Assembly (NCBI GenBank): GCA_022844275.1
Contig: JALHMB010000001.1
Location: 310,001-374,000 of the forward strand
Reading direction: 5' to 3'
Length of the DNA stretch: 64,000 bases
Source of the DNA: Hyphomicrobiaceae bacterium
Lineage (GTDB): Bacteria > Pseudomonadota > Alphaproteobacteria > Rhizobiales > Hyphomicrobiaceae
Shown here: positions 1 to 64,000 of the stretch, piece by piece
Position numbering within the stretch: the first letter of the stretch is position 1
Layout of the letters: every line of letters starts with the position of its first letter
The notes under the pieces: model-generated
Database searches by the model: none
What the model saw: the letters and a program-made list of their open reading frames with translations, nothing else
What the model was told of the DNA's origin: nothing
Made by a program: the position numbers and the translations under genes

Positions 1-2628
1 GAGGGCTGCTCGCTCGATGGTCTTGCCGATCTCGTGCCCGATGACTTCTCGACGCACTGGCAGCAGACCATCGAATTCCTTCAGATCGTCACGCGCTTCT
101 GGCCTGCACACCTCGACGAGCGCGGCCTGCTTTCGGCAGCGGACAGACGCAACGGCCTGATCCACGCCGAAGCGGAGCGCCTGACGCGCAGCCCGCCATC
201 GGAGCCTTTCATCATTGCCGGCGTCACCGGCTCGGTGCCTGCGACGGTCGATCTTATCCGCGCGGTTTCCGACCTTCCCGCCGGTGCGATCGTCATTCCG
301 GGCCTCGATCGCACGCTCGACGATGCAAGCTGGGATCAACTGGCCGATCATCCCGAGCATCCCCAGCACGATCTGCATCACCTGCTCCATGCGCTCGGCG
401 TGCCACGCGCGTCCGTCCGCGAGGTTGCGGGTCGACCAGCGCCGCAGCACGCTGAGCGGCGCAGTGCTTTCCTGAGCGAGGTGATGCGCCCCGCGGGCGC
501 CACGGGACAATGGAAGGACTACATCGCTCGAGCGGATCGCGCGGCACTCGGCGCCGCCCTAGCCGGCATCAGCCGTATTGATGCGCCCAACTCCGCGGAC
601 GAAGCGGAAGTCATCGCGCTCATGATGCGCGAGGCACTCGAGACGCCGGGCCGCACGGCCGCGCTGGTCTCGCCCGACCGGCTGCTCGCGCGCCGGGTCG
701 CGATCCGCCTTCAGAGCTGGGGCATCACGGTCGACGACTCAGCGGGCCGCCCCCTAGCGAAGACGCCGCACGGCGCCTTTCTCGATCTGATCGCACAGAC
801 CATTGCCACGCGCTTTGCGCCGGCGACCGTGATGGCTCTTCTCAAGCATCCGCTGACGCGGCTTGGTCTGCCGGTGCGCGATATCCGCCGCGCCGCGCGC
901 TTCCTCGAGCTGGCGGCACTGCGCACGATCTACTTCGGCGAGGGGCTCGATGGCATCGAGGCGAGCCTCGCGCGCGCCAAGCGCGATACACTCGACGGAT
1001 CGCGGCGCGATCGTGCTGTGCGCCGTCTGTGGGATCCCGACTGGGATGCCGCGCAGCATCTGATCATGCGCCTGCGCGATGCCACGGCACCGCTGACGTC
1101 TCTTGCCGGCGACAACGGACCGCAAGAGTTGCACGTACTCACGCGCGCGCACCGTGTCGCGGCCGACGCTCTCGCAGCTCCCGGCGACGACACATCGCCG
1201 TCGCGCCTCTGGCAGGACGAGGATGGCGAGGAAGCGGACCGCCTGCTCGCCGCACTCGACGACGAGAGCCTGACAGCGCCGCCAATTCCACTTGCCGACT
1301 ATGCCGAATTCTACCGCGCGCTCGCTGGCAATGTGACCGTGCGCCCGCGCGTCGCCGTGCACCCGCGCCTTTCCATATGGGGACCCTACGAAGCGCGCCT
1401 CCAGCAGCCCGATCTCGTGATCCTCGGTGCGCTCAACGAAGGGACATGGCCGAAGGCTGCCGACCCTGGCGCCTGGCTCAATCGGCCCATGCGGGCGAAG
1501 CTCGGTCTGCCCTCGCCGGAAGTGGCCATCGGACGCGCGGCGCTCGATGTTTCGGGACTTCTCGGCGCAGGCGAGGTTGTACTGTCGCGCGCGAGCCGCG
1601 TGGATGGCGCGCCGACCGTTCCCTCGCGCTGGCTCATGCGCATCGACGCGCTGCTCGGCGGCATGGGTCTCGCAGATGTCCTGCGGCCGACGAAGCCTTG
1701 GCTCGGCTGGGCAAGGGCGCGCGATGCCCGCATAAGCGCGGCTGAGCCCATTCGCGCACCCGAGCCGCGCCCGGCACTCGCTCTACGCCCGCGCAAGCTC
1801 AGTGCTTCGGACATCGAGCGCTGGATCCGTAATCCCTATAGCCTCTATGCGCACCGCATACTCTCGCTGGAAGTCTTGAGCCCGCTCGGTGCCGCACCAG
1901 GGCCGCGTGAGAAAGGCACGATCATTCACGAGGCGCTCTCGCGCTTCACGCGACGATTTTCCACAACACTGCCGCCTGACATCGCGCGCGAGCTCATGCG
2001 CGACGCCGAAGCCGTGCTGAAGGACTACGCGGCGCACCCGCGCGTTGCCGCCTTCTGGCTGCCGCGTATCGCACGCTTTGCCGATTGGTTCGCGGCGAGC
2101 GAACCGGAGCGGCGCGGCGGCATCTCGCGCATTGCCACCGAGGTTACGGGTATGCGCGTCCTCGCAGCGCCGGGTGGTCCCTTCACGCTCACGGCCCGCG
2201 CCGACCGGATCGATCTCTCGCCGTCTGGGCTCATCATCACGGACTACAAGACGGGAACGCCGCCTGACAACAAAGAGGTCACGACCGGCACGGCGCCGCA
2301 GCTTCCGCTCGAAGCTGCCATTGCGCGCGAAGCGGGCTTTGAAGGCATCGACACAAAAACGATTGTTGCGCTCCGCTACATTAGCGCCCGGGGTGGAACG
2401 CCAGCGGGGGAGGAGAAGATCGTCAAGGCTGACGACGTGCACGCGCTAGCAGATGCCTGCATCGCGAGCCTTGGTAAACTCGTCGCCGACTTCGACAACG
2501 AAGCGCATCCTTACCGCGCCGTGCGCCGCGCACGCTTCGACTACCGCTACGACGACTTCGCCCATCTCGCGCGCGTCGCGGAATGGAGTGGCAGCAACGG
2601 GAGCGACGACGAGGAGGCAGCCGAATGA
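1..2628 (+). CDS. addB: Double-strand break repair protein AddB, 5' truncated by window edge
   Basis: Frame is open from base 1 (EGCSLDGLADLVPDDFS...); C-terminal nuclease motif IITDYKTGTPP; followed by addA with ATGA overlap. Confidence 0.93.
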   Translation, partial: EGCSLDGLADLVPDDFSTHWQQTIEFLQIVTRFWPAHLDERGLLSAADRRNGLIHAEAERLTRSPPSEPFIIAGVTGSVPATVDLIRAVSDLPAGAIVIPGLDRTLDDASWDQLADHPEHPQHDLHHLLHALGVPRASVREVAGRPAPQHAERRSAFLSEVMRPAGATGQWKDYIARADRAALGAALAGISRIDAPNSADEAEVIALMMREALETPGRTAALVSPDRLLARRVAIRLQSWGITVDDSAGRPLAKTPHGAFLDLIAQTIATRFAPATVMALLKHPLTRLGLPVRDIRRAARFLELAALRTIYFGEGLDGIEASLARAKRDTLDGSRRDRAVRRLWDPDWDAAQHLIMRLRDATAPLTSLAGDNGPQELHVLTRAHRVAADALAAPGDDTSPSRLWQDEDGEEADRLLAALDDESLTAPPIPLADYAEFYRALAGNVTVRPRVAVHPRLSIWGPYEARLQQPDLVILGALNEGTWPKAADPGAWLNRPMRAKLGLPSPEVAIGRAALDVSGLLGAGEVVLSRASRVDGAPTVPSRWLMRIDALLGGMGLADVLRPTKPWLGWARARDARISAAEPIRAPEPRPALALRPRKLSASDIERWIRNPYSLYAHRILSLEVLSPLGAAPGPREKGTIIHEALSRFTRRFSTTLPPDIARELMRDAEAVLKDYAAHPRVAAFWLPRIARFADWFAASEPERRGGISRIATEVTGMRVLAAPGGPFTLTARADRIDLSPSGLIITDYKTGTPPDNKEVTTGTAPQLPLEAAIAREAGFEGIDTKTIVALRYISARGGTPAGEEKIVKADDVHALADACIASLGKLVADFDNEAHPYRAVRRARFDYRYDDFAHLARVAEWSGSNGSDDEEAAE

Positions 2629-5600
2629 GTGGCGCGCTCCTGGAGAAACTGCTGCGAGAGACCACGGCCGCGCAGAACAGCGCCGCCGATCCGACCGCAT
2701 CGGCCTGGGTGAGCGCCAATGCCGGTACGGGCAAGACGCACGTGCTCACCTCGCGTGTGCTCCGTCTCCTGCTTGCCGGCATGAAGCCCGAGCGGATTCT
2801 CTGTCTCACCTTCACCAAGGCTGCGGCGACGGAAATGTCGACGCGCGTATTCAAACGCCTCGCGGAATGGGCGAGCGCGGGCGACGAAGCGCTGCACAAG
2901 GCCCTGCGGGAGCTGCTCGGCGCCTCGCCGCATGAAGAGGAGCTGGCACGCGCGCGACAACTTTTCGCGCTCGCCATCGAGACACCCGGTGGCCTCAAAG
3001 TGCAGACCATTCATGCCTTCTGCGAGCGCCTGCTGCAGCGCTTTCCGTTGGAAGCCGACGTGCCGCCGGGCTTCACGGTGCTCGACGAGTCACACGCACA
3101 GAGCCTCATGCGCGAGGCCATAGATGCCACGCTTAGTGCGGCCGCCGGCGCGCGCGGCTCGCCATTGCACGCAGCACTCGAAACCGTCGTCGTGTACGCC
3201 GCCGATGAGCGCTTCGACCAGCTCCTTGGCGCCATGATTGCCAAGCGCGACTGGCTCGATATGGCACGCCCTGACGTGGTCGGCAGCGCCCTCTCGTTCG
3301 ATGAGGTCGAGACGCGCTATCGCAAAGCGCTCGGCATTCGCAAGAGCATCTCGCTCGCCGCAGTGCTGGGCGAGATCGCCGGCGTGTTTTCGCCCGACAT
3401 GCTCCGGCGCGCAATCACGGCTCTGAGTGGCGGATCCAAGAATGATCGCGATGCCGCGGATCGCCTTCGCGCGGTTGTCTCGGCGGCAGATGCCAGCGCA
3501 GCAGCAGACGCGTTGTGCGCGTTCTTTCTCACGGACAAAGGTGAGTGCCGGAAGAACCTCGTCACCCAGCCGACGGCGACAGCGAACCCGGGCCTCAAAG
3601 AGCAGCTCGATGCTGCGCAGAGCACGTTCGTTATGCTCGACGGCGAGCGCCGCGCACTCGAAACGCTCGACGCCTCGCTCGCGCTCCTTCACCTCGCCCA
3701 TGATGTGCGCGGCACATACGCCGCTCTCAAGGCACGCCGCGCCGCGCTCGACTATGACGATCTCATTATGAAGGCTGCCATCCTTCTGACGGGTAATGTG
3801 AGTGGCTTGCCGCAGTGGGTGCACTACAAGCTCGATGGAGGTCTGAGCCACATTCTCGTCGATGAAGCGCAGGACACGAGCCCCCTGCAATGGCGCGTCG
3901 TTGCCGGTCTTGCCGAGGAGTTCTTCGGCGACAGCGCCGGCCATGGTGATGGCCCGCGCACGGTTTTCGCAGTCGGCGACGAGAAGCAGTCCATCTACGG
4001 CTTCCAGGGCGCAGCTCCCCATAAGCTCGCGGAGGTCGGCAGCGATTTCGCCGTGCGCGCCGACGCGGTCGAGCATCCCTGGCACGCCGTCCCTCTCACG
4101 CTCTCCTTCCGATCGGCGCCGCCCGTGCTGGCGGCCGTCGATGCCGTCTTCACCGATCCCCAGCGCACGCCCGGCGTGACGTTCGGCGATGGCGTGATCC
4201 GCCATCAGCCGCATCGTCAGGGACATGCGGGCATCGTCGAGATCTGGGAGCCCGAAGCACCATCAGACACGGAAGATACCGATGCCTTCACGCCGCTCGA
4301 CGAGCGCACGTCGGCATCACCTGCCACGCGGCTTGCGGCGCGCATATCCGATCAGATCAGCCGATGGCTTAACTCGGGCGAGCGCCTCGAAAGCCAGGAT
4401 CGGCCGATCGAAGCCGGCGACATTCTCATTCTCGTGCGTCGCCGCGGCCTGCTCGCGCCGGCCTTGATCGCCGCATTGAAGCAGCGCGGCATCCAGGTTG
4501 CCGGTGCCGATCGCATGGCGCTCGAACAGCAGATCGCCATCCAGGATCTCATGGCCGTCGGCGAAGTCGTGTTGCTGCCCGAGGACGATCTGGCTCTCGC
4601 TTCCGTGCTGAAGAGTCCCCTCATCGGCCTCGACGACGACGACCTCCTGCGCTTTGCGCCGGGGCGCAGAGGCTCGCTCTGGAGTGCGCTGCTGGAGAGA
4701 GCGAAATCCGGTGACGCCCGCATCGCGGCGGCGGCGGAGATCGTCAAGCAGTGGCGGCGCAGCGCCGACTTCCGCCCACCCTTCGAGTTCTACGCCGAGT
4801 TGTTGGATGGCGAAGGCGGCCGCGCCAAGCTCATCGCGCGGCTCGGGCCCGAGGCGGCTGATGCGATCGACGAGTTCATGAATCTCGCACTCCGCTATGA
4901 CGAGGCAGAGCCGCCGTCGCTGCAGGGCTTTCTCGACCTGCTCAGGCAAAGCCGGCGCGAGATCAAGCGCGATCTCGAGCACGGCGGTAACCAGGTGCGC
5001 GTCATGACCGTGCATGGCGCCAAAGGTCTCGAAGCGCCGATCGTCTTCCTGCCGGATACGTGCAGCACGCGATCCGGCGGTCCCAATGGTGGCCTCATCG
5101 AGATCGATGACGAGATCAGCGTCGCGAGCGGCGTAAAGCCCGTGGTTTGGGCGCCGTCGAAAGGAACGAAGCGTGTGGCGGCAATCGCCAACGCCCGAAG
5201 CCGCGTCTCGAACGAGGAAACCGAGGAGCGCAACCGCCTACTCTATGTGGCGCTGACCCGAGCGCGCGACCGCCTCTATGTCTGCGGCTACGATGGCAAG
5301 AACAATCGGCCTGCGAACTGCTGGTACGAGCTCGTCAGAACCGGCCTCGCGGATCACCTCGTCGAGGCGCGCGACCCCGAGGGGCGCCCAGTCTTCCGCC
5401 TTGCCGAGCCGCAACGCGTGCCGCCGACAGCGCGCAAAAGCGATCCCGGCCTCGATGCCACCCCTGTCAGGCTGCCCGCATGGGCAGAGCGCCGGGCACC
5501 GCGCGAGCCGGCACTTGCCGTTCCGATCGCCCCCTCACGCCTCGCCCCGCTCGACATCGACGCGGAGGGCGAACCGCTCGAACCTGTCGGCGCGCCCTCC

Positions 5601-6182
5601 GACCGGCCGACACGCAGATCCGCGCCCGGATCATCGCTCGGCGGCGAAAACCGCTTTCTGCGCGGCACGCTCACACACGCCCTTCTGCAATATCTGCCGA
5701 CCTGCCCGCAGGAAGGCTGGCAGCGCGCCGCCAGCACCTTCTTGGAGGCTCGTGGCAGTGTCCTGCCGGCGCGGATGCATGAGAGCATTGTCCGCGAGAC
5801 GCTCGCCATACTGACTGATCCAGCCCTTGGCCCCGTCTTCGGACCACACTCGCGCGCCGAGGTTGCGATCGTCGCCGAGATCGCGTCGCCCAGCGGCACA
5901 GGTCCGCCGCTGCGCATCGCCGGCCAGATCGACCGGCTTGTCGAGCTCGCAGGCGACATCCTGATTGTGGACTACAAGACCAACCGCCCGCCTCCGCGCG
6001 ATCTCGACGAGGTGCCGCGCGCCTATGTTCATCAGCTCGCGGCTTATTGCCTAGCGGTGGAGCGTGCATTCGGAGCCAGGCGCGTGCGGGCGGCTTTGCT
6101 CTGGACGGAGGGACCGAGACTCATGGAGCTTCCAGCAAAGATTCTGGAGCAGGCAAAAATTGAACTGTTCACGCCCATTTGA
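2625..6182 (+). CDS. addA: Double-strand break repair helicase-nuclease AddA
   Basis: UvrD-type motifs ANAGTGKTHVLTSRV, LVDEAQDTSPLQW, VMTVHGAKGLEAPIVFLPD; C-terminal nuclease IVDYKTNRPPP; ATG at 2625 overlaps addB stop. Confidence 0.95.
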   Translation: MSGALLEKLLRETTAAQNSAADPTASAWVSANAGTGKTHVLTSRVLRLLLAGMKPERILCLTFTKAAATEMSTRVFKRLAEWASAGDEALHKALRELLGASPHEEELARARQLFALAIETPGGLKVQTIHAFCERLLQRFPLEADVPPGFTVLDESHAQSLMREAIDATLSAAAGARGSPLHAALETVVVYAADERFDQLLGAMIAKRDWLDMARPDVVGSALSFDEVETRYRKALGIRKSISLAAVLGEIAGVFSPDMLRRAITALSGGSKNDRDAADRLRAVVSAADASAAADALCAFFLTDKGECRKNLVTQPTATANPGLKEQLDAAQSTFVMLDGERRALETLDASLALLHLAHDVRGTYAALKARRAALDYDDLIMKAAILLTGNVSGLPQWVHYKLDGGLSHILVDEAQDTSPLQWRVVAGLAEEFFGDSAGHGDGPRTVFAVGDEKQSIYGFQGAAPHKLAEVGSDFAVRADAVEHPWHAVPLTLSFRSAPPVLAAVDAVFTDPQRTPGVTFGDGVIRHQPHRQGHAGIVEIWEPEAPSDTEDTDAFTPLDERTSASPATRLAARISDQISRWLNSGERLESQDRPIEAGDILILVRRRGLLAPALIAALKQRGIQVAGADRMALEQQIAIQDLMAVGEVVLLPEDDLALASVLKSPLIGLDDDDLLRFAPGRRGSLWSALLERAKSGDARIAAAAEIVKQWRRSADFRPPFEFYAELLDGEGGRAKLIARLGPEAADAIDEFMNLALRYDEAEPPSLQGFLDLLRQSRREIKRDLEHGGNQVRVMTVHGAKGLEAPIVFLPDTCSTRSGGPNGGLIEIDDEISVASGVKPVVWAPSKGTKRVAAIANARSRVSNEETEERNRLLYVALTRARDRLYVCGYDGKNNRPANCWYELVRTGLADHLVEARDPEGRPVFRLAEPQRVPPTARKSDPGLDATPVRLPAWAERRAPREPALAVPIAPSRLAPLDIDAEGEPLEPVGAPSDRPTRRSAPGSSLGGENRFLRGTLTHALLQYLPTCPQEGWQRAASTFLEARGSVLPARMHESIVRETLAILTDPALGPVFGPHSRAEVAIVAEIASPSGTGPPLRIAGQIDRLVELAGDILIVDYKTNRPPPRDLDEVPRAYVHQLAAYCLAVERAFGARRVRAALLWTEGPRLMELPAKILEQAKIELFTPI

Positions 6183-6189
6183 GGCCAAC

Positions 6190-6218
6190 TTGACGCAAGA
6201 TAGTGCGATGCCTACTTA
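6190..6218 (+). promoter_or_regulatory. Candidate sigma70-type promoter upstream of trxA
   Basis: TTGACG (6190-6195), 17-nt spacer, TACTTA (6213-6218), in the addA-trxA gap. Confidence 0.35.
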
Positions 6219-6293
6219 ACAGCCAACGCGGCGATTCCGCCGCATCCCCTCCCGTGCAGGCCTGCACGCGGCTTATTCCGAGGAGATCCCGAA

Positions 6294-6614
6294 ATGACTG
6301 CGTTCGTTACCGACGCAAACTTCGAAGACGAGGTCATCAAATCGTCCGAGCCGGTCGTCGTGGACTTTTTCGCGGAGTGGTGCGGACCGTGCAAGGCCAT
6401 GGCGCCGGCGCTTGATCAGGTCGCGCAGGAAATGGCTGGTAAGGTCAAGGTCGTGAAAGTTGACGTCGACCAGAATCCGGCAATCACGCAGCGCTTCCGC
6501 ATTCAGGCCATGCCGACGCTCCTCGTGTTCAAGGACGGCAAGGTTGCCGCCCAGCAGGTCGGTGCTCTCGTCCAGAAGCGCAAGCTCGAGGATTGGATCA
6601 ATTCTGCAATCTGA
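6294..6614 (+). CDS. trxA: Thioredoxin
   Basis: 106 aa with FFAEWCGPCKAMAP active site and QAMPTLLVFKDG. Confidence 0.97.
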   Translation: MTAFVTDANFEDEVIKSSEPVVVDFFAEWCGPCKAMAPALDQVAQEMAGKVKVVKVDVDQNPAITQRFRIQAMPTLLVFKDGKVAAQQVGALVQKRKLEDWINSAI

Positions 6615-6639
6615 TCCGCAGCACCACTCTCGGAAATGA

Positions 6640-6676
6640 CAAGAGCCCCGCGCAGGTCCTGCGCGGGGCTCTTGTG
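6640..6676 (+). terminator. Terminator after trxA (convergent, possibly bidirectional)
   Basis: Near-perfect long hairpin caagagccccgcgcagg/tcctgcgcggggctcttg between convergent genes. Confidence 0.8.
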
Positions 6677-6711
6677 TCATCGGCCAGCCAGCGGCACTTG
6701 CTCACTGTCGC

Positions 6712-7551
6712 CTACTCGCGGAAACGGCCGTCGATATACATGCGCCAGAGCCTCTCACCGATCATGCAGTCGCTGCGCTCCTCGGGCACGGACATTTGTG
6801 TCCGGATGAAGCGGGGCTCACCCTCTTCAGGCATGGGCGAAAGGTTGGCGATCTCCAGAATGAGTTTGCGTCGGATCGCCGGCCCGAACTCCGATTTTGC
6901 CCGCACGGGGATAACGAAGCTCCCGAACCCGCCGATCACGCAATCGGTGTAGTACTTGTCGAGGTTATTGATATCGAAGAAGCCCGAGCGCTGGTTCGGC
7001 TTCAAGATGATCGGCAACCCATTGATGACGATACCTTCGGCGACCGCGCGATCACGGGATACCTCAGCCGGACCGCCCGAGTTGTTGGGACCGTCGCCGG
7101 AGACATCGATGACCCGGCGCTTGCCCTTGAAACCTTGCGTCCCGAACTGGCGCGCCGCGAAATCGATGGCACCCGAGAGCGACGTCATACGCTCGCGCGA
7201 GATCGGCATCCTCTCGAGCCGCGCGGCGAATGCTTCGAGCGCGTCCGGACTGTCGATCAGCGTCCAAGGCATGACGATCTGCTGAATGAGCTGGCCTGCC
7301 CATTCCACATACATGAGGGAGATTCGGCCCATGCCGCCGCTGCTGATGGCCTTCCAGACCTCGGGGTCACGGAGGGCGCTGACATAGCCCTCGCGCTGGA
7401 GCTGCTGCTCGTCGAGGTCCATCGACCAGGAAACATCGACCGCGAGAACGAGTTCGAGGTCTACGGCCTCATCGGCGCGCGATGATGGAGCCACGCCGAT
7501 GGCCATCACCGCTGCGAGCAAGGCCACCATACATGTCCGAAATGCCCACAT
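6712..7551 (-). CDS. DUF1194-type von Willebrand factor A domain protein, secreted
   Basis: Signal peptide, ELVLAVDVSWSMDLDEQQLQREGYV (MIDAS-like DxSxS), GKRRVIDVSGDGPNN. Confidence 0.85.
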   Translation of the reverse strand: MWAFRTCMVALLAAVMAIGVAPSSRADEAVDLELVLAVDVSWSMDLDEQQLQREGYVSALRDPEVWKAISSGGMGRISLMYVEWAGQLIQQIVMPWTLIDSPDALEAFAARLERMPISRERMTSLSGAIDFAARQFGTQGFKGKRRVIDVSGDGPNNSGGPAEVSRDRAVAEGIVINGLPIILKPNQRSGFFDINNLDKYYTDCVIGGFGSFVIPVRAKSEFGPAIRRKLILEIANLSPMPEEGEPRFIRTQMSVPEERSDCMIGERLWRMYIDGRFRE

Positions 7552-7651
7552 GCTTCTATCGATGCATGGGGCCTATTTGCTGGCAAATCACGATTCGTTT
7601 TACGCACACGCGAGGTGATCACGGGGCGCCATCGGCTGCGCCGTCATGGCC

Positions 7652-8254
7652 TCATGCTTCGAGCTCGAGCTCGTCGTCGCGGATGTGGAGAAGCTTGCGG
7701 GGATCGGGCTCGGTACGGATCGGGACGCAGAGCTGCGTCAGCCATTCCTCCTTAGGCGTCCGGGCCGGGTCGTTGAGATACATCTCCATCAGCGGGCGCG
7801 TGCTGTCGACCCGCAGCTTCTCCGCTTCGGCCCACTGCGAGCTCATATAGCGGAAGGCCGCGCCGATCTGACTGTGGCAGCCCCTGATCTGGCCGAGCGC
7901 ATAGGCCCCACCCGGGGTCATCTTGCGGGTAATGCCGAACTCTGGGTCTGGGCTGAGGCCGGGGACGAGTTCGACACAGGCGTCGTAGCGAAGAGCCTCG
8001 GCATCGGTCATTCGCGAGCAGTCGTGAATGATGCCAAAGGCGCGCGCGTTGTACTTCCGGAGATCGCGCATATCAAGCCAGCCGAGCAAGGTTTCCCATG
8101 CCTCCTTCACCGACCGGTCGTAAGGGCCAATAGCCCGGTACTGCAGCACCGCACAGGGCCGCAGGTACGCAAATCTGATATGCACAATCCCCTCCACGAA
8201 TGCCCAGGTGGCGCCGACCCCGACAGCACCCGTGCACGAATATGAGTAGTACAA
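7652..8254 (-). CDS. GyrI-like (effector-binding) domain protein; start uncertain
   Basis: YRAIGPYDRSVKEAWETLLGWL ... AFGIIHDCSRMTDAEALRYDACVEL resembles GyrI/AraC effector-binding fold. Confidence 0.6.
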   Translation of the reverse strand: MYYSYSCTGAVGVGATWAFVEGIVHIRFAYLRPCAVLQYRAIGPYDRSVKEAWETLLGWLDMRDLRKYNARAFGIIHDCSRMTDAEALRYDACVELVPGLSPDPEFGITRKMTPGGAYALGQIRGCHSQIGAAFRYMSSQWAEAEKLRVDSTRPLMEMYLNDPARTPKEEWLTQLCVPIRTEPDPRKLLHIRDDELELEA

Positions 8255-8289
8255 ATTGATTTAACGGGGCTTAAATCGGTCGACGAACT

Positions 8290-9117
8290 TCAAGTTAACT
8301 TGAAGCCGCGCGCATTAACGAAGCGGCCGAAGTCGGCACGCTCAGGCTCGCCGTACTGGCGCGCCTTGTCCTCTGACCAACCATAGGAATCGCTCGTCCC
8401 GAAACGGGCGACATTGCGCTGAGTACGGTAAGGAAACACGCCGTTGCGCCTGCGATCATAGGCGGAAACGATCTCTTTGTTGCAATCACCATATCGGTCG
8501 CGATGCACCGTCGCTGCGAGTGGGAGGCGCAGACTGATGTAGGACGGGCCCTGCGGCCAGCCGAATCCGAGACCCGCGACCGGAAACACGTGGGCGGGCA
8601 GGCCGAGCATCTCGCTTACCTCCTGGGCGTGGTTGCGGATCACGCTCACCGGGCAGCAACCGAGCCCCGCAGCCTCGGCCGCGAGGACGAATGCCGAGAG
8701 TAGGATCCCTGCATCCACCGAGGCATTGAAGAAGGCATCGAGGTGGTCGTTGGCGAACGGGATGCCCGTCCAGTCATGGACCTGGCGCTGGCGCCGGTTG
8801 TTGCCGAGGAAGACGAGGAAATGCGGGGCCTTGGGAATCCAGTCCTGATCCGCGAGCAAAGCGTTGATGCGGTCCCGGATGGCCTTGTCTTCGATCACCA
8901 GGATGTCGCGCTGCTGGAGATCGCTCTTCGACGGCGACGAGAGGGCAAGCGCAGCAAGCGTGTCGATGAGAGACGCCGGTACCGGCTCGTCGCGAAAGCG
9001 ACGGCAGACGCCGCGCGAAGCGAGCCCCCGCAGGAATTCCGAGGCTTCCAGCTTCGGATCAACCGCATGGGCGAAATCGCCGAAGCGGTGATCGAGCGCG
9101 TCCTTGATGCTTTTCAT
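8290..9117 (-). CDS. Nitroreductase family protein
   Basis: MKSIKDALDHRFGD..., RRFRDEPVPASLIDTLAALALSSPSKSDLQQRDILVIED; start trimmed to ATG at 9117 to avoid a long overlap with the UDG gene. Confidence 0.85.
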   Translation of the reverse strand: MKSIKDALDHRFGDFAHAVDPKLEASEFLRGLASRGVCRRFRDEPVPASLIDTLAALALSSPSKSDLQQRDILVIEDKAIRDRINALLADQDWIPKAPHFLVFLGNNRRQRQVHDWTGIPFANDHLDAFFNASVDAGILLSAFVLAAEAAGLGCCPVSVIRNHAQEVSEMLGLPAHVFPVAGLGFGWPQGPSYISLRLPLAATVHRDRYGDCNKEIVSAYDRRRNGVFPYRTQRNVARFGTSDSYGWSEDKARQYGEPERADFGRFVNARGFKLT

Positions 9118-9121
9118 GGTG

Positions 9122-10027
9122 TCATTTCCCTCGGGCGGCGAGCAAGCGGTCCTGGATAGCGAGCAGATCGCGCCAGGCGAGCCGCTTGCCGATAGGCGTT
9201 CGCAAGAGGTAGGCCGGATGCAGCGTCGGCATGGCCGGCACTTTGCGGCCGGCGACCTCGATCTCCCGCCAGCGCCCCCGTGCGCGCATGATACCACCCT
9301 CGATGCCGAGGAGCGCGGTCGCGGCGGGCCCGCCAAGCGTCATGAGCACATCGGGGCCGACAAGCTCGATCTGGCGCTCCAGGAAGGGCCGACAGACCTG
9401 CACTTCCTGCGGCGTCGGCGTGCGGTTCCCCGGCGGACGCCAGTACACGACATTGGTGATGTGTACGTTGTCCTCGCTGAGGCCGATCGCGGCGAGCATC
9501 TTATCGAGAAGCAGGCCGGCGCGACCAACGAACGGCTTTCCCGCGAGGTCTTCCTCGCGCCCCGGCGCTTCGCCGACAATCATCAGCCGCGCATCGGGGC
9601 GCCCGCGGAAGAAGCAAAGTGACTTCGCCGTGGCTTTGAGCGCGCAGCCGTCGAATGCTTCGAGCACTGTGCGCAACTCGTCGAGCGTCTTGGCCTGACG
9701 CGCCGCCTGGCGAGCGCTGAGCGCTGCGGCATCCGGTGGCGCGGTCGGAAAGCGGCGCGGTGCGTCAGTGGTAACGGCAGGACGCGGGCTCGTCACAGTG
9801 GCGATGGGCCTATCAGCGGCGGTCCGCGCCGGCCCCGACGCTGCAGGCGCCGCACGCGGTGTCTCAGGCGCAGTCTCGGATTTCTGCAACGAGAACGCCT
9901 GCCCTGGCACGGCATCGGCGCGCGCAAGCCAGTCGTTCCCTGCATCGTCGAGTACGCCGTCGACCCCCATCTCGCGCCACCACGCGAGCAGGGTCGCCAT
10001 ACCGGCCCGATCTTCCTCATCGATCAT
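9122..10027 (-). CDS. Uracil-DNA glycosylase (family 4/5-like)
   Basis: RLMIVGEAPGREEDLAGKPFVGRAGLLLDKML, HITNVVYWRPPGNRTPTPQEV, PTLHPAYLLR. Confidence 0.9.
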   Translation of the reverse strand: MIDEEDRAGMATLLAWWREMGVDGVLDDAGNDWLARADAVPGQAFSLQKSETAPETPRAAPAASGPARTAADRPIATVTSPRPAVTTDAPRRFPTAPPDAAALSARQAARQAKTLDELRTVLEAFDGCALKATAKSLCFFRGRPDARLMIVGEAPGREEDLAGKPFVGRAGLLLDKMLAAIGLSEDNVHITNVVYWRPPGNRTPTPQEVQVCRPFLERQIELVGPDVLMTLGGPAATALLGIEGGIMRARGRWREIEVAGRKVPAMPTLHPAYLLRTPIGKRLAWRDLLAIQDRLLAARGK

Positions 10028-10175
10028 GGGCGGCACCATAGCGCCTGACGCCCACCTTGGCATCCCGCCCCGTGCACAGGGCCTTGCAGCATGAGCTTGG
10101 TGCTTGACCGTACTTGCGCCCCCGACCTATCGAACAGCATAACGGATATTGGAATGGATCGAAGGACAGCGCACG

Positions 10176-11855
10176 ATGACGGACGAGCAGAGCGAGCTGC
10201 CACCGCGTGAAGGCATGGAGTTCGACGTGGTGGTGGTGGGCGCCGGCCCGGCCGGTCTCGCAACGGCCATCCGCTTGCGCCAGCTCGCCGCCGAGCACGG
10301 GCAGGAAGTCTCCGTCGTCGTGCTCGAAAAGGGCTCGGAGGTTGGCGCACACATTCTGTCCGGTGCCGTCATCGATCCCATCGGCCTCAGCACCCTGATC
10401 CCCGACTGGAAGGAGAAGGGTGCGCCACTCGAGACGCAAGTCACGGAAGACCGCTTCTATTATCTGGGGCCTGCCGGCGAGCTGCGGCTGCCGAACATGG
10501 GCATGCCGCCGCTGATGAACAACCACGGCAACTACATCGGCAGCCTTGGCAATCTCTGCCGCTGGCTCGGCGAGCAGGCAGCCGAACTCGGCGTCGAGGT
10601 CTATCCGGGCTTTGCCGCCTCCGAAGTGCTCTATGACGAGGAGAACCGCGTCGTTGGTGTAGCGACGGGTGACATGGGCGTCGGCCGCGATGGCGAGCCC
10701 AAGGACAGCTTTACCCGCGGAATGGAACTACGCGGCAAGTACACGGTCATTGCCGAAGGCGCGCGCGGCTCGCTCGCAAAGCAGCTCATCACGCGCTTCG
10801 CTCTCGACGGCGACAGCGATCCGCAGAAGTACGGCATCGGCCTGAAGGAGCTGTGGGAGGTCGCGCCCGAGAAACACAAGCCAGGCCTCGTCCAGCACAC
10901 GCTCGGCTGGCCGCTGGACGATGCCACCGGCGGCGGCTCGTTCCTCTATCACTACGGCGAAAACCTCGTCGCCGTCGGGTTCGTCGTCCACCTCAACTAC
11001 CAGAACCCCTACCTGGCACCCTTCGAGGAATTCCAACGCTTCAAGACGCACCCTGCCATCCGCGATGTCTTCGCCGGCGGCAAGCGCATTGCGTACGGCG
11101 CGCGCGCGATCACCGAGGGTGGATGGCAGTCCATCCCGAAACTGACATTTCCTGGTGGCGTGCTTGTCGGCTGCTCGGCCGGCTTCGTGAACGTGCCGCG
11201 CATCAAGGGCTCGCACAATGCGATCCTCTCCGGCATTCATGCGGCCGAAGCTGCCTTCGAGGCGATCGTCGCCGGGCGCCAGCACGACAAGCTCGACGCC
11301 TACGAAATGGCGGTGCGCTCCGGCCCCATAGCCAGGGATCTCAAACCCGTCCGCAATGCGAAGCCGCTGCTCTCCCGCTTCGGCACGCGCATCGGCACAT
11401 TCCTTTCCGGCGCCGACATGTGGCTCAACACGATCATTCCCGGTATGGGCCTCGGCTATACACTGCGGCACGGCAAGGCGGACTACGCGACGCTCAAGCG
11501 CGCCTCGCAGGCGAAGAAGATCGAGTATCCGCGCCCGGACGGCGTGCTGACTTTCGATCGTCTGACAAGCGTTTCATTCTCGGCAACCAATCATGAGGAA
11601 GACCAGCCGGTTCATTTGACGCTCAAGGACCCGACGATCCCGATCGTGTACAATCTGCCCGAGTACGCCGAGCCCGCGCAGCGCTATTGTCCTGCCGGCG
11701 TCTATGAAGTGGTCGATGATGGCGGCAAGCCGCGCTTCCAGATCAACGCGCAGAATTGCGTCCACTGCAAAACATGCGACATCAAGGATCCCGCCCAGAA
11801 CATCAACTGGGTCGTGCCCGAAGGCGGTGGCGGTCCGAACTATCCGGGAATGTGA
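10176..11855 (+). CDS. Electron transfer flavoprotein-ubiquinone oxidoreductase
   Basis: FAD motif VVVVGAGPAGLATAIRL; C-terminal 4Fe-4S binding part INAQNCVHCKTCDIKDPAQNINWVVPEGGGGPNYPGM. Confidence 0.96.
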   Translation: MTDEQSELPPREGMEFDVVVVGAGPAGLATAIRLRQLAAEHGQEVSVVVLEKGSEVGAHILSGAVIDPIGLSTLIPDWKEKGAPLETQVTEDRFYYLGPAGELRLPNMGMPPLMNNHGNYIGSLGNLCRWLGEQAAELGVEVYPGFAASEVLYDEENRVVGVATGDMGVGRDGEPKDSFTRGMELRGKYTVIAEGARGSLAKQLITRFALDGDSDPQKYGIGLKELWEVAPEKHKPGLVQHTLGWPLDDATGGGSFLYHYGENLVAVGFVVHLNYQNPYLAPFEEFQRFKTHPAIRDVFAGGKRIAYGARAITEGGWQSIPKLTFPGGVLVGCSAGFVNVPRIKGSHNAILSGIHAAEAAFEAIVAGRQHDKLDAYEMAVRSGPIARDLKPVRNAKPLLSRFGTRIGTFLSGADMWLNTIIPGMGLGYTLRHGKADYATLKRASQAKKIEYPRPDGVLTFDRLTSVSFSATNHEEDQPVHLTLKDPTIPIVYNLPEYAEPAQRYCPAGVYEVVDDGGKPRFQINAQNCVHCKTCDIKDPAQNINWVVPEGGGGPNYPGM

Positions 11856-11863
11856 GGCGCATT

Positions 11864-11941
11864 CACGCCTTCGGCGCGAGCGAGGCTAGCCTCGTGCTCC
11901 ATCGGGAGGGACACCCTCCCGAACCCACCCGCCTTTTGAAC
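11864..11941 (+). repeat. Dispersed three-hairpin intergenic repeat, copy R1
   Basis: acgccttcggcgcg / gcgaggctagcctcg / tcgggagggacaccctcccga then cccacccgccttttga; similar to copies at 43666, 49023, 61563 and 61819. Confidence 0.8.
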
Positions 11942-11981
11942 TGACTATGCTGCCAGGTTCGCAGCAAAGCTGCGACCTGCT

Positions 11982-13259
11982 TCACCCGCTAGCCGATCCG
12001 AGGCAGGCCTTCGGGCAGCGTGGTGCGCGGCCGAGCAAATGGCCGAGCGCGCGACCGTTAGCCGGCGCGCAGATGTGACGCAGGAAGACCTGATCGTCGA
12101 CTGCGTAGCGCGGCACCTTGCAGGACTTTTCGATCGTGCGCTCGGCATCCGACCAGAGCGTCGAGACGAGATGCTTCACGTCGGGGCGATGCAGACCGGC
12201 CCAGGTGCGCGCATCCTCTTTCTCAGCGAGCGCGACATACGCCATCAGGAAGCTCATCATCGCCGACATACCATCGCGATGACCGAGATAGCTGTCGCGT
12301 GGCGCCATGGTCTGGGTCTGGATGGCCGTGTTGAGGTCGTGGATGTACGAGTTGAACTCGTCGATCAGATACGTGAAGTCATCGGCGGATGATGCGCCGC
12401 CCGGCAGCAGATAGGTCCGCACGAAGTCGTCGGATTGCTTGAACTGCGCCGAGATACGGCCGGGCTTCATGAACTTCTCGGTGATCGCGATGCGCGCGAT
12501 CTGGCCGCCATCGACCAGCGGAAAGGCATCGAGCTGCTCGGTCAGCATGTGCACGGCCTCGTGCACGGCGGTCGTGAGACCACGCTGGCGCTCGTCGCAG
12601 AGAATCCAGGTCGTAAACATTCGCTTGTCGTCGAGGCGCTCGTAAATGCGATAGCCGGACTCCGAGTATCGCTTGAGCTGCTCGAGCGCCTCGTCACGGC
12701 AATGGGCGTTGCGCGGCTGGCTCTTGCCTTCGCCACCCTCGGCGCGCCAGCTCGTGCCATCGGCACTGGAAACGACCATCGGAATCACGACATTGCGGGG
12801 CGTGCTGCGTGCCGGCGCCTGATCGGCCGGCGCGGTAGAACGCGCGGGGATCAGGCTCGCGCTGCCGGGAGCCGCTGCAGCCGGCGCATTCTGCTGCAGA
12901 TCGACCGAGGCCACCTGCTGGCGTGACTCAGTCTCAAAGGCATGAGGCGGGGTAACTGCGAGAATGGAGGCGGGCGGCGTCGCGAGACGCGGTGGCTCGA
13001 CGAGTTGGGCGACGCGACGCTTGATCTCGGCAGGGGAATGCGGCCCGAGCGCCGGATGAGCGCGAATGGATCGAGCGGATGCTGCAAAATGCTCGGTGCG
13101 CGTTGGCGCCGCCGCGGCTGCCTCGGTGGCTTCGGTGCCTCCGAGCTTCGACGGGCGATCCTGAATTTCCCCGAACACCGTTTCCTTGCAGCCGGCGGCG
13201 AGCACTGCTGTAAGCAGCACAGCGCACGCCGACACCGGCATGATCATACGCCTAAACAT
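11982..13259 (-). CDS. Putative lipoprotein with zinc-metallopeptidase motif
   Basis: Lipobox VLAAGC at the N-terminus; TTAVHEAVHMLTEQLD (HExxH) with downstream LIDEFNSYIHDL. Confidence 0.6.
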   Translation of the reverse strand: MFRRMIMPVSACAVLLTAVLAAGCKETVFGEIQDRPSKLGGTEATEAAAAAPTRTEHFAASARSIRAHPALGPHSPAEIKRRVAQLVEPPRLATPPASILAVTPPHAFETESRQQVASVDLQQNAPAAAAPGSASLIPARSTAPADQAPARSTPRNVVIPMVVSSADGTSWRAEGGEGKSQPRNAHCRDEALEQLKRYSESGYRIYERLDDKRMFTTWILCDERQRGLTTAVHEAVHMLTEQLDAFPLVDGGQIARIAITEKFMKPGRISAQFKQSDDFVRTYLLPGGASSADDFTYLIDEFNSYIHDLNTAIQTQTMAPRDSYLGHRDGMSAMMSFLMAYVALAEKEDARTWAGLHRPDVKHLVSTLWSDAERTIEKSCKVPRYAVDDQVFLRHICAPANGRALGHLLGRAPRCPKACLGSASG

Positions 13260-13393
13260 GAATGATCCCCCGTGTGCGATAGGGAATTGTTGTATGTCCG
13301 TTGGTCACGGGCATGGCCGAAAGACGGCGATCCGGCGGCAAATGGTCGGTCGTGAGCCGGCCGCGAGCGGCCGGCGGTATTGGCGAAGCGGCC

Positions 13394-13699
13394 TCATCGG
13401 CTGCTGCTGGATCGATCGATCAAGATACGATCCGCGCGCACGGCGAAACCGAGATGGCGGCGCGCCAGCTCCTCGACGTAGTCGAGGTCTAGCGACGGTC
13501 CATCGAGGAGTGCGATTTCGTGCTCGAGGTTGGCGCGCACGGTCTCGAGTGCCTTGATCTCCCGCTCCTGAATCGTGGAGCGCTCGATCAGTCGCGATCT
13601 AGTCTCGAGACCGTGCCTGCCTTTGAACGTGTGATAGCCGAAGTAGACCGACAGCCCACCGCAGAGAAGCAACACCGACACCTGCCGCTTGCTGACCAT
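13394..13699 (-). CDS. FtsB/DivIC-type septum formation initiator family protein
   Basis: Short TM segment then coiled coil (IQEREIKALETVRANLEHEIALLDGPSLDLDYVEELARRHLGF); start trimmed to MVSKRQ. Confidence 0.8.
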   Translation of the reverse strand: MVSKRQVSVLLLCGGLSVYFGYHTFKGRHGLETRSRLIERSTIQEREIKALETVRANLEHEIALLDGPSLDLDYVEELARRHLGFAVRADRILIDRSSSSR

Positions 13700-13893
13700 C
13701 AGGCCATCATACCCTTTGTACGAGCGTGGCCCGGATCGACGCAAAACCGGATCGCGGCCACGAAGAGCTACTGTAGGCAAGCAGCGTTAAGTGAGGGTAA
13801 AGCGCTGGCTCATGTTGCGGCATAAGTTGCGCGATTTTGGTATGAGGCGAGCATTAGATGCGCCCAAGTGCTCAAAGCTGGGCGCGAAGCGCC

Positions 13894-14739
13894 TCAAAAG
13901 CGAAGGAGCGCGTTGAGCGTCGCATAGAGCTCGCTGCCCTCGGCGCCGTCCGTCATGCCGGCGGAGATCGAGACTTCGCCGGCGGTCCATTCGTAGCGGA
14001 CAAAGCCGCCATAGCGGATGAGATCATCGCGGCCTGATCCCCATTCGCGTGCCGCCGACCAGTAGCCGATCTCCGGCCCTAGAGAGATCTCAGGCGTGAT
14101 GCGATATCCGAGCCGCCCCCTTGCTGTGATCTCGTCGAGGCGGCTCATCCATCCGGCATCGAGCTGGGCGAAAGAATTGGGCGTGAGGTTGTACCAGCTT
14201 TCGACCAGAACGCGGGCAGCCGTGTACGGCCCGATAGAGCCTTCGTCCTCACCATCGATCAGGCGTCGCTCGTTCGCATAAACCGCGCCTGCAAAGACCT
14301 TCAGCGTCAGCGGGCCGAGGCCAGCCTGATAGCCGAGCAGTGCATCGGCAAACGAGCCCGTTCGACGACGGCGGACGCTCTGCTCGCCAACGCCGGAGAT
14401 CCAGATCGTCTGGCGGCGCGCGTATTCCCAATACCCAGCCCCTGCGCGCAGGCGCCAGCCATCCTCGCGGATGCTTTTCGGGACGCTCGCGATCAGGCCC
14501 GAGAGGGCCACGGTCGTATTCGTGTAGGCCGACCAGAGATGGTAGCCGATCTCCCCGCCACCCGAGACCTCGACCGTGGGTGGCTCGTCGGCGCGAACGG
14601 GAACGATCATGAATGCCGTGGCTGCCAAGCAACCGCCAGCACACAACAAGGCACGCGGCACCCACGCTGCCACACGTTTTCGGAGCCCACGCAGCACCAC
14701 ACACGCCCCCGCCGCGACTGCGGCACGCGTCCTGAGCAA
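13894..14739 (-). CDS. Cellulose biosynthesis protein BcsS-like outer-membrane beta-barrel
   Basis: Signal peptide, alternating beta pattern, terminal F, BcsS-like GYHLWSAYTNTTVALSG... and GYRITPEISLGPEIGYW. Confidence 0.7.
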   Translation of the reverse strand: MLRTRAAVAAGACVVLRGLRKRVAAWVPRALLCAGGCLAATAFMIVPVRADEPPTVEVSGGGEIGYHLWSAYTNTTVALSGLIASVPKSIREDGWRLRAGAGYWEYARRQTIWISGVGEQSVRRRRTGSFADALLGYQAGLGPLTLKVFAGAVYANERRLIDGEDEGSIGPYTAARVLVESWYNLTPNSFAQLDAGWMSRLDEITARGRLGYRITPEISLGPEIGYWSAAREWGSGRDDLIRYGGFVRYEWTAGEVSISAGMTDGAEGSELYATLNALLRF

Positions 14740-14937
14740 CTACGCCACATCAGTTTTGCAGAACGCCGTTTACCAAACTGAAATAGAAATGCGGTCCGCG
14801 TCAATCGGAAACTGAACAGGGTACGATTTCTTAGGCTGCGGTTTCAGCTGGATATAAGCCTTTAGAGGTACTCCTACTACCTCGCGCGCTGACAGGTGCG
14901 CACTCCGAAATCCGGGCATTTGTGCTATGGCGCGCCG

Positions 14938-15654
14938 ATGATCGACGACGAAATCGCATCTCATGAACTGGAGCTCCGCTCGTTCGGGCGCCGACGCGGG
15001 CGCAAGCTGAGCGGTCGGCAGGAGCGCCTGCTCGCCGATACGCTCCCACGCGTTCGGCCCGACCTCTCGCGGCCGCCGCCCGCAGATGCGCGAGGCTTGT
15101 TCGGCGTACCGGTCACGCAGGTCTGGCTGGAGATCGGCTTCGGCGGCGCCGAGCATCTCGTCTGGCAAGCACGTCATCACCCGCACGTGGGGCTGATCGG
15201 CTGCGAGCCCTTCGAGGAAGGCGTCGTCAAGGCGCTTACGCACATCGAGGACGATCACCTCGGCAATATCCGCGTGCATCCCGACGACGTGCGCCCTCTG
15301 CTGCGCTGGCTGCCGGCTTCGTCCCTCGACCGCGCCTTCGTGCTGTTCCCAGATCCCTGGCCGAAAGCGCGGCACCGCAAACGCCGCCTCGTCGGCACGC
15401 CACTGCTCGATCAGCTGGCACGCGCCATGAAGCTCGGCGCCGAGCTGCGCCTTGCAACGGACATTGGCGACTATGCGCGCACGATGCTCGCAGCCCTCAT
15501 GCGACATCCGGCATTCCGGTGGACAGCCACGCGCGCCGTCGACTGGCGACATCGCCCCGAGGACTGGCCCGGGACACGCTATGAAGCCAAGGCGCTGCGC
15601 GAAGGCCGGCGCTGTGCGTATCTGCGCTTCGTGCGCGTGTGCGCTCCCACATGA
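14938..15654 (+). CDS. trmB: tRNA (guanine-N7-)-methyltransferase
   Basis: VWLEIGFGGAEHLVWQA, DRAFVLFPDPWPKARHRKRRLV, LATDIGDYARTML. Confidence 0.95.
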   Translation: MIDDEIASHELELRSFGRRRGRKLSGRQERLLADTLPRVRPDLSRPPPADARGLFGVPVTQVWLEIGFGGAEHLVWQARHHPHVGLIGCEPFEEGVVKALTHIEDDHLGNIRVHPDDVRPLLRWLPASSLDRAFVLFPDPWPKARHRKRRLVGTPLLDQLARAMKLGAELRLATDIGDYARTMLAALMRHPAFRWTATRAVDWRHRPEDWPGTRYEAKALREGRRCAYLRFVRVCAPT

Positions 15655-16217
15655 TGGCGCACCAGCGTCCTCGCGGCCCGCATGGCGGCTGCCGAATATC
15701 CACGATCGCCATGCACGAGAATGAGCGAGATCGCGCCCTCCGATAGGAGCCACACCTCGCGCGCCAACTCTTCGGGCTGCGCGACACCGGCGCGTGCGAG
15801 CAGCTCTGCAAGACAGCGCTCCATTTGCGCCTTGTGTCGACGAGCAATGGTGCGCGCCGGATGGCCGGGAAGATCGGCCAGCTCGATGACAAGGCGCGTA
15901 AAGCCGGAGCCGGCCCAGCGCGGCTTGTCCACCCAGACCGCGAGTTCTTGAAACATGGCGTCGACGATCGTCTCCGCGGAACCCGTCAGCTTATCGGCGA
16001 ATGTCCAGAATGCCTGAAGGGCGAGCTCATGCTGCGCTTCGAGCACGCGAGCGAGCAGATCGTCCTTGCTTCTGAAATGATGATAGAGCGTGCGCTTCGT
16101 CAGCCGAGCATCGGCCGCGATCTCGCCCATGCTGACGCGGCTGAAGCCCTGTCTCCGGAAGAGGCGATAAGCAGCTTCGAGAATGCGCTTGCGTGTCTGT
16201 TCGGCTGATCGCGGCAT
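15579..16217 (-). CDS. TetR/AcrR family transcriptional regulator
   Basis: N-terminal HTH TRKRILEAAYRLFRRQGFSRVSMGEIAADARLTKRTLYHHFRSKDDLLARVL. Confidence 0.93.
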   Translation of the reverse strand: MPRSAEQTRKRILEAAYRLFRRQGFSRVSMGEIAADARLTKRTLYHHFRSKDDLLARVLEAQHELALQAFWTFADKLTGSAETIVDAMFQELAVWVDKPRWAGSGFTRLVIELADLPGHPARTIARRHKAQMERCLAELLARAGVAQPEELAREVWLLSEGAISLILVHGDRGYSAAAMRAARTLVRHHVGAHTRTKRRYAQRRPSRSALAS

Positions 16218-16233
16218 CCAGAACGCTCCCTGA

Positions 16234-16259
16234 AAGTATACTGCATAGTGAATTTACTT
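16234..16259. promoter_or_regulatory. Candidate TetR-family operator between divergent genes
   Basis: Imperfect palindrome AAGTATACTGCATAGTGAATTTACTT, about 17 bp upstream of the TetR start, AT-rich in a GC-rich background. Confidence 0.35.
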
Positions 16260-16315
16260 CCGTGCGTCGCGGAATGAAATGGCGTGCGGGAATGCCTAGC
16301 TGCGGAGACATTGTC

Positions 16316-17413
16316 ATGCGGAAGCCTCCCCTCACGGTCAGAAGCCTCAGGGCGCGACCGGTGGTCTTGAAGCTCAAGCGCCCGGTCGTGGCGCGCATTG
16401 CCACCATCACCGACTGGCCCATCATTCTCATCGATCTGCTGACCGAAGAGGGCATCGTCGGGCGCAGTTATCTCGAGCCGTATATCGTGAAGTCCATGCG
16501 CTATCTCGTGCCGGCGCTCCACGATCTCGGCGACATGCTGAAAGGACGCCAGCTATCGCCGATCGAGATCTTCGACGCGGCGCGCAAGTCGCTGCGTTTC
16601 GTCGGCTACGAGGGCCTCTCGATGATTGCGGCATCCGGTCTCGACATGGCCGCCTGGGATGCGCACGCGAAGGCAGCTGGCGTACCGCTCTGCGTCCTGC
16701 TCGGCGGATCGGTCGGACCTGTGCGGGCCTACAACAGCAACGGCCTCTGGCTCAAAGCTCCTGAGGCGGTCGCCGAAGAAGCCATCGTGCTCAGGGATGA
16801 AGGCGGTTTCGATGGCCTCAAGCTGAGGCTCGGCCGCACGCGCATCTCCGAGGATCTCGCGACACTCGAAGCGGTGCGCCGCACGGTCGGCGAGGACATG
16901 CACCTGATGATCGATTTCAATCAGGGCCTCAATCTCGCCGAAGCCCTCGAGCGCTGCCATAGGATCGACGATCACGGCCTCGACTGGATCGAGGAGCCGA
17001 TCGTCTATGACGATCTCGACGGCTATGCGCAGCTCGCATCAGAGCTGAAGACGCCGCTCCAGATCGGCGAGAACTTCTATGGTCCGCGCCAGATGCACGT
17101 CGCCTTGCAGAAGAAAGCCTGCGATCTCGTCATGCCGGACTTCATGCGTATCGGCGGCGTGACCGGCTGGATGCGGGCGGCGGCACTCGCCGGTGTGCAT
17201 GGCGTGCCCATGTCGACGCATCTCTATCCGGAAGTCGGCGCGCACGTCATGCGCGTCACCGAAACCGCGCACTGGCTCGAATGGCAGGACTGGACGAACC
17301 CGGTCCTTCAGCGACCCTATCGCATCGAGAACGGCCAACTGCACATTCCGGATGTGCCCGGCGTCGGCCTCGATTGGAACGAGGACGCGGTTGAAGCGCA
17401 TCTCGTCAGCTAG
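16316..17413 (+). CDS. Mandelate racemase/muconate lactonizing enzyme family (enolase superfamily)
   Basis: FDGLKLRLG, HLMIDFNQGLNLAEAL, DWIEEPIVYDDLDGYA, QIGENF, MSTHLYPEVGAHV. Confidence 0.92.
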   Translation: MRKPPLTVRSLRARPVVLKLKRPVVARIATITDWPIILIDLLTEEGIVGRSYLEPYIVKSMRYLVPALHDLGDMLKGRQLSPIEIFDAARKSLRFVGYEGLSMIAASGLDMAAWDAHAKAAGVPLCVLLGGSVGPVRAYNSNGLWLKAPEAVAEEAIVLRDEGGFDGLKLRLGRTRISEDLATLEAVRRTVGEDMHLMIDFNQGLNLAEALERCHRIDDHGLDWIEEPIVYDDLDGYAQLASELKTPLQIGENFYGPRQMHVALQKKACDLVMPDFMRIGGVTGWMRAAALAGVHGVPMSTHLYPEVGAHVMRVTETAHWLEWQDWTNPVLQRPYRIENGQLHIPDVPGVGLDWNEDAVEAHLVS

Positions 17414-17439
17414 CGCGGCGCTGTGCATCCAGAAATGAA

Positions 17440-17470
17440 GAAGCGGCAGCGTCGAGGCCACTGCCGCTTC
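17440..17470. terminator. Hairpin between convergent genes
   Basis: gaagcggcag (17440-17449) / ctgccgcttc (17461-17470), no clear T-run. Confidence 0.5.
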
Positions 17471-17503
17471 ACGATGGAGCGCAGATACTCGGAGATTGGC
17501 GCG

Positions 17504-19741
17504 CTAGAATTGGATCCGCGTGTTCAGCAGGAAGGTGCGCCCGCGCCCGATCTCGCCCGAAAACGGGTTGAACGGATTGGACGACGACGGCGCAGTGCCG
17601 AGAACGGGCGTGTAGGCCTCGTCGAGTACGTTGGTCACGGTTGCACCGATGTCGAAACCCTCGCGGATCTTGTAGCTGGCGAAGAGATCGAGCAGCTCGT
17701 AGCCCTCGCGGCGGCCGCCGGTTGCCGTTGCGGATGGATCGTCGGCATCCGAGACGAAATAGGCGCGCGCACCGAGAGTCAGGCTCTGATCGAAGAGGCG
17801 AATGCCGGACGTGAGCACGAGATTGTGGTCCGGCATGTACTGGCTCGCGCCATTGCCTGGCGTCTGCGGCGGCAGATCGCTGTTCGTGTACGTGTAGGCG
17901 AGGCCTGCAAAGAAATTGCCCGCGTCATAGTCGGCCTGCACCTCGACGCCCTGGACTGGCGTCGTACCATCAACGTTGCAAAACCAGTTGACGTAGGCCG
18001 AGCTGGTTGGAGAGGCGCCGTTGGTGCACGTGACGATGTAGTCCTCCACGTTCATGCGGAAGTAGGCGACCTTCATGGCGAAGGCGTCTCCGCTCGTGAG
18101 GACGTTGCGGCCGGTGAAGTTGGTCCCGATCTCGAAGCCGCGCTGGATTTCCGCCCTCAGGAAGGGGTTTGCGACGTAACTTGCTGAAGTGCTGCCGGGA
18201 TGCTCGCCGCCGGCCAACATTTCATTCGTCGACGGCGCCCGCATGGACTCCGAGTAGGTGGCATAGACCTTCATCCAATCCGTCAGCCGCGCAGCGAGCG
18301 TGAGCTTGGGATTGACCCGACCGTCCTCATCGTCGATCTGATAGGTGCCAATCGAAGGCAGAGGCGCCGACGGCGTTGCGCGGATAACGCTGACCGTGCC
18401 GTCTATCTTATAGGTGTCGTACCTGAGACCGCCGATCAGATCGAACATGCCGTAGCGGAACGTCGTCTCGGAGAAGACGCCGCCGGTCGACAGCTCCCCA
18501 TTTGGATTGACACCGCCGTTACTCATCTTGAAGTCGTCATGCTGATATTCAACGCCGTAAGTCGATTGCACCGCCACGGCACCAAGCCAGAAGCGCGAAG
18601 TATTCGACACGTCGAAGCCGACGCCCTGATCCTCCATTGTCCGCCCGACCGACGTCGCAAAGCTGTTCAGTCCGCGCAGATACTCCGACTTGACGTCGCT
18701 GTAGTGGACATTGGCCCTGAGGTGGACCAGCGGATTATCTGACGGCGTATAGGCGAACTTGCCGGTGAACAGGTTGGACTTCAGAGTCTGCTCGTAGGAA
18801 TTCGCGGTGAACTCGTTGTCGTACAGCACGGCACCGAAATCGACGCGCACGCCTGGCGTCGGCTTGATGTAGATCTTGGCAAGGCCCGACAGCAGATCCT
18901 GGTCGCCGAATGGCACGGTCTGTCCGTCGCCGTTCTTGTAGCGGCTCTGATCGCGATGGCTGATGGCGGCGGCAACACCCGCAGTGTCGGTGCGCGCCGC
19001 AGCGGCGACCATCTCCTGCCAGCCGATGCCATTGCTGCCCCAGGTCACGCTGCTGAGAATGCCCGAATCCTTGCCCGGCAGGATGATGTCCTCGACGCCG
19101 ATCGTGCGGAAGTTTGCCGAGCCTGCGAGCGTACCGGAGCCACCGGCCGTGGAAATCGCGCCGCGTTGGATGTCGATCCCCGCGAGCAGCTGCGGATCGA
19201 CATAGAGGAAGCCGCTGGCCTCGTGACCGAGGAAGCGGAAATTCTGCCGCGCACCGTCGATCATCATGTTGACGCGGCCATTGCCCTCGAAGCCGCGGAT
19301 ATTCACGGAAATGCCGGGTTGGTTGACGCTCTCGCGCGAGAACGTACCGGCCTGGGCGCGCAGCACATTGTCGACACGCGTGCTGCCGAACGTATCGAGC
19401 TCGCCGCCGCCGACAACACTGATGCCCGCTGGCGCATCATAGGCAGCGGCCTTCGCTGCGGCATCGCGCGCGGCCGCAGTTTCGGGAACTTCTTCGACAG
19501 GTGCTGCTTCGGGCGCAGGTGCGGCAGGCGCCTGCTTCGGCTGGGCGCGCTTTGTTTGCTTGGCGGGCGCGCGCTGCTTCCTCGTTTCGACGCTGAGGGG
19601 CGGCAGATTGGTCGACTGCGCGAGAGCTGGTGCCGTCGAAAGCAGGACGGTCGCCGCGGCGGTGCCCATCAGAATCGCGGTAGGTAATCGAACCGCGCAA
19701 AGACGTCTGGACGCGACAGATCGATCGTTCGAGAACGGCAT
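17504..19741 (-). CDS. TonB-dependent hemoglobin/transferrin/lactoferrin-type receptor
   Basis: Signal peptide, plug domain (GISVNIRGFEGNGRVNMMIDGARQNFRF), C-terminal barrel ending RTFLLNTRIQF. Confidence 0.88.
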   Translation of the reverse strand: MPFSNDRSVASRRLCAVRLPTAILMGTAAATVLLSTAPALAQSTNLPPLSVETRKQRAPAKQTKRAQPKQAPAAPAPEAAPVEEVPETAAARDAAAKAAAYDAPAGISVVGGGELDTFGSTRVDNVLRAQAGTFSRESVNQPGISVNIRGFEGNGRVNMMIDGARQNFRFLGHEASGFLYVDPQLLAGIDIQRGAISTAGGSGTLAGSANFRTIGVEDIILPGKDSGILSSVTWGSNGIGWQEMVAAAARTDTAGVAAAISHRDQSRYKNGDGQTVPFGDQDLLSGLAKIYIKPTPGVRVDFGAVLYDNEFTANSYEQTLKSNLFTGKFAYTPSDNPLVHLRANVHYSDVKSEYLRGLNSFATSVGRTMEDQGVGFDVSNTSRFWLGAVAVQSTYGVEYQHDDFKMSNGGVNPNGELSTGGVFSETTFRYGMFDLIGGLRYDTYKIDGTVSVIRATPSAPLPSIGTYQIDDEDGRVNPKLTLAARLTDWMKVYATYSESMRAPSTNEMLAGGEHPGSTSASYVANPFLRAEIQRGFEIGTNFTGRNVLTSGDAFAMKVAYFRMNVEDYIVTCTNGASPTSSAYVNWFCNVDGTTPVQGVEVQADYDAGNFFAGLAYTYTNSDLPPQTPGNGASQYMPDHNLVLTSGIRLFDQSLTLGARAYFVSDADDPSATATGGRREGYELLDLFASYKIREGFDIGATVTNVLDEAYTPVLGTAPSSSNPFNPFSGEIGRGRTFLLNTRIQF

Positions 19742-19876
19742 AGCAGCCCCCCAAGAGCCAATGCAGAGATGATGTGAATCGCTGGCGGGCTGGCGCGCGT
19801 GATGCGACTGGCGAGCTGGCTCGTGTCCGGCGGTGCGTCACGACTCGGCGCGACAAGCGACGAACACACAGCCCAT

Positions 19877-19891
19877 GTACGTAAATCGTAC
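19877..19891. promoter_or_regulatory. Short palindrome upstream of the TonB-dependent receptor
   Basis: GTACG-TAAAT-CGTAC, about 136 bp upstream of the receptor start. Confidence 0.25.
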
Positions 19892-20006
19892 TTTTTTAGT
19901 CAACAATAAGACGGTGCGTATGTCTCACGTCGCCCCTGTTCGACCCGACACTGTGACAACGCCGCAACTCATTACTTCACTGGAATAAATCCAATGAAGG
20001 AGAGAA

Positions 20007-21542
20007 CTACTTCTCCGCCTTCTCGTGCTTGTCGGCGATCATGCGATCGAGAAGGCGAACGCCCCAGCCCGAAGACCAGCTCTGATTCAGCTCGTCCTTG
20101 GGCGAGTCGAGCGCCGTGCCGGCAATGTCGAGATGTGCCCAGGGCGTATCCTTGACGAAGCGCTGAATGAACTGCGCCGCCGTGATGGCGCCGCCGAAGC
20201 GCCCGCCTATGTTCTTCATATCGGCGTTCTTGCTGTCGATGAGCTTGTCGTAGGCCTTGCCGAGCGGCATCCGCCAGACCTTCTCGCCTGTGGCGATGCC
20301 GGCATCGGTGATATCGGCCGCGAGCTTGTCGTCATTGGAAAAGAGACCAGCGTGCTCCTTGCCGAGCGCGACCATGATGGCGCCCGTCAGCGTCGCGAGG
20401 TCGACCATGAGGCGCGGCTTGAAGCGCTCCTGTGCGTACCAGATGACGTCCGCCAGGACGAGCCGGCCTTCCGCGTCCGTATTGAGCACTTCGATGGTCT
20501 GGCCTGACATGGAGGTCACGATATCGCCGGGGCGCTGCGCCGCGCCGGACACCATGTTCTCGACGAGACCGATGATACCGACGACATTCGCCGCGGCCTT
20601 GCGCGCGGCGAGCGCCCGCATGAGCCCGACGACGCACGCCGCGCCGCCCATGTCACCCTTCATGTCTTCCATGCCGGCGGCCGGCTTCATGGAGAGGCCG
20701 CCGCTGTCGAAAACGACGCCCTTGCCGATGATGCAGACGGGCTTCGCACGCTTGGACTTGGTACCGTGCCACTGCATGACGACAACGCGCGCTGGCCGCG
20801 TGCTGCCTTGCGCGACGCCGAGCAGCGCACCCATGCCGAGTTTCTCGAGAGCTTCGGGCTCCAGAACTTCGACCTCGACGCCGAGTGAGGAGAGCTCCTC
20901 GGCGCGCGCCGCGAATTCGACGGGGCCGAGTGTATTGGCCGGCTCATTGATGAGATCACGTGCGGTGAACACGCCTTCGGCGACGGCAAGCTTGTCGGCG
21001 AAAGCCCTCTCGGCGTCGCGCGGGTTCTTGCAGTGGATATAGAGGATACTCGACTTTTCCTCGGGCTCCGCTTCACCGTTGTTGTTCTCGCGCGCCGGCC
21101 GCGTGCGGTATTTGCGAAAGTTGTAGCTCCTGAGTAGCGCACCATAGGCCAGCAGCGCGGCAAGCTCGTCCGCGGAGGGCGCGCCCTTGTCCGGCGCTTC
21201 GGCGAAGAGGCTCGCCGTCGGCGTCTTGCGCGCGTGGATGGCTGCGTAGGCGACGGAACCTGCCCGCATCCAGTCGAGCTCGCCGGCGGGTTCACTTTGC
21301 ACCGTGCCGATGAGATGGAGGCGGCTCGCTTCGAGCTTCTCGGGCGAGAGGATCTCGATACTGCTTTTCGCGCGGCCCTTGAAGTCGGCAGCCTTGGCGG
21401 CGCGCGTCAATGCCCCACCCGATTTTTGGTCCATGGCCTTCAACGCCGGCGGCATGTGCAGATCCTGCCCGACCAGCGCGGCGACGACGGGGCTCGCCGA
21501 CGCATCGAGGGCGACAAAGCGGATCTCGGGACGTTGGGACAT
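20007..21542 (-). CDS. pepA: Leucyl aminopeptidase
   Basis: M17 signature [44 protein letters not shown]. Confidence 0.96.
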
Positions 21543-21809
21543 CGGGGGACTACTCCTGGACGGGAAGACCTAGCCGGACGACTGCTATAGGGGGCGCCTG
21601 TGGGCTTTCGCAAGTTTTCCCCGCCCCGGACTGTCCGTGTCCGCATGGCTTGGCGGCTCGAGATGCATGGAAAGCCCGCCTGGGCCGCAATTCGGCAACC
21701 CTCGAGCGGCAATCCACGCCACTCCGGCCGGCCGGCGTTGGCAGGGGCCTAGAATCGCGCTCATGGTGGAATCAAGCAACGATTTTCCTCGCGCCGCCGG
21801 ACGCCACGC

Positions 21810-23690
21810 ATGTCTTTGTTCGCCCTTCAGATGCCGGCGGCACCCGCATGGGACGCCGGGGATGCCGGCGATGCCTTCGAGCGGGCGCAGGCCATTCTCG
21901 AGACGACCTTCGGCTACCGCAGCTTCCGCTCGCACCAGGAAAGCGCGATCCGTGCGCTGCTCGAAAACCGCGACGCCTTCGTGCTCATGCCGACGGGCGG
22001 CGGTAAATCGCTCTGCTACCAGATCCCCGCGCTCGTGCGTCCCGGCACCGCCGTCGTCGTCTCGCCGCTGATCGCGCTCATGCAGGATCAGGTCGACGCC
22101 TTGAAGTCGCTCGGCGTGAATGCGGCCTTCCTCAACTCTTCGCTCTCCTGGCCGGAGCAGATCGAGATCGAGAAATCTGTGCGCGCTGGCGCCCTCGATC
22201 TGCTCTACGTCGCGCCTGAACGCCTCGTGCAGCCGCGCCTGCTGGAGCTCCTTTCCTCGACGGACGTCGCTCTCTTCGCCATCGACGAGGCACACTGCGT
22301 TTCGCAATGGGGGCACGACTTCCGCCCCGAGTACCGCCAGCTCCGCATTCTGGCTGAGCGCTTTCCCGGCGTGCCGCGCATCGCGCTCACGGCGACGGCG
22401 GATGAGAAGACGCGCGCCGAGATCGTGCGCGAGCTGGCTCTCGAAAAGGCCGAGAAGCTCGTCGCGAGCTTCGACCGACCGAACATCCGCTACCGCATTG
22501 CCGAGACCGGTAGCATGGGCGCCCGCGAGCGTCTGTGGCGCTTCATCGCCGAGGAGCACGCCAGCGATGCCGGCATCGTCTACTGCCTGAGCCGCAAACA
22601 GGTCGAGGAAACCGCCGACTGGCTCACGTCCAAGGGGCGCGCGGCACTCGCCTATCATGCAGGCCTCGCGCCCGAAGTACGCCGCTCCGCGCAGCAGCGC
22701 TTTCTCGCCGAGGATGGCCTGATCGTCGTCGCGACCATCGCGTTCGGCATGGGGATCGACAAGCCGGACGTGCGCTTCGTCGCGCATCTGAGCCTGCCCA
22801 AATCAATCGAAGCCTATTACCAGGAGACGGGCCGCGCCGGACGTGACGGCGAGCCGGCCGATGCCTGGATGGCCTATGGTCTCGGCGATATCATCACGCA
22901 GCGCCAATGGATCGCGCAGTCGGAAGCGGGCGAGCAGCACAAGGCCGTGCAGCGCACGAAGCTCGACGCACTCATCGCACTCGCCGAGGCGGCAAGCTGT
23001 CGCCGTCAGCTGCTCCTTGCGTACTTCGGCGAGGAACGGCCAGAGCCCTGCGGCAACTGCGACAACTGCCTCGAGCCGCCGGACTGCATCGACGGGTCCG
23101 TGCTCGCGCAGAAGGCGCTCTCGGCCGTCTACCGGACGGATCAGCGCTTCGGCGTCGGCTATGTCGTCGATGTGCTCACCGGCAAGGTCGACGAGCGCAT
23201 CGTGCGCAATCACCACGACAAGCTCTCCGTCTTCGGCATCGGCCGCGACGTCGATGGCGCGCAATGGCGCAGTATCCTTCGCCAGCTCGTCGCTGCCGGC
23301 CACCTCGTCGCCGATGACGAAGGCCACGGCACGCTGGCCCTCGGCGAAAGCGCACGGACCGTACTCCGCGGCGAGGCACCCTTCATGGTGCGCAAGCAGT
23401 CCGCGAGCGCGCGTACGCGTGGCGAAGGGCGCAAGCGCACATCCCGGCGCAATGCCGTAGTGCCGGGTCTGCAGGAAAACGAGGTCGAGCTCTATCGTAC
23501 GCTACGTGAAGTGCGTGGCCAGCTCGCCCGTGAGGCGAACGTGCCGCCCTACATCGTCTGCCACGACCGCTCGCTGCTCGACATGGTGCGCCTCAAGCCC
23601 CGGACGCGGGACGAGCTCAAGCTCGTGCACGGCATGGGCGAGGCGCGCGTCACCCGCTACGGCGGGGCATTTCTGCAGGCGCTTAAATAG
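21810..23690 (+). CDS. recQ: ATP-dependent DNA helicase RecQ
   Basis: [35 protein letters not shown], zinc-binding [12 protein letters not shown]...CGNCDNC, C-terminal HRDC-like region. Confidence 0.96.
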
Positions 23691-23771
23691 CAAACGCCGC
23701 ACTATATTCGAACGTGCGCTCGCCTCGCGCCTCTCCTATAAACCGCTGCCCACTCGTGCGTGAGGTGTCCA

Positions 23772-24248
23772 ATGTCCAAGCCGACCCTGCCAGCTTTCGA
23801 TCCATCCGACGTCGCAGAAACGAACTACACGAGCTATCCGGAAGAGCTCCGCAGCGTGAACCAGAACCGCTGGAACCGCCGGCTCGGGGATCATGCCGGC
23901 ATTCGCAACTACGGAGTCAATCTCACGCGCATCGTGCCGGGCGGCCAATCCTCGAGCCGGCACGCCCACTCGCACCAGGATGAGTTCATCTACATCCTGA
24001 AGGGCGAGGCTGTGCTCGAAACCAATGCCGGTCGTCAGGTGCTGAAGGCCGGCATGTGCGCGGGCTTTCCGGCCGGCACTGGCGACGCGCATCGCTTTGT
24101 CAATGAATCCTCAGAGGATGTGCTGCTGCTCGTCGTGGGCGACCGCACGGCAGGGGACGAGATCACCTATCCGACGCTCGACCTGCACGCGAAGCTCGGC
24201 TCCGACGGCAAGTACGTCTTCTCGCGAAAAGACGGCACCCCTTACTGA
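23772..24248 (+). CDS. Cupin domain-containing protein
   Basis: GGQSSSRHAHSHQDEFIYILKGEAVLETNAGRQVLKAGMCAGFPAGTGDAHRFVN. Confidence 0.9.
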   Translation: MSKPTLPAFDPSDVAETNYTSYPEELRSVNQNRWNRRLGDHAGIRNYGVNLTRIVPGGQSSSRHAHSHQDEFIYILKGEAVLETNAGRQVLKAGMCAGFPAGTGDAHRFVNESSEDVLLLVVGDRTAGDEITYPTLDLHAKLGSDGKYVFSRKDGTPY

Positions 24249-24378
24249 ACGCGCCGTCCGAAGGCGCTGGAAGCCCCGCACACACATTATCCTATTGGCA
24301 TGGACACGCGCGGATGCTAGCGAGCAACGCATAGGTCGTCGCGCAATTCAGGAACGACCGTGATTCACAGGTGCCCGC

Positions 24379-24969
24379 GTGCTGTTTCCGACCGATCTTG
24401 CGTCCTTCTTAGAAATCATCCGCCAGAACCACGATGCGATCTACGGATTGATGTTCGCCTATGCGACCTCGCATAGCCTGCTGCTCGCTATGTTTGCCGG
24501 ATACGCTGCTCACTCTGGCGCGCTGAATTTCGGGACGTTGATCTTCGTCTGTTGGCTCGGCAGCTTCACCGGCGACGTCGTCCGCTTCTGGATTGGACGC
24601 CGTTTCGGGACGCAGTGGCTCGGATCGTTCCCGCGCCTGCAGCGCGCCATCCAGACGGCAGCTCTCTTGGCGGCTCGGCATCACTACTGGATGATCCTCA
24701 TTCACCGCTATCCCCATGGCATCCGCGGCGTCGCCGGCTTCGCTTACGGCGTATCATCACTTTCCTGGTCGAGCTTTCTTGCTCTGAACTTCGTTGCTGC
24801 CGGCATCTGGGCGGTCGCCGTCGTCTCGGCCGGCTACGCGTTCGGCGAGTTTTCTGAAAAGTTCATGAGTCAGGCCTCGTCGGGTCTCGGCGCGGTGATG
24901 CTCATCGCCTTCCTCGGACTTTCCTGGATTCTCAGCCGACGGCTCGAGCGTGCCATCGAACGGACCTGA
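24379..24969 (+). CDS. DedA/VTT family membrane protein
   Basis: GDVVRFWIGRRFGTQWL, RYPHGIRGVAGFAYGVSSLSWSSFLALNFVAAGIWA, hydrophobic helices. Confidence 0.8.
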   Translation: MLFPTDLASFLEIIRQNHDAIYGLMFAYATSHSLLLAMFAGYAAHSGALNFGTLIFVCWLGSFTGDVVRFWIGRRFGTQWLGSFPRLQRAIQTAALLAARHHYWMILIHRYPHGIRGVAGFAYGVSSLSWSSFLALNFVAAGIWAVAVVSAGYAFGEFSEKFMSQASSGLGAVMLIAFLGLSWILSRRLERAIERT

Positions 24970-25000
24970 ACCACTTTGCAGCAGCAGTACCTGAGAGCAT

Positions 25001-25026
25001 GAAAGCCGCCCCTTGAGGCGGCTTTC
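25001..25026. terminator. Hairpin between convergent dedA-like gene and dctM
   Basis: gaaagccgcc-ccttga-ggcggctttc, perfect 10-bp stem. Confidence 0.7.
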
Positions 25027-25058
25027 TGTCATAAGCGTCGCGATGCGCTGTGTTGAGC

Positions 25059-26372
25059 CTACCGCAGCATTTTGTAGGGCAGCCACGTGATGAGCTCGGG
25101 GAAGATCATCATCAATGCCAGCGCGGTTGCCTGTAGCAGGATGAACGGTGTCACCGATTTGTAGATGTCGAGCATGGTAACGCCCTTCGGCGCCACGCTG
25201 CGGATGTAGAACAGGTTGAAGCCGAACGGCGGCGTCAGGAATGCCATCTCCATGTTCACGACGAACAGCACGGCAAACCACACCGGGTCGAATCCAAGCT
25301 GCACGATGATGGGGAAGAAGAGCGGCGCCGTCAGCAGCATGATGCCGATCGGATCGAGGAAGCATCCCATGACGATCCAGATCAACTGCATGCCGATAAT
25401 CGTTCCCCAGCGTCCGCCCGGGAGGTACGACAGCATATCCCTCACAAGCTGGTCGGCGCCCACCGCCGCATATAGCGACGTGAACATCGATGCCGCGAAC
25501 ACGATCCACAAGACCATGCAGCTCAGCCGCAAGGTTATGAGGCAGGACTCGCGCACGGCCGTCCACGTGAGCTTGCCATAGACGAGGGCGCAGAGGATCG
25601 AGCCGAGTGCTCCGATGCCGGCGGCCTCGCTCGGCGTCGCGACGCCGCCGACGATCGAGCCGAGCACCATGATCACGAGCGCTATCGGCAGGATCACCGA
25701 CTTGAGCGCCACGAGTTTCTCCGGCCATGTCGCGCGCTCCTCGATCGGCAACGCGGGTCCTATGCTCGGACGAATTGCGCATATGATCAGGATATAGGCG
25801 ATGAACAGCACGACGATCACGAGCCCGGCGGTGATGCCGCCGAGGAAGAGCATGCCGACCGACGTGTTGGTGTAGAGACCGAGCACGATCATCAGCACGC
25901 TCGGTGGGATGAGAACGCCCAGCGCACCGCCGCCGGCGACGCTACCGATACTGATGCCCTTGCTGTAGTTGGCGGCCAGCATCGATGGCAGCGCGACAAG
26001 GCCCATGGTCACGGTCGCAGCCCCGCTGACGCCGACGAGCGCCGCAAAGATCGTGCAGACGAGAATGGTGCCGACCGCTAGGCCGCCATTCACCCCGCCA
26101 AACCACTTCTTCATCATATCGTAGAGGTCGTTGGCGAGACCCGACCTCTCCAACATGCAGCCCATGAAGATGAACATCGGAATCGCTAACAGCACGAAGC
26201 TGGTGGCCGTGCTGAAGGTCTTGATGCCGAGCGCATAAAGGGCATCCGGCCCCCAGAGGAAGTACGTGCCGACGATCGCGGCGCTGCCGAGCGCGAAGAC
26301 GAGCGGCAGGCCGGCGGCCATGAGCAGGAGAAAGGATCCGAAAAGTAGGATCGTGACGACTTCTATGCTCAT
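25059..26372 (-). CDS. TRAP transporter large permease (DctM family)
   Basis: 437 aa polytopic, GSVAGGGALGVLIPPSVLMIVLGL, NMEMAFLTPPFGFNLFYIR. Confidence 0.94.
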   Translation of the reverse strand: MSIEVVTILLFGSFLLLMAAGLPLVFALGSAAIVGTYFLWGPDALYALGIKTFSTATSFVLLAIPMFIFMGCMLERSGLANDLYDMMKKWFGGVNGGLAVGTILVCTIFAALVGVSGAATVTMGLVALPSMLAANYSKGISIGSVAGGGALGVLIPPSVLMIVLGLYTNTSVGMLFLGGITAGLVIVVLFIAYILIICAIRPSIGPALPIEERATWPEKLVALKSVILPIALVIMVLGSIVGGVATPSEAAGIGALGSILCALVYGKLTWTAVRESCLITLRLSCMVLWIVFAASMFTSLYAAVGADQLVRDMLSYLPGGRWGTIIGMQLIWIVMGCFLDPIGIMLLTAPLFFPIIVQLGFDPVWFAVLFVVNMEMAFLTPPFGFNLFYIRSVAPKGVTMLDIYKSVTPFILLQATALALMMIFPELITWLPYKMLR

Positions 26373-26920
26373 TGGCGGACCTCCGCCGCGTCGTGCGTCG
26401 CATCTTCAGGTATGAGCTCCGTGCCGGTGATGGCCATGTGCAGATCTCGCACGACACGTGCGATTGCCTGCAGCAGAAGCAACCCCGAGCCTATGGGCAA
26501 GGAAACCATGACCGGAAAGAGAGGTGGGCTCCAGTCGGAGGACGCGCGCTGGCCCGTCTCCAGGGCCTCCTTCGCCATGATGAACGTCTGATCGAACATC
26601 ACCCAGCAGAAGAGGAGCATGAAGCCGGCAGTCAGCACGTCGACGGTTGCCTGAGTGCGGCGGGACCATCGCGAGTACAGGATGTCCATGGAGACATGGT
26701 CGCGATTGAGCAGGGTGTAGCCTGCACCGAGCATGATGATGGCGGCAAAGATGAAGCTGATCATCTCGTTGCCCCACGTCGTGGGGGCCCTCATCACGTA
26801 CCGCAGGAAGACCTCGTAGCAGACGAGGGCGACAAGGCCGAGGATCGCGACCCCGGCGATATAGCCGACCACGCCGTTCAGCCGATCGACGAAGCGAACG
26901 GCGGCGCGCAGGAAGTTCAT
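26369..26920 (-). CDS. TRAP transporter small permease (DctQ family)
   Basis: 4-TM protein overlapping dctM by 4 nt. Confidence 0.9.
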   Translation of the reverse strand: MNFLRAAVRFVDRLNGVVGYIAGVAILGLVALVCYEVFLRYVMRAPTTWGNEMISFIFAAIIMLGAGYTLLNRDHVSMDILYSRWSRRTQATVDVLTAGFMLLFCWVMFDQTFIMAKEALETGQRASSDWSPPLFPVMVSLPIGSGLLLLQAIARVVRDLHMAITGTELIPEDATHDAAEVRQ

Positions 26921-27012
26921 GAGAGCTTTTCTCCAGGCCCGGAGCGCAGGAACAGCGCCGGGGCGAGCCTTTGGGCGCGCTCCGGAACTGTTTTGCGTCT
27001 ATCTTCTGGTGA

Positions 27013-28116
27013 TCAGACGTTCGAGGGACGCCTGCGGAATAAGTCGCGCGTTTCGAAGATGATCTTGAGCACCTTCTGCGTCGGCTCGTCCTTCGACTGC
27101 AACTTTTCGAGCGCCTCGTTGGCCGTCTTCTCGTAGTACTCGACGTCGGCCGGCGGCAGCGAGTTGAACTTCACGCCGGCGTCCTTCATGAGCTGAACGG
27201 TCTTGGCGCTCTCGGCAGTCGAGGTCGTTGCGCGCTCGACCGCGTAGATGCGAGTGACGATATTCATGACCTCTTGCAAGTCTTTCGGCAGGCGGTTGTA
27301 CGCCCGCTGATTCATGAACATGTCTTCCATGTCGAACGCGATCGTCGACGGGCCGAGATAGAACTTCGCCGGCTCGTGGATCTTGTACTGATAGAAGCCT
27401 GCGGGTGAGCCCCAGTTGGAGGCATCGATGACGCCGGTCGAGAGCGCGGTGTATTGCTCCTCACCCGGGATCGTCACGATGCTCGCGCCCTTGGTCTTGA
27501 AGACCTCGGCGCCGAGACCGAAGCTGCGGATCTTGATGCCCTTGAAGTCATCGAGCGTCTTCAGCTCGGTTCGGGACATCGTGGCACCCCACTCGTCCGA
27601 GTAGACGGGACCGAGGAAGTGCGTGCCGTGCTTCGCGAAAGACTCGCGAACGATGTCCATCAGGCCCGTCTCGTTCCACAGATAATCGTAGTGGTCGAGC
27701 GTCTTGAAGGCGCCGGGAATGCCCCACGTCCAGAGCGTGAAGGGGATCTTGCCGCGCCAATAGGGCTGAGCGCCGTAGCCGATCTCGACGACGCCTTTGC
27801 CGACCGCATCGAGCATTTCGAAAGTCGGAACGAGCGCGCCGGGCGGGAACGCCTGGATCTGAATCCGGCCGTTCGACATCTCGCTCACGCGCTTGATGTA
27901 GCGCGGGATGAGCGTCTCCCACTCGACCGTGCCCGGGCCGAGAAAGGATTGCATGCGGAAGCGGAACTCGGCCTTCTGAGCGTGAGCCTTCGTCGGCAGG
28001 CTGGCTATTGCTGCCAGCGAGGCGCCTGTCAGCCCTGCCCTCACGACATCGCGGCGGCGAATTTTTGCTCCCCCGACACTCCCAACTACTCGATCGTCTT
28101 TATCCTTTTCGGCCAC
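27013..28116 (-). CDS. TRAP transporter substrate-binding protein (DctP family), Tat-type signal
   Basis: GTG start at 28116 preceded by AAGGAGG; RRRDVVRAGLTGASLAAIASLPTKAHA; DctP-fold sequence. Confidence 0.9.
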   Translation of the reverse strand: MAEKDKDDRVVGSVGGAKIRRRDVVRAGLTGASLAAIASLPTKAHAQKAEFRFRMQSFLGPGTVEWETLIPRYIKRVSEMSNGRIQIQAFPPGALVPTFEMLDAVGKGVVEIGYGAQPYWRGKIPFTLWTWGIPGAFKTLDHYDYLWNETGLMDIVRESFAKHGTHFLGPVYSDEWGATMSRTELKTLDDFKGIKIRSFGLGAEVFKTKGASIVTIPGEEQYTALSTGVIDASNWGSPAGFYQYKIHEPAKFYLGPSTIAFDMEDMFMNQRAYNRLPKDLQEVMNIVTRIYAVERATTSTAESAKTVQLMKDAGVKFNSLPPADVEYYEKTANEALEKLQSKDEPTQKVLKIIFETRDLFRRRPSNV

Positions 28117-28342
28117 GGGCCGTTCCTCCTTAGGGATTGTGTTGCGTGGCGCCGCAATGCGGCGTCGAAGCGTCATTGCGCTCCCGTTCCTCCCATTTGA
28201 TCTATGTCGTATATTTATTTTCTTGAGCGGAGCAACGCCCGGCGTCGCATTGCTGGGCGTCGGGTGCACGGCTCTAAATCACTCCGCAGCCCCTTGACCG
28301 CATTGACGGATTGGTACAGCCCGACTCTTGGCAGGCGACTTC

Positions 28343-29428
28343 TCACCGCCCCTTCCGCTTGCCCACGGCACGCGTCGAGAAGCGCGCGTTACCGAGGCCC
28401 GTGCCGATCGTGAGAATGCCCCAGTGCTTGCGCTTCTGAGCGCGCGGCAGATGGCTCAGACCCTGCACGACGGCGTCGTTGTGCATCACGATCATCGTCT
28501 CATGATCGCCGATGTTCGGAATGCTCTCCGTGACGGCAGCGGGAAAGTTGAACCGGCTGCTCTCCCAATTCCCGGGCAGATTTTGCGCGCCTCGCGCGAT
28601 GCTGCCGTCCGACTCGATGATGCCGGGGCATCCGATACCGACCACCGGCGCGAGCGAGAGCTTTTCCTTCTTTGCCGTCTTGATCAGTGACTGGAGCAGG
28701 TCCGCCAGGTGCTCGACGGTCTCGGTGCGCGAGACCTTCTCATCGGCATGACGCCACAGATGCGACTCGGCAATACGGGCCGACGAGAGATCCTTGGCCT
28801 TGCCGAGGCGCAGCTCGACAATGCCGGCACGGATGTTCGTTCCGCCGACGTCGACGGCCAGCATGGCGTTGTGTCCGTCGAGCATCCATGCCGGCAGCAG
28901 GTGCGCCGCGCCGATGAGACCGGCCTCGTCGGGATGGTGCTCGATCAGCTCGAGATCGACATCGATGCCATCGGAACTGAGGAGCGCGCCGGCGCGACCG
29001 ATCGCAAGCTCGCCGATGCGGCTCGCGCGAAAGCCGCCACCGAAGACGATGGCCTCGGTCTCTGCCCAGGCCTTGTTCTTGAGAAAACGGCGAAGCACCG
29101 TGAAGAGCGCCTGCGCGTAGTCCTCGATTGCACTGAGAATGATGCCGGCAGCCTCGACCGAGCCGCTGGCGAGCAGCTCGTCGAGCTGCTTCTTGCTGAG
29201 CTCGTCCGTCTTAGCGTCACCGAGCGGATCATCACCCGTTACTGCCTTGTGATGCTTGCGCCAGTCGTCGAGTGCCTCGACGAAAGCGGCCCGGCGGGCC
29301 TTGTCGCCGAGAAAGCCGTCGGAATCCTCAAGCTCCAGGTTGTAGTTGTCGACCGTGACGCTCGGGAGCGTCGCGGCGCCATGCGTCGGGAGCGTCGGGC
29401 GATCGGCTGTATCGGCCATAGGGGGCAT
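28343..29428 (-). CDS. ROK/glucokinase-like ASKHA protein with circularly permuted motif order
   Basis: IVFGGGFRAS and DEAGLIGAAHLL precede MLAVDVGGTNIRAGIVE, GIGCPG and GILTIGTGLGNARF; start at 29428 or 29419. Confidence 0.85.
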   Translation of the reverse strand: MPPMADTADRPTLPTHGAATLPSVTVDNYNLELEDSDGFLGDKARRAAFVEALDDWRKHHKAVTGDDPLGDAKTDELSKKQLDELLASGSVEAAGIILSAIEDYAQALFTVLRRFLKNKAWAETEAIVFGGGFRASRIGELAIGRAGALLSSDGIDVDLELIEHHPDEAGLIGAAHLLPAWMLDGHNAMLAVDVGGTNIRAGIVELRLGKAKDLSSARIAESHLWRHADEKVSRTETVEHLADLLQSLIKTAKKEKLSLAPVVGIGCPGIIESDGSIARGAQNLPGNWESSRFNFPAAVTESIPNIGDHETMIVMHNDAVVQGLSHLPRAQKRKHWGILTIGTGLGNARFSTRAVGKRKGR

Positions 29429-29647
29429 CTCGGTTTTCTGGGAGGGTCCTGGGGGCGCGGACGAAGTCTGCGCCTGTCCGAAGTGAACGGCCGAATGTGC
29501 CGGCCGGTTCCCCATTCGAGGCGCGAAACGCCGTCATCAACGGCGTTAGCCTCCATTGGAGGCCGCACGACCGCACCCCCTTGCCCCCCGCCCGCAGGCG
29601 CGCAATAACCGGCGCGGCCTGATGGGCCTTTTCGAGGACAATGGACG

Positions 29648-30691
29648 ATGATCGCACTCCGCCCCCGCGTTTTCTCCGGCATGCAGCCCACGGGCAGCCT
29701 GCACCTTGGCAACTATCTGGGCGCGCTGATCAACTGGGTGTCCATGCAGAACACGCACGAGTGCCTGTACTGCGTCGTCGACCTGCACGCGATCACGGCC
29801 GATTGGCTCGATCCGGAGGAGCTGCGCCAATCGATCCGGCGCGCGGCCGCGGCCTACATCGCGTCCGGCATCGACCCGAAGAAGAGCATCCTCTTCAATC
29901 AGAGCCAGGTGTCCGCGCATGCGGAGCTGGCGTGGGTTTTCAATTGCGTTGCGCGCCTCGGCTGGCTGAACCGCATGACGCAGTTCAAGGAGAAGGCCGG
30001 CAAGGATCGCGAGAACGCCTCGGTGGGCCTCTACGCCTATCCGAACCTGATGGCGGCTGACATTCTCGTCTACCGCGGCACGCACGTGCCGGTCGGCGAG
30101 GACCAGAAGCAGCATCTCGAACTCGCGCGCGACATCGCCCAGAAGTTCAACAACGACTGGAACCAGGCGATTGCAGCGAGGGGCTATGCCGACGGAATCT
30201 TCTTCCCGCAGCCCGAGCCGATCATTCTCGGTCCGGCAACGCGCGTCATGAGCCTGCGCGATGGCACCAAGAAGATGTCGAAGTCGGACCCGTCCGATCT
30301 TTCGCGCATCAACCTCACCGATGACGCGGAGACCATCGCGCGCAAGATCCAGCGGGCCAAGACCGACCCGGACGCGTTGCCCTCCGAGCTGAAGGGCCTC
30401 GAAGGACGGCCGGAAGCCGACAACTTGACCGGCATCTACGCCGCACTCGCAGGGACGACGCAGGCGGAGACGCTGCGGCAGTTCGGCGGTGGGCAATTCT
30501 CGACTTTCAAGAAGGCCCTTTCCGAAGTCGCCGTCGCCAAACTTGCGCCGATCACGAGCGAGATGAGCCGCCTTTCCGCAGATCCGGCCGAAATCGACCG
30601 GATTCTGGCAGATGGGGCCAGTCGCGCGCGGGAGCTGGCCCAACCGATCCTGAACGAGGTGAAGGACATCGTCGGCTTCGTCCGTTCGTGA
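29648..30691 (+). CDS. trpS: Tryptophanyl-tRNA synthetase
   Basis: [28 protein letters not shown]. Confidence 0.97.
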
Positions 30692-30761
30692 TAGGATCAC
30701 GCGAGGCAAGCTGAGATCGGGCGCGCCAATCCTGGCGCCCGCAGCAACAGCAGGTCACATC

Positions 30762-31265
30762 ATGGCCAAGCAGAGACGTGTCTTCGAGCAGGGACACCAG
30801 CGGAAATTCCTGGTGGTGGTCGACGAGTCGGCCGAGGTCGAGTCGGCGCTCTTCTATGCAGCGCTGCGCATCTCGCACACCAGCGGTCGCCTGCTCTTGC
30901 TGTATGTCATCGAGCCGCAGGAATACCAGCATTGGGCAGGCATCCGGCAGGTGCAGCTCGAGGAGGAAACCAACAAGGCCAAGGCCCTCTTCCGCCTCAT
31001 GCGGCGCAAGCTGAACAATGCGGGTTTCGAGGCTCTCGAGCACGAGGAAGTTATCCTCGAAGGCAACAAGGCGGAGCAAATCGTCAAGGCCATCGAGGAT
31101 GATGAGGACGTTGCCATCCTCGTCCTCGGCGCCTCGACCGATCCCAAGGGGCCAGGGCCTCTCGTCTCGGCGATCGGCTCGGGGCCTATGGCGGGTAACT
31201 TCCACGTCCCGATCACAGTCGTGCCCGGCAATTTGTCGCTCGAGGACCTCAAGGCCTTTGCCTGA
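30762..31265 (+). CDS. Universal stress protein (UspA family)
   Basis: KFLVVVDESAEVESALFYAALRISHTSGRLLLLYVIEP; VAILVLGASTDPKGPG. Confidence 0.88.
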   Translation: MAKQRRVFEQGHQRKFLVVVDESAEVESALFYAALRISHTSGRLLLLYVIEPQEYQHWAGIRQVQLEEETNKAKALFRLMRRKLNNAGFEALEHEEVILEGNKAEQIVKAIEDDEDVAILVLGASTDPKGPGPLVSAIGSGPMAGNFHVPITVVPGNLSLEDLKAFA

Positions 31266-31484
31266 GCCGGAACCGGCGTCCCGCATAGCTGATAAGCGGC
31301 CCGAATCCGGCGTGAGGGGCATAGTGGCGTTGATCCACTGGCATTCCATACCCAAATGGATATCCAGAGAGTCGGGTTTGACGCGGCCCGCCAGCTAGAC
31401 TAGAAAGATTCCAAAATCCTGGCCTATTGCCGGCCCCGCCGCGACCCGATCCGATCGGGCTCGCGAACTACCAAGAGGACAGTC

Positions 31485-32042
31485 ATGTTCATCCAGACAG
31501 AGCCGACCCCCAATCCGGCCACGCTCAAGTTCATCCCCGGCAAGTCGGTTCTCACCGACGGCACGGCCGACTATCGCGACATGGACGAGGCCGGCGCCTC
31601 GCCGCTCGCCCAGCGCCTGTTCGCGATCGATGGCGTTCGCGGCGTGTTCCTTGGCTCGGACTTCATCTCCGTTACCAAGGGCGATGGCGAGTGGCAGCAT
31701 CTGAAGCCCGCGATCCTTGGCGCGATCATGGAGCACTACATGTCCGGCGCGCCGGTCATGGAGGGCGGCGAGGACGGCGAAGCGCTGCCCGGCGGCGACT
31801 ACGACGAGAAGGACGAGGAGACCGTCAAGGCCATCAAGGAGCTGCTCGACACGCGCGTGCGCCCGGCCGTTGCCAATGACGGTGGCGACATCGTGTTCCA
31901 CGGCTTCCGCGAGGGCATCGTCTATCTGCACATGCGTGGCGCCTGCGCCGGTTGCCCGAGTTCGACGGCGACACTGCGCGGTGGCATCGAGCGCCTGCTG
32001 CAGCACTTCCTGCCCGATGTGCAGGAAGTCCGCCCCGTCTGA
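31485..32042 (+). CDS. NifU/Nfu-type Fe-S scaffold protein
   Basis: MFIQTEPTPNPATLKFIPG (Nfu N-domain) and RGACAGCPSSTATLRGGIERLL (CxxC NifU domain). Confidence 0.95.
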   Translation: MFIQTEPTPNPATLKFIPGKSVLTDGTADYRDMDEAGASPLAQRLFAIDGVRGVFLGSDFISVTKGDGEWQHLKPAILGAIMEHYMSGAPVMEGGEDGEALPGGDYDEKDEETVKAIKELLDTRVRPAVANDGGDIVFHGFREGIVYLHMRGACAGCPSSTATLRGGIERLLQHFLPDVQEVRPV

Positions 32043-32063
32043 GCTTCGGCATATTCCGGAACA

Positions 32064-32090
32064 AAAAAGCCCCGCACCGCGGGGCTTTTT
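32064..32090 (+). terminator. Rho-independent terminator after nfu
   Basis: aaaaagccccgc-acc-gcggggcttttt. Confidence 0.9.
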
Positions 32091-32265
32091 CATTTGGGGA
32101 ACCGGCGTGTTTGCTGTCCGTTGCTCGATATTGGCAGAGCGCGTGATCCTGTTGCTCAGGTCGCTCCCTAAAATTTGCAGTGCACTTTTGGCGCCCCACA
32201 TCCCATGATGTACCCGACCGGCGCGTCGCCGCTCCAAATGACCCACAAGGCACAAGGATCCCCTC

Positions 32266-32859
32266 ATGGCTTCAACCATTGACGCCGCCGCGCTCGACCA
32301 GCTCTTCCGCACGGCCCGTACGCACAACAAGTTTCTCGACAAGGATGTGCCGGACAGCCTGCTCGAGCAGGTCGTGGAGCTCGCTCAGCTCGGCCCCACC
32401 AGTGCCAACTGCCAGCCAGCACGCATCTTGTTCGTGAAAACCCCCGAGGCCAAGGCGCGTCTGAAGCCATTCCTGTCGGAAGGCAACCGTGACAAGACCA
32501 TGTCGGCGCCGGTGTGCGCGATCTTCGCGCACGATCTCGAGTTCTACGAGAACCTGCCGCGCACTTTCCCGCACAATCAGGCGGCCAAGAGTTGGTTCAC
32601 GGGTAGCCCCGCCCACGCCGAGGTAACGGCATTCCGCAATGGCTCCCTGCAGGGCGCGTATTTCATTCTCGCGGCGCGGGCGCTCGGTCTCGATACCGGT
32701 CCGATGTCCGGCTATGATCAGGCGGGCGTCGACAAAGAGTTTTTCCCGGACGGCAAGATCAAATCCAACTTCCTGATCAATCTCGGCTACGGTGATACGT
32801 CAGCTCTGATGGGTCGCCTCCCACGCCTGACGTTCGACGAGGTCGCCAAGATCATCTAA
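32266..32859 (+). CDS. Nitroreductase family, malonic semialdehyde reductase (RutE)-like
   Basis: [61 protein letters not shown]. Confidence 0.88.
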
Positions 32860-32868
32860 GTTGGCCAC

Positions 32869-33561
32869 ATGGCCATTCTCGCGTTCGACACCTGTCTCGG
32901 GGCCGTCTCCGTTGCGCTGCGCTATGCTGCGGCGAACGGCGACTTGCTCATCCGCGAGGCCTACGAGCCGCGCCAGACAGGTCATGCCGAACGCCTCATG
33001 CCCATGATCGCCGAGGTCATGGCCACGGCAGGGCGCACGTTCGCCGATATCGAGCGCTTTGCCGTGACCATCGGTCCCGGCACCTTCACGGGCGTACGCG
33101 TCGGCGTGGCGGCAGCACGCGCCTTCGCGCTTTCGGCGGGGCGTCCCGTGGTCGGGATCAGCAGCCTCGAAGTGATCGCCGCACGGGGCCGGACTCTGAT
33201 CGGGCCTTCGGCGGCATCGCGCCCCCTGCTGGTTGCCGTCGATGCACGTCGGGGCGCGCTCTACTGTGCGCTTCATGGCGTCTCCGATGAGGCTGGCGAC
33301 GGCGCGCCCGCCCTGCTCACGGCAGAAGCAGCAGCCGCACTTGCACGGGAACACGATGCGCTCGTGATCGCCTCCGGTGCGCCGCTCGTCGCGGAAGCCG
33401 CCGGGCCCGCCATCGAGACGGCGCTCGCTACCATCGAGCCGCACGCGCGCTTCCTGGCTCAGCTCGCTGCCGACCGGGCACCTTCCGGAACCATCAGCCC
33501 ACTCTACCTGCGCGCGCCCGATGTGAAACCGCAGCCGCAACCGATCGCGAGGCGCCCATGA
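32869..33561 (+). CDS. tsaB: tRNA threonylcarbamoyladenosine biosynthesis protein TsaB
   Basis: MAILAFDTCLGAVSVAL; FAVTIGPGTFTGVRVGVAAARAFAL. Confidence 0.93.
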   Translation: MAILAFDTCLGAVSVALRYAAANGDLLIREAYEPRQTGHAERLMPMIAEVMATAGRTFADIERFAVTIGPGTFTGVRVGVAAARAFALSAGRPVVGISSLEVIAARGRTLIGPSAASRPLLVAVDARRGALYCALHGVSDEAGDGAPALLTAEAAAALAREHDALVIASGAPLVAEAAGPAIETALATIEPHARFLAQLAADRAPSGTISPLYLRAPDVKPQPQPIARRP

Positions 33562-34040
33562 GCAAGAGCCCGGCGACCGGCCCCATCAGCCTGCTCTGGG
33601 CCCAGCCCGACGATGCCACCGGCATCGCAGCCATTCATGCCGAGCTCTTCCCAACCGCATGGGACAGAGATGCCATCCAGGCCCTCATCGAGCACCCGGC
33701 ATCGCTGTCGCTCGTCGCCGTGCGGCCGGGCCGGCAGGTCGTCGGCTTTATCATTGCCCAGATCGCAGCCGACGAGGCGGAGATCCTGACCATCGGCGTT
33801 GCCTCAGACGGTCAGCGGCGGGGTATCGGCCGCCAGCTCGTCGAGGGTGCTGCGCGCGCTGCAGCACGCTCGGATGCCAAGCGGCTCTTTCTCGATGTGG
33901 CAGCCGGCAACAACGCGGCCCGCGCGCTCTACGCATCCTGCGGCTTTGCCGAGATCGGCCTTCGCAAGTCCTACTACACACTTCCCGGCGGCGCCCGCGA
34001 CGACGCCCTCCAGCTCGCCCGCGATCTCGCGTCGGCATGA
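33558..34040 (+). CDS. rimI: Ribosomal-protein-alanine N-acetyltransferase RimI-like
   Basis: GNAT motif ILTIGVASDGQRRGIGRQLVEGA; FLDVAAGNNAARALYASCGF; ATGA overlap with tsaB. Confidence 0.9.
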   Translation: MSKSPATGPISLLWAQPDDATGIAAIHAELFPTAWDRDAIQALIEHPASLSLVAVRPGRQVVGFIIAQIAADEAEILTIGVASDGQRRGIGRQLVEGAARAAARSDAKRLFLDVAAGNNAARALYASCGFAEIGLRKSYYTLPGGARDDALQLARDLASA

Positions 34041-34145
34041 CGATTGCGCTCGATTGAGCTGCACGCCGATCGGGTGACAATGCCGAGCCGGCAGCCTATC
34101 GTGCATTCATTCCCAACTTAGAGACGACACCCAGGAGGAGAGCCC

Positions 34146-34781
34146 ATGATCAATGAGCTGCGCATCTACACGCTCAAGGCCGGCATGGGGGCCGAGGCCG
34201 CGAAAAACTCAGGCACCGTCGGTCGCGACATCCGCGGCGACAATTATGGCAAGCTTGAAGGCTACTGGATCACCGAGATCGGCTCGCTCAACCAGGTCGT
34301 GCACCTCTGGAGCTACGAGAGCCTAAACGATCGCGCGCGACTCCGCGCCGAGCTGCAGAAGAACAAGCGCTGGACGGAAGAATACATTCCGCTGATCCGT
34401 CCCTATCTGCTGCGCCAGGACATTCGTCTCCTCAATCCGATCATCGCACCAACCAAGCCGGCGACCACGGGCAATGTCTATGAGCTGCGCTACTACCGCT
34501 GCCGGCCGGGCGGCGCCAAGCCGTGGCTCGATGCGTTCACCGGAGCACTCCCGGTGCGTGAGAAGTATTCGAAGATCTCCGGCCTCTGGACAACTGAGGC
34601 TGGCCAGCCCAACGAGGTCATGCATCTCTGGGCCTATCCCGACCTCAACGCGCGCGCGAAGGTACGCGGCGATGCGGTCAAGGACCCCGGCTGGCAGGCG
34701 TTCCTCAAGGTCGGCGGCCCGCTGCTCGACGAGATGAACAACCTCATCATGCTGCCGAGCGCGCATTCGCCGATGCAGTAA
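34146..34781 (+). CDS. NIPSNAP family protein
   Basis: Two ferredoxin-like repeats MINELRIYTLKAG... and YELRYYRCRPGG... Confidence 0.88.
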   Translation: MINELRIYTLKAGMGAEAAKNSGTVGRDIRGDNYGKLEGYWITEIGSLNQVVHLWSYESLNDRARLRAELQKNKRWTEEYIPLIRPYLLRQDIRLLNPIIAPTKPATTGNVYELRYYRCRPGGAKPWLDAFTGALPVREKYSKISGLWTTEAGQPNEVMHLWAYPDLNARAKVRGDAVKDPGWQAFLKVGGPLLDEMNNLIMLPSAHSPMQ

Positions 34782-34787
34782 GAAGTC

Positions 34788-34823
34788 TCCCCTCTCCCCA
34801 TTGAAGGCAATGGGGAGAGGGGA
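34788..34823. terminator. Long perfect hairpin between convergent genes (gggagagggg-type repeat)
   Basis: TCCCCTCTCCCCATTG-aagg-CAATGGGGAGAGGGGA, 16-bp perfect stem. Confidence 0.75.
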
Positions 34824-34828
34824 AAGAT

Positions 34829-36382
34829 TTACTCGACCAACCGCGCGCGCAATATGCGATGGAGGATCTTGCCGGTCGCCGTGCGCGGCATGTCCTCCTC
34901 ACGAATGAAACTCATCGAGCGCGGGCGCTTGTAAGGGGCAATGCGATCGCGGCACCACGCGATCAGTTCCTCGGAAGTTGCCGTTGCCTCATCGTGCAGA
35001 ATGACGAACGCGTGCACGCGCTCGCCCCATTTCTCGTCAGGCGCGCCGACGATGGCCACATCCTTGATCATCGGGTGCGCCCCGAGCGCGGCTTCGACCT
35101 CCGACGGATAGATGTTCTCGCCGCCCGAGATGATCATATTGCTCTTGCGGTCGACGAGATGGATGAAGCCATCCTCATCGCGCCGCGCGAGATCGCCGAC
35201 TGAGCAATATTCACCGCGGAAGGCCTCCGCCGTTTTGTCGGGAAGCTGCCAATAGCCGTCGAAGCACCAGGGCGTGCGCGAATAGAGCTCACCCGCTTCA
35301 CCGTCAGCAACTTCGCTGCCGTCCGGCGTCAGCAGGCGCACGCGCCCCGACCCGCCGATCTCGCGGCCGACTGAGCCGAGCTTGCTCAACTGCTCATCGG
35401 GGCGCAGGATCGTCACCCATCCCGCTTCCGTCGAGCCATACATCTCGTAGAGCCCGGAATTCGCGAACAGCTCCATGATCCCGAGCTTCGTGTCGTGCCG
35501 CGCCGGTGCCGACGAGATGAGAAGCCGCTCTGCACGCCGGACATCGTAGCGGGCGCGCACGGCCTCGGAGAGTGCCAGCATCATGATGTAGTGCGTCGGC
35601 ACCAGCGATGTGAAGCTCGCCCCAGTCTCCGCGAGCGACGCCAAAAGATGCTCGGGATCGACGCTCTTTCTGTTGTAGATCGCGGTCGTCGCGCCGCAGT
35701 AGGCGAAGGCGCCGTAGAAGAAGACCGAGTTGGCGTGGCACATGGGCATGACGAGCAGCGCGGTGTCGCGCGCGGAAATCCTGAACTCGACCTCGGTGAT
35801 GAGGGAATGGAGCGCGCTCGCACCATGAGAGCGGATCGCGCCCTTCGGCCGGCCCGTCGTGCCGGACGTGTACATGAGCGTCCAGGAATCGCCGAGATCG
35901 ACCGCGATGTCCGGCTCGCGATCGAGCGCCGACGAGAGAAAACCCTCGTAGGCGCGAAAGCCTGCCGGTATCTTGCCAAGGCCGAACATGATGCAGCGAT
36001 CCGGCCCGATTGGCAGATCAGCCAGGCTCTCCTCGATCACGCCGACGAGTTGATCCTCGACGATCAGAGCGGCGGCGCCACTGTTCTCGATGATGAAACG
36101 GATTTCCGGGCCGGCGAGGCGGAAGTTGATCGGAACAGCTACGAGGCCGGCCTTCGCGCACGCCGCATAGATCTCCGCCCATTCGAGCGTGTTGTAGGCG
36201 AGCACTGCCACGCGGTCGCCCTTCGCAAGGCCGAGACCAAGAAGCGCGTTGGCGAGCCGGCAGGCGCGCGCGTTCCACTGACGAAACGTGATCTGGCGTT
36301 CAAGATCGCGTGCCCCGATGCGATCGGGAGAAAGCCGCGCCTGCGTCGCGAGCATCTCGCCGAGATTGAGCAGGCGCGTCAT
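34829..36382 (-). CDS. Acyl-CoA synthetase (AMP-forming)
   Basis: LMYTSGTTGRPKGAIRSH; GELYSRTPWCFDGYWQLPDKTAEAF; DRKSNMIISGGENIYPSEVEAAL; PRTATGKILHRILR. Confidence 0.95.
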   Translation of the reverse strand: MTRLLNLGEMLATQARLSPDRIGARDLERQITFRQWNARACRLANALLGLGLAKGDRVAVLAYNTLEWAEIYAACAKAGLVAVPINFRLAGPEIRFIIENSGAAALIVEDQLVGVIEESLADLPIGPDRCIMFGLGKIPAGFRAYEGFLSSALDREPDIAVDLGDSWTLMYTSGTTGRPKGAIRSHGASALHSLITEVEFRISARDTALLVMPMCHANSVFFYGAFAYCGATTAIYNRKSVDPEHLLASLAETGASFTSLVPTHYIMMLALSEAVRARYDVRRAERLLISSAPARHDTKLGIMELFANSGLYEMYGSTEAGWVTILRPDEQLSKLGSVGREIGGSGRVRLLTPDGSEVADGEAGELYSRTPWCFDGYWQLPDKTAEAFRGEYCSVGDLARRDEDGFIHLVDRKSNMIISGGENIYPSEVEAALGAHPMIKDVAIVGAPDEKWGERVHAFVILHDEATATSEELIAWCRDRIAPYKRPRSMSFIREEDMPRTATGKILHRILRARLVE

Positions 36383-36386
36383 TCGC

Positions 36387-37646
36387 TCATCCGCTGTTGG
36401 CCTGCGCCTCGACACGCCAGAGATCGGCGTGAAAGCGCAGCGTCAGGACCAGCACCATTGCGAGCCCGAACAGCGCATAGCCGGACACGGTGCTCGCAAA
36501 TCCTATGCGCTCGATGAGCCATCCCGCAGTCAGAAGCCCAAGCGGCAGGCTGTAGATCGCAAGAATACGCACACCCATGACACGCCCCGAGACCTCTGGC
36601 GTCACCGCCCGCAGGATCAGCACGACCATGGCGATCATGCAAAGGCTCTGCGCGAACCCACCTAGAAAAAGGAACGTCACGCCAAGGTGCAGGTGGCTCA
36701 TCTGCCCGAAGATGACGAGCATGGCGTACCAGACGACGGCTGAGCCGAGCATCAGGCGCGCGAGCGGAACTCTGCGCCCGACGACCGAGAAGCCGAACGA
36801 ACCGACGAGCGCGCCGCCGGCAAAGCTCGCGACGAGCAGCGCCAGGCCGCGCTCGTCGACGAAATAAACCTCGCGCGCTGCGTAAGGCAGCAGGCCATTC
36901 GAGAGAGGATAGGCCGTCAGATTGACGAGGACGGCGAGCCAGATCGCAGCCCGCAGTACCGGCCGGGACCATACGTACGCCACGCCTTCGCGGAGCTCGT
37001 GCCAGAAGGAGGCCCGCACGGGCAGCGCGACGTCCAATGCATCTGTCGGCGGTCCCAGTGGACGCGCGGCGCGAGCAGCAGCGATCGTCAGGAAGACGCC
37101 GATCACATAGAAGCTCACGACGACGATGTAGGTCGACGCGATACCGAGCAGCGCAAAGAGAGTGGCGCCCACAAGCGCACCGGCGACACGCGCCGAATCG
37201 ATCGTCGTGCGCTCGAGCGCCATGGCACCCGTGAGCAGCTCGCGCGGCAGTGCACCCGCCATGAAGGCGCTGCGGATGGCGAGATCGGACGGCCTGATCA
37301 GACCGTTCAGGAGCGCGACGACGAGGACGATCCCGGGCGCCAGCGCTCCGGCTTGGGCTAATCCGAGAAGCACGCCCGCCAGAACCGTGTACCAGATCCG
37401 CATGAGCACGAGCGTATTGCGGTGACCGATGCGATCGGCGACGACGCCGAGCAACGGCGCGACGAGCGTGCCGAGATACAGCGAGGCGCCGAACAGCGTC
37501 AGCAGCACGACGGAACCCGTCTCGACCAGCACGTACCAGCCGAGGATCAGCGTCTCCATTTCGAGCGCCCAGACGGTGACCAGCGCCGCCGGCCATTGCA
37601 GGCGGAAGGCTTTCACACTGAAGGGGGCCAACCAGGAGGGATGCAT
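36387..37646 (-). CDS. MFS transporter
   Basis: Polytopic protein, GVVADRIGHRNTLVLMRIW; ATG at 37646 chosen as likely start (MHPSWLAPFSVKAFR). Confidence 0.88.
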   Translation of the reverse strand: MHPSWLAPFSVKAFRLQWPAALVTVWALEMETLILGWYVLVETGSVVLLTLFGASLYLGTLVAPLLGVVADRIGHRNTLVLMRIWYTVLAGVLLGLAQAGALAPGIVLVVALLNGLIRPSDLAIRSAFMAGALPRELLTGAMALERTTIDSARVAGALVGATLFALLGIASTYIVVVSFYVIGVFLTIAAARAARPLGPPTDALDVALPVRASFWHELREGVAYVWSRPVLRAAIWLAVLVNLTAYPLSNGLLPYAAREVYFVDERGLALLVASFAGGALVGSFGFSVVGRRVPLARLMLGSAVVWYAMLVIFGQMSHLHLGVTFLFLGGFAQSLCMIAMVVLILRAVTPEVSGRVMGVRILAIYSLPLGLLTAGWLIERIGFASTVSGYALFGLAMVLVLTLRFHADLWRVEAQANSG

Positions 37647-37937
37647 TCCAAATGCCCGATCTCGTAGCGTCGCTGTGCAGCATGAGCTGGGAGACCGGCA
37701 GGCCAATACCCAGGCCGAGGAATCAGGGCTCACAATATGTCAGGCTATCAGCGGCGGGAGGCCATCAAAACCCGGTCGTCGTGCAGTGCGGGATGGTCCG
37801 CGCCGCGCTCCCTGCTGCCGAGTTGACAATGACGGGCCAATATCCGAAAAAACCAAACATGGGGTTCTCCGCGACGACCTCGTGAGGCGCAAGCCCAATG
37901 TTCGCGTCCCAACGCCTCATTCGAGGAAGGACGCGCC

Positions 37938-38756
37938 ATGCCATCTCCAACCGAAATTTCTGCTGCCCAACTCGCTCGCCTCGTCGGCCTGCCGACCGCG
38001 CCTGCGATCATCGACGTCCGCACCGACGAGGACTTCGCGGCGGCGCCGCGGCTGATCCCCGGCTCCGTGCGCCGAGACCCGTTCCATGCGGCCGCGTGGT
38101 CTAAAAGCCTCGCCGACCGAAATGCCGTCGTCGTATGCCAGAAGGGCCTGAAGCTCAGTCAGGGTGCTGCGGCCTTGCTGCGCCACGAAGGTGTGCAGGC
38201 GGAGACGCTCGAGGGCGGGTTCGTCGGCTGGCACGAGGCGGGGCTGCCTACGGTCAATGCTGCCAAGCTGCCGCCACGCGATGCCCAGGGACGGACGGTG
38301 TGGGTCACGCGCGGACGGCCGAAGATCGATCGCATTGCCTGTCCCTGGCTGGTCCGCCGCTTTGTCGACCCGGATGCGGTCTTCCTCTTCGTGTCGCCAT
38401 CGGAAGTGAACGCCGTGGCCGAGCGCTTTGCCGCTACGCCCTTCGATATCGAGGGCGTCTTCTGGAGCCATCGCGGCGATCGCTGTACGTTCGACACCAT
38501 GCTCAGCGAACTCGGCCTCGCCGACACGGCCCTCAAACAACTGGCGACGATCGTGCGTGGCGCGGACACGGCGCGCATGGACCTCGCGCCGGAAGCCGCC
38601 GGACTGCTGGCCGTATCGCTCGGCTTCTCGCGCATGTACCGTGATGATCTCGCTCAGCTCGAGGCTGCGATGGTGATATACGACGGCTTCTATCGCTGGT
38701 GCCGTGACGCCAGCGATGAGACGCACAACTGGCCCTCTCCAAAGGTCAAGGCATAG
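37938..38756 (+). CDS. Rhodanese domain fused to ChrB-type chromate resistance C-terminal domain
   Basis: Rhodanese AIIDVRTDEDFAAAPRLIPGS with CQKGLKLS loop, then VWVTRGRPKIDRIACPWLVRRFVDPDAVFLFV. Confidence 0.88.
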   Translation: MPSPTEISAAQLARLVGLPTAPAIIDVRTDEDFAAAPRLIPGSVRRDPFHAAAWSKSLADRNAVVVCQKGLKLSQGAAALLRHEGVQAETLEGGFVGWHEAGLPTVNAAKLPPRDAQGRTVWVTRGRPKIDRIACPWLVRRFVDPDAVFLFVSPSEVNAVAERFAATPFDIEGVFWSHRGDRCTFDTMLSELGLADTALKQLATIVRGADTARMDLAPEAAGLLAVSLGFSRMYRDDLAQLEAAMVIYDGFYRWCRDASDETHNWPSPKVKA

Positions 38757-38767
38757 AGGGCCGCACG

Positions 38768-40090
38768 ATGACATCACAAACCTCGACCGCGCCCCGCGAG
38801 GGCGCGGCAACTCCAGCGCCGACCTTTGCCGAAGCGCTCAGCGTCTGGGCACGGATCGGCCTGATCTCGTTCGGCGGTCCGGCCGGGCAGATTGCGCTGA
38901 TGCATCGAATGCTAGTCGACGAGAAAAGGTGGATCGACGAGCGCTCGTATCTGCAGGCACTGAATTTCTGCATGCTTCTTCCTGGTCCGGAAGCCATGCA
39001 ACTCGCGACGTACGTCGGATGGCGGCTGCACGGGACGATTGGCGGTCTGGCCGCAGGCCTGCTGTTCGTTCTGCCGGGTGCGCTCGTCATCCTGTCGCTC
39101 GCCGCGCTCTACGCGATGTTCGGCACGCTGCCGCTCGCTACGGCACTTCTGACCGGCATCAAGGCTGCCGTGCTCGCGATCGTCGTCGAGGCGCTCGTCC
39201 GGATTGCGAAGCGCGGGTTGACGGCGACCGACCACCGCTGGCTCGCGGCACTGGCCTTCGTCGCGATCTTTTTCTTCGGCGTGCCCTTTCCGCTGATTGT
39301 TCTTGCCGCCGCGCTCTACGGCTTCGCGACCGGTACTGGTGTTGCCGATCAGACCGCTCGCGCAGCGCCAGCGGTCAGCCTCACAGTAACAGTACGGACG
39401 GCCGCCATCTGGCTTGCTATCTGGATCGCGCCTCTCGCCATCCTGGCGATGATCCTCGGCAGCTCCCACGTCACGACGCAGCTCAGCCTGCTCTTCTCGA
39501 AGCTTGCGGTCGTGACCTTCGGCGGCGCCTATGCCGTACTTGCCTATCTCGCGCAGGACATGGTCCAGCACTTCGGCTGGATGACCGCTGGCGAGATGGT
39601 CGATGCACTCGGCTTTGCTGAAACGACCCCCGGGCCCCTCATCCTCGTCACCGAGTTCGTAGGTTTTCTGACCGCCTACCGGCACGGCGGAGGCCCGCCG
39701 CTGCTCATGGGCACGCTCGGTGCATTCGTGGCGCTGTGGGCAACGTTCGCGCCGTGCTTTCTATGGATCTTCGTCGGCGCGCCTTACATCGAGCGCATCA
39801 ACGCCGAACCACGGTTCAGAGCGGCGCTCGCTGCAGTGACCGCGGCCGTGGTCGGCGTGATCCTCAATCTGACGGTCTGGTTCGCGCTCAACGTACTCTT
39901 CCGCGAGAGCACGACGACGTGGCTCGGCCCCTTGCGGCTCTATCTGCCGCAACCTGCGAGCCTCGACTGGCTCGCCTTGAGCCTGACTGGCGTCGCCTTC
40001 ATGCTGCTCTTCTGGCTCCATCGCGGCATCATGACAACGCTCGCGATATGCGGCGCGCTCGGCGTCGGCTGGCACCTTCTCACGAGCTGA
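38768..40090 (+). CDS. chrA: Chromate transporter ChrA
   Basis: Two duplicated halves: ISFGGPAGQIALMHRMLVDEKRWIDE...LPGPEAMQLATYVGW and VTFGGAYAVLAYLAQDMVQ...TPGPLILVTEFVGF. Confidence 0.94.
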   Translation: MTSQTSTAPREGAATPAPTFAEALSVWARIGLISFGGPAGQIALMHRMLVDEKRWIDERSYLQALNFCMLLPGPEAMQLATYVGWRLHGTIGGLAAGLLFVLPGALVILSLAALYAMFGTLPLATALLTGIKAAVLAIVVEALVRIAKRGLTATDHRWLAALAFVAIFFFGVPFPLIVLAAALYGFATGTGVADQTARAAPAVSLTVTVRTAAIWLAIWIAPLAILAMILGSSHVTTQLSLLFSKLAVVTFGGAYAVLAYLAQDMVQHFGWMTAGEMVDALGFAETTPGPLILVTEFVGFLTAYRHGGGPPLLMGTLGAFVALWATFAPCFLWIFVGAPYIERINAEPRFRAALAAVTAAVVGVILNLTVWFALNVLFRESTTTWLGPLRLYLPQPASLDWLALSLTGVAFMLLFWLHRGIMTTLAICGALGVGWHLLTS

Positions 40091-40096
40091 GCTGCT

Positions 40097-40480
40097 TCAA
40101 GTACCGGCGTCGGGCTGGCAGGCTTCGCGACTCGGTATCCAGGACGTGTTGTTCTCGAAGATGTCGCAACGCGTGAGGACGGTGCCGACGTGCGTCCTCA
40201 TGCACACGATCTCGCCGAGCTGGTAGGCTTTGCCATTGAAGCGGCAGCGGCAGGGAATGACCCTGCCCCAACCGTCGATTACACCGCGGTGCGGCGAGGA
40301 GGTATAATTGGCCGGCGGCAGCCCCTGCGGCTCCGCCGCCGTGCCTGCGCTCGGCGCTCCCTGCTGCGCTGCGGCCACCGCCGACAGAGATATGGCAGCC
40401 AGAAGCGCTACACCGGACACAGCGTGAAGCCGAAACGGGCCTCGACGCGACAAACATTTCGTGCCGTTCATAACCGTACG
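40097..40480 (-). CDS. Small exported cysteine-containing hypothetical protein
   Basis: Hydrophobic signal-like stretch ALLAAISLSAVAAAQQ then IPCRCRFNGKAYQLGEIVCMRTHVGTVLTRCDIFENNTSW; start uncertain (ATG near 40483). Confidence 0.55.
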   Translation of the reverse strand, partial: RTVMNGTKCLSRRGPFRLHAVSGVALLAAISLSAVAAAQQGAPSAGTAAEPQGLPPANYTSSPHRGVIDGWGRVIPCRCRFNGKAYQLGEIVCMRTHVGTVLTRCDIFENNTSWIPSREACQPDAGT

Positions 40481-40553
40481 CATGGCATTGGCACTCCGCC
40501 ATGGTTCTGTGCCAAAGATGCAGACTGCCGGAATGCAATGAGGACAACGGCGA

Positions 40554-42845
40554 ATGGCCGACAACAATCTGCGACGTAACGCACTAGATTACCACGAGGC
40601 GGACCCACCCGGAAAGATCGCTATTCACGCGACCAAGCCGGTCGCCAACCAGAACGACCTCGGCCTCGCCTACTCGCCGGGCGTCGCTTTCGCCTGCCAG
40701 GCCATTGCCGAGGATCCTTCGGCCGTCTCCCGCTATACGGCGCGCGGCAATCTCGTCGGCGTGATCACGAACGGCACAGCCGTCCTCGGGCTCGGCAATA
40801 TCGGGCCGCTCGCCTCGAAGCCGGTCATGGAGGGCAAGGCCGTCCTCTTCAAGAAATTCGCCGGCATCGACGTCTACGACATCGAGGTCGCCGAGACCGA
40901 GGTCTCGCCCTTCGTCGAGGCCGTGGCGCGGCTCGAACCGACTTTCGGCGGCATCAATCTCGAGGACATCAAGGCGCCGGAGTGCTTCGAGATCGAGCGC
41001 CAGCTCCAGGCACGCATGAAGATACCCGTCTTCCACGACGACCAGCACGGCACCGCCATCGTCGTTGCGGCAGGCATCCTCAATGGCTTGAAGCTGGTCG
41101 GCAAGCCAATCGACAAAGTGAAGATCGTCTGCTCGGGCGCGGGTGCAGCCGCTCTCGCGTGCCTCGGGCTTCTTTGCGTGCTCGGGGCAAAGCGCCAGAA
41201 CATCTGGGTCGCGGACATCGAAGGCGTGGTCTACGCGGGCCGCCAGACGCTGATGGACCCGTATAAGTCCGTTTATGCTCAAGCAACGGATAAGCGGAAA
41301 CTGGCCGAGATCATAGCCGGCGCCGATGTCTTCCTCGGGCTCTCGGCGGCCGGCATCGTGAACCGCGAGATGGTTGCCTCTATGGCCGCGAAGCCGCTCG
41401 TCTTCGCGCTTGCCAATCCCAATCCGGAGATCATGCCGGAAGACGTGAAGGCCGTGCGCGATGACGCCATCATCGCATCGGGCCGCACGGACTACCCGAA
41501 CCAGATCAACAACGTGCTCTGCTTCCCGTTCGTATTTCGCGGGGCCCTCGACGTCGGCGCGACGACGATCAACGCGGAGATGAAAGCTGCCGCGGTAGCG
41601 GCGCTCGCGCGTCTCGCCGAGAGCGAAGCGTCCGACGTCGTGCTTGCAGCTTACGGCGCCGAAACCTTCGTTTTCGGGCCGGAGTACATCCTGCCAAAGC
41701 CGTTCGATCCGCGTCTCATCATCGAGATCGCACCGGCCGTCGCCAAAGCGGCGATGGAGTCGGGCGTCGCAACACGGCCCATTGCCGACTTCGATGCCTA
41801 TCGCGACAAACTCAGCGGATTTGTCTTCCGCTCGGGCTTCGTGATGAAGCCGATCATGGATGCCGCCAAGGCCGCATCGCAGGAGACGCGCAAGCGCCTC
41901 GCCTTCGCGGAAGGCGATCACCCCTATGTGCTGCAAGCCGCGCAACAGCTCGTCGCAGAGGGCATTGCACATCCGATTCTGATCGGCCGGCGCGACGATA
42001 TCCGCCGCACGATGACCCACCTCGGCCTGCGGCTCCGCGTGGGCGAGGACGTGGACATCGTCGATCCGGCCACGGACCCGCGCATGCCAGCGCTGACGGA
42101 CGAGTATCACCGCCTCGTAGAGCGGCGGGGCGTCTCGCCCTCGCACGCTCAACGCGTGGTGCGTAATGGCTCGACAGTACTCGCGGGACTTCTACTCCGG
42201 CGCGGCGATGCCGATGCCATGATCTGCGGCGCGGTTGGCCGCTATCTCACGCAGCTCCGCCACGTTTCCGAAGTCGTGGGCATGAGGCCGGGTGCCCGAG
42301 GCTTTGCAACCCTCTCGGCCATGATCCTGCCCTCAGGCCCCCTGTTCATGGCCGACACATATGTGACCTACGATCCCTCGCCCGAGCAGCTCGCCGAGAT
42401 CACGCGTCTCGCCGCCGCGGAGGTGCGTCGGTTCGGCATCGAGCCCAAGGTGGCGCTGATCTCGCACTCGAACTTCGGCACCGAGCATACGGCATCGGCG
42501 CGCAAGATGCGCGAGGTCCTCAGCCTCGTACGCGAATGGGAGCCGGACCTCCAGGTCGAGGGCGAGATGCAGGCCGACGCGGCGCTCTCAGCCTTCATTC
42601 GCGACGAGGTTTTTCCGAACTCGGCGCTCAAGGGCGCGGCGAACCTGCTCATCATGCCGAGCCTCGACGCGGCCAACATCGCCTTCAACCTGCTCAAGGT
42701 GGTCTCGGGCAGCGTCGCCGTCGGCCCGATCCTGCTCGGCGCGGCGCGTTCTGCTCATATCGTCACGCCGTCGATCACCGTCAGGGGTCTGCTCAATATG
42801 TCGGCCATTGCCGTCGTCGATGCGGTACGACACGCGACGGTCTGA
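40554..42845 (+). CDS. maeB: NADP-dependent malic enzyme with C-terminal phosphotransacetylase-like domain
   Basis: [28 protein letters not shown], then PTA-like [26 protein letters not shown]; 763 aa. Confidence 0.96.
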
Positions 42846-42870
42846 ATCTCGAAAGAGAGAAGGAAGAACA

Positions 42871-43665
42871 ATGCTGCTCAAGGACAAAATCGCGATCGTC
42901 ACAGGTGCCGGGCAGGGCATCGGCCAAGCCTGTGCGCTGAGGCTCGCGCGTGAAGGCGCCAAGATCGTCATCGCGGACGTCAATGACGAGGCGGGCAAGG
43001 CTGTCGCGGAGAGCATCCGCAAAAACGGCGGCGGTGCCGATTTCGTCGACTGCGACGTGTCGGAAAAGCTCGACGTGCACAATATGATCGCCAAGGCACT
43101 CGAGGCGCACGGCCGCATCGACGTGCTCGTGAACAATGCCGGCATCGTCGACGATGCACCGTTTCTCGATTTGCCCTCCGAGGAGTTCGACCGCATTCTG
43201 AGCGTGAACCTCAAGGGCGCGTTCCTTGCGGGGCAGGCGGCGGCGCGACAGATGGTCAAACAGGGGCCGCGCAAGGACGGCGGCTCGCCTGGCGCGATCG
43301 TCAACATGAGCTCGGTGAATTCGGTGTTCGCGCTCCCTGATCACGTCGCGTACTCGGTGTCGAAGGGTGGACTTTCACAACTTACGAAGGCCATGGCGAT
43401 CGCGCTTGCACCGCACGGCATCCGCGTGAATGCGGTCGGCCCCGGCACGATCGAGACGCCGCTGCTCGCTGGCGTCGTGAAGGACGAGGCTTTCCGCAAG
43501 AAGGTGCTCTCGCGCACGCCGCTCGGCCGCGTCGGGCAGCCGGAGGAGATCGCGGCGATCGTCGCGTGGCTCGCGAGCGACGAGGCGAGCTACGTCACGG
43601 GCACCACGGTCTTCGCCGATGGTGGGCGCCTACCGCTCAACTACGTGATGCCCGAAAAGTCTTAA
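42871..43665 (+). CDS. SDR family oxidoreductase
   Basis: VTGAGQGIGQACALRLAREGA; VNNAGIVDDAPF; YSVSKGGLSQLTKAMA. Confidence 0.95.
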   Translation: MLLKDKIAIVTGAGQGIGQACALRLAREGAKIVIADVNDEAGKAVAESIRKNGGGADFVDCDVSEKLDVHNMIAKALEAHGRIDVLVNNAGIVDDAPFLDLPSEEFDRILSVNLKGAFLAGQAAARQMVKQGPRKDGGSPGAIVNMSSVNSVFALPDHVAYSVSKGGLSQLTKAMAIALAPHGIRVNAVGPGTIETPLLAGVVKDEAFRKKVLSRTPLGRVGQPEEIAAIVAWLASDEASYVTGTTVFADGGRLPLNYVMPEKS

Positions 43666-43738
43666 AAAGCGGGGGCTCCGGGGGTGTCCTCCGGCTGGGT
43701 GCGCGAGGGCTGGCCCTCGCTCGCGCTGAAAGCGCGAT
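43666..43738 (-). repeat. Dispersed three-hairpin intergenic repeat, copy R2
   Basis: Reverse complement gcgctttcagcgc / gcgagggccagccctcgc / ccggaggacacccccgg agcccccgctttttaa; fills the whole gap between two convergent stop codons. Confidence 0.8.
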
Positions 43739-44953
43739 CTACACGCGTTGCATTCTGCGGTGCAGCAGCAAAAGGCCGAGAAGCGCGCAAAACGCGAAGA
43801 TCGAGATGACCATGGCGAGCCACAGCGCGGCGTGAGGACCGGCTGACGTGAGGATGGCTGTGAAGACCGGTGGGGCGGCGGCGAAGGCGAGGTTGAGGGG
43901 CACGGCGAGTTGCGACGATGCGCGAGCATAAGCGCCGGCGGGGAAAATCTGCAGCGGCAACGTGGCGCGGGCGACGGTGGTGACGCCGCTGGCAACGCCG
44001 TAGAGCGTCGCGAAAAGCATGGCACCGGCGAAGTTGCTGGTCAGCAGAAGCACGATGAAGCTCAGCGGGAACAGGGCAGAGGCGGCAAGGCCCGTGACGA
44101 AGCTTGACCAGCGCCGGCCGCCGAGGAAATCGACCATGCGCCCCGCCCATTGAGCCACGCCGATGAATGCCGCGGCCGCCAGCGCACTGGCGCGATCGAG
44201 GCCCGCAGCCTCGAACAGGATGATGATGGTAAGAGCAAAGCCCCAGGTGACGAAACCATTCGCGGCAAAGCTCAGGGCGAGCAGGGCGAAGCGTGGCCGG
44301 TCAATGGGAGCGGGCTCGGCCGTCATCGTCTCGGCGGACTTTTCCCTGGGCCGGCGGGCAAGCGTGGCCCAATGCAGCGGCGTACAGACAAGCAGCATGA
44401 GCGCGGCATAGAGCAGCGTCGTCGTGCGCCAGCCCCATTGAGCCTGCAGAAGCCCTGTCAGCGGCCACATGATGGTTGATGTCAGCCCACCGGCCAGGAT
44501 CAGCACGCCGAGCGCCTGTCGCGCCTTCTCGCCGGCGATCTCGGTCACCGCGATCTGCGCTGGTGTCGTCAGCATGCTGGCGCCGGCGAGGCCGAGAATG
44601 ATCCACGACAGGACGTAGGCCTCGGGACCATTGGCCAGGCCCATGACCAGCAGGCCGGCGGCGCCCAAGGGCGATCCCAAAACCATGATCGGTCGCGCGC
44701 CATGACGCTCGAAGATGCCGCTCAGCGGCCAGGACACCATGGCCATAACGACAAGCATGACTGTCGGTCCTGCCATGACCATGGGCAGGGCCAGCCCCAA
44801 GTCGCTGGCCATGGCTGGCCCTGTGACCGCGGGCAGCCAGAACGTGGCGCCCCAGCCAATGAGCTGGGTCAGCGACAGGGCGGCGACAGCATGGACTGTG
44901 GGCGAGCGAAAAGGCATCGGGGACACGGCGGTGGAAGGGGTGACCCTCGGCAT
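43739..44953 (-). CDS. MFS transporter
   Basis: 12-TM-like hydrophobic pattern, FERHGARPIMVLGSPLGAAGLLVMGL. Confidence 0.9.
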   Translation of the reverse strand: MPRVTPSTAVSPMPFRSPTVHAVAALSLTQLIGWGATFWLPAVTGPAMASDLGLALPMVMAGPTVMLVVMAMVSWPLSGIFERHGARPIMVLGSPLGAAGLLVMGLANGPEAYVLSWIILGLAGASMLTTPAQIAVTEIAGEKARQALGVLILAGGLTSTIMWPLTGLLQAQWGWRTTTLLYAALMLLVCTPLHWATLARRPREKSAETMTAEPAPIDRPRFALLALSFAANGFVTWGFALTIIILFEAAGLDRASALAAAAFIGVAQWAGRMVDFLGGRRWSSFVTGLAASALFPLSFIVLLLTSNFAGAMLFATLYGVASGVTTVARATLPLQIFPAGAYARASSQLAVPLNLAFAAAPPVFTAILTSAGPHAALWLAMVISIFAFCALLGLLLLHRRMQRV

Positions 44954-44968
44954 GAATGGTTGAAAGGT

Positions 44969-46117
44969 CTACGTCTCCGCAGCGAAGACGAGCACGCGTT
45001 GCGGATCGATCTCCATGCCGATATCGCGACCGCGCGCGGGCACCTCGCTCTCGTGCACGAGCGCCTTGATTGGTGTGTCGAAACCCTGCACGGCCATCTC
45101 GACGAGCGCGGCATCACCGAGAAAGCGCACGTGGCGTGCGCGTGCGGGATGTCCCTGTCCCTCGGGTAGCAGCTTGATCGCGCGCTGGCGAATACAGAGC
45201 ACGGCCTTGGCGCCATCGGAAATGGCGGGCGCGGGAAACGTGCCGAGCGGTGTGGTGAGCACGCCCGATGCCACGGGCCATGGGATCTCGTTAATCTCGG
45301 AGAAGAGACGGGCGACGAAAAGGTCGACTGGCTGACGGTAGAGATCCTCGGCCCCGCCAATCTGAATGATGCGGCCCGCCCGCATGACGGCAATGCGATC
45401 GCCGAGCCGCATGGCCTCCTCGGGATGATGCGTCACGATCATGCTCGTCGCGCGCGTCTCCCGCAGAAGCTCGAGCGTGCCTTCCTGCAGGCGTTCACGG
45501 AGCTGGATGTCGAGGCCGGAGAAGGGCTCGTCCATAAGCATAACGGCAGGACGCGGGACGAGTGCGCGAGCCAGCGCCACGCGCTGCTGCTCGCCGCCGG
45601 AAAGAATGTGCGGATGCTGGCCGGCGTAGTGCTCGAGACCGACGCGTGCGAGCAGCGCCAGTGCCTCTCGCCGTGCCTCGGCAGCGGGTAGCTGCTTCAA
45701 GCCGAATGCGACGTTCTCCAGGATCGTCAGGTGCGGGAAGAGCGCGAAGTCCTGGAACATGAGCCCGACATTGCGCTCCTCCGGTGGCACGAAGCGCTGT
45801 GGTCCCGCTACTTCCTGATCGTTGATGAGCACACGCCCACCCGTCGGACGCTCGATACCAGCGGCAATGCGGAGCAGCGTCGTCTTCCCACAGCCCGAGG
45901 GACCGAGCAGGCACACGACCTCGCCGGGCGCTATGTCGAGACTGACGCCGGCCAAGGCAACGGTGTCATCGAAAGTGCGCTCGATGCCCTCGAAGGTCAG
46001 CCGCGCCGCGAACGTCGTCGCCGCGCGCACGGAAGCGTGCCCGGCGCCAGAGTCTGCTGCTTTGCCGCCGACCTGCGCACGCGGCCCGCGTCGTCCGAGC
46101 AATGTCTTGAAGACCAA
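44969..46117 (-). CDS. ABC transporter ATP-binding protein (FbpC/PotA-like, TOBE-type C-terminus)
   Basis: Walker A LLGPSGCGKTTLLRIAAG; signature LSGGEQQRVALARAL; Walker B VMLMDEPFSGLD. Confidence 0.95.
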   Translation of the reverse strand: MVFKTLLGRRGPRAQVGGKAADSGAGHASVRAATTFAARLTFEGIERTFDDTVALAGVSLDIAPGEVVCLLGPSGCGKTTLLRIAAGIERPTGGRVLINDQEVAGPQRFVPPEERNVGLMFQDFALFPHLTILENVAFGLKQLPAAEARREALALLARVGLEHYAGQHPHILSGGEQQRVALARALVPRPAVMLMDEPFSGLDIQLRERLQEGTLELLRETRATSMIVTHHPEEAMRLGDRIAVMRAGRIIQIGGAEDLYRQPVDLFVARLFSEINEIPWPVASGVLTTPLGTFPAPAISDGAKAVLCIRQRAIKLLPEGQGHPARARHVRFLGDAALVEMAVQGFDTPIKALVHESEVPARGRDIGMEIDPQRVLVFAAET

Positions 46118-46165
46118 CCGTCACCTCGATTGGCCGCACTCTGGAAAACTTCTAAGGGAGCGTCT

Positions 46166-47008
46166 TCAGGTGCGGTCCGTCTCGCCCATATCGCCTTCCT
46201 CATCTTCGGGCAAGTCGAGGTCCAACTCTTCCTGCGCCGCATCGGTGTCGTCCTCGAGCGGCAATTCGTCCGGCATGAGGGCAGCGACGTCGGTCGGCTC
46301 CGGCACTTTGAAGTCTGGCGGAAGGTTCGAATCCAAGAGCCCAGCGCCCTTCAATTCCTGCAGACCCGGAAGATCTTTGACCGTGTCGAGATTGAAGTGG
46401 CTGAGGAACGTCTCGGTCGTGCCGTAGGTGATTGGCTTGCCGGGTGCGCGGCGGCGGCCGCGAGGGCGTATCCAGCCCGTCTCCAGCAGCACGTCGAGTG
46501 TGCCCTTGGAGGTCTGCACGCCGCGGATCTCCTCGATCTCGGCACGCGTCACCGGCTGGTGATAGGCGATGATGGCGAGAGTCTCGAGTGCCGCCTTGGA
46601 GAGCTTGCGCTCCTCTTTCGCATGCCTCTCCAGCAGGAAGGAGAGATCGTCGGCGGTTCGGAAGGCCCACTTACCAGCCACACGCACTAGATTGATGCCA
46701 CGCGAGGCATAGAAGCCCTGCAGCTCGGTGAGGAGCGCGTTGACGTCATCGCCTTCAGCGAGGTGGCTCGCGAGATGCTGCTCATCGAGCGGCTCGGAAG
46801 CTGCAAACAGCAGGGCTTCCAGCACGCGCAGTTTCTCGCGTCGGTCGGCCGAGGGCAGAGCCGCGATGTTCGCGGGGAGCGGACGCAAGGGCGGCCCCGT
46901 GCGCTCCGATGCGGGCGCGCGCACCTCGGAGGCATCAGGACCCGGCTCTCTTTTCTCGTTACTCGTCATCTCACTGTCCGGTGCGATACTCAGTTTGGGT
47001 GGAACCAT
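46166..47008 (-). CDS. scpB: Segregation and condensation protein ScpB
   Basis: RVLEALLFAASEPLDEQHLASHL; ALETLAIIAYHQPVTRAEIEEIRGV; start uncertain. Confidence 0.93.
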   Translation of the reverse strand: MVPPKLSIAPDSEMTSNEKREPGPDASEVRAPASERTGPPLRPLPANIAALPSADRREKLRVLEALLFAASEPLDEQHLASHLAEGDDVNALLTELQGFYASRGINLVRVAGKWAFRTADDLSFLLERHAKEERKLSKAALETLAIIAYHQPVTRAEIEEIRGVQTSKGTLDVLLETGWIRPRGRRRAPGKPITYGTTETFLSHFNLDTVKDLPGLQELKGAGLLDSNLPPDFKVPEPTDVAALMPDELPLEDDTDAAQEELDLDLPEDEEGDMGETDRT

Positions 47009-47051
47009 GTCTCGCCCCCGTTGTTCCTCGCCGGTCTGTTCCGCGGCGCAC

Positions 47052-47918
47052 TCAGTTCACGCCTTGCGCGCCTCCGACGTCCAACCGCTCCCACTCGGCA
47101 TCAGCGCCCTTGCGCCTCAGGTAGATCGGCGCAAATGGCCCGGCTTGCCGGATCTCGATCTTCCCTTCGCGCGCCATTTCGAGCGTCGCACCGAAGGAGC
47201 TGGCAAGCGCCGTGCGGCCAAGCTCCGACGACGGCAGGAACTGCCCGAGGAAAAAATCGAGCTGTACCCACGAGCCGGAGGATCGCCCGACCAAAGTCTC
47301 CAGGCGCTGGCGTGCATCCTTGATGGACCACACGGTCCGCCGCTTGACGACGTGCGCGCGCCTGACGGTCGTGCGCTGGCGCTGCTCGGCATAGGCCTTG
47401 AGCAGGTCGTAGATCTCGGCCGAATGCTCGCGCGTGCGGATGGTCTTCACACCTTCGGGCATTCCGCGCGGGAAGATGTCGCGATCGAGACGCTTGCGCG
47501 TCAGGAGCTGCGCTGCCGCATTGCGCATGGCCTCGAGCCGCATGAGGCGAAAGGCGAGGCGCGCCGCCAGCTCTTCGCCGGAGGGGCCATCGTCGGCCGT
47601 GTCATCGCGCGGGATCAGCAGGCGGGACTTCAGGAAGGCGAGCCACGCCGCCATGACCAGATAGTCCGCTGCGAGTTCGAGGCGGAGCATCTGCGCCTCG
47701 CGGATATAAGAGAGGTACTGGCTGACCAACGTATTGATCGAGATGCGGGCGAGATCGACCTTCTGTGTCCGCGCAAGCGCCAGCAGCAGATCGAGTGGCC
47801 CCTCGAAGCCTTCGAGATCGACGACAAAGGCCTCGCCGGGCGCGGGCACGTCCCCGCGTTCCGGATCGCCCCATTTTTCGGGGCTTGCACTCGCTTCGCC
47901 CGTGCCGCCGTCCATCAT
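47052..47918 (-). CDS. scpA: Segregation and condensation protein ScpA
   Basis: FVVDLEGFEGPLDLLLALARTQKVDLARISI. Confidence 0.94.
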   Translation of the reverse strand: MMDGGTGEASASPEKWGDPERGDVPAPGEAFVVDLEGFEGPLDLLLALARTQKVDLARISINTLVSQYLSYIREAQMLRLELAADYLVMAAWLAFLKSRLLIPRDDTADDGPSGEELAARLAFRLMRLEAMRNAAAQLLTRKRLDRDIFPRGMPEGVKTIRTREHSAEIYDLLKAYAEQRQRTTVRRAHVVKRRTVWSIKDARQRLETLVGRSSGSWVQLDFFLGQFLPSSELGRTALASSFGATLEMAREGKIEIRQAGPFAPIYLRRKGADAEWERLDVGGAQGVN

Positions 47919-47988
47919 GGCCGTCGTTTGACACCCTTGCGGGCGAGCTGGATTATCCAGCCCTTATCCACAGGGACGTTTAACTGAT

Positions 47989-49002
47989 TCATGCGGTCAC
48001 GGACAGCGCACGAGAAAGGGCTGCTTCCGCGAGCTGTGGCTCGAAGGGCTCATGCTGCTGCAACACTGCCAGGGCTGCATCCAGGCGCTTTTCACAACAT
48101 CCTGATATGGCGGGACATTCCGCTGCAACGGCTTCCATCTCAGCCATGTCGCCGTTGCAGTGGAGCACCACGTCCGAACCCGCCGCGAGCACCGCTCGGG
48201 CGCGCTCGCCGAGTGGGCCGCCGAGCGCTCTCATGCTCACATCGTCGCTCATCAGCAGGCCGTCGAAGCCGATCGTCCCGCGGATGATGTCATGCGTCAC
48301 GATTGGTGAGGTGCTGGCCGGATAGTCACGATCGATGTCGGTGAAGAGTACGTGCGCCGTCATGGCTGCCGGCAAATGGGCGAGTTCCCGGAACGGCGCG
48401 AAGTCCGTCGTTTCGAGCGTCGCGCGCGGCGTGTCCACGACCGGCAGGTCATGGTGGCTGTCGGCGCCGGCGCGTCCATGTCCGGGAATGTGCTTCATGA
48501 CAGGCAGCACACCGCCTGCCATAAGCCCTGCCGCGACCTCGGCACCAAGCGCCGCTACCTGGGCTGGCGTCGCGCCATAGGCGCGGTTGCCGATAACGTC
48601 GTGCGCACCGGGCACCGGCACGTCCAGAACCGGCGCACAGTTCGTATTGATGCCCAGCGCGCGCAGGTCTTCCGCATTCTGCCGGCTCACCAGAAAGGCG
48701 AGGCGACCGGCTTCGGAGGGATCACGCGCATAGAGCGTCCCGAACGCAGCAGCCGCCGGCAGCGCCCGCCCGAGTGGCGGCCTCAAGCGCTGCACGCGCC
48801 CACCCTCCTGATCGATCAGAACGAGCGTATCGGCGCTTCCGATGGCATCCAGACTGTCGCTGACGAGGCGGCGGATCTGATCGTGCGACACGCAATTGCG
48901 CGCGAAGAGGATGATGCCCGCCGGCCGCGTTGACCCGAGGAAAGATCGCTCAGCATCGAGCAAAGTCGCGCCCGCAAGGCCGGTGATGAAAGCACTTCGC
49001 AT
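47989..49002 (-). CDS. nagZ: Beta-N-acetylhexosaminidase NagZ
   Basis: GH3 motif VMKHIPGHGRAGADSHHDLPVVD; LLMSDDVSMRAL; LIDQEGGRVQRLRPP. Confidence 0.95.
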   Translation of the reverse strand: MRSAFITGLAGATLLDAERSFLGSTRPAGIILFARNCVSHDQIRRLVSDSLDAIGSADTLVLIDQEGGRVQRLRPPLGRALPAAAAFGTLYARDPSEAGRLAFLVSRQNAEDLRALGINTNCAPVLDVPVPGAHDVIGNRAYGATPAQVAALGAEVAAGLMAGGVLPVMKHIPGHGRAGADSHHDLPVVDTPRATLETTDFAPFRELAHLPAAMTAHVLFTDIDRDYPASTSPIVTHDIIRGTIGFDGLLMSDDVSMRALGGPLGERARAVLAAGSDVVLHCNGDMAEMEAVAAECPAISGCCEKRLDAALAVLQQHEPFEPQLAEAALSRALSVTA

Positions 49003-49022
49003 GAGAACTCCCGGGTTCATGT

Positions 49023-49146
49023 TCGCGCTTTCAGCGCGAGAGGGGCCGCTTGTCTCTTGCGCGCCTCTGGCGCGACCCCTTCAACCCCGCATCGTGCCGG
49101 AGGCGCGTCTTCGACGCGACGGACACCCTGCACCCCCGTCTTTTAT
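49023..49146 (+). repeat. Degenerate/expanded copy R3 of the dispersed intergenic repeat
   Basis: gcgctttcagcgcgag..., internal cgcgtcttcgacgcg hairpin, ggacaccctgcacccccgtctttta. Confidence 0.55.
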
Positions 49147-49272
49147 GACTTGTAGAGACGCACGGGAAGCGTCGCAGCAGGCTCGCCCCGCGGCCATAGC
49201 GCCACGCTTGGAGGCGATAGCACTTTCCCCGGCAGGCCGCGGCACTCAAGCCAACAAACCCGCGGCACTTGA

Positions 49273-50847
49273 TCAATAAGGCGAGACCCAGCACCCGACG
49301 TAGCCGAGCTTCTTGTACTCGCCACAGACAGAGCTCGCTGTCTCCTGCGAGCCCGGGGGACCGACGACGACGCGGTACCAGACGCCTTTATCGCCGAGGT
49401 TTGCTTCGCGAACATCAGCGGCGCGGCCCTGAAGAATGCCCGGATGCTTCTGCTGGATATCGGCCAGCGCCTTCAGCGCATCCATGTGAGATTGGCGCGA
49501 CGAGACAACCGCGACGTAGCCCAGCGAAGGTGCCCCGGGGGCGCGCGCTGCAGGAGGTGCGGGCGCGGCTGCCGGAGGTGGCGTGACAGCCGCCTGGCGC
49601 GTGGGCACCGGGCGCCTGGGCTCAGGCGGCGCAACGGCGACAGGCGGCGGCTCGATGGCTGCTGTCGGAGGCGCGGACGCCACACGGCGCGGCGGAGGCG
49701 GCGGCGCGACCGGCTCAACGGTCAGGGCACGCGCCTCCGGTTGTGGCTGCGCGGGGGGAGGTGGCGGTGCTGCGGCCTCACGCTGCGGCGGCGCAGGGGC
49801 GCGGGCGCCCCCAAAGCCTTCGAGCACCAGACCGGGTACGCCGCTCGCAGGTGGCGGCGCCGATGGCGAGCTCGTACCGCTCGACGTAATCGTTCCGTCG
49901 CGATTGACGACCATCGTCGGCACTCGGCGTGGACCTTCGCCCGTCTCGCGCTCCGGCGTCGCCGGTAGGATGGAAACCGGCACCGGACGTGCAGGTCCAC
50001 CATTCTCGGCCAGTCGATTCAGGATTTTCTTGTCCGTGTGGGCCACCTGTTTGCCGCCGGGATCAGTCGGCTGGGCCTTGGCCGGCGCCGTGTCGGCGCG
50101 CAGTACGGGAAGCTTGCCGCCGTCGCGGCCGCCACCGGTCATGGCCTTGTAGCCGTAGGCCAAGCCACCGCCGAGCACGATCGCTCCGATCAGTGCGCCA
50201 ACGACCACGATTGCGCGCGGGCCGCGCCGCGTCTTGATTTCGGGTTCGTCGATGAAGTCGTCTTCGTAGTAACCGCCGTCGGCGCCTGCTCCACCGTGCT
50301 GCGCTCCGCCATAGGGGTCGGCTGCATTCGGGCGATAGGGATCGTCGTAGGCATAGGCCTCTTCGTGGCCGTACTGGCCCTGCGGCGCGTAGCCGTGCTG
50401 GGGCTGCTGGCCGTAGTGCTGGGGCTGCTGGCCGAAATACTGCTGGTCTGGCTCCGCCCCGGCGCCATAGCCACCCGGCAGCGGCCGGCCATAGGGATCG
50501 TGGGTCTGCTGGCTGCCATAAGCGGGCGCAGCATAGGGCTGGCCTTCAGGCTCGCCGAATTGTGGCTGGTGGCGGCCATAGTGGCTTTGGGTCTGGGGCC
50601 GGCCGGCGGCAGCAGCAGCAGGCGGCGCAAACGGCTCGAAGCGCGAAGCGAGGCTCGGCGACTCGGGCCGGAGCGCGCTGAAGATGTCGCGTTGCGCACT
50701 GCCGGACTGGTCAGCGTTCTCAGGCGCGTCGTACTGGTTCGGATAGGCGCTGCCGTAGCCCTGTGCGGGCGCTGACGGATCATGCGCGGCGTGCGGCGTC
50801 CGTAGGTGCGGACCCGCACCCTTGGGAATATTGTTCTGCCGTGCCAT
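49273..50847 (-). CDS. SPOR domain-containing membrane protein
   Basis: Low-complexity N-terminus, single TM (AIVVVGALIGAIVLGGGLAYGY), C-terminal SPOR-like GYVAVVSSRQSHMDALKALADIQQKHPG...YRVVVGPPGSQE. Confidence 0.9.
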   Translation of the reverse strand: MARQNNIPKGAGPHLRTPHAAHDPSAPAQGYGSAYPNQYDAPENADQSGSAQRDIFSALRPESPSLASRFEPFAPPAAAAAGRPQTQSHYGRHQPQFGEPEGQPYAAPAYGSQQTHDPYGRPLPGGYGAGAEPDQQYFGQQPQHYGQQPQHGYAPQGQYGHEEAYAYDDPYRPNAADPYGGAQHGGAGADGGYYEDDFIDEPEIKTRRGPRAIVVVGALIGAIVLGGGLAYGYKAMTGGGRDGGKLPVLRADTAPAKAQPTDPGGKQVAHTDKKILNRLAENGGPARPVPVSILPATPERETGEGPRRVPTMVVNRDGTITSSGTSSPSAPPPASGVPGLVLEGFGGARAPAPPQREAAAPPPPPAQPQPEARALTVEPVAPPPPPRRVASAPPTAAIEPPPVAVAPPEPRRPVPTRQAAVTPPPAAAPAPPAARAPGAPSLGYVAVVSSRQSHMDALKALADIQQKHPGILQGRAADVREANLGDKGVWYRVVVGPPGSQETASSVCGEYKKLGYVGCWVSPY

Positions 50848-50953
50848 CGAGATACCCCCTTCAGGTTTCCCGCTGTGCCGGAACTGCCCGCGCGTCCATC
50901 AACCCGCTCAATCTGTGCCGCGTATGCCGCGTTTCATCACGTCGAATCACAGG

Positions 50954-52723
50954 CTAGCGCATTTCGGTCGGAGCGTGCACCCCGAGGATCGCCAACCCCG
51001 TCGCGATTACTTGTGCACAAGCCCCCACAAGAGCGAGGCGCGCACCGGTAAGCTTCCGGTCGTTAGCCTGGATAAATCGCAAATGTGGCGAATCATTGCC
51101 TCGCGTCCACTGCGCGTGAAATGCCGACGCCAAATCAGAGAGATAGAATGCCACACGGTGCGGCTCGTGAGCCCGCGCGGCGCCTTCTGCCGTACGCGGA
51201 AATAAGGCCAGCCAACGAAGCAGGTCGAGCTCGCCCTCATCGGTCAGCAACGACGTCTCCGCTCCTGTCACGTCGCTGTCATTAGGACCGAGACCCGGCA
51301 ATGCCTCCGCGGCATTGCGGAAGATCGAATAGGCCCGCGCGTGCGCGTACTGGACATAGAATACCGGGTTGTCCTTCGACTTCTCGACTACCTTGGCGAG
51401 ATCGAAATCGAGGGCGGCGTCGTTCTTGCGGTAGAGCATCATGAAGCGAATGGGATCGCTGCCAACCTCATCGACCACTTCCCGCAACGTGACGAAGGTG
51501 CCCGCGCGCTTCGACATCTTCACGGGCTCGCCACCGCGCAAGAGCCGCACGAGCTGGCACACCTTGATGTCGAGATCGGCCTTTCCGTCGGAAAGCGCCG
51601 CGACCGCCGCCTGCATGCGCTTGATGTAGCCCGTGTGATCGGCGCCGAACACGTTGATAAGATGCCGGTAGCCGCGCGCCAGCTTGTTGTGGTGATAGGC
51701 CATGTCGCCGGCGAAATAGGTGTAGCTGCCATCCGACTTCATGAGCGCGCGGTCGACGTCGTCGCCGAAGTCCGTCGACTTGAAAAGCGTCTGCTCGCGA
51801 TCCTCCCAGTCGTCGGCATCGTGCCCCTTGGGCCGCTCGAGCCGTCCCTCGAAGACCAGACCTTTTGCTCTCAGTTCCGCAATGGTCTCGGCGATCTCGT
51901 CCTTGCCCGCTTCGGTGAGTGAGCGCTCGGAGAAGAAAACCTCGTGCCGGATATCGAGCGCGGCGAGGTCCTCCTTGATCATGACGAGCATCATCTCGAT
52001 CGCCTTCGCGCGCACGATCGGAAGCCACGCACTCTCGTCGTTCGCCTTTTTGAGCAGCGCGTCGCCGTGCTCCTTCGCGAGCGCGGCGCCAACGGGCTTC
52101 AAATAGTCGCCTGGATAGAGCCCCGCGGGAATCTCGCCGATGTCCTGCCCGAGGGCCTCGCGATAGCGCAGGAAGGCCGAGCGTGCGAGCACGTCGACCT
52201 GAGCACCGGCATCATTCACATAGTACTCGCGCGTCACCGCGTAGCCGGCGAACGCGAGCAGGTTCGAGAGCGAATCTCCGAACACGGCACCGCGCCCATG
52301 GCCGACATGCATAGGCCCCGTCGGATTCGCCGAGACGTACTCGACGAGCAGGCGTTCGCCGTTGCCGAGTTTCGAGGCGCCGTAGCGCTCGCCGGCCTGG
52401 CGCACATCCGCGATCACCGACTGCCAGTGCGCGGGCAAGAGGCTCATATTGACGAAGCCAGGGCCGGCCACTTCGACCTTCACAAAACCAGGAAGAGCGG
52501 ACAGCTCCGCAGCGAGCGCATCGGCAATATCGCGCGGCTTCATGCGCGCGGGCTTTGCGAGCACCATGGCGGCATTCGTCGCGAGATCGCCGTGGCGCGG
52601 ATCCTTGGTCGGCTCCACCTCGACGGCGCCGAGCGCAAGCTCCGCCGGCAGGCGGCCCGCCTGCTGCAGCCTCTTCAATGCGTCGGCAATCTGCGCCTCG
52701 ACCTCGGCGAGCACGGTCATGGT
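50954..52723 (-). CDS. argS: Arginyl-tRNA synthetase
   Basis: [53 protein letters not shown]. Confidence 0.97.
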
Positions 52724-52793
52724 ATTTCCTCGGATGGGACAACGCCCAGACTTCGGCAATTAGCCTTCTGCCAGCGTCATAGCATGGCGGCAG

Positions 52794-54134
52794 CTAATGC
52801 AAATCAATGGTGTCGTCAAACAGGCGCGCGTACTCCGCGAGGGCGAAACGATCGGTCATGCCGGCAATGAAATCGGCGACACGGCGCGCCCGCCCGGCCG
52901 GATCGAGGCCGAGAATGGCTTCCCCGCGCCCGCCTGGCAGGTCCGCGGGGCTCCTCATGTAGCGGTCGAAAAGGGCCGTGACCACCTGCTCGGCCTTGTG
53001 CATGACCTTCATGACGCGCGGCGCACGGTAAACACGCACGAACAGGAATTTCTTGAGGGCGTCGAGCTCGGCGCGTTGCTGCTCGGGGAAGGCGACAATG
53101 GGGACGCTGGCATTGCGGACATCGTCGGGACTTTTGATCCCGAGCGACGCAATGCGCGCGCGCGTCTCCTTGACCACATCATCGACCATGACAGTGATCA
53201 TGCGCCGGTTCACCTCGTAGAACAGGCGGCGATCGCGATCGACGTCGTCGCGGGCGGTCGCAGTGCCGTTGAGCACGGCGCGGGCCGCCGTGACGAACGG
53301 GCCGGCCATGGGCGCGCCTTCGAGATCGGCGAGGCTGATGAGACCCGCGCGGAGTGCATCGTCGATGTCGTGGTTCGTGTAGGCGATGTCGTCGGCAATG
53401 GCGGCGACCTGTGCCTCGGCAGGCGCGAAGAGTTCGAGATCGAGCGCCTGTGTCAGGCCCATTGAGGCGACGAGATCCAAAAGCTCGCGATGATGCTCGG
53501 CTGAATTCTCCGGCGCATGCGGTCCGATCAACGGGCCATTGTGCTTGGCGAGCCCTTCCAGTGTCTCAAAAGTCAGATTGAGCCCGTCGAAGTGGGCGTA
53601 GCGGCGCTCGAGGCTCGTCACCATACGCAGGCTATGGGCATTGTGATCGAACCCGCCCCAGTCGCGCATAGCCACGTCGAGCGCCCGCTCGCCAGCATGA
53701 CCAAAGGGCGGATGGCCGACGTCATGAGCCAGTGAGAGCGCCTCGGCCAGATCTTCGTCCAGCTCCAGCTGACGGGCCATGGAGCGTGCGATCTGGGCGA
53801 CCTCGAGCGAATGCGTGAGCCGCGTACGAAAATGATCGCCTTCGTGGTGGATGAAAACCTGCGTCTTGTATGTGAGACGCCGGAAGGCCGTGGCGTGGAC
53901 AATGCGGTCGCGGTCACGCTGGAAGGGCGTGCGGTAAGTGCAAGGCGGCTCCGATGTGGCGCGCCCACGGCTCAGAGCGGCGTCCAGCGCCCAGGCCGCA
54001 ACGTGCCGCGCCCCTGGCTGCCGCGGCGCGCCTGCCCCGCCCGATGTGCCCCGCCCGATGCCGTCCACCTTGGCCAACTGCCGCTCCCAAGCTGCCCGCC
54101 CGTCGGTCGGACGCATGGCTGCCCTTCGATTCAC
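52794..54134 (-). CDS. dgt: Deoxyguanosinetriphosphate triphosphohydrolase-like protein
   Basis: HD motifs RTRLTHSLEVAQIARSMA, LAHDVGHPPFGHAGERAL; YRTPFQRDRDRIVHATAFRRLTYKTQVF. Confidence 0.95.
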   Translation of the reverse strand: MNRRAAMRPTDGRAAWERQLAKVDGIGRGTSGGAGAPRQPGARHVAAWALDAALSRGRATSEPPCTYRTPFQRDRDRIVHATAFRRLTYKTQVFIHHEGDHFRTRLTHSLEVAQIARSMARQLELDEDLAEALSLAHDVGHPPFGHAGERALDVAMRDWGGFDHNAHSLRMVTSLERRYAHFDGLNLTFETLEGLAKHNGPLIGPHAPENSAEHHRELLDLVASMGLTQALDLELFAPAEAQVAAIADDIAYTNHDIDDALRAGLISLADLEGAPMAGPFVTAARAVLNGTATARDDVDRDRRLFYEVNRRMITVMVDDVVKETRARIASLGIKSPDDVRNASVPIVAFPEQQRAELDALKKFLFVRVYRAPRVMKVMHKAEQVVTALFDRYMRSPADLPGGRGEAILGLDPAGRARRVADFIAGMTDRFALAEYARLFDDTIDLH

Positions 54135-54266
54135 CCTATGATAGTCCCAGCGCAGCCGTTTGACATCGGCGGTGGAAATCCTATCTATTTATCAAGTATC
54201 CGCGTCGAGTCTGCTTGGGCCTGGAGGCCCTGAAAGCAGGCGTAGACCGCGCGAGGAGCCCCGTTC

Positions 54267-54611
54267 ATGACCATGGTAGAGGATCGCCCGCGGGTTGCAT
54301 TGACCGAGCGGGCTGCTCAGCGGATCGCGGAGATCGTGGCCGGCGAGCCTGGCGCCGCGGCGCTTCGCGTGAGCGTCGAGGGTGGTGGCTGCTCCGGTTT
54401 CCAGTACAAGTTCGACCTCGTCTCCGGACGCGAGCCCGACGATCTCGTCATCGAGCGCGCCGGCGCGGTCGTGCTGATCGACGAGATGTCGGTTGGCTAC
54501 ATGGAAGGCTCGGAGATCGACTTTGTCGACGAGCTGATCGGGGCCTCGTTCAAGATCCAGAACCCGAATGCCACCGCAGCCTGCGGCTGCGGCACCAGCT
54601 TCTCGATCTGA
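54267..54611 (+). CDS. erpA: A-type iron-sulfur cluster insertion protein (ErpA-like)
   Basis: VSVEGGGCSGFQYKF and C-terminal CGCGTSFSI. Confidence 0.93.
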   Translation: MTMVEDRPRVALTERAAQRIAEIVAGEPGAAALRVSVEGGGCSGFQYKFDLVSGREPDDLVIERAGAVVLIDEMSVGYMEGSEIDFVDELIGASFKIQNPNATAACGCGTSFSI

Positions 54612-54628
54612 GCGAGCGCAGTTCCTCT

Positions 54629-56524
54629 CTATTGGGTCGTTTCTAGACCCATGGCGCGTCGATAGACCGTCTGGTTGACGCTGTAGCCGAGCCGCGTCTG
54701 CAGCGCATTCACGTAAGCCGTGATGGCATCGCCCTGATACTGGCGTGAAAGCTCCTGGCGCAGCTTCGTCAATTGCTCGGGTGTCGCTGCCGGCGGATCG
54801 ACGATCGCACGCACGACAATGATCGTGCGTGACTTGCCATCCGCGCTCTCGACAGCCGCCGCAGCGCCCCGTGCCAGCGAGAATGCGCGTTGCACGGCTG
54901 CACGCGTCAGGCCATCCACCTGCTGGCTGCGCGTTACCGGTTGGGCGAGCTTGACCTCGATGCCAAGCTCCTTGGCGATGTCCTCGAGTGCCTCGCCCTT
55001 GTCGACACGCTCGACGATTTTCTGGCCGGCCGCATTCAGCGCCGTGCGACGCTCGCCCTCGATCCACGCCGTCTTGACCGCCTCCTGCACTTCCTCGAAG
55101 GGCTTCTGGCGCTCCGGCGTGACGCCGGCCACATCCACCCATGCATAGCCGCCGTCCGTGAGCTCGATGGCCTCACGATCGAGACCACTGCCGCCTTCGA
55201 AAGCGGAGGCGAGAATTCGCTGCGCATCTGGATTCTCGAGCGCCGGCTTGCCGTCGGGCGTCGTGCCCTGCTTGTCCGTCGCCTCGATCTCGATGAAAGG
55301 CACTTTGAGCTTTTCGGCAATCTCCTTGAGGCTGCCGCCACCGGCACGCGCATCGTCGACACGGTCATGCACATCCTGCATCTCGCGATTGACGCGCTCG
55401 CCGGCAATGCGATCGCGGATCTGCGCCTTGACCTCGTCGAACGTGCTTTGCTTGCCGGGTGTGATATCGGCAACGCGGACCAGAACTGTCGAGAACGTAC
55501 CCGTGACCGGCTCGGAGATCTGGCCCTTCTCGAGCTTGAAGGCAGCGGCGGCAATGGCGGGGTCGATCATCTCGGATTTGGCGAGATTGCCGAGATCGAG
55601 GTCGCTTTCCTTGAGCCCCAGCCCCTTGAGCCCCTCCTCGAAGGACGGCGCCGCCTTGAGCGCGGCGTGCGCCTTTTCGGCGGCAGCACGATCGGGGAAG
55701 GAAATCTGCTGGATGCGACGGCGCTCCGGCGTCGCGAAGGTGTCCTTCTCGCGCTCGTACATCGCCTTCATCTCTTCGTCGCTGACCGAGACCTGCTTGC
55801 GCATGTCGGCTTCAGTCAGGAGGATGAGCGGCACTTTTCGGAACTCGGGCGCAACGAAGCGCCGCTTGTTCTGCTCATAGTAAGCCTTGAGCTTGGCCTC
55901 ATCCGGCGCCTCGATCTTGGCGGAGGCTTCGGGATCGAGCGTCATGTGCGCGATCGTGCGCGTCTCGCCCTGGTAGCGGTGCAGGACCTGGAGCAGATAG
56001 TCCGGCGGTACGTTACCGGCGGCGAGCGTCTCGGTGAGCTGCTCGCGCACCTCATCGGCACGCCGCTCGGCGAAGTAGCGTTGCTCGCTGAGACCATTCT
56101 GGCGCAGAAGCTCAGTGAAGTAATTGCGGTCGAACTGCCCGCCGGCACCCTGGAAGGTCGGATCATTGCGGATCGCCTCCGCAATGCTGGCGTCCGAGAG
56201 ATAGAGGCCGAGCTCGCGCGCGTGCGTGTCGATCGCCGCTTTGCCGATGAGGGTAGAGATCACGCGCTGGTCGATGCCGAACTGACGCGCTTGCTCGACG
56301 GTGAGGCGCCGTCCGAACTGGCGCGAAAGCGCGCCGATCTCGAGCTGGAGCGCCTGCTGGAACTGATCCTGCGAGATCTCGGTGTTGCCGACCCGCGCGA
56401 GCGAGGTCTGGCCGCGGCCCGTGAAGACGTCGGCCACACCCCAGACGGCAAAGGCGATCACGAGAAGACCGATAAGCGCCTGGACGAAGATGCCTTTGAC
56501 GCCGCGTCTCAGTGCTTCCAGCAT
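54629..56524 (-). CDS. ppiD: PpiD/SurA-type peptidyl-prolyl cis-trans isomerase
   Basis: MLEALRRGVKGIFVQALIGLLVIAFAVWGVADVFTG; SurA_N-like domain, PPIase region; ATG at 56524. Confidence 0.92.
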   Translation of the reverse strand: MLEALRRGVKGIFVQALIGLLVIAFAVWGVADVFTGRGQTSLARVGNTEISQDQFQQALQLEIGALSRQFGRRLTVEQARQFGIDQRVISTLIGKAAIDTHARELGLYLSDASIAEAIRNDPTFQGAGGQFDRNYFTELLRQNGLSEQRYFAERRADEVREQLTETLAAGNVPPDYLLQVLHRYQGETRTIAHMTLDPEASAKIEAPDEAKLKAYYEQNKRRFVAPEFRKVPLILLTEADMRKQVSVSDEEMKAMYEREKDTFATPERRRIQQISFPDRAAAEKAHAALKAAPSFEEGLKGLGLKESDLDLGNLAKSEMIDPAIAAAAFKLEKGQISEPVTGTFSTVLVRVADITPGKQSTFDEVKAQIRDRIAGERVNREMQDVHDRVDDARAGGGSLKEIAEKLKVPFIEIEATDKQGTTPDGKPALENPDAQRILASAFEGGSGLDREAIELTDGGYAWVDVAGVTPERQKPFEEVQEAVKTAWIEGERRTALNAAGQKIVERVDKGEALEDIAKELGIEVKLAQPVTRSQQVDGLTRAAVQRAFSLARGAAAAVESADGKSRTIIVVRAIVDPPAATPEQLTKLRQELSRQYQGDAITAYVNALQTRLGYSVNQTVYRRAMGLETTQ

Positions 56525-56754
56525 AGTCTCATCGATCCTTTTTGATGGGCGGCGCGGCTCAGCGCTCAGGCCGGATTGTTGTCCATATAGGCTGTGTGCG
56601 CGAAAGCGTCCACTTTCCGCGCCGGGCGGGGTGGATTTCGTTGCAGCGCAAGCGCTTGCCTGAAGTCTGGGCGCGGCCACATCGCCGGGGTTGAAACTGC
56701 CGAAGCCCCGCGATAGGCATGGCGGCAACCACGCGTGCGGGCAGCGAGGACAAC

Positions 56755-57507
56755 ATGACGGAAAGTGCGGTTCGGCCACTCGTGGCCGGCAACTGGAAAA
56801 TGAACGGCCTCACCGCCTCTCTTGCCGAAGCCGAGGCCATGGCCAAAGGGCTCGGCGCGGAAGCCGCGGATGTCCTGATCTGTCCGCCGGCGACATTGGT
56901 TGCAAAGCTCTCCGCGGCGCTCAATGGATCGCGCATTGCCGTCGGCGGCCAGGACTGCCACGCCAAGGCGAGCGGCGCCCACACGGGCGACATCTCGGCG
57001 GAAATGCTAAAGGACGCGGGCGCCTCCGCCGTGATCGTCGGTCACTCCGAGCGGCGCACCGATCATGGCGAGGGCGATGCCACGGTGCGAGCCAAGGCCG
57101 AGGCCGCCCATCGCGCCGGGCTCATCGCCATCGTCTGCGTCGGAGAAACGGCAGCCGAACGCCAGGCTGGCCAGACCCTCGCCGTCGTCACGCGCCAGCT
57201 CGCGGGATCGCTGCCCGAGGCCTGCCGCGCCACGGACACGATCGTCGCCTACGAGCCCGTGTGGGCCATCGGCACCGGCCTGACACCCACCGCGGCCGAC
57301 GTCGCAGAGGTGCATGGCGCCATCCGGACGGCTCTCGCGGCGCGCTTTCCGAGCGAAGGCAAGGCCATGCGGATCCTCTACGGCGGCTCGGTGAAGGCGT
57401 CGAATGCGAAGGAGCTGATGGCCGTCGCGAACGTGAACGGCGCCCTAGTCGGCGGCGCCAGCCTGAAGGCGGCGGACTTCCTCGGGATCATCGCCGCCTA
57501 CGCGTAG
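56755..57507 (+). CDS. tpiA: Triosephosphate isomerase
   Basis: [47 protein letters not shown]. Confidence 0.97.
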
Positions 57508-57556
57508 AGACGCCCATGCCGACAAGTGCGCGGGCTAATGTGCGGGGTAAGTGCGA

Positions 57557-58249
57557 ATGAACGTGTTTCGATCGAGCTTCGGGGCGAAGCTCGCCCTGGT
57601 GCTCGCATTTCCATTGGGCGGCATTTCTCCCGCTGCCGCCGTGCCGCTCGACGCGCCGGCCTGCGAGCAGCTTCAGACACATCTCGACACGCTGCGCAAT
57701 GAAGGCGCCGCCGCCGACATGGCGCGCGGTCCGGAGTGGGCGCGCGCCAATCTGCCACTCGCACGTCTCCAGCGCATTGAAACACTGCTCGAGGTCGAGG
57801 AGCAGCTCAATTTCCGCTGCGGCCTCGCCAAGTCGCGGATAACGCTGCCGACAACGATCGAGGGCGGCGAGGAGGAAATTCCCGCCCCCGGAGAGGCGAC
57901 TGTCGAGGGGAATGCAGGCGGCGTGGCCCTACCCCAGCGGGCGCCGGCTGCCCAAAAGCGCCCAGCGGCGGCAGCAACCATAACGGTGCCGAAGACTCCG
58001 GCGCAGAACGCCCCTGCCGCAAAGGCTCCGGCCACAAGGCCCACGGCCCCAAAGGAGGCCGGGAAGAAGGCGGCCCCACCCCAGAAGGCGAGCGTGAAGG
58101 CCACAAAGCCGCCGGCGGAGGCGACCGAACCCAAGAAGGCACCGGCAAAGAAAAAGCAGTCACCAAAGACCGATGACGCCTATCGCCCGGCGCCGCGGCC
58201 GCCTCAGGCAACCGATAGCGGCGGGGCAGCCCTTGCTCCCCGGCAATAA
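57557..58249 (+). CDS. Exported hypothetical protein with Lys/Ala/Pro-rich C-terminal tail
   Basis: Signal-like MNVFRSSFGAKLALVLAFPLGGISPAAA; tail KAPATRPTAPKEAGKKAAPPQKASVKATKPPAEATEPKKAPAKKKQSPK. Confidence 0.65.
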   Translation: MNVFRSSFGAKLALVLAFPLGGISPAAAVPLDAPACEQLQTHLDTLRNEGAAADMARGPEWARANLPLARLQRIETLLEVEEQLNFRCGLAKSRITLPTTIEGGEEEIPAPGEATVEGNAGGVALPQRAPAAQKRPAAAATITVPKTPAQNAPAAKAPATRPTAPKEAGKKAAPPQKASVKATKPPAEATEPKKAPAKKKQSPKTDDAYRPAPRPPQATDSGGAALAPRQ

Positions 58250-58403
58250 GCCCCAATCGGCCGCAGCAGAGGTGGTGGCAGTTCTCGTCGACATGGTGTA
58301 GACCACCCCCCGGAATTCGTCCCGGGGATTTGGCCCCCGACCCAACGACACCTATATCGGGCTTTGAGGCGGCCGGCGGCGCGGGCGCACGACAACGAGG
58401 CAT

Positions 58404-58479
58404 TTAGTGTGATGATCGAGAAATTCGCCACATCTCGCGGCGCGGCGCCGAGCGAATTTCTCGATCTGAACCACACTAA
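58404..58479. repeat. Hairpin element IR1 (tandem pair upstream of secG)
   Basis: TTAGTGTG-at-GATCGAGAAATTCGC-(23 nt)-GCGAATTTCTCGATC-tgaac-CACACTAA. Confidence 0.9.
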
Positions 58480-58492
58480 GAGATTTGAGATC

Positions 58493-58570
58493 CTAGTGTC
58501 CCTATTGATTCCGAAGTTCGCTCGGGACACCAGCATCGATGTTAGGCGAACTTCGGAATCGGGACACTAG
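58493..58570. repeat. Hairpin element IR2 ending at the secG start codon
   Basis: CTAGTGTCCC-tatt-GATTCCGAAGTTCGC-(24 nt)-GCGAACTTCGGAATCGGGACACTAG directly followed by ATG. Confidence 0.9.
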
Positions 58571-58975
58571 ATGGCAACGGTACTGCTGGTCATACACCTG
58601 ATGATCGCCGCGGCGCTCTGCGCGGTCGTCCTGCTGCAGCGCTCGGAAGGCGGCGCGCTCGGGATCGGCAGTAGCGGAGGCGCCGGCGGCTTCATGACCG
58701 GTCGTGGGACCGCCAACATGCTGACGCGGGTGACGGCGGGCCTCGCCGCAGCATTCTTCGTCACCTCGATCAGCCTTACGCTGATCGCCCAGCACAACCG
58801 GCGTGGCGCTTCGCCGCTCGACCGGCCGGCGGCAACGGCGCCCGCGGTTCCTGGCACGGGCGCTCCTGCAGCACCGGCAACGGGCGGATCGGCGCCGGCA
58901 ACGGGTGGCGGCGGACTGCTCGACAGCCTTCAGCAGGGACGCCAGCAGCTCCCGTCTGTGCCGTCGAACCGCTAG
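58571..58975 (+). CDS. secG: Preprotein translocase subunit SecG
   Basis: MATVLLVIHLMIAAALCAVVLLQRSEGGALGIG; second TM helix; A/G/P-rich tail. Confidence 0.95.
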   Translation: MATVLLVIHLMIAAALCAVVLLQRSEGGALGIGSSGGAGGFMTGRGTANMLTRVTAGLAAAFFVTSISLTLIAQHNRRGASPLDRPAATAPAVPGTGAPAAPATGGSAPATGGGGLLDSLQQGRQQLPSVPSNR

Positions 58976-58996
58976 TTGAGATCGAAGAACACTCCG

Positions 58997-59026
58997 CTGC
59001 GACCACCTAAGGTCGCAGACGTTTTT
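58997..59026 (+). terminator. Rho-independent terminator after secG
   Basis: ctgcgacc-acctaa-ggtcgcag-acgttttt. Confidence 0.8.
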
Positions 59027-59099
59027 AGTGTGAGCTGTGGATGGACAGGGCCGGTGTCATGAACGCCGGCCCGAATCATGTGGAAAGCGAGTAAGGTAA

Positions 59100-60734
<1,635 letters not shown>

Positions 60735-60808
60735 TCTCTGCGAACGGAAGAGTTCGCCCTCACACGCGTTATTCTGATGCCCTCAAGCGCGCAGCGAGGC
60801 TGTAGACG

Positions 60809-61555
60809 ATGCTTGCCGACCTGACGCTGGCTGAACTTGCCGTCATCGCCGTGACAGCCTTCGGCGCGCAGATCATCGGCGGGCTCGCGGGCTATGGCAC
60901 GGGCCTACTCATGCCGTTGGTGCTCGTGCCCATGATCGGTGCACCGGCGGTCGTTCCCGTGATCGGCCTCAGCGCCATCATCACCAACCTCACGCGGGTC
61001 GCGGCTTTCCGCGAGGCCCTCGATACCCGCAAGACCATCGTCGTCACGCTCATCGCGTTCCCATTCGCGGCGCTCAGCGCATGGGGTTACACACGGCTCT
61101 CCGGCAAAGGCGCCGAGATCCTCATCGGCATCATGCTGATCGTGCTGGTCCCAGTGCGTCGGATCTTCGAGCACTTGAAGCTGAGGCTCAGCGAGCGCGG
61201 GCTCGCCTATGCCGCGGCACCCTACGGCCTCATCATGGGCGGAACATCCGGCGCGGGCGTCATGCTCCTCTCGATGCTCATGTCGACGGGCCTCGTCGGC
61301 ACGCAGGTCATCGCGACGGACGCGGCGATCTCATTCCTGCTCGGGTTCGTGAAGACCGGTGTGTTTGCCGGCTTCGGCGCGCTCAATCTCAAGCTCATCG
61401 TTGTCGCGCTCATCATCGGCGTCATGGCGACGCCGGGAACGCTGACGGCGAAGTGGATGATCCGGCGCTTCTCCGCGCAGTTCCACACGCTCATTCTCGA
61501 GATCGCGATCCTCCTCGGTGGCGCGCTGCTCGCCTGGCGGGCTTTCGCAAGCTGA
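60809..61555 (+). CDS. Sulfite exporter TauE/SafE family protein
   Basis: 8-TM-like protein, FGAQIIGGLAGYGTGLLMPLVLVP, GLIMGGTSGAGVMLLSMLMSTGLVGTQVIATDA. Confidence 0.88.
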   Translation: MLADLTLAELAVIAVTAFGAQIIGGLAGYGTGLLMPLVLVPMIGAPAVVPVIGLSAIITNLTRVAAFREALDTRKTIVVTLIAFPFAALSAWGYTRLSGKGAEILIGIMLIVLVPVRRIFEHLKLRLSERGLAYAAAPYGLIMGGTSGAGVMLLSMLMSTGLVGTQVIATDAAISFLLGFVKTGVFAGFGALNLKLIVVALIIGVMATPGTLTAKWMIRRFSAQFHTLILEIAILLGGALLAWRAFAS

Positions 61556-61562
61556 GATGTGT

Positions 61563-61640
61563 CGCGCCTTCGGCGCGGGCGAGGGCTAGCACTCGCGCTC
61601 CCAACCGGGGGACACCCCCGGAGCCCCCGCCTTTTTGAAA
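61563..61640 (+). repeat. Dispersed three-hairpin intergenic repeat, copy R4
   Basis: cgcgccttcggcgcgg / gcgagggctagcactcgc / ccgggggacacccccgg agcccccgcctttttga. Confidence 0.85.
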
Positions 61641-61669
61641 TTTGGAGCGTGCCGCGAGCGCGACAGGTC

Positions 61670-61791
61670 CCTTCTCCCCGTTCTTACGGGGAGAAGGTTA
61701 GGATGAGGGGCGGGAACTTGCGCTGACGTTTGCGTATGCCGCCGCCCCTCACCCTCGCCCTCTCCCCGCACGCAGGGAGAGGGGATTCTGG
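61670..61791. repeat. gggagaagg/ggatgaggg-type inverted repeat block
   Basis: CCTTCTCCCCGT-tctt-ACGGGGAGAAGG (61670-61697), ggatgaggggcgg / ccgcccctcaccct, ccctctcccc...gggagagggg. Confidence 0.75.
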
Positions 61792-61818
61792 TGCGCTCGC
61801 GACAAGCACTTCGATCAT

Positions 61819-61897
61819 AAAGGCGGGTGGGTTTCGGGAGGGTGTCCCTCCCGATTGGGGTCAGGGGCGAAAGCCCCGTCGCGCCGCGAGGCGCGAG
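61819..61897 (-). repeat. Dispersed three-hairpin intergenic repeat, copy R5
   Basis: Reverse complement gcgcctcgcggcgc / ggggctttcgcccc / tcgggagggacaccctcccga aacccacccgccttt; abuts the pntB stop codon. Confidence 0.8.
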
Positions 61898-63310
61898 CTA
61901 GTTATGCATCGACTTGGCGATTTCTTCCGTCATCTTCTTCGCGTCGCCGAGCAGCATCATGGTGTTGTCGCGATAAAAAAGCGGATTGTCGATGCCGGCA
62001 TAGCCACTCGCGAGCGAGCGCTTGTTGAACATGACCGTGCCGGCCTTCCACACCTGCAGCACCGGCATGCCGTAGATCGGCGAGGACTTGTCCTCCTCGG
62101 CGGCCGGGTTGGTCACGTCGTTGGCGCCGATGACGTAGGCAATGTCCGCCTGCGCGAACTCGGAGTTGATGTCCTCGAGCTCGAAGACCTCGTCGTAGGG
62201 CACGTTGGCTTCCGCGAGCAGCACGTTCATGTGGCCGGGCATGCGGCCCGCGACGGGATGGATCGCGTACTTCACCTCGACACCGGCGGCCTTTAGCGTA
62301 TCCGCCATCTCGCGGAGCGCGTGCTGCGCTTGCGCGACGGCCATGCCGTAACCTGGCACGATGATCACCTTGCCGGCGTTCTTCATGAGGAAGGCCGCAT
62401 CCTCGGCCGAGCCGAGCTTAACCGGGCGCTGCTCGGTCTCGCCGCCTGCCGGGCCTGCAACCTCACCACCGAAGCCGCCCGCGATCACCGATAGGAACGC
62501 GCGATTCATGCCGCGGCACATGATGTAGGAGAGGATCGCGCCCGAGGAGCCGACGAGTGCACCGGTGATGATGAGTGCGACGTTGCCAACCGTGAAGCCG
62601 ATGCCGGCGGCCGCCCAGCCCGAATAGGAGTTCAGCATCGACACGACGACGGGCATGTCGGCGCCGCCGATCGGGATGATGAGCAGGATGCCGAAGGCGA
62701 GGGCGAGGATCGTGATCAGCCAGAAGAGCCACGCCGAGCCGCCGGACTGCGTGAACTGATAGACGAGGAAGAACAACACGAGGCCGAGCGCGCCATTGAT
62801 GACGTGGCGCATGGGCAGCAGAATGGGCTTCCCCGACATGCGGCCCGAGAGCTTGGCGAAGGCGATGACGGAGCCGGTGAACGTGACCGCGCCAATCGCG
62901 ACCCCGAGCGACATTTCGAGGAGGCTCGAGGGGAAGATGAAGCCCGTAGCATCCGAGATGCCGAAGGCCGTCGGCGCGTAGAGAGCGGCGGCCGCAACGA
63001 AGACGGCAGCGAGACCGACCAGCGAGTGGAACGCCGCGACCAGCTCCGGCATCATCGTCATGGGGATCGTGCGCGCCGTGTAGGCGCCGATCGCACCGCC
63101 GATGCCGATGCCGGCGATTATCAGGAACCAGGTGAAGAAGCTGTTGGAGGACTGGATGAGCGCGAGCGTCGTGACGATCGCGATGCCCATGCCGATCATG
63201 CCGAACATATTGCCGGAGCGTGACGTCTCCGGGCTCGAGAGGCCGCGCAGCGCGAGGATGAAGAGGACGCCCGAGACCAGGTAGAGCAGGGCGGCGGCGT
63301 TGGCACTCAT
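61898..63310 (-). CDS. pntB: NAD(P) transhydrogenase subunit beta
   Basis: 470 aa; GLVGLAAVFVAAA; VIIVPGYGMAVAQAQHALREMADTLK; DINSEFAQADIAYVIGANDVTNPAAEEDKSSPIYGMPVLQVWKA. Confidence 0.97.
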   Translation of the reverse strand: MSANAAALLYLVSGVLFILALRGLSSPETSRSGNMFGMIGMGIAIVTTLALIQSSNSFFTWFLIIAGIGIGGAIGAYTARTIPMTMMPELVAAFHSLVGLAAVFVAAAALYAPTAFGISDATGFIFPSSLLEMSLGVAIGAVTFTGSVIAFAKLSGRMSGKPILLPMRHVINGALGLVLFFLVYQFTQSGGSAWLFWLITILALAFGILLIIPIGGADMPVVVSMLNSYSGWAAAGIGFTVGNVALIITGALVGSSGAILSYIMCRGMNRAFLSVIAGGFGGEVAGPAGGETEQRPVKLGSAEDAAFLMKNAGKVIIVPGYGMAVAQAQHALREMADTLKAAGVEVKYAIHPVAGRMPGHMNVLLAEANVPYDEVFELEDINSEFAQADIAYVIGANDVTNPAAEEDKSSPIYGMPVLQVWKAGTVMFNKRSLASGYAGIDNPLFYRDNTMMLLGDAKKMTEEIAKSMHN

Positions 63311-63612
63311 GGTTTCATCCTGCTGAGAAACGTCATCAAGCGGCTGGGAATTGGAAGCTCGGCAAGTGCCTTCTCTGCGGCTTGCCTGAGCTCGATCTCA
63401 TCGGCCTCGTAGGTGCTGTTGAGATCACGGAGCGCAGGATCGGGGCAGTAGGCCTCGACAACGAAGAACAGCGTTTCGATGGCCGGCGGGGCAGGCACAT
63501 GGTCGCGATCGGTCGCGTGCCAAAGCTCGAAGAATCGATCGTGGAACGCCGCTGCATCCATGCGGCCTCCCACGAAATCGCGAACGAGCATATGCCAGCG
63601 CCCATCTCTCAC
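63307..63612 (-). CDS. Small protein resembling colicin immunity (Colicin_immun-like) domain
   Basis: [24 protein letters not shown]...[19 protein letters not shown]...[19 protein letters not shown] overlap with pntA2 and ATGA overlap with pntB. Confidence 0.75.
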
Positions 63613-63974
63613 TTCTTTTCCTTCTTCTTGTACATCGCGAGCATGCGCTGCGTGACAAGGAAGCCGCCGAAGATGTTGACCGAGGCCATCACCAGCGCGA
63701 GGAAGCCGAAGAATTTCGCCAGGATCGAACCCTCAGCTATGAAGCTCACGCCGACCGCAAGCAGCGCGCCGACGACGATCACCGAGGAGATGGCGTTGGT
63801 GACGCTCATGAGCGGCGTATGCAGAGCCGGCGTGACGCTCCAAACGACGAAGTAGCCAACGAAGATCGCGATCACAAAGACCATAAGCTGGTAGACGAAC
63901 GGGCTGACGTCACCGCCGCCGGCGGCGAGAGCTGGCGTAGCGGAAAGCGCAAGCATTGATGCGGCCGCAAACAA
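63609..63974 (-). CDS. pntA2: NAD(P) transhydrogenase subunit alpha part 2 (membrane part); start uncertain
   Basis: [50 protein letters not shown]. Confidence 0.92.
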
Positions 63975-64000
63975 ACCAATGCGCTTAATCCTCTCCCCCC

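Follow-up and report, generated by a model that had tools for sequence, protein, structure and literature searches.

In a stretch of 64,000 nucleotides of a Hyphomicrobiaceae genome, hereafter called the window, one gene encodes a protein of 358 amino acids in which the motifs of ROK-family sugar kinases follow each other in the order adenosine GGG, AGLIGAA helix, DVGGTN phosphate-1, ND and GTGLG phosphate-2. The preliminary description of this DNA had read the arrangement as that of a ROK kinase whose chain has been cleanly permuted in a circular sense. This raises the question whether the protein is such a permutant, where its chain was cut, and what became of the enzyme. On the evidence presented below, the gene very probably encodes a naturally occurring, circularly permuted form of a sugar kinase of the ROK family (hexokinase-like, of the ASKHA fold), with the cut, fold, activity and single origin proposed here.

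The gene is one unbroken open reading frame on the minus strand, 28343-29419, stop codon included, numbered so that the codon of residue n begins at 29419-3(n-1). The span of 28343-29428 initially given was right at its lower end, where the stop codon ends at 28343, whereas the start was moved 9 bases inward to 29419 according to family alignments with closely related genes. An antisense frame of 299 amino acids (28709-29608, plus strand) overlaps the gene and looks like a by-product of its high-GC codon usage. Downstream on the same strand lies a gene for a TRAP transporter substrate-binding protein (DctP, NF037995; 27013-28269), and upstream, in divergent orientation, that for tryptophanyl-tRNA synthetase (29648-30691, plus strand), a layout preserved in two close relatives.

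Table 1. Motifs and structural parts of the permuted ROK-family protein, with their positions in the window.
Feature	Residues	Position	Strand	Evidence
His13, Gly14 and strand E21-26	13-26	29342..29383	-	conservation, model, profile alignment
Helical segment H43-61, H76-85, H88-114	37-114	29078..29311	-	rotation scan, models
Adenosine motif IVFGGGFRAS	124-133	29021..29050	-	sequence, conservation
Canonical C-terminal helix PDEAGLIGAAHL	163-174	28898..28933	-	sequence, profile rotation, model
Phosphate-1 motif DVGGTNIR	190-197	28829..28852	-	sequence, conservation
Sugar-side region GIGCPGII...NLPGNWE	261-286	28562..28639	-	sequence, conservation
Catalytic base motif N314-D315	314-315	28475..28480	-	conservation
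Phosphate-2 motif GTGLGN	339-344	28388..28405	-	sequence, conservation

The motifs lie nearly where they had first been placed: DVGGTN (residues 190-195, 28835-28852) and GTGLGN exactly so, the latter with 14 residues remaining before the end of the protein, and the adenosine motif close to its true span of 29050-29021, having been set at about 29033-29047. Their conservation is strict, as G127-G129, D190, N195, R197, N314, D315, T337 and G339-T340-G341-L342-G343-N344 are invariant in 61 of 61 non-redundant family members. In the same set N280, L281, P282, G283 and W285 of the sugar-side region and His13 do not vary either, and Gly14 is kept in 58 of the 61. Residues 37-114 are equivalent to the segment between phosphate-2 and adenosine of linear ROK proteins, as had been supposed for the N-terminal helical part and as profile rotation and the order of secondary-structure elements bear out, and the canonical C-terminal helix connects through a short linker to canonical beta-1. 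Residues 13-26 sit at the position of the linear ROK ExGH motif; judged by profile alignment and DSSP strings, strand E21-26, the first of the permuted chain, would represent strand three of the canonical C-terminal RNase H-like domain, moved to the N-terminus. Members from Bradyrhizobium (e.g., L072, L081, L085) bear long C-terminal tails of variable length, rich in Lys, Asn, Gly and Asp, after the last strand.

The ROK profile of Pfam (PF00480) covers only the second half of the protein, aligning residues 187-343 with profile positions 2-135 at 28.3 bits (gathering cut-off 22.9). For a comparison of chain orders, hhalign was used to align the profile of the 61-member non-redundant family with one built from 30 linear ROK proteins and rotated at every tenth column. 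Without rotation a single piece of 63.6 bits was obtained, confined to residues 69-176, whereas 133.1 bits in one continuous alignment of residues 69-348 resulted when the ROK profile was cut at columns 140-190, which lie past phosphate-2 (column 135) and ahead of the helical segment. The score of a linear control family peaked without rotation, at 263.5 bits, and five queries with shuffled columns reached 13-26 bits (maximum 25.8). Rotation thus rendered the alignment continuous and better for the permuted family and not for the linear control, and the re-linearised family aligned end to end with the linear ROK profile across all 301 columns. The same comparison in HMMER favoured the rotated over the linear model in all 123 members (median +10.7 bits); in one example member the linear model matched in two pieces of inverted order and the rotated model in one, and every permuted-family genome recovered with the re-linearised profile yielded two such inverted pieces. 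A second phosphate-1 motif N-terminal to GGG was looked for and is not present, and none of the 125 family reading frames contains a second copy of the domain.

Structure prediction with AlphaFold2, run with the 61-sequence alignment, returned a single compact domain (pLDDT 94.3, pTM 0.92) with disorder at the extreme termini only, and not two separate partial domains. After rotation, its predicted secondary-structure elements pair one to one with those of a linear ROK protein from the same genome, modelled as a control (pLDDT 92.1): the linear elements E2-7, E11-17, E23-30, H36-55, E64-69, H93-101, E105-109, H110-121, E129-135 and E139-145 correspond to E185-191 through E342-349 of the permuted model, and H192-201, H209-217, H221-245, E249-253, H260-273, E282-284 and H289-298 to H43-61, H76-85, H88-114, E123-127, H134-149, E155-158 and H163-174. 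Foldseek, which aligns sequentially, found only half-length ROK matches for the permuted model (best 2yhy, TMq 0.37 over 168 columns), whereas the linear control obtained full-length matches with TMq 0.83-0.89 over about 304 columns (7p7w, TMq 0.89). Profile rotation, HMM comparison, order of predicted elements and this contrast with the linear control all uphold the reading as a clean circular permutation.

The family had been supposed to be possibly widespread. In the species-genome collection relatives are encoded at 575 loci or more, and the permutation is conserved in hundreds of bacteria associated with soil and plants. All full-length relatives examined are permuted, among them full-length homologues of the same order in the genus and family of the window. 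The best 80 of these loci include 73 from Alphaproteobacteria and two from Gammaproteobacteria (Steroidobacterales); 66 belong to Hyphomicrobiales, and Acetobacterales, Rhodobacterales and others are represented as well. In random draws from the class, 18 of 385 genomes gave a match at E <= 0.001, at least two of these matches being weak and linear, and a phylum-wide draw added more strong matches in other classes. Homologues also reside on rhizobial megaplasmids, including pSymB of Sinorhizobium meliloti 1021 (477074-478090), where the gene is labelled 'ROK family protein' in the record of another strain. Selection on the permuted gene is purifying: compared with two congeners, the gene of the window shows dN of 0.056 and 0.074 against dS of 0.61 and 0.79 (dN/dS about 0.09). 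Some genomes of the window's order gave two or three matches of the permuted gene (with second copies in G615 and G599), and one copy, split across two frames, looks broken (G760:C10:53336-54182).

As for its place, the cut would fall in the loop that follows the phosphate-2 hairpin and links strands two and three of the C-terminal domain; linear ROK proteins bear ExGH and the zinc cluster there, and the old C-terminal helix would have been joined to the old first strand by the short linker. The folded product would be an ordinary two-lobed kinase, in which D190, GTGLG, GGG and D315 surround one cleft and a sugar receives phosphate from ATP or perhaps from polyphosphate. In ROK kinases the Asp equivalent to D315 serves as the general base, and nucleotide binding falls to the glycine motifs; the zinc cluster CxCGxxGCxE occurs in many members, though not in all. 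The earlier statement that all pieces seem present holds for the motifs of the ATP site and for the catalytic Asp, but not for ExGH and CxCGxxGCxE, which are missing and would both flank the new termini. The stretch aligned with ExGH reads (T/A/G)-H13-G14-A, the position of its Glu being variable (T/A/G/I/P) and that of its His mostly Ala, and no Cys cluster exists in the sequence or in the family consensus. Since the nucleotide and base residues are invariant while ExGH is gone, we infer an active kinase with an altered sugar pocket: the protein is probably a hexokinase-like sugar kinase, with a hexose (glucose-like) as its putative substrate and ATP or polyphosphate as candidate phosphoryl donors. 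With Glu and His of ExGH absent, the enzyme may act on something other than glucose or could have lost its activity.

The choice of donor leads to the linear relatives, and in particular to the view that the family is a permuted member of the polyphosphate-glucokinase (PPGK) branch which uses polyphosphate. NCBIfam gives partial ROK matches to the permuted protein, and the best of them is indeed polyphosphate--glucose phosphotransferase (NF045942), yet at 26.3 bits, over residues 187-345 only, it lies far under the family cut-off of 250. The re-linearised profile finds its best PDB match in 1woq, the polyphosphate/ATP glucomannokinase of Arthrobacter (E 1.2e-4), and the N-half profile scores 95.3 bits with PPGK-like proteins against 82.1 bits with other ROK proteins (cut 290), whereas a rotated PPGK profile reaches 108.8 bits and thereby less than the 133.1 bits of the rotated general ROK profile. 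A tree built from the half spanning phosphate-1 through phosphate-2 recovers the permuted family as monophyletic (support 100/99) and sets it on the PPGK side (91/87), a placement made unsure by the long stem of 2.66. Donor use, moreover, is not readable from sequence. Altogether, we regard a polyphosphate-dependent member of this branch as a serious but unlikely alternative to a permutant of the ROK kinases at large.

The tree of this half singles out no linear sister of the permuted clade, and no linear protein was found inside it. A scan of 385 genomes with the re-linearised profile for a close linear relative yielded nothing beyond weak matches of linear PPGK-like type or divergent ones; some linear proteobacterial PPGK-like proteins have a similar stretch after phosphate-2, with YVGDRTRDKIGNKRWNKRV in L233 compared with GFVGDRASxxAFxxxLxxWRK in the permuted family. 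By the simplest reading the permutation probably arose once, in Pseudomonadota; the route may have been a tandem duplication in which both outer halves were then lost, or a rearrangement to the same effect. No tandem-duplicate intermediate was found among the 125 family reading frames. One alphaproteobacterial genome carries three divergent linear ROK-like pieces in tandem (L230-L232, G089:C99:9211-11380), possibly a case of the kind of tandem duplication that could give rise to a permutation; the copy of 373 amino acids among them has GHASKL after phosphate-2 and lacks ExGH.

Gene neighbours were surveyed at more than 80 loci, and an assignment of function on their basis was rejected, as the contexts are lineage-specific and the gene therefore has no constant partner. 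It stands beside obg/rplU/rpmA in Bradyrhizobium, a mechanosensitive-channel gene in Bosea, genes for a 2-hydroxyacid dehydrogenase and CO-dehydrogenase-like proteins in Rhodoplanes-type genomes, and trpS and TRAP transporter genes in the genus of the window. In the Bosea-type loci L063, L064, L077, L088 and L092 a large MscK-like channel gene follows about 160-300 bp downstream on the same strand. Trehalose genes recur near the permuted gene in Hyphomicrobium and four other lineages: otsB, otsA or trehalase occurs within about 6 kb in Hyphomicrobium and in L048, L060 and L090 (of 80 loci), and at L192 otsB adjoins in divergent orientation at 132 bp. This recurrence is suggestive only, and it weakly favours a hexose (glucose) kinase. 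In another genome an otsB-like gene, identified by visual inspection of its sequence, is situated some 90 bp from a linear PPGK-like gene. The genome of the window itself has a linear glucokinase, Glk, near otsA (G000:C1:599406-601489; L140, L271) and another linear ROK gene, fructokinase-like (C1:408082-408984; L139). On plasmid p_2 of S. meliloti (L172:6624-9026) the permuted gene is divergent beside an 'osmoprotectant NAGGN system M42 family peptidase', and this peptidase, the trehalose genes and the mechanosensitive channels together hint at an osmotic-stress theme.

ROK repressors are relatives of the ROK kinases, and the protein could accordingly be imagined as a catalytically inactive sugar sensor or scaffold. 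Such a role would suit a gene that stands alone, without a constant metabolic partner, and a protein that lacks ExGH and the zinc cluster, both used in ROK sugar recognition; however, none of the 61 non-redundant members departs from Asp315, D190, GTGLG and GGG, the protein carries no DNA-binding domain, and in the predicted model the ROK-like fold covers the chain except for about 20 leading residues. We thus consider an inactive protein improbable. Finally, the notion of two partial genes fused by an assembly error or frameshift, or of a chance arrangement of motifs, to which the first-pass Pfam match over half the protein might have given rise, has a negligible probability and is refuted by conserved full-length homologues, the identical length, order and architecture recurring in hundreds of independent genomes under a dN/dS of about 0.09, together with a high-confidence single-domain model.

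Natural circular permutations that preserve the active site of a complex two-lobed enzyme are uncommon, and we know of no account of a ROK or ASKHA kinase with a permuted chain. In agreement with the preliminary description, to which none was known, a full-text search of open-access papers, where absence is not proof, found none published. The gene has already been known by annotation as 'ROK family protein', and it appears that its topology was left undescribed. The permuted family is large and occurs in well-studied organisms (S. meliloti pSymB, Bradyrhizobium), hidden under the generic label because linear profiles see only half of it; annotation by linear HMMs can in this way miss an intact enzyme. 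The family also amounts to an experiment of nature on the importance of domain order for a hinge-closing kinase mechanism. Tentatively, and with slightly less than even confidence, it may be seen as an undescribed ASKHA-fold permutation of single origin, fixed in many Hyphomicrobiales and some other Pseudomonadota, with termini at the sugar-recognition loop and a loss of ExGH that accompanied a new substrate or donor.

Compared with known systems, the permuted family shares DxGGTxxR, the PG loop, ND, GTGxG, GGG and the AGLxGAA helix as well as the predicted secondary-structure elements with the ROK kinases (PF00480; NanK, GlcK, N-acetylglucosamine kinase), but differs from them in its rotated chain order, in lacking ExGH and CxCGxxGCxE, and in its conserved WRHAD and GFxGDRAS segments, which none of the canonical ROK proteins aligned possesses. 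Glk (TIGR00749/PRK00292) and the hexokinases (PF00349) belong to the same superfamily, but represent a different subfamily of linear order without significant full-length similarity, PF00349 matching weakly and below its cut-off at phosphate-1. In sequence, the half from phosphate-1 to phosphate-2 is closest to PPGKs (NF045942; 1woq) and proteobacterial PPGK-like proteins, some of which carry a similar YVGDR...W..RV stretch after phosphate-2 and one of which is encoded beside otsB, as is the permuted protein at L192; unlike the permuted family, these proteins are linear, about 240 amino acids long, and have kept ELGH/ELAH-type motifs.

Follow-up and report, generated by a model that had tools for sequence, protein, structure and literature searches.

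A double-hairpin element upstream of secG as a probable copy of an IS630-type MITE family in Hyphomicrobiaceae

The pair of hairpins lying between an uncharacterised gene and secG is very probably a single MITE copy, a non-autonomous element of the IS630 (Tc1/mariner) type: short (165 bp), without coding capacity and repeated in at least 49 copies in its own genome. A sequence-only reading of this DNA had described the two hairpins, IR1 and IR2, as a tandem pair of diverged elements with perfect 15-bp inner stems, loops of 23–24 nt, an 11/15 match between the inner left arms and four compensated differences, and this description of the geometry is confirmed throughout. The inner arms of IR1 (58414–58428/58452–58466) and IR2 (58507–58521/58546–58560) are each 15 bp long and 100% complementary, enclosing loops of 23 and 24 nt, respectively. 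The inner left arms, GATCGAGAAATTCGC in IR1 and GATTCCGAAGTTCGC in IR2, are identical at 11 of 15 positions, and direct reading of the sequence shows a complementary counterpart in the right arm for each of the four differences. The outer stem of IR1 is formed by TTAGTGTG and CACACTAA, that of IR2 by CTAGTGTCCC and GGGACACTAG with a 4-nt bulge on the left. The folding energy of the 169-nt stretch corresponds to z-scores of −8.9 (RNA) and −9.4 (DNA), and none of 200 shuffles was equally stable. The features of the locus are listed below, with positions referring to the window, i.e., the whole stretch of 64,000 nucleotides that was analysed.

58405..58569, + strand: complete double-hairpin element, very probably a MITE, 165 bp from TA to TA; 47 aligned own copies and filled/empty comparison at the site
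58405..58406, no strand: left TA, target duplication, reading TAG together with 58407; empty site GAGGCAT-TA-GATGG in relative G027
58404..58479, + strand: hairpin 1 (IR1), inner arms 58414-58428/58452-58466, outer stem TTAGTGTG/CACACTAA; inverted-repeat and folding analysis, family-consensus outer sequence matching end 2 of the G005 IS630 element at 20/25
58480..58492, + strand: inter-hairpin spacer; varies among own copies, 26% differences between orthologous sites
58493..58570, + strand: hairpin 2 (IR2), inner arms 58507-58521/58546-58560, outer stem CTAGTGTCCC/GGGACACTAG; inverted-repeat and folding analysis, family-consensus outer sequence matching end 1 of the G005 IS630 element at 22/25
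58561..58570, + strand: right terminus GGGACACTAG, with GGGA 6 nt 5' of the secG ATG; sequence, G027 leader GAGG-CATTAG-ATG; putative Shine-Dalgarno role
58568..58569, no strand: right TA, target duplication, immediately 5' of the G-ATG of secG; filled/empty comparison
58571..58975, + strand: secG, neighbour outside the element; TIGR00810 E 1.8e-18, PF03840 E 2.9e-18
57557..58249, + strand: uncharacterised gene upstream, neighbour outside the element; no NCBIfam or Pfam match

One unit and its copies

Recurrence of the whole 165-bp unit within its own genome (6.08 Mb in 24 contigs, from which copies were collected stretch by stretch) is more decisive for the reality of the element than chance statistics. 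With positions 58400–58575 as the query, the full-length unit was scored at 40 places including the one at secG; the 39 others are 80–89% identical to the secG copy, and many partial matches exist besides. The 23-mer of the left arm, with up to three mismatches, occurs at 49 places in the same genome and its reversed control at none. The proposal of a structured, homologous and propagated palindromic repeat with compensated stems is borne out, and the observation lies far above chance. In 47 full-length own copies, 162–166 bp in length, hairpins 1 and 2 occur together in fixed order with a spacer of about 14 nt, and the aligned copies share sharp ends, C-TAGTGTGATGATC... on the left and ...GGGACACTA-G on the right. 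This fixed order and the short spacer identify IR1 and IR2 as the halves of one 165-bp element (58405–58569) rather than as a tandem pair of diverged elements. The left-arm pattern is present in 25 of 104 genomes of the same family, with up to 100 copies in one of them, and holders include Hyphomicrobium sp. CS1BSMeth3, Filomicrobium insigne and metagenome-assembled genomes (MAGs) of Hyphomicrobiaceae. Outside the family, two of the 398 genomes of the order match, with three places and one place, respectively; the element is practically restricted to Hyphomicrobiaceae.

Insertion at TA and the ends of IS630 elements

In the closest relative, G027, the secG leader reads GAGGCATTAGATGG, whereas that of the genome under study reads GAGGCATT[TA...TA]GATGG; in a longer view, ...CGACAACGAGGCATTAGATGGCAACC in G027 is set against ...CGACAACGAGGCATT[TAGTGT...ACACTA]GATGGCAACG. 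Removal of the element together with one TA from the filled leader yields the empty site of G027 except for one T beside the TA. Filled and empty sites were also compared at four further loci, and the orthologous empty sites show that the element inserts at TA. Within a 400-kb stretch of G027, synteny was found for two own sites only; at secG the site is cleanly empty, and the second likewise lacks the element. In the leaders of G025, G026 and every other relative in which the SecG start could be located, the element is absent from secG. The element thus has no special association with secG and reached it by chance. The sequence-only reading had named as evidence against itself a genome with only these two copies and no conservation in secG leaders: copies are in fact numerous, and the leaders of relatives indeed show no conservation. 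The motif C|TA...TA|G surrounds 41 of the 47 own copies, pointing to a CTAG-like target, and a G follows the right TA in all 47. Duplication of TA upon insertion is a property of IS630-type elements (PMC2170065).

Two further loci bear on sites and gaps of this kind. At a gene junction common to three genomes (L002, L061, L073), two species are filled about 5 nt apart and the third is empty, which suggests independent insertions into one gap. In Hyphomicrobium sp. CS1BSMeth3 (L135, orthologous to L104:4207-4366), a second double-hairpin element, TAAAGCG...GCTTTA, is nested at C-TA-G in the spacer of a copy and apparently represents a further MITE family built in the same way.

IS630-type DDE_3 proteins were found in several relatives. 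Their transposases match NF033545 (E 3e-81 to 8e-86) as well as PF13358 and are encoded on elements of 1.17 kb. The genome G005 harbors two identical copies of a 1174-bp IS630 element with the ends TAGTGTCCTGATTCCGAAGTTTTCC and TAGTGTCCTGATCGATAAATTTCCC; the two copies lie directly head to tail on contig C84 (loci L221 and L224) and share one TA. The consensus ends of the MITE family, TAGTGTCCCGATTCCGAAGTTCGCC (right) and TAGTGTGATGATCGAGAAATTCGCC (left), agree with the G005 ends at 22/25 and 20/25 positions, respectively, as compared with 17 for either end if the two are exchanged. The same asymmetry is seen with the IS630 element of G003 (20/25 and 17/25). The element of G028 yields 19 and 15 without asymmetry, and among more distant IS630 elements a paired end match was not seen. 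Matches extending past TAGTGT were reached by a fraction of 0 to 0.0009 of shuffles. As the two IS630 ends are unlike in the same way as the MITE ends, the difference between IR1 and IR2 was most likely inherited from the two unlike ends of a parent transposon and did not arise, as had been assumed, from two copies of one hairpin diverging under compensation. The internal MITE sequence has no visible derivation from the IS630 element.

No recognisable IS630 transposase of the G005 type (DDE_3 or homologous) was detected in the own genome, G026 or G027. Movement in the own genome must therefore be past, in trans or due to a transposase missed in the 98.9% complete assembly, and its copies are probably relics or moved in trans. 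A partner transposase missing from the same genome is no bar to MITE status, as a relic MITE does not require one. In the proposed mechanism, an IS630 transposase would bind the two MITE ends, excise the element and insert it at TA. IS630 reportedly inserts preferentially at the TA in 5'-CTAG-3' (Tenzen and Ohtsubo 1991, cited in PMC2170065). Such TAs would, in a GC-rich genome, occur mainly in stop codons and intergenic regions.

Hairpin pairs in intergenic DNA are also reminiscent of REP sequences, which form pairs, and would fit a repeat of the REP/BIME type mobilised by a RAYT (Y1 transposase). The chance of this origin is next to nil: the genome lacks Y1_Tnp (PF01797), the unit measures 165 bp and duplicates TA, and its ends match IS630. 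No RAYT/IS200 mobiliser was found.

Compensated changes and constraint on the arms

Compensated stem changes are usually taken as proof of a functional RNA, and the sequence-only reading had considered selection for pairing. In the 47 own copies, standard pairs make up 97.5% of pair cells, double changes are found in 22 of 48 pairs, and 44 cells are doubly changed as compared with 4.3 in shuffles; sliding of the pairing partners abolishes the signal. Diversity among own copies amounts to 0.073 in the stems and 0.328 elsewhere. A conserved RNA structure of secG or of many genes—a riboregulator, mRNA stabiliser or attenuator with stems under RNA-pairing selection—would account for the very stable fold, the excess of doubly compensated changes, the conservation of the arms in place and the more frequent sense orientation of the element relative to both co-directional flanking genes (101 sense, 53 antisense). 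However, RNA tolerates G-U and not A-C, and the two are equally frequent on the mRNA strand: 89:90 for copies flanked by co-directional genes in a set of 222 from all genomes, and 21:19 for one-sided changes in own copies (26:21 on the element strand). This equality shows no sign of selection for pairing as RNA and implies that pairing is either kept up at the DNA level or was already established when the element inserted. The element is, moreover, present in all gene orientations, is not conserved upstream of secG among relatives and has no Rfam family; no Rfam match was obtained at the element. An RNA structure of this kind is thus very unlikely, and RNA pairing as the general reason for the stems is largely refuted. 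The element shows how compensated changes can come about in transposon DNA, and comparing G-U with A-C mismatches by strand is a simple way to tell RNA selection from such compensation. The only Rfam match in the window lies elsewhere, a chrB-a RNA (RF03078) at 37856–37940 with 60.5 bits versus a gathering score of 43.9.

The fate of the arms after insertion was followed at 11 sites filled in two species, ten of them in G033 versus G034 and one in L077 versus L090. Divergence amounts to 3.9% in the arms (41 of 1049 positions), 17.1% at unpaired positions (131 of 765), 15.6% in the flanks (513 of 3285) and 32.5% at fourfold sites of the flanking genes. The outcome is unchanged when the arm used as search pattern and the right terminus are left out (arms 4.5% versus unpaired 17.6%, P 7e-16). 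The low divergence of the arms (3.9%) relative to loops and spacer (17.1%) and to fourfold sites (32.5%) indicates that they were constrained in place long after insertion, a puzzling property for a parasite-like element: the rate of change in its arms is about one quarter of that in its loops and between one seventh and one eighth of that at fourfold sites. Changes in the arms of orthologous sites comprise 4 double ones, as compared with 0.8 expected, and 31 one-sided ones; all four double changes lead from pair to pair. With stems defined by the family structure, the G-U:A-C ratio at shared sites is 5:9. Single-sequence RNA folds gave a spurious 24:9 instead, because such folds favour G-U pairs by construction.

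Arms could also stay matched if the cell corrected one arm from the other by template switching in the hairpin, without any selection. Compensated changes private to single copies, the four pair-to-pair double changes in excess of the 0.8 expected and the lack of a G-U preference are all consistent with such correction, which may explain part of the compensation. As the sole cause it is unlikely: if unbiased correction were strong enough to make the arms diverge four times less, compensated pairs should be numerous, whereas one-sided changes outnumber double ones by 31 to 4 between orthologous sites. This imbalance favours selection at the DNA level, and the arms are probably selected as DNA via some DNA-level property. 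A wider reading is that the family was co-opted by its hosts, with arms kept by selection as DNA after insertion, e.g., because they are bound by a nucleoid protein, an enzyme of the gyrase type or a transposase-derived protein that is still present, and with the copies serving as dispersed standard intergenic modules whose ends also give stop codons and ribosome-binding sites; this we put forward only tentatively, as rather less probable than its opposite.

Position relative to genes and comparison with known repeats

All own copies are intergenic according to the gene calls, and over all genomes one of 220 lies inside a called ORF. Each element end carries TAG, and a neighbouring gene takes its stop codon from one of the ends in 13 of 47 own and 68 of 173 other copies. 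A start codon lies within 16 bp of the right end in 63 of 153 cases, as compared with 9 of 95 for the left end (P 3e-8); the counting of starts was repeated with genes called without any bonus for ribosome sites. The element makes up the whole gap between the stop it supplies and a start at most 16 bp away in 26 of 220 copies. Copies parallel to both co-directional neighbours number 101, opposed ones 53. These positions would be most simply explained if the right end GGGACACTAG can take the place of a ribosome-binding site. An insertion between co-directional genes could terminate the upstream reading frame at a TAG of the element, with GGGACACTAG offering a weak ribosome-binding site at least 6 nt before the downstream start. 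At secG, the element places GGGA six bases before the ATG, and G027 has GAGG six bases before it. The native GAGG would be displaced by 165 bp and replaced by GGGA at equal spacing, which most likely made the insertion tolerable.

Among repeats described previously, CIR (CcrM-associated intergenic repeat) shares two hairpin arms with a linker, TA ends, strictly intergenic location and occurrence in alpha-proteobacteria (PMC2229807), and GANTC, the methylation site for which members would be kept, is found in the arms of hairpin 2. Yet GANTC is intact in either arm in just 25 of 47 copies and resides at the arm base, not in the terminal loop, and by the published description CIR is shorter (about 110 bp versus 162–166 bp, 165 bp at secG); with GANTC neither conserved nor at the loop, membership in CIR is improbable, at most an outside chance. 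The mechanism of CIR mobility is left open in that description, whereas a matching IS630 element has been identified for the MITE; a double-hairpin intergenic repeat of alpha-proteobacteria is thereby linked to a specific transposon family. RUP of Streptococcus pneumoniae (PMC2229807) resembles the MITE in being short and non-coding, in TA duplication, in IS630-matching ends and in its many intergenic copies. It differs in size (107 bp) and host group; each end of the 165-bp MITE forms its own hairpin and, unlike in RUP, the arms are conserved after insertion and the right end preferentially lies a short distance before a start codon. IS630 of Shigella sonnei and ISY100 (PMC2170065) duplicate TA as the MITE does, a CTAG preference being reported for IS630, but they carry a transposase gene that the MITE lacks. 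ERIC and Correia/NEMIS are likewise small mobile palindromic intergenic repeats with TA ends that are stable when transcribed; they are set apart by the description of their fold, as their two ends pair in one stem. Searches of the literature for a double-hairpin repeat or for Hyphomicrobium MITEs retrieved nothing specific. Within the libraries and papers searched, the double-hairpin IS630 MITE family of Hyphomicrobiaceae is new, although its general kind is already known; its unusual features are the constraint on the arms after insertion and the operon-compatible ends.

Two other palindromic sequences were noticed in the window. An imperfect inverted repeat at 61674–61781, CTCCCCG...CGGGGAGAAGGTTAGGATGAGGGG..., has a core pattern occurring at 75 places in the genome with up to two mismatches and at none with the reversed control, and it therefore represents a separate, abundant palindromic family. 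At 6639–6675, the perfectly matched 18-bp arms of an inverted repeat, ACAAGAGCCCCGCGCAGG/CCTGCGCGGGGCTCTTGT, enclose a loop of 1 nt; this repeat is possibly a terminator.
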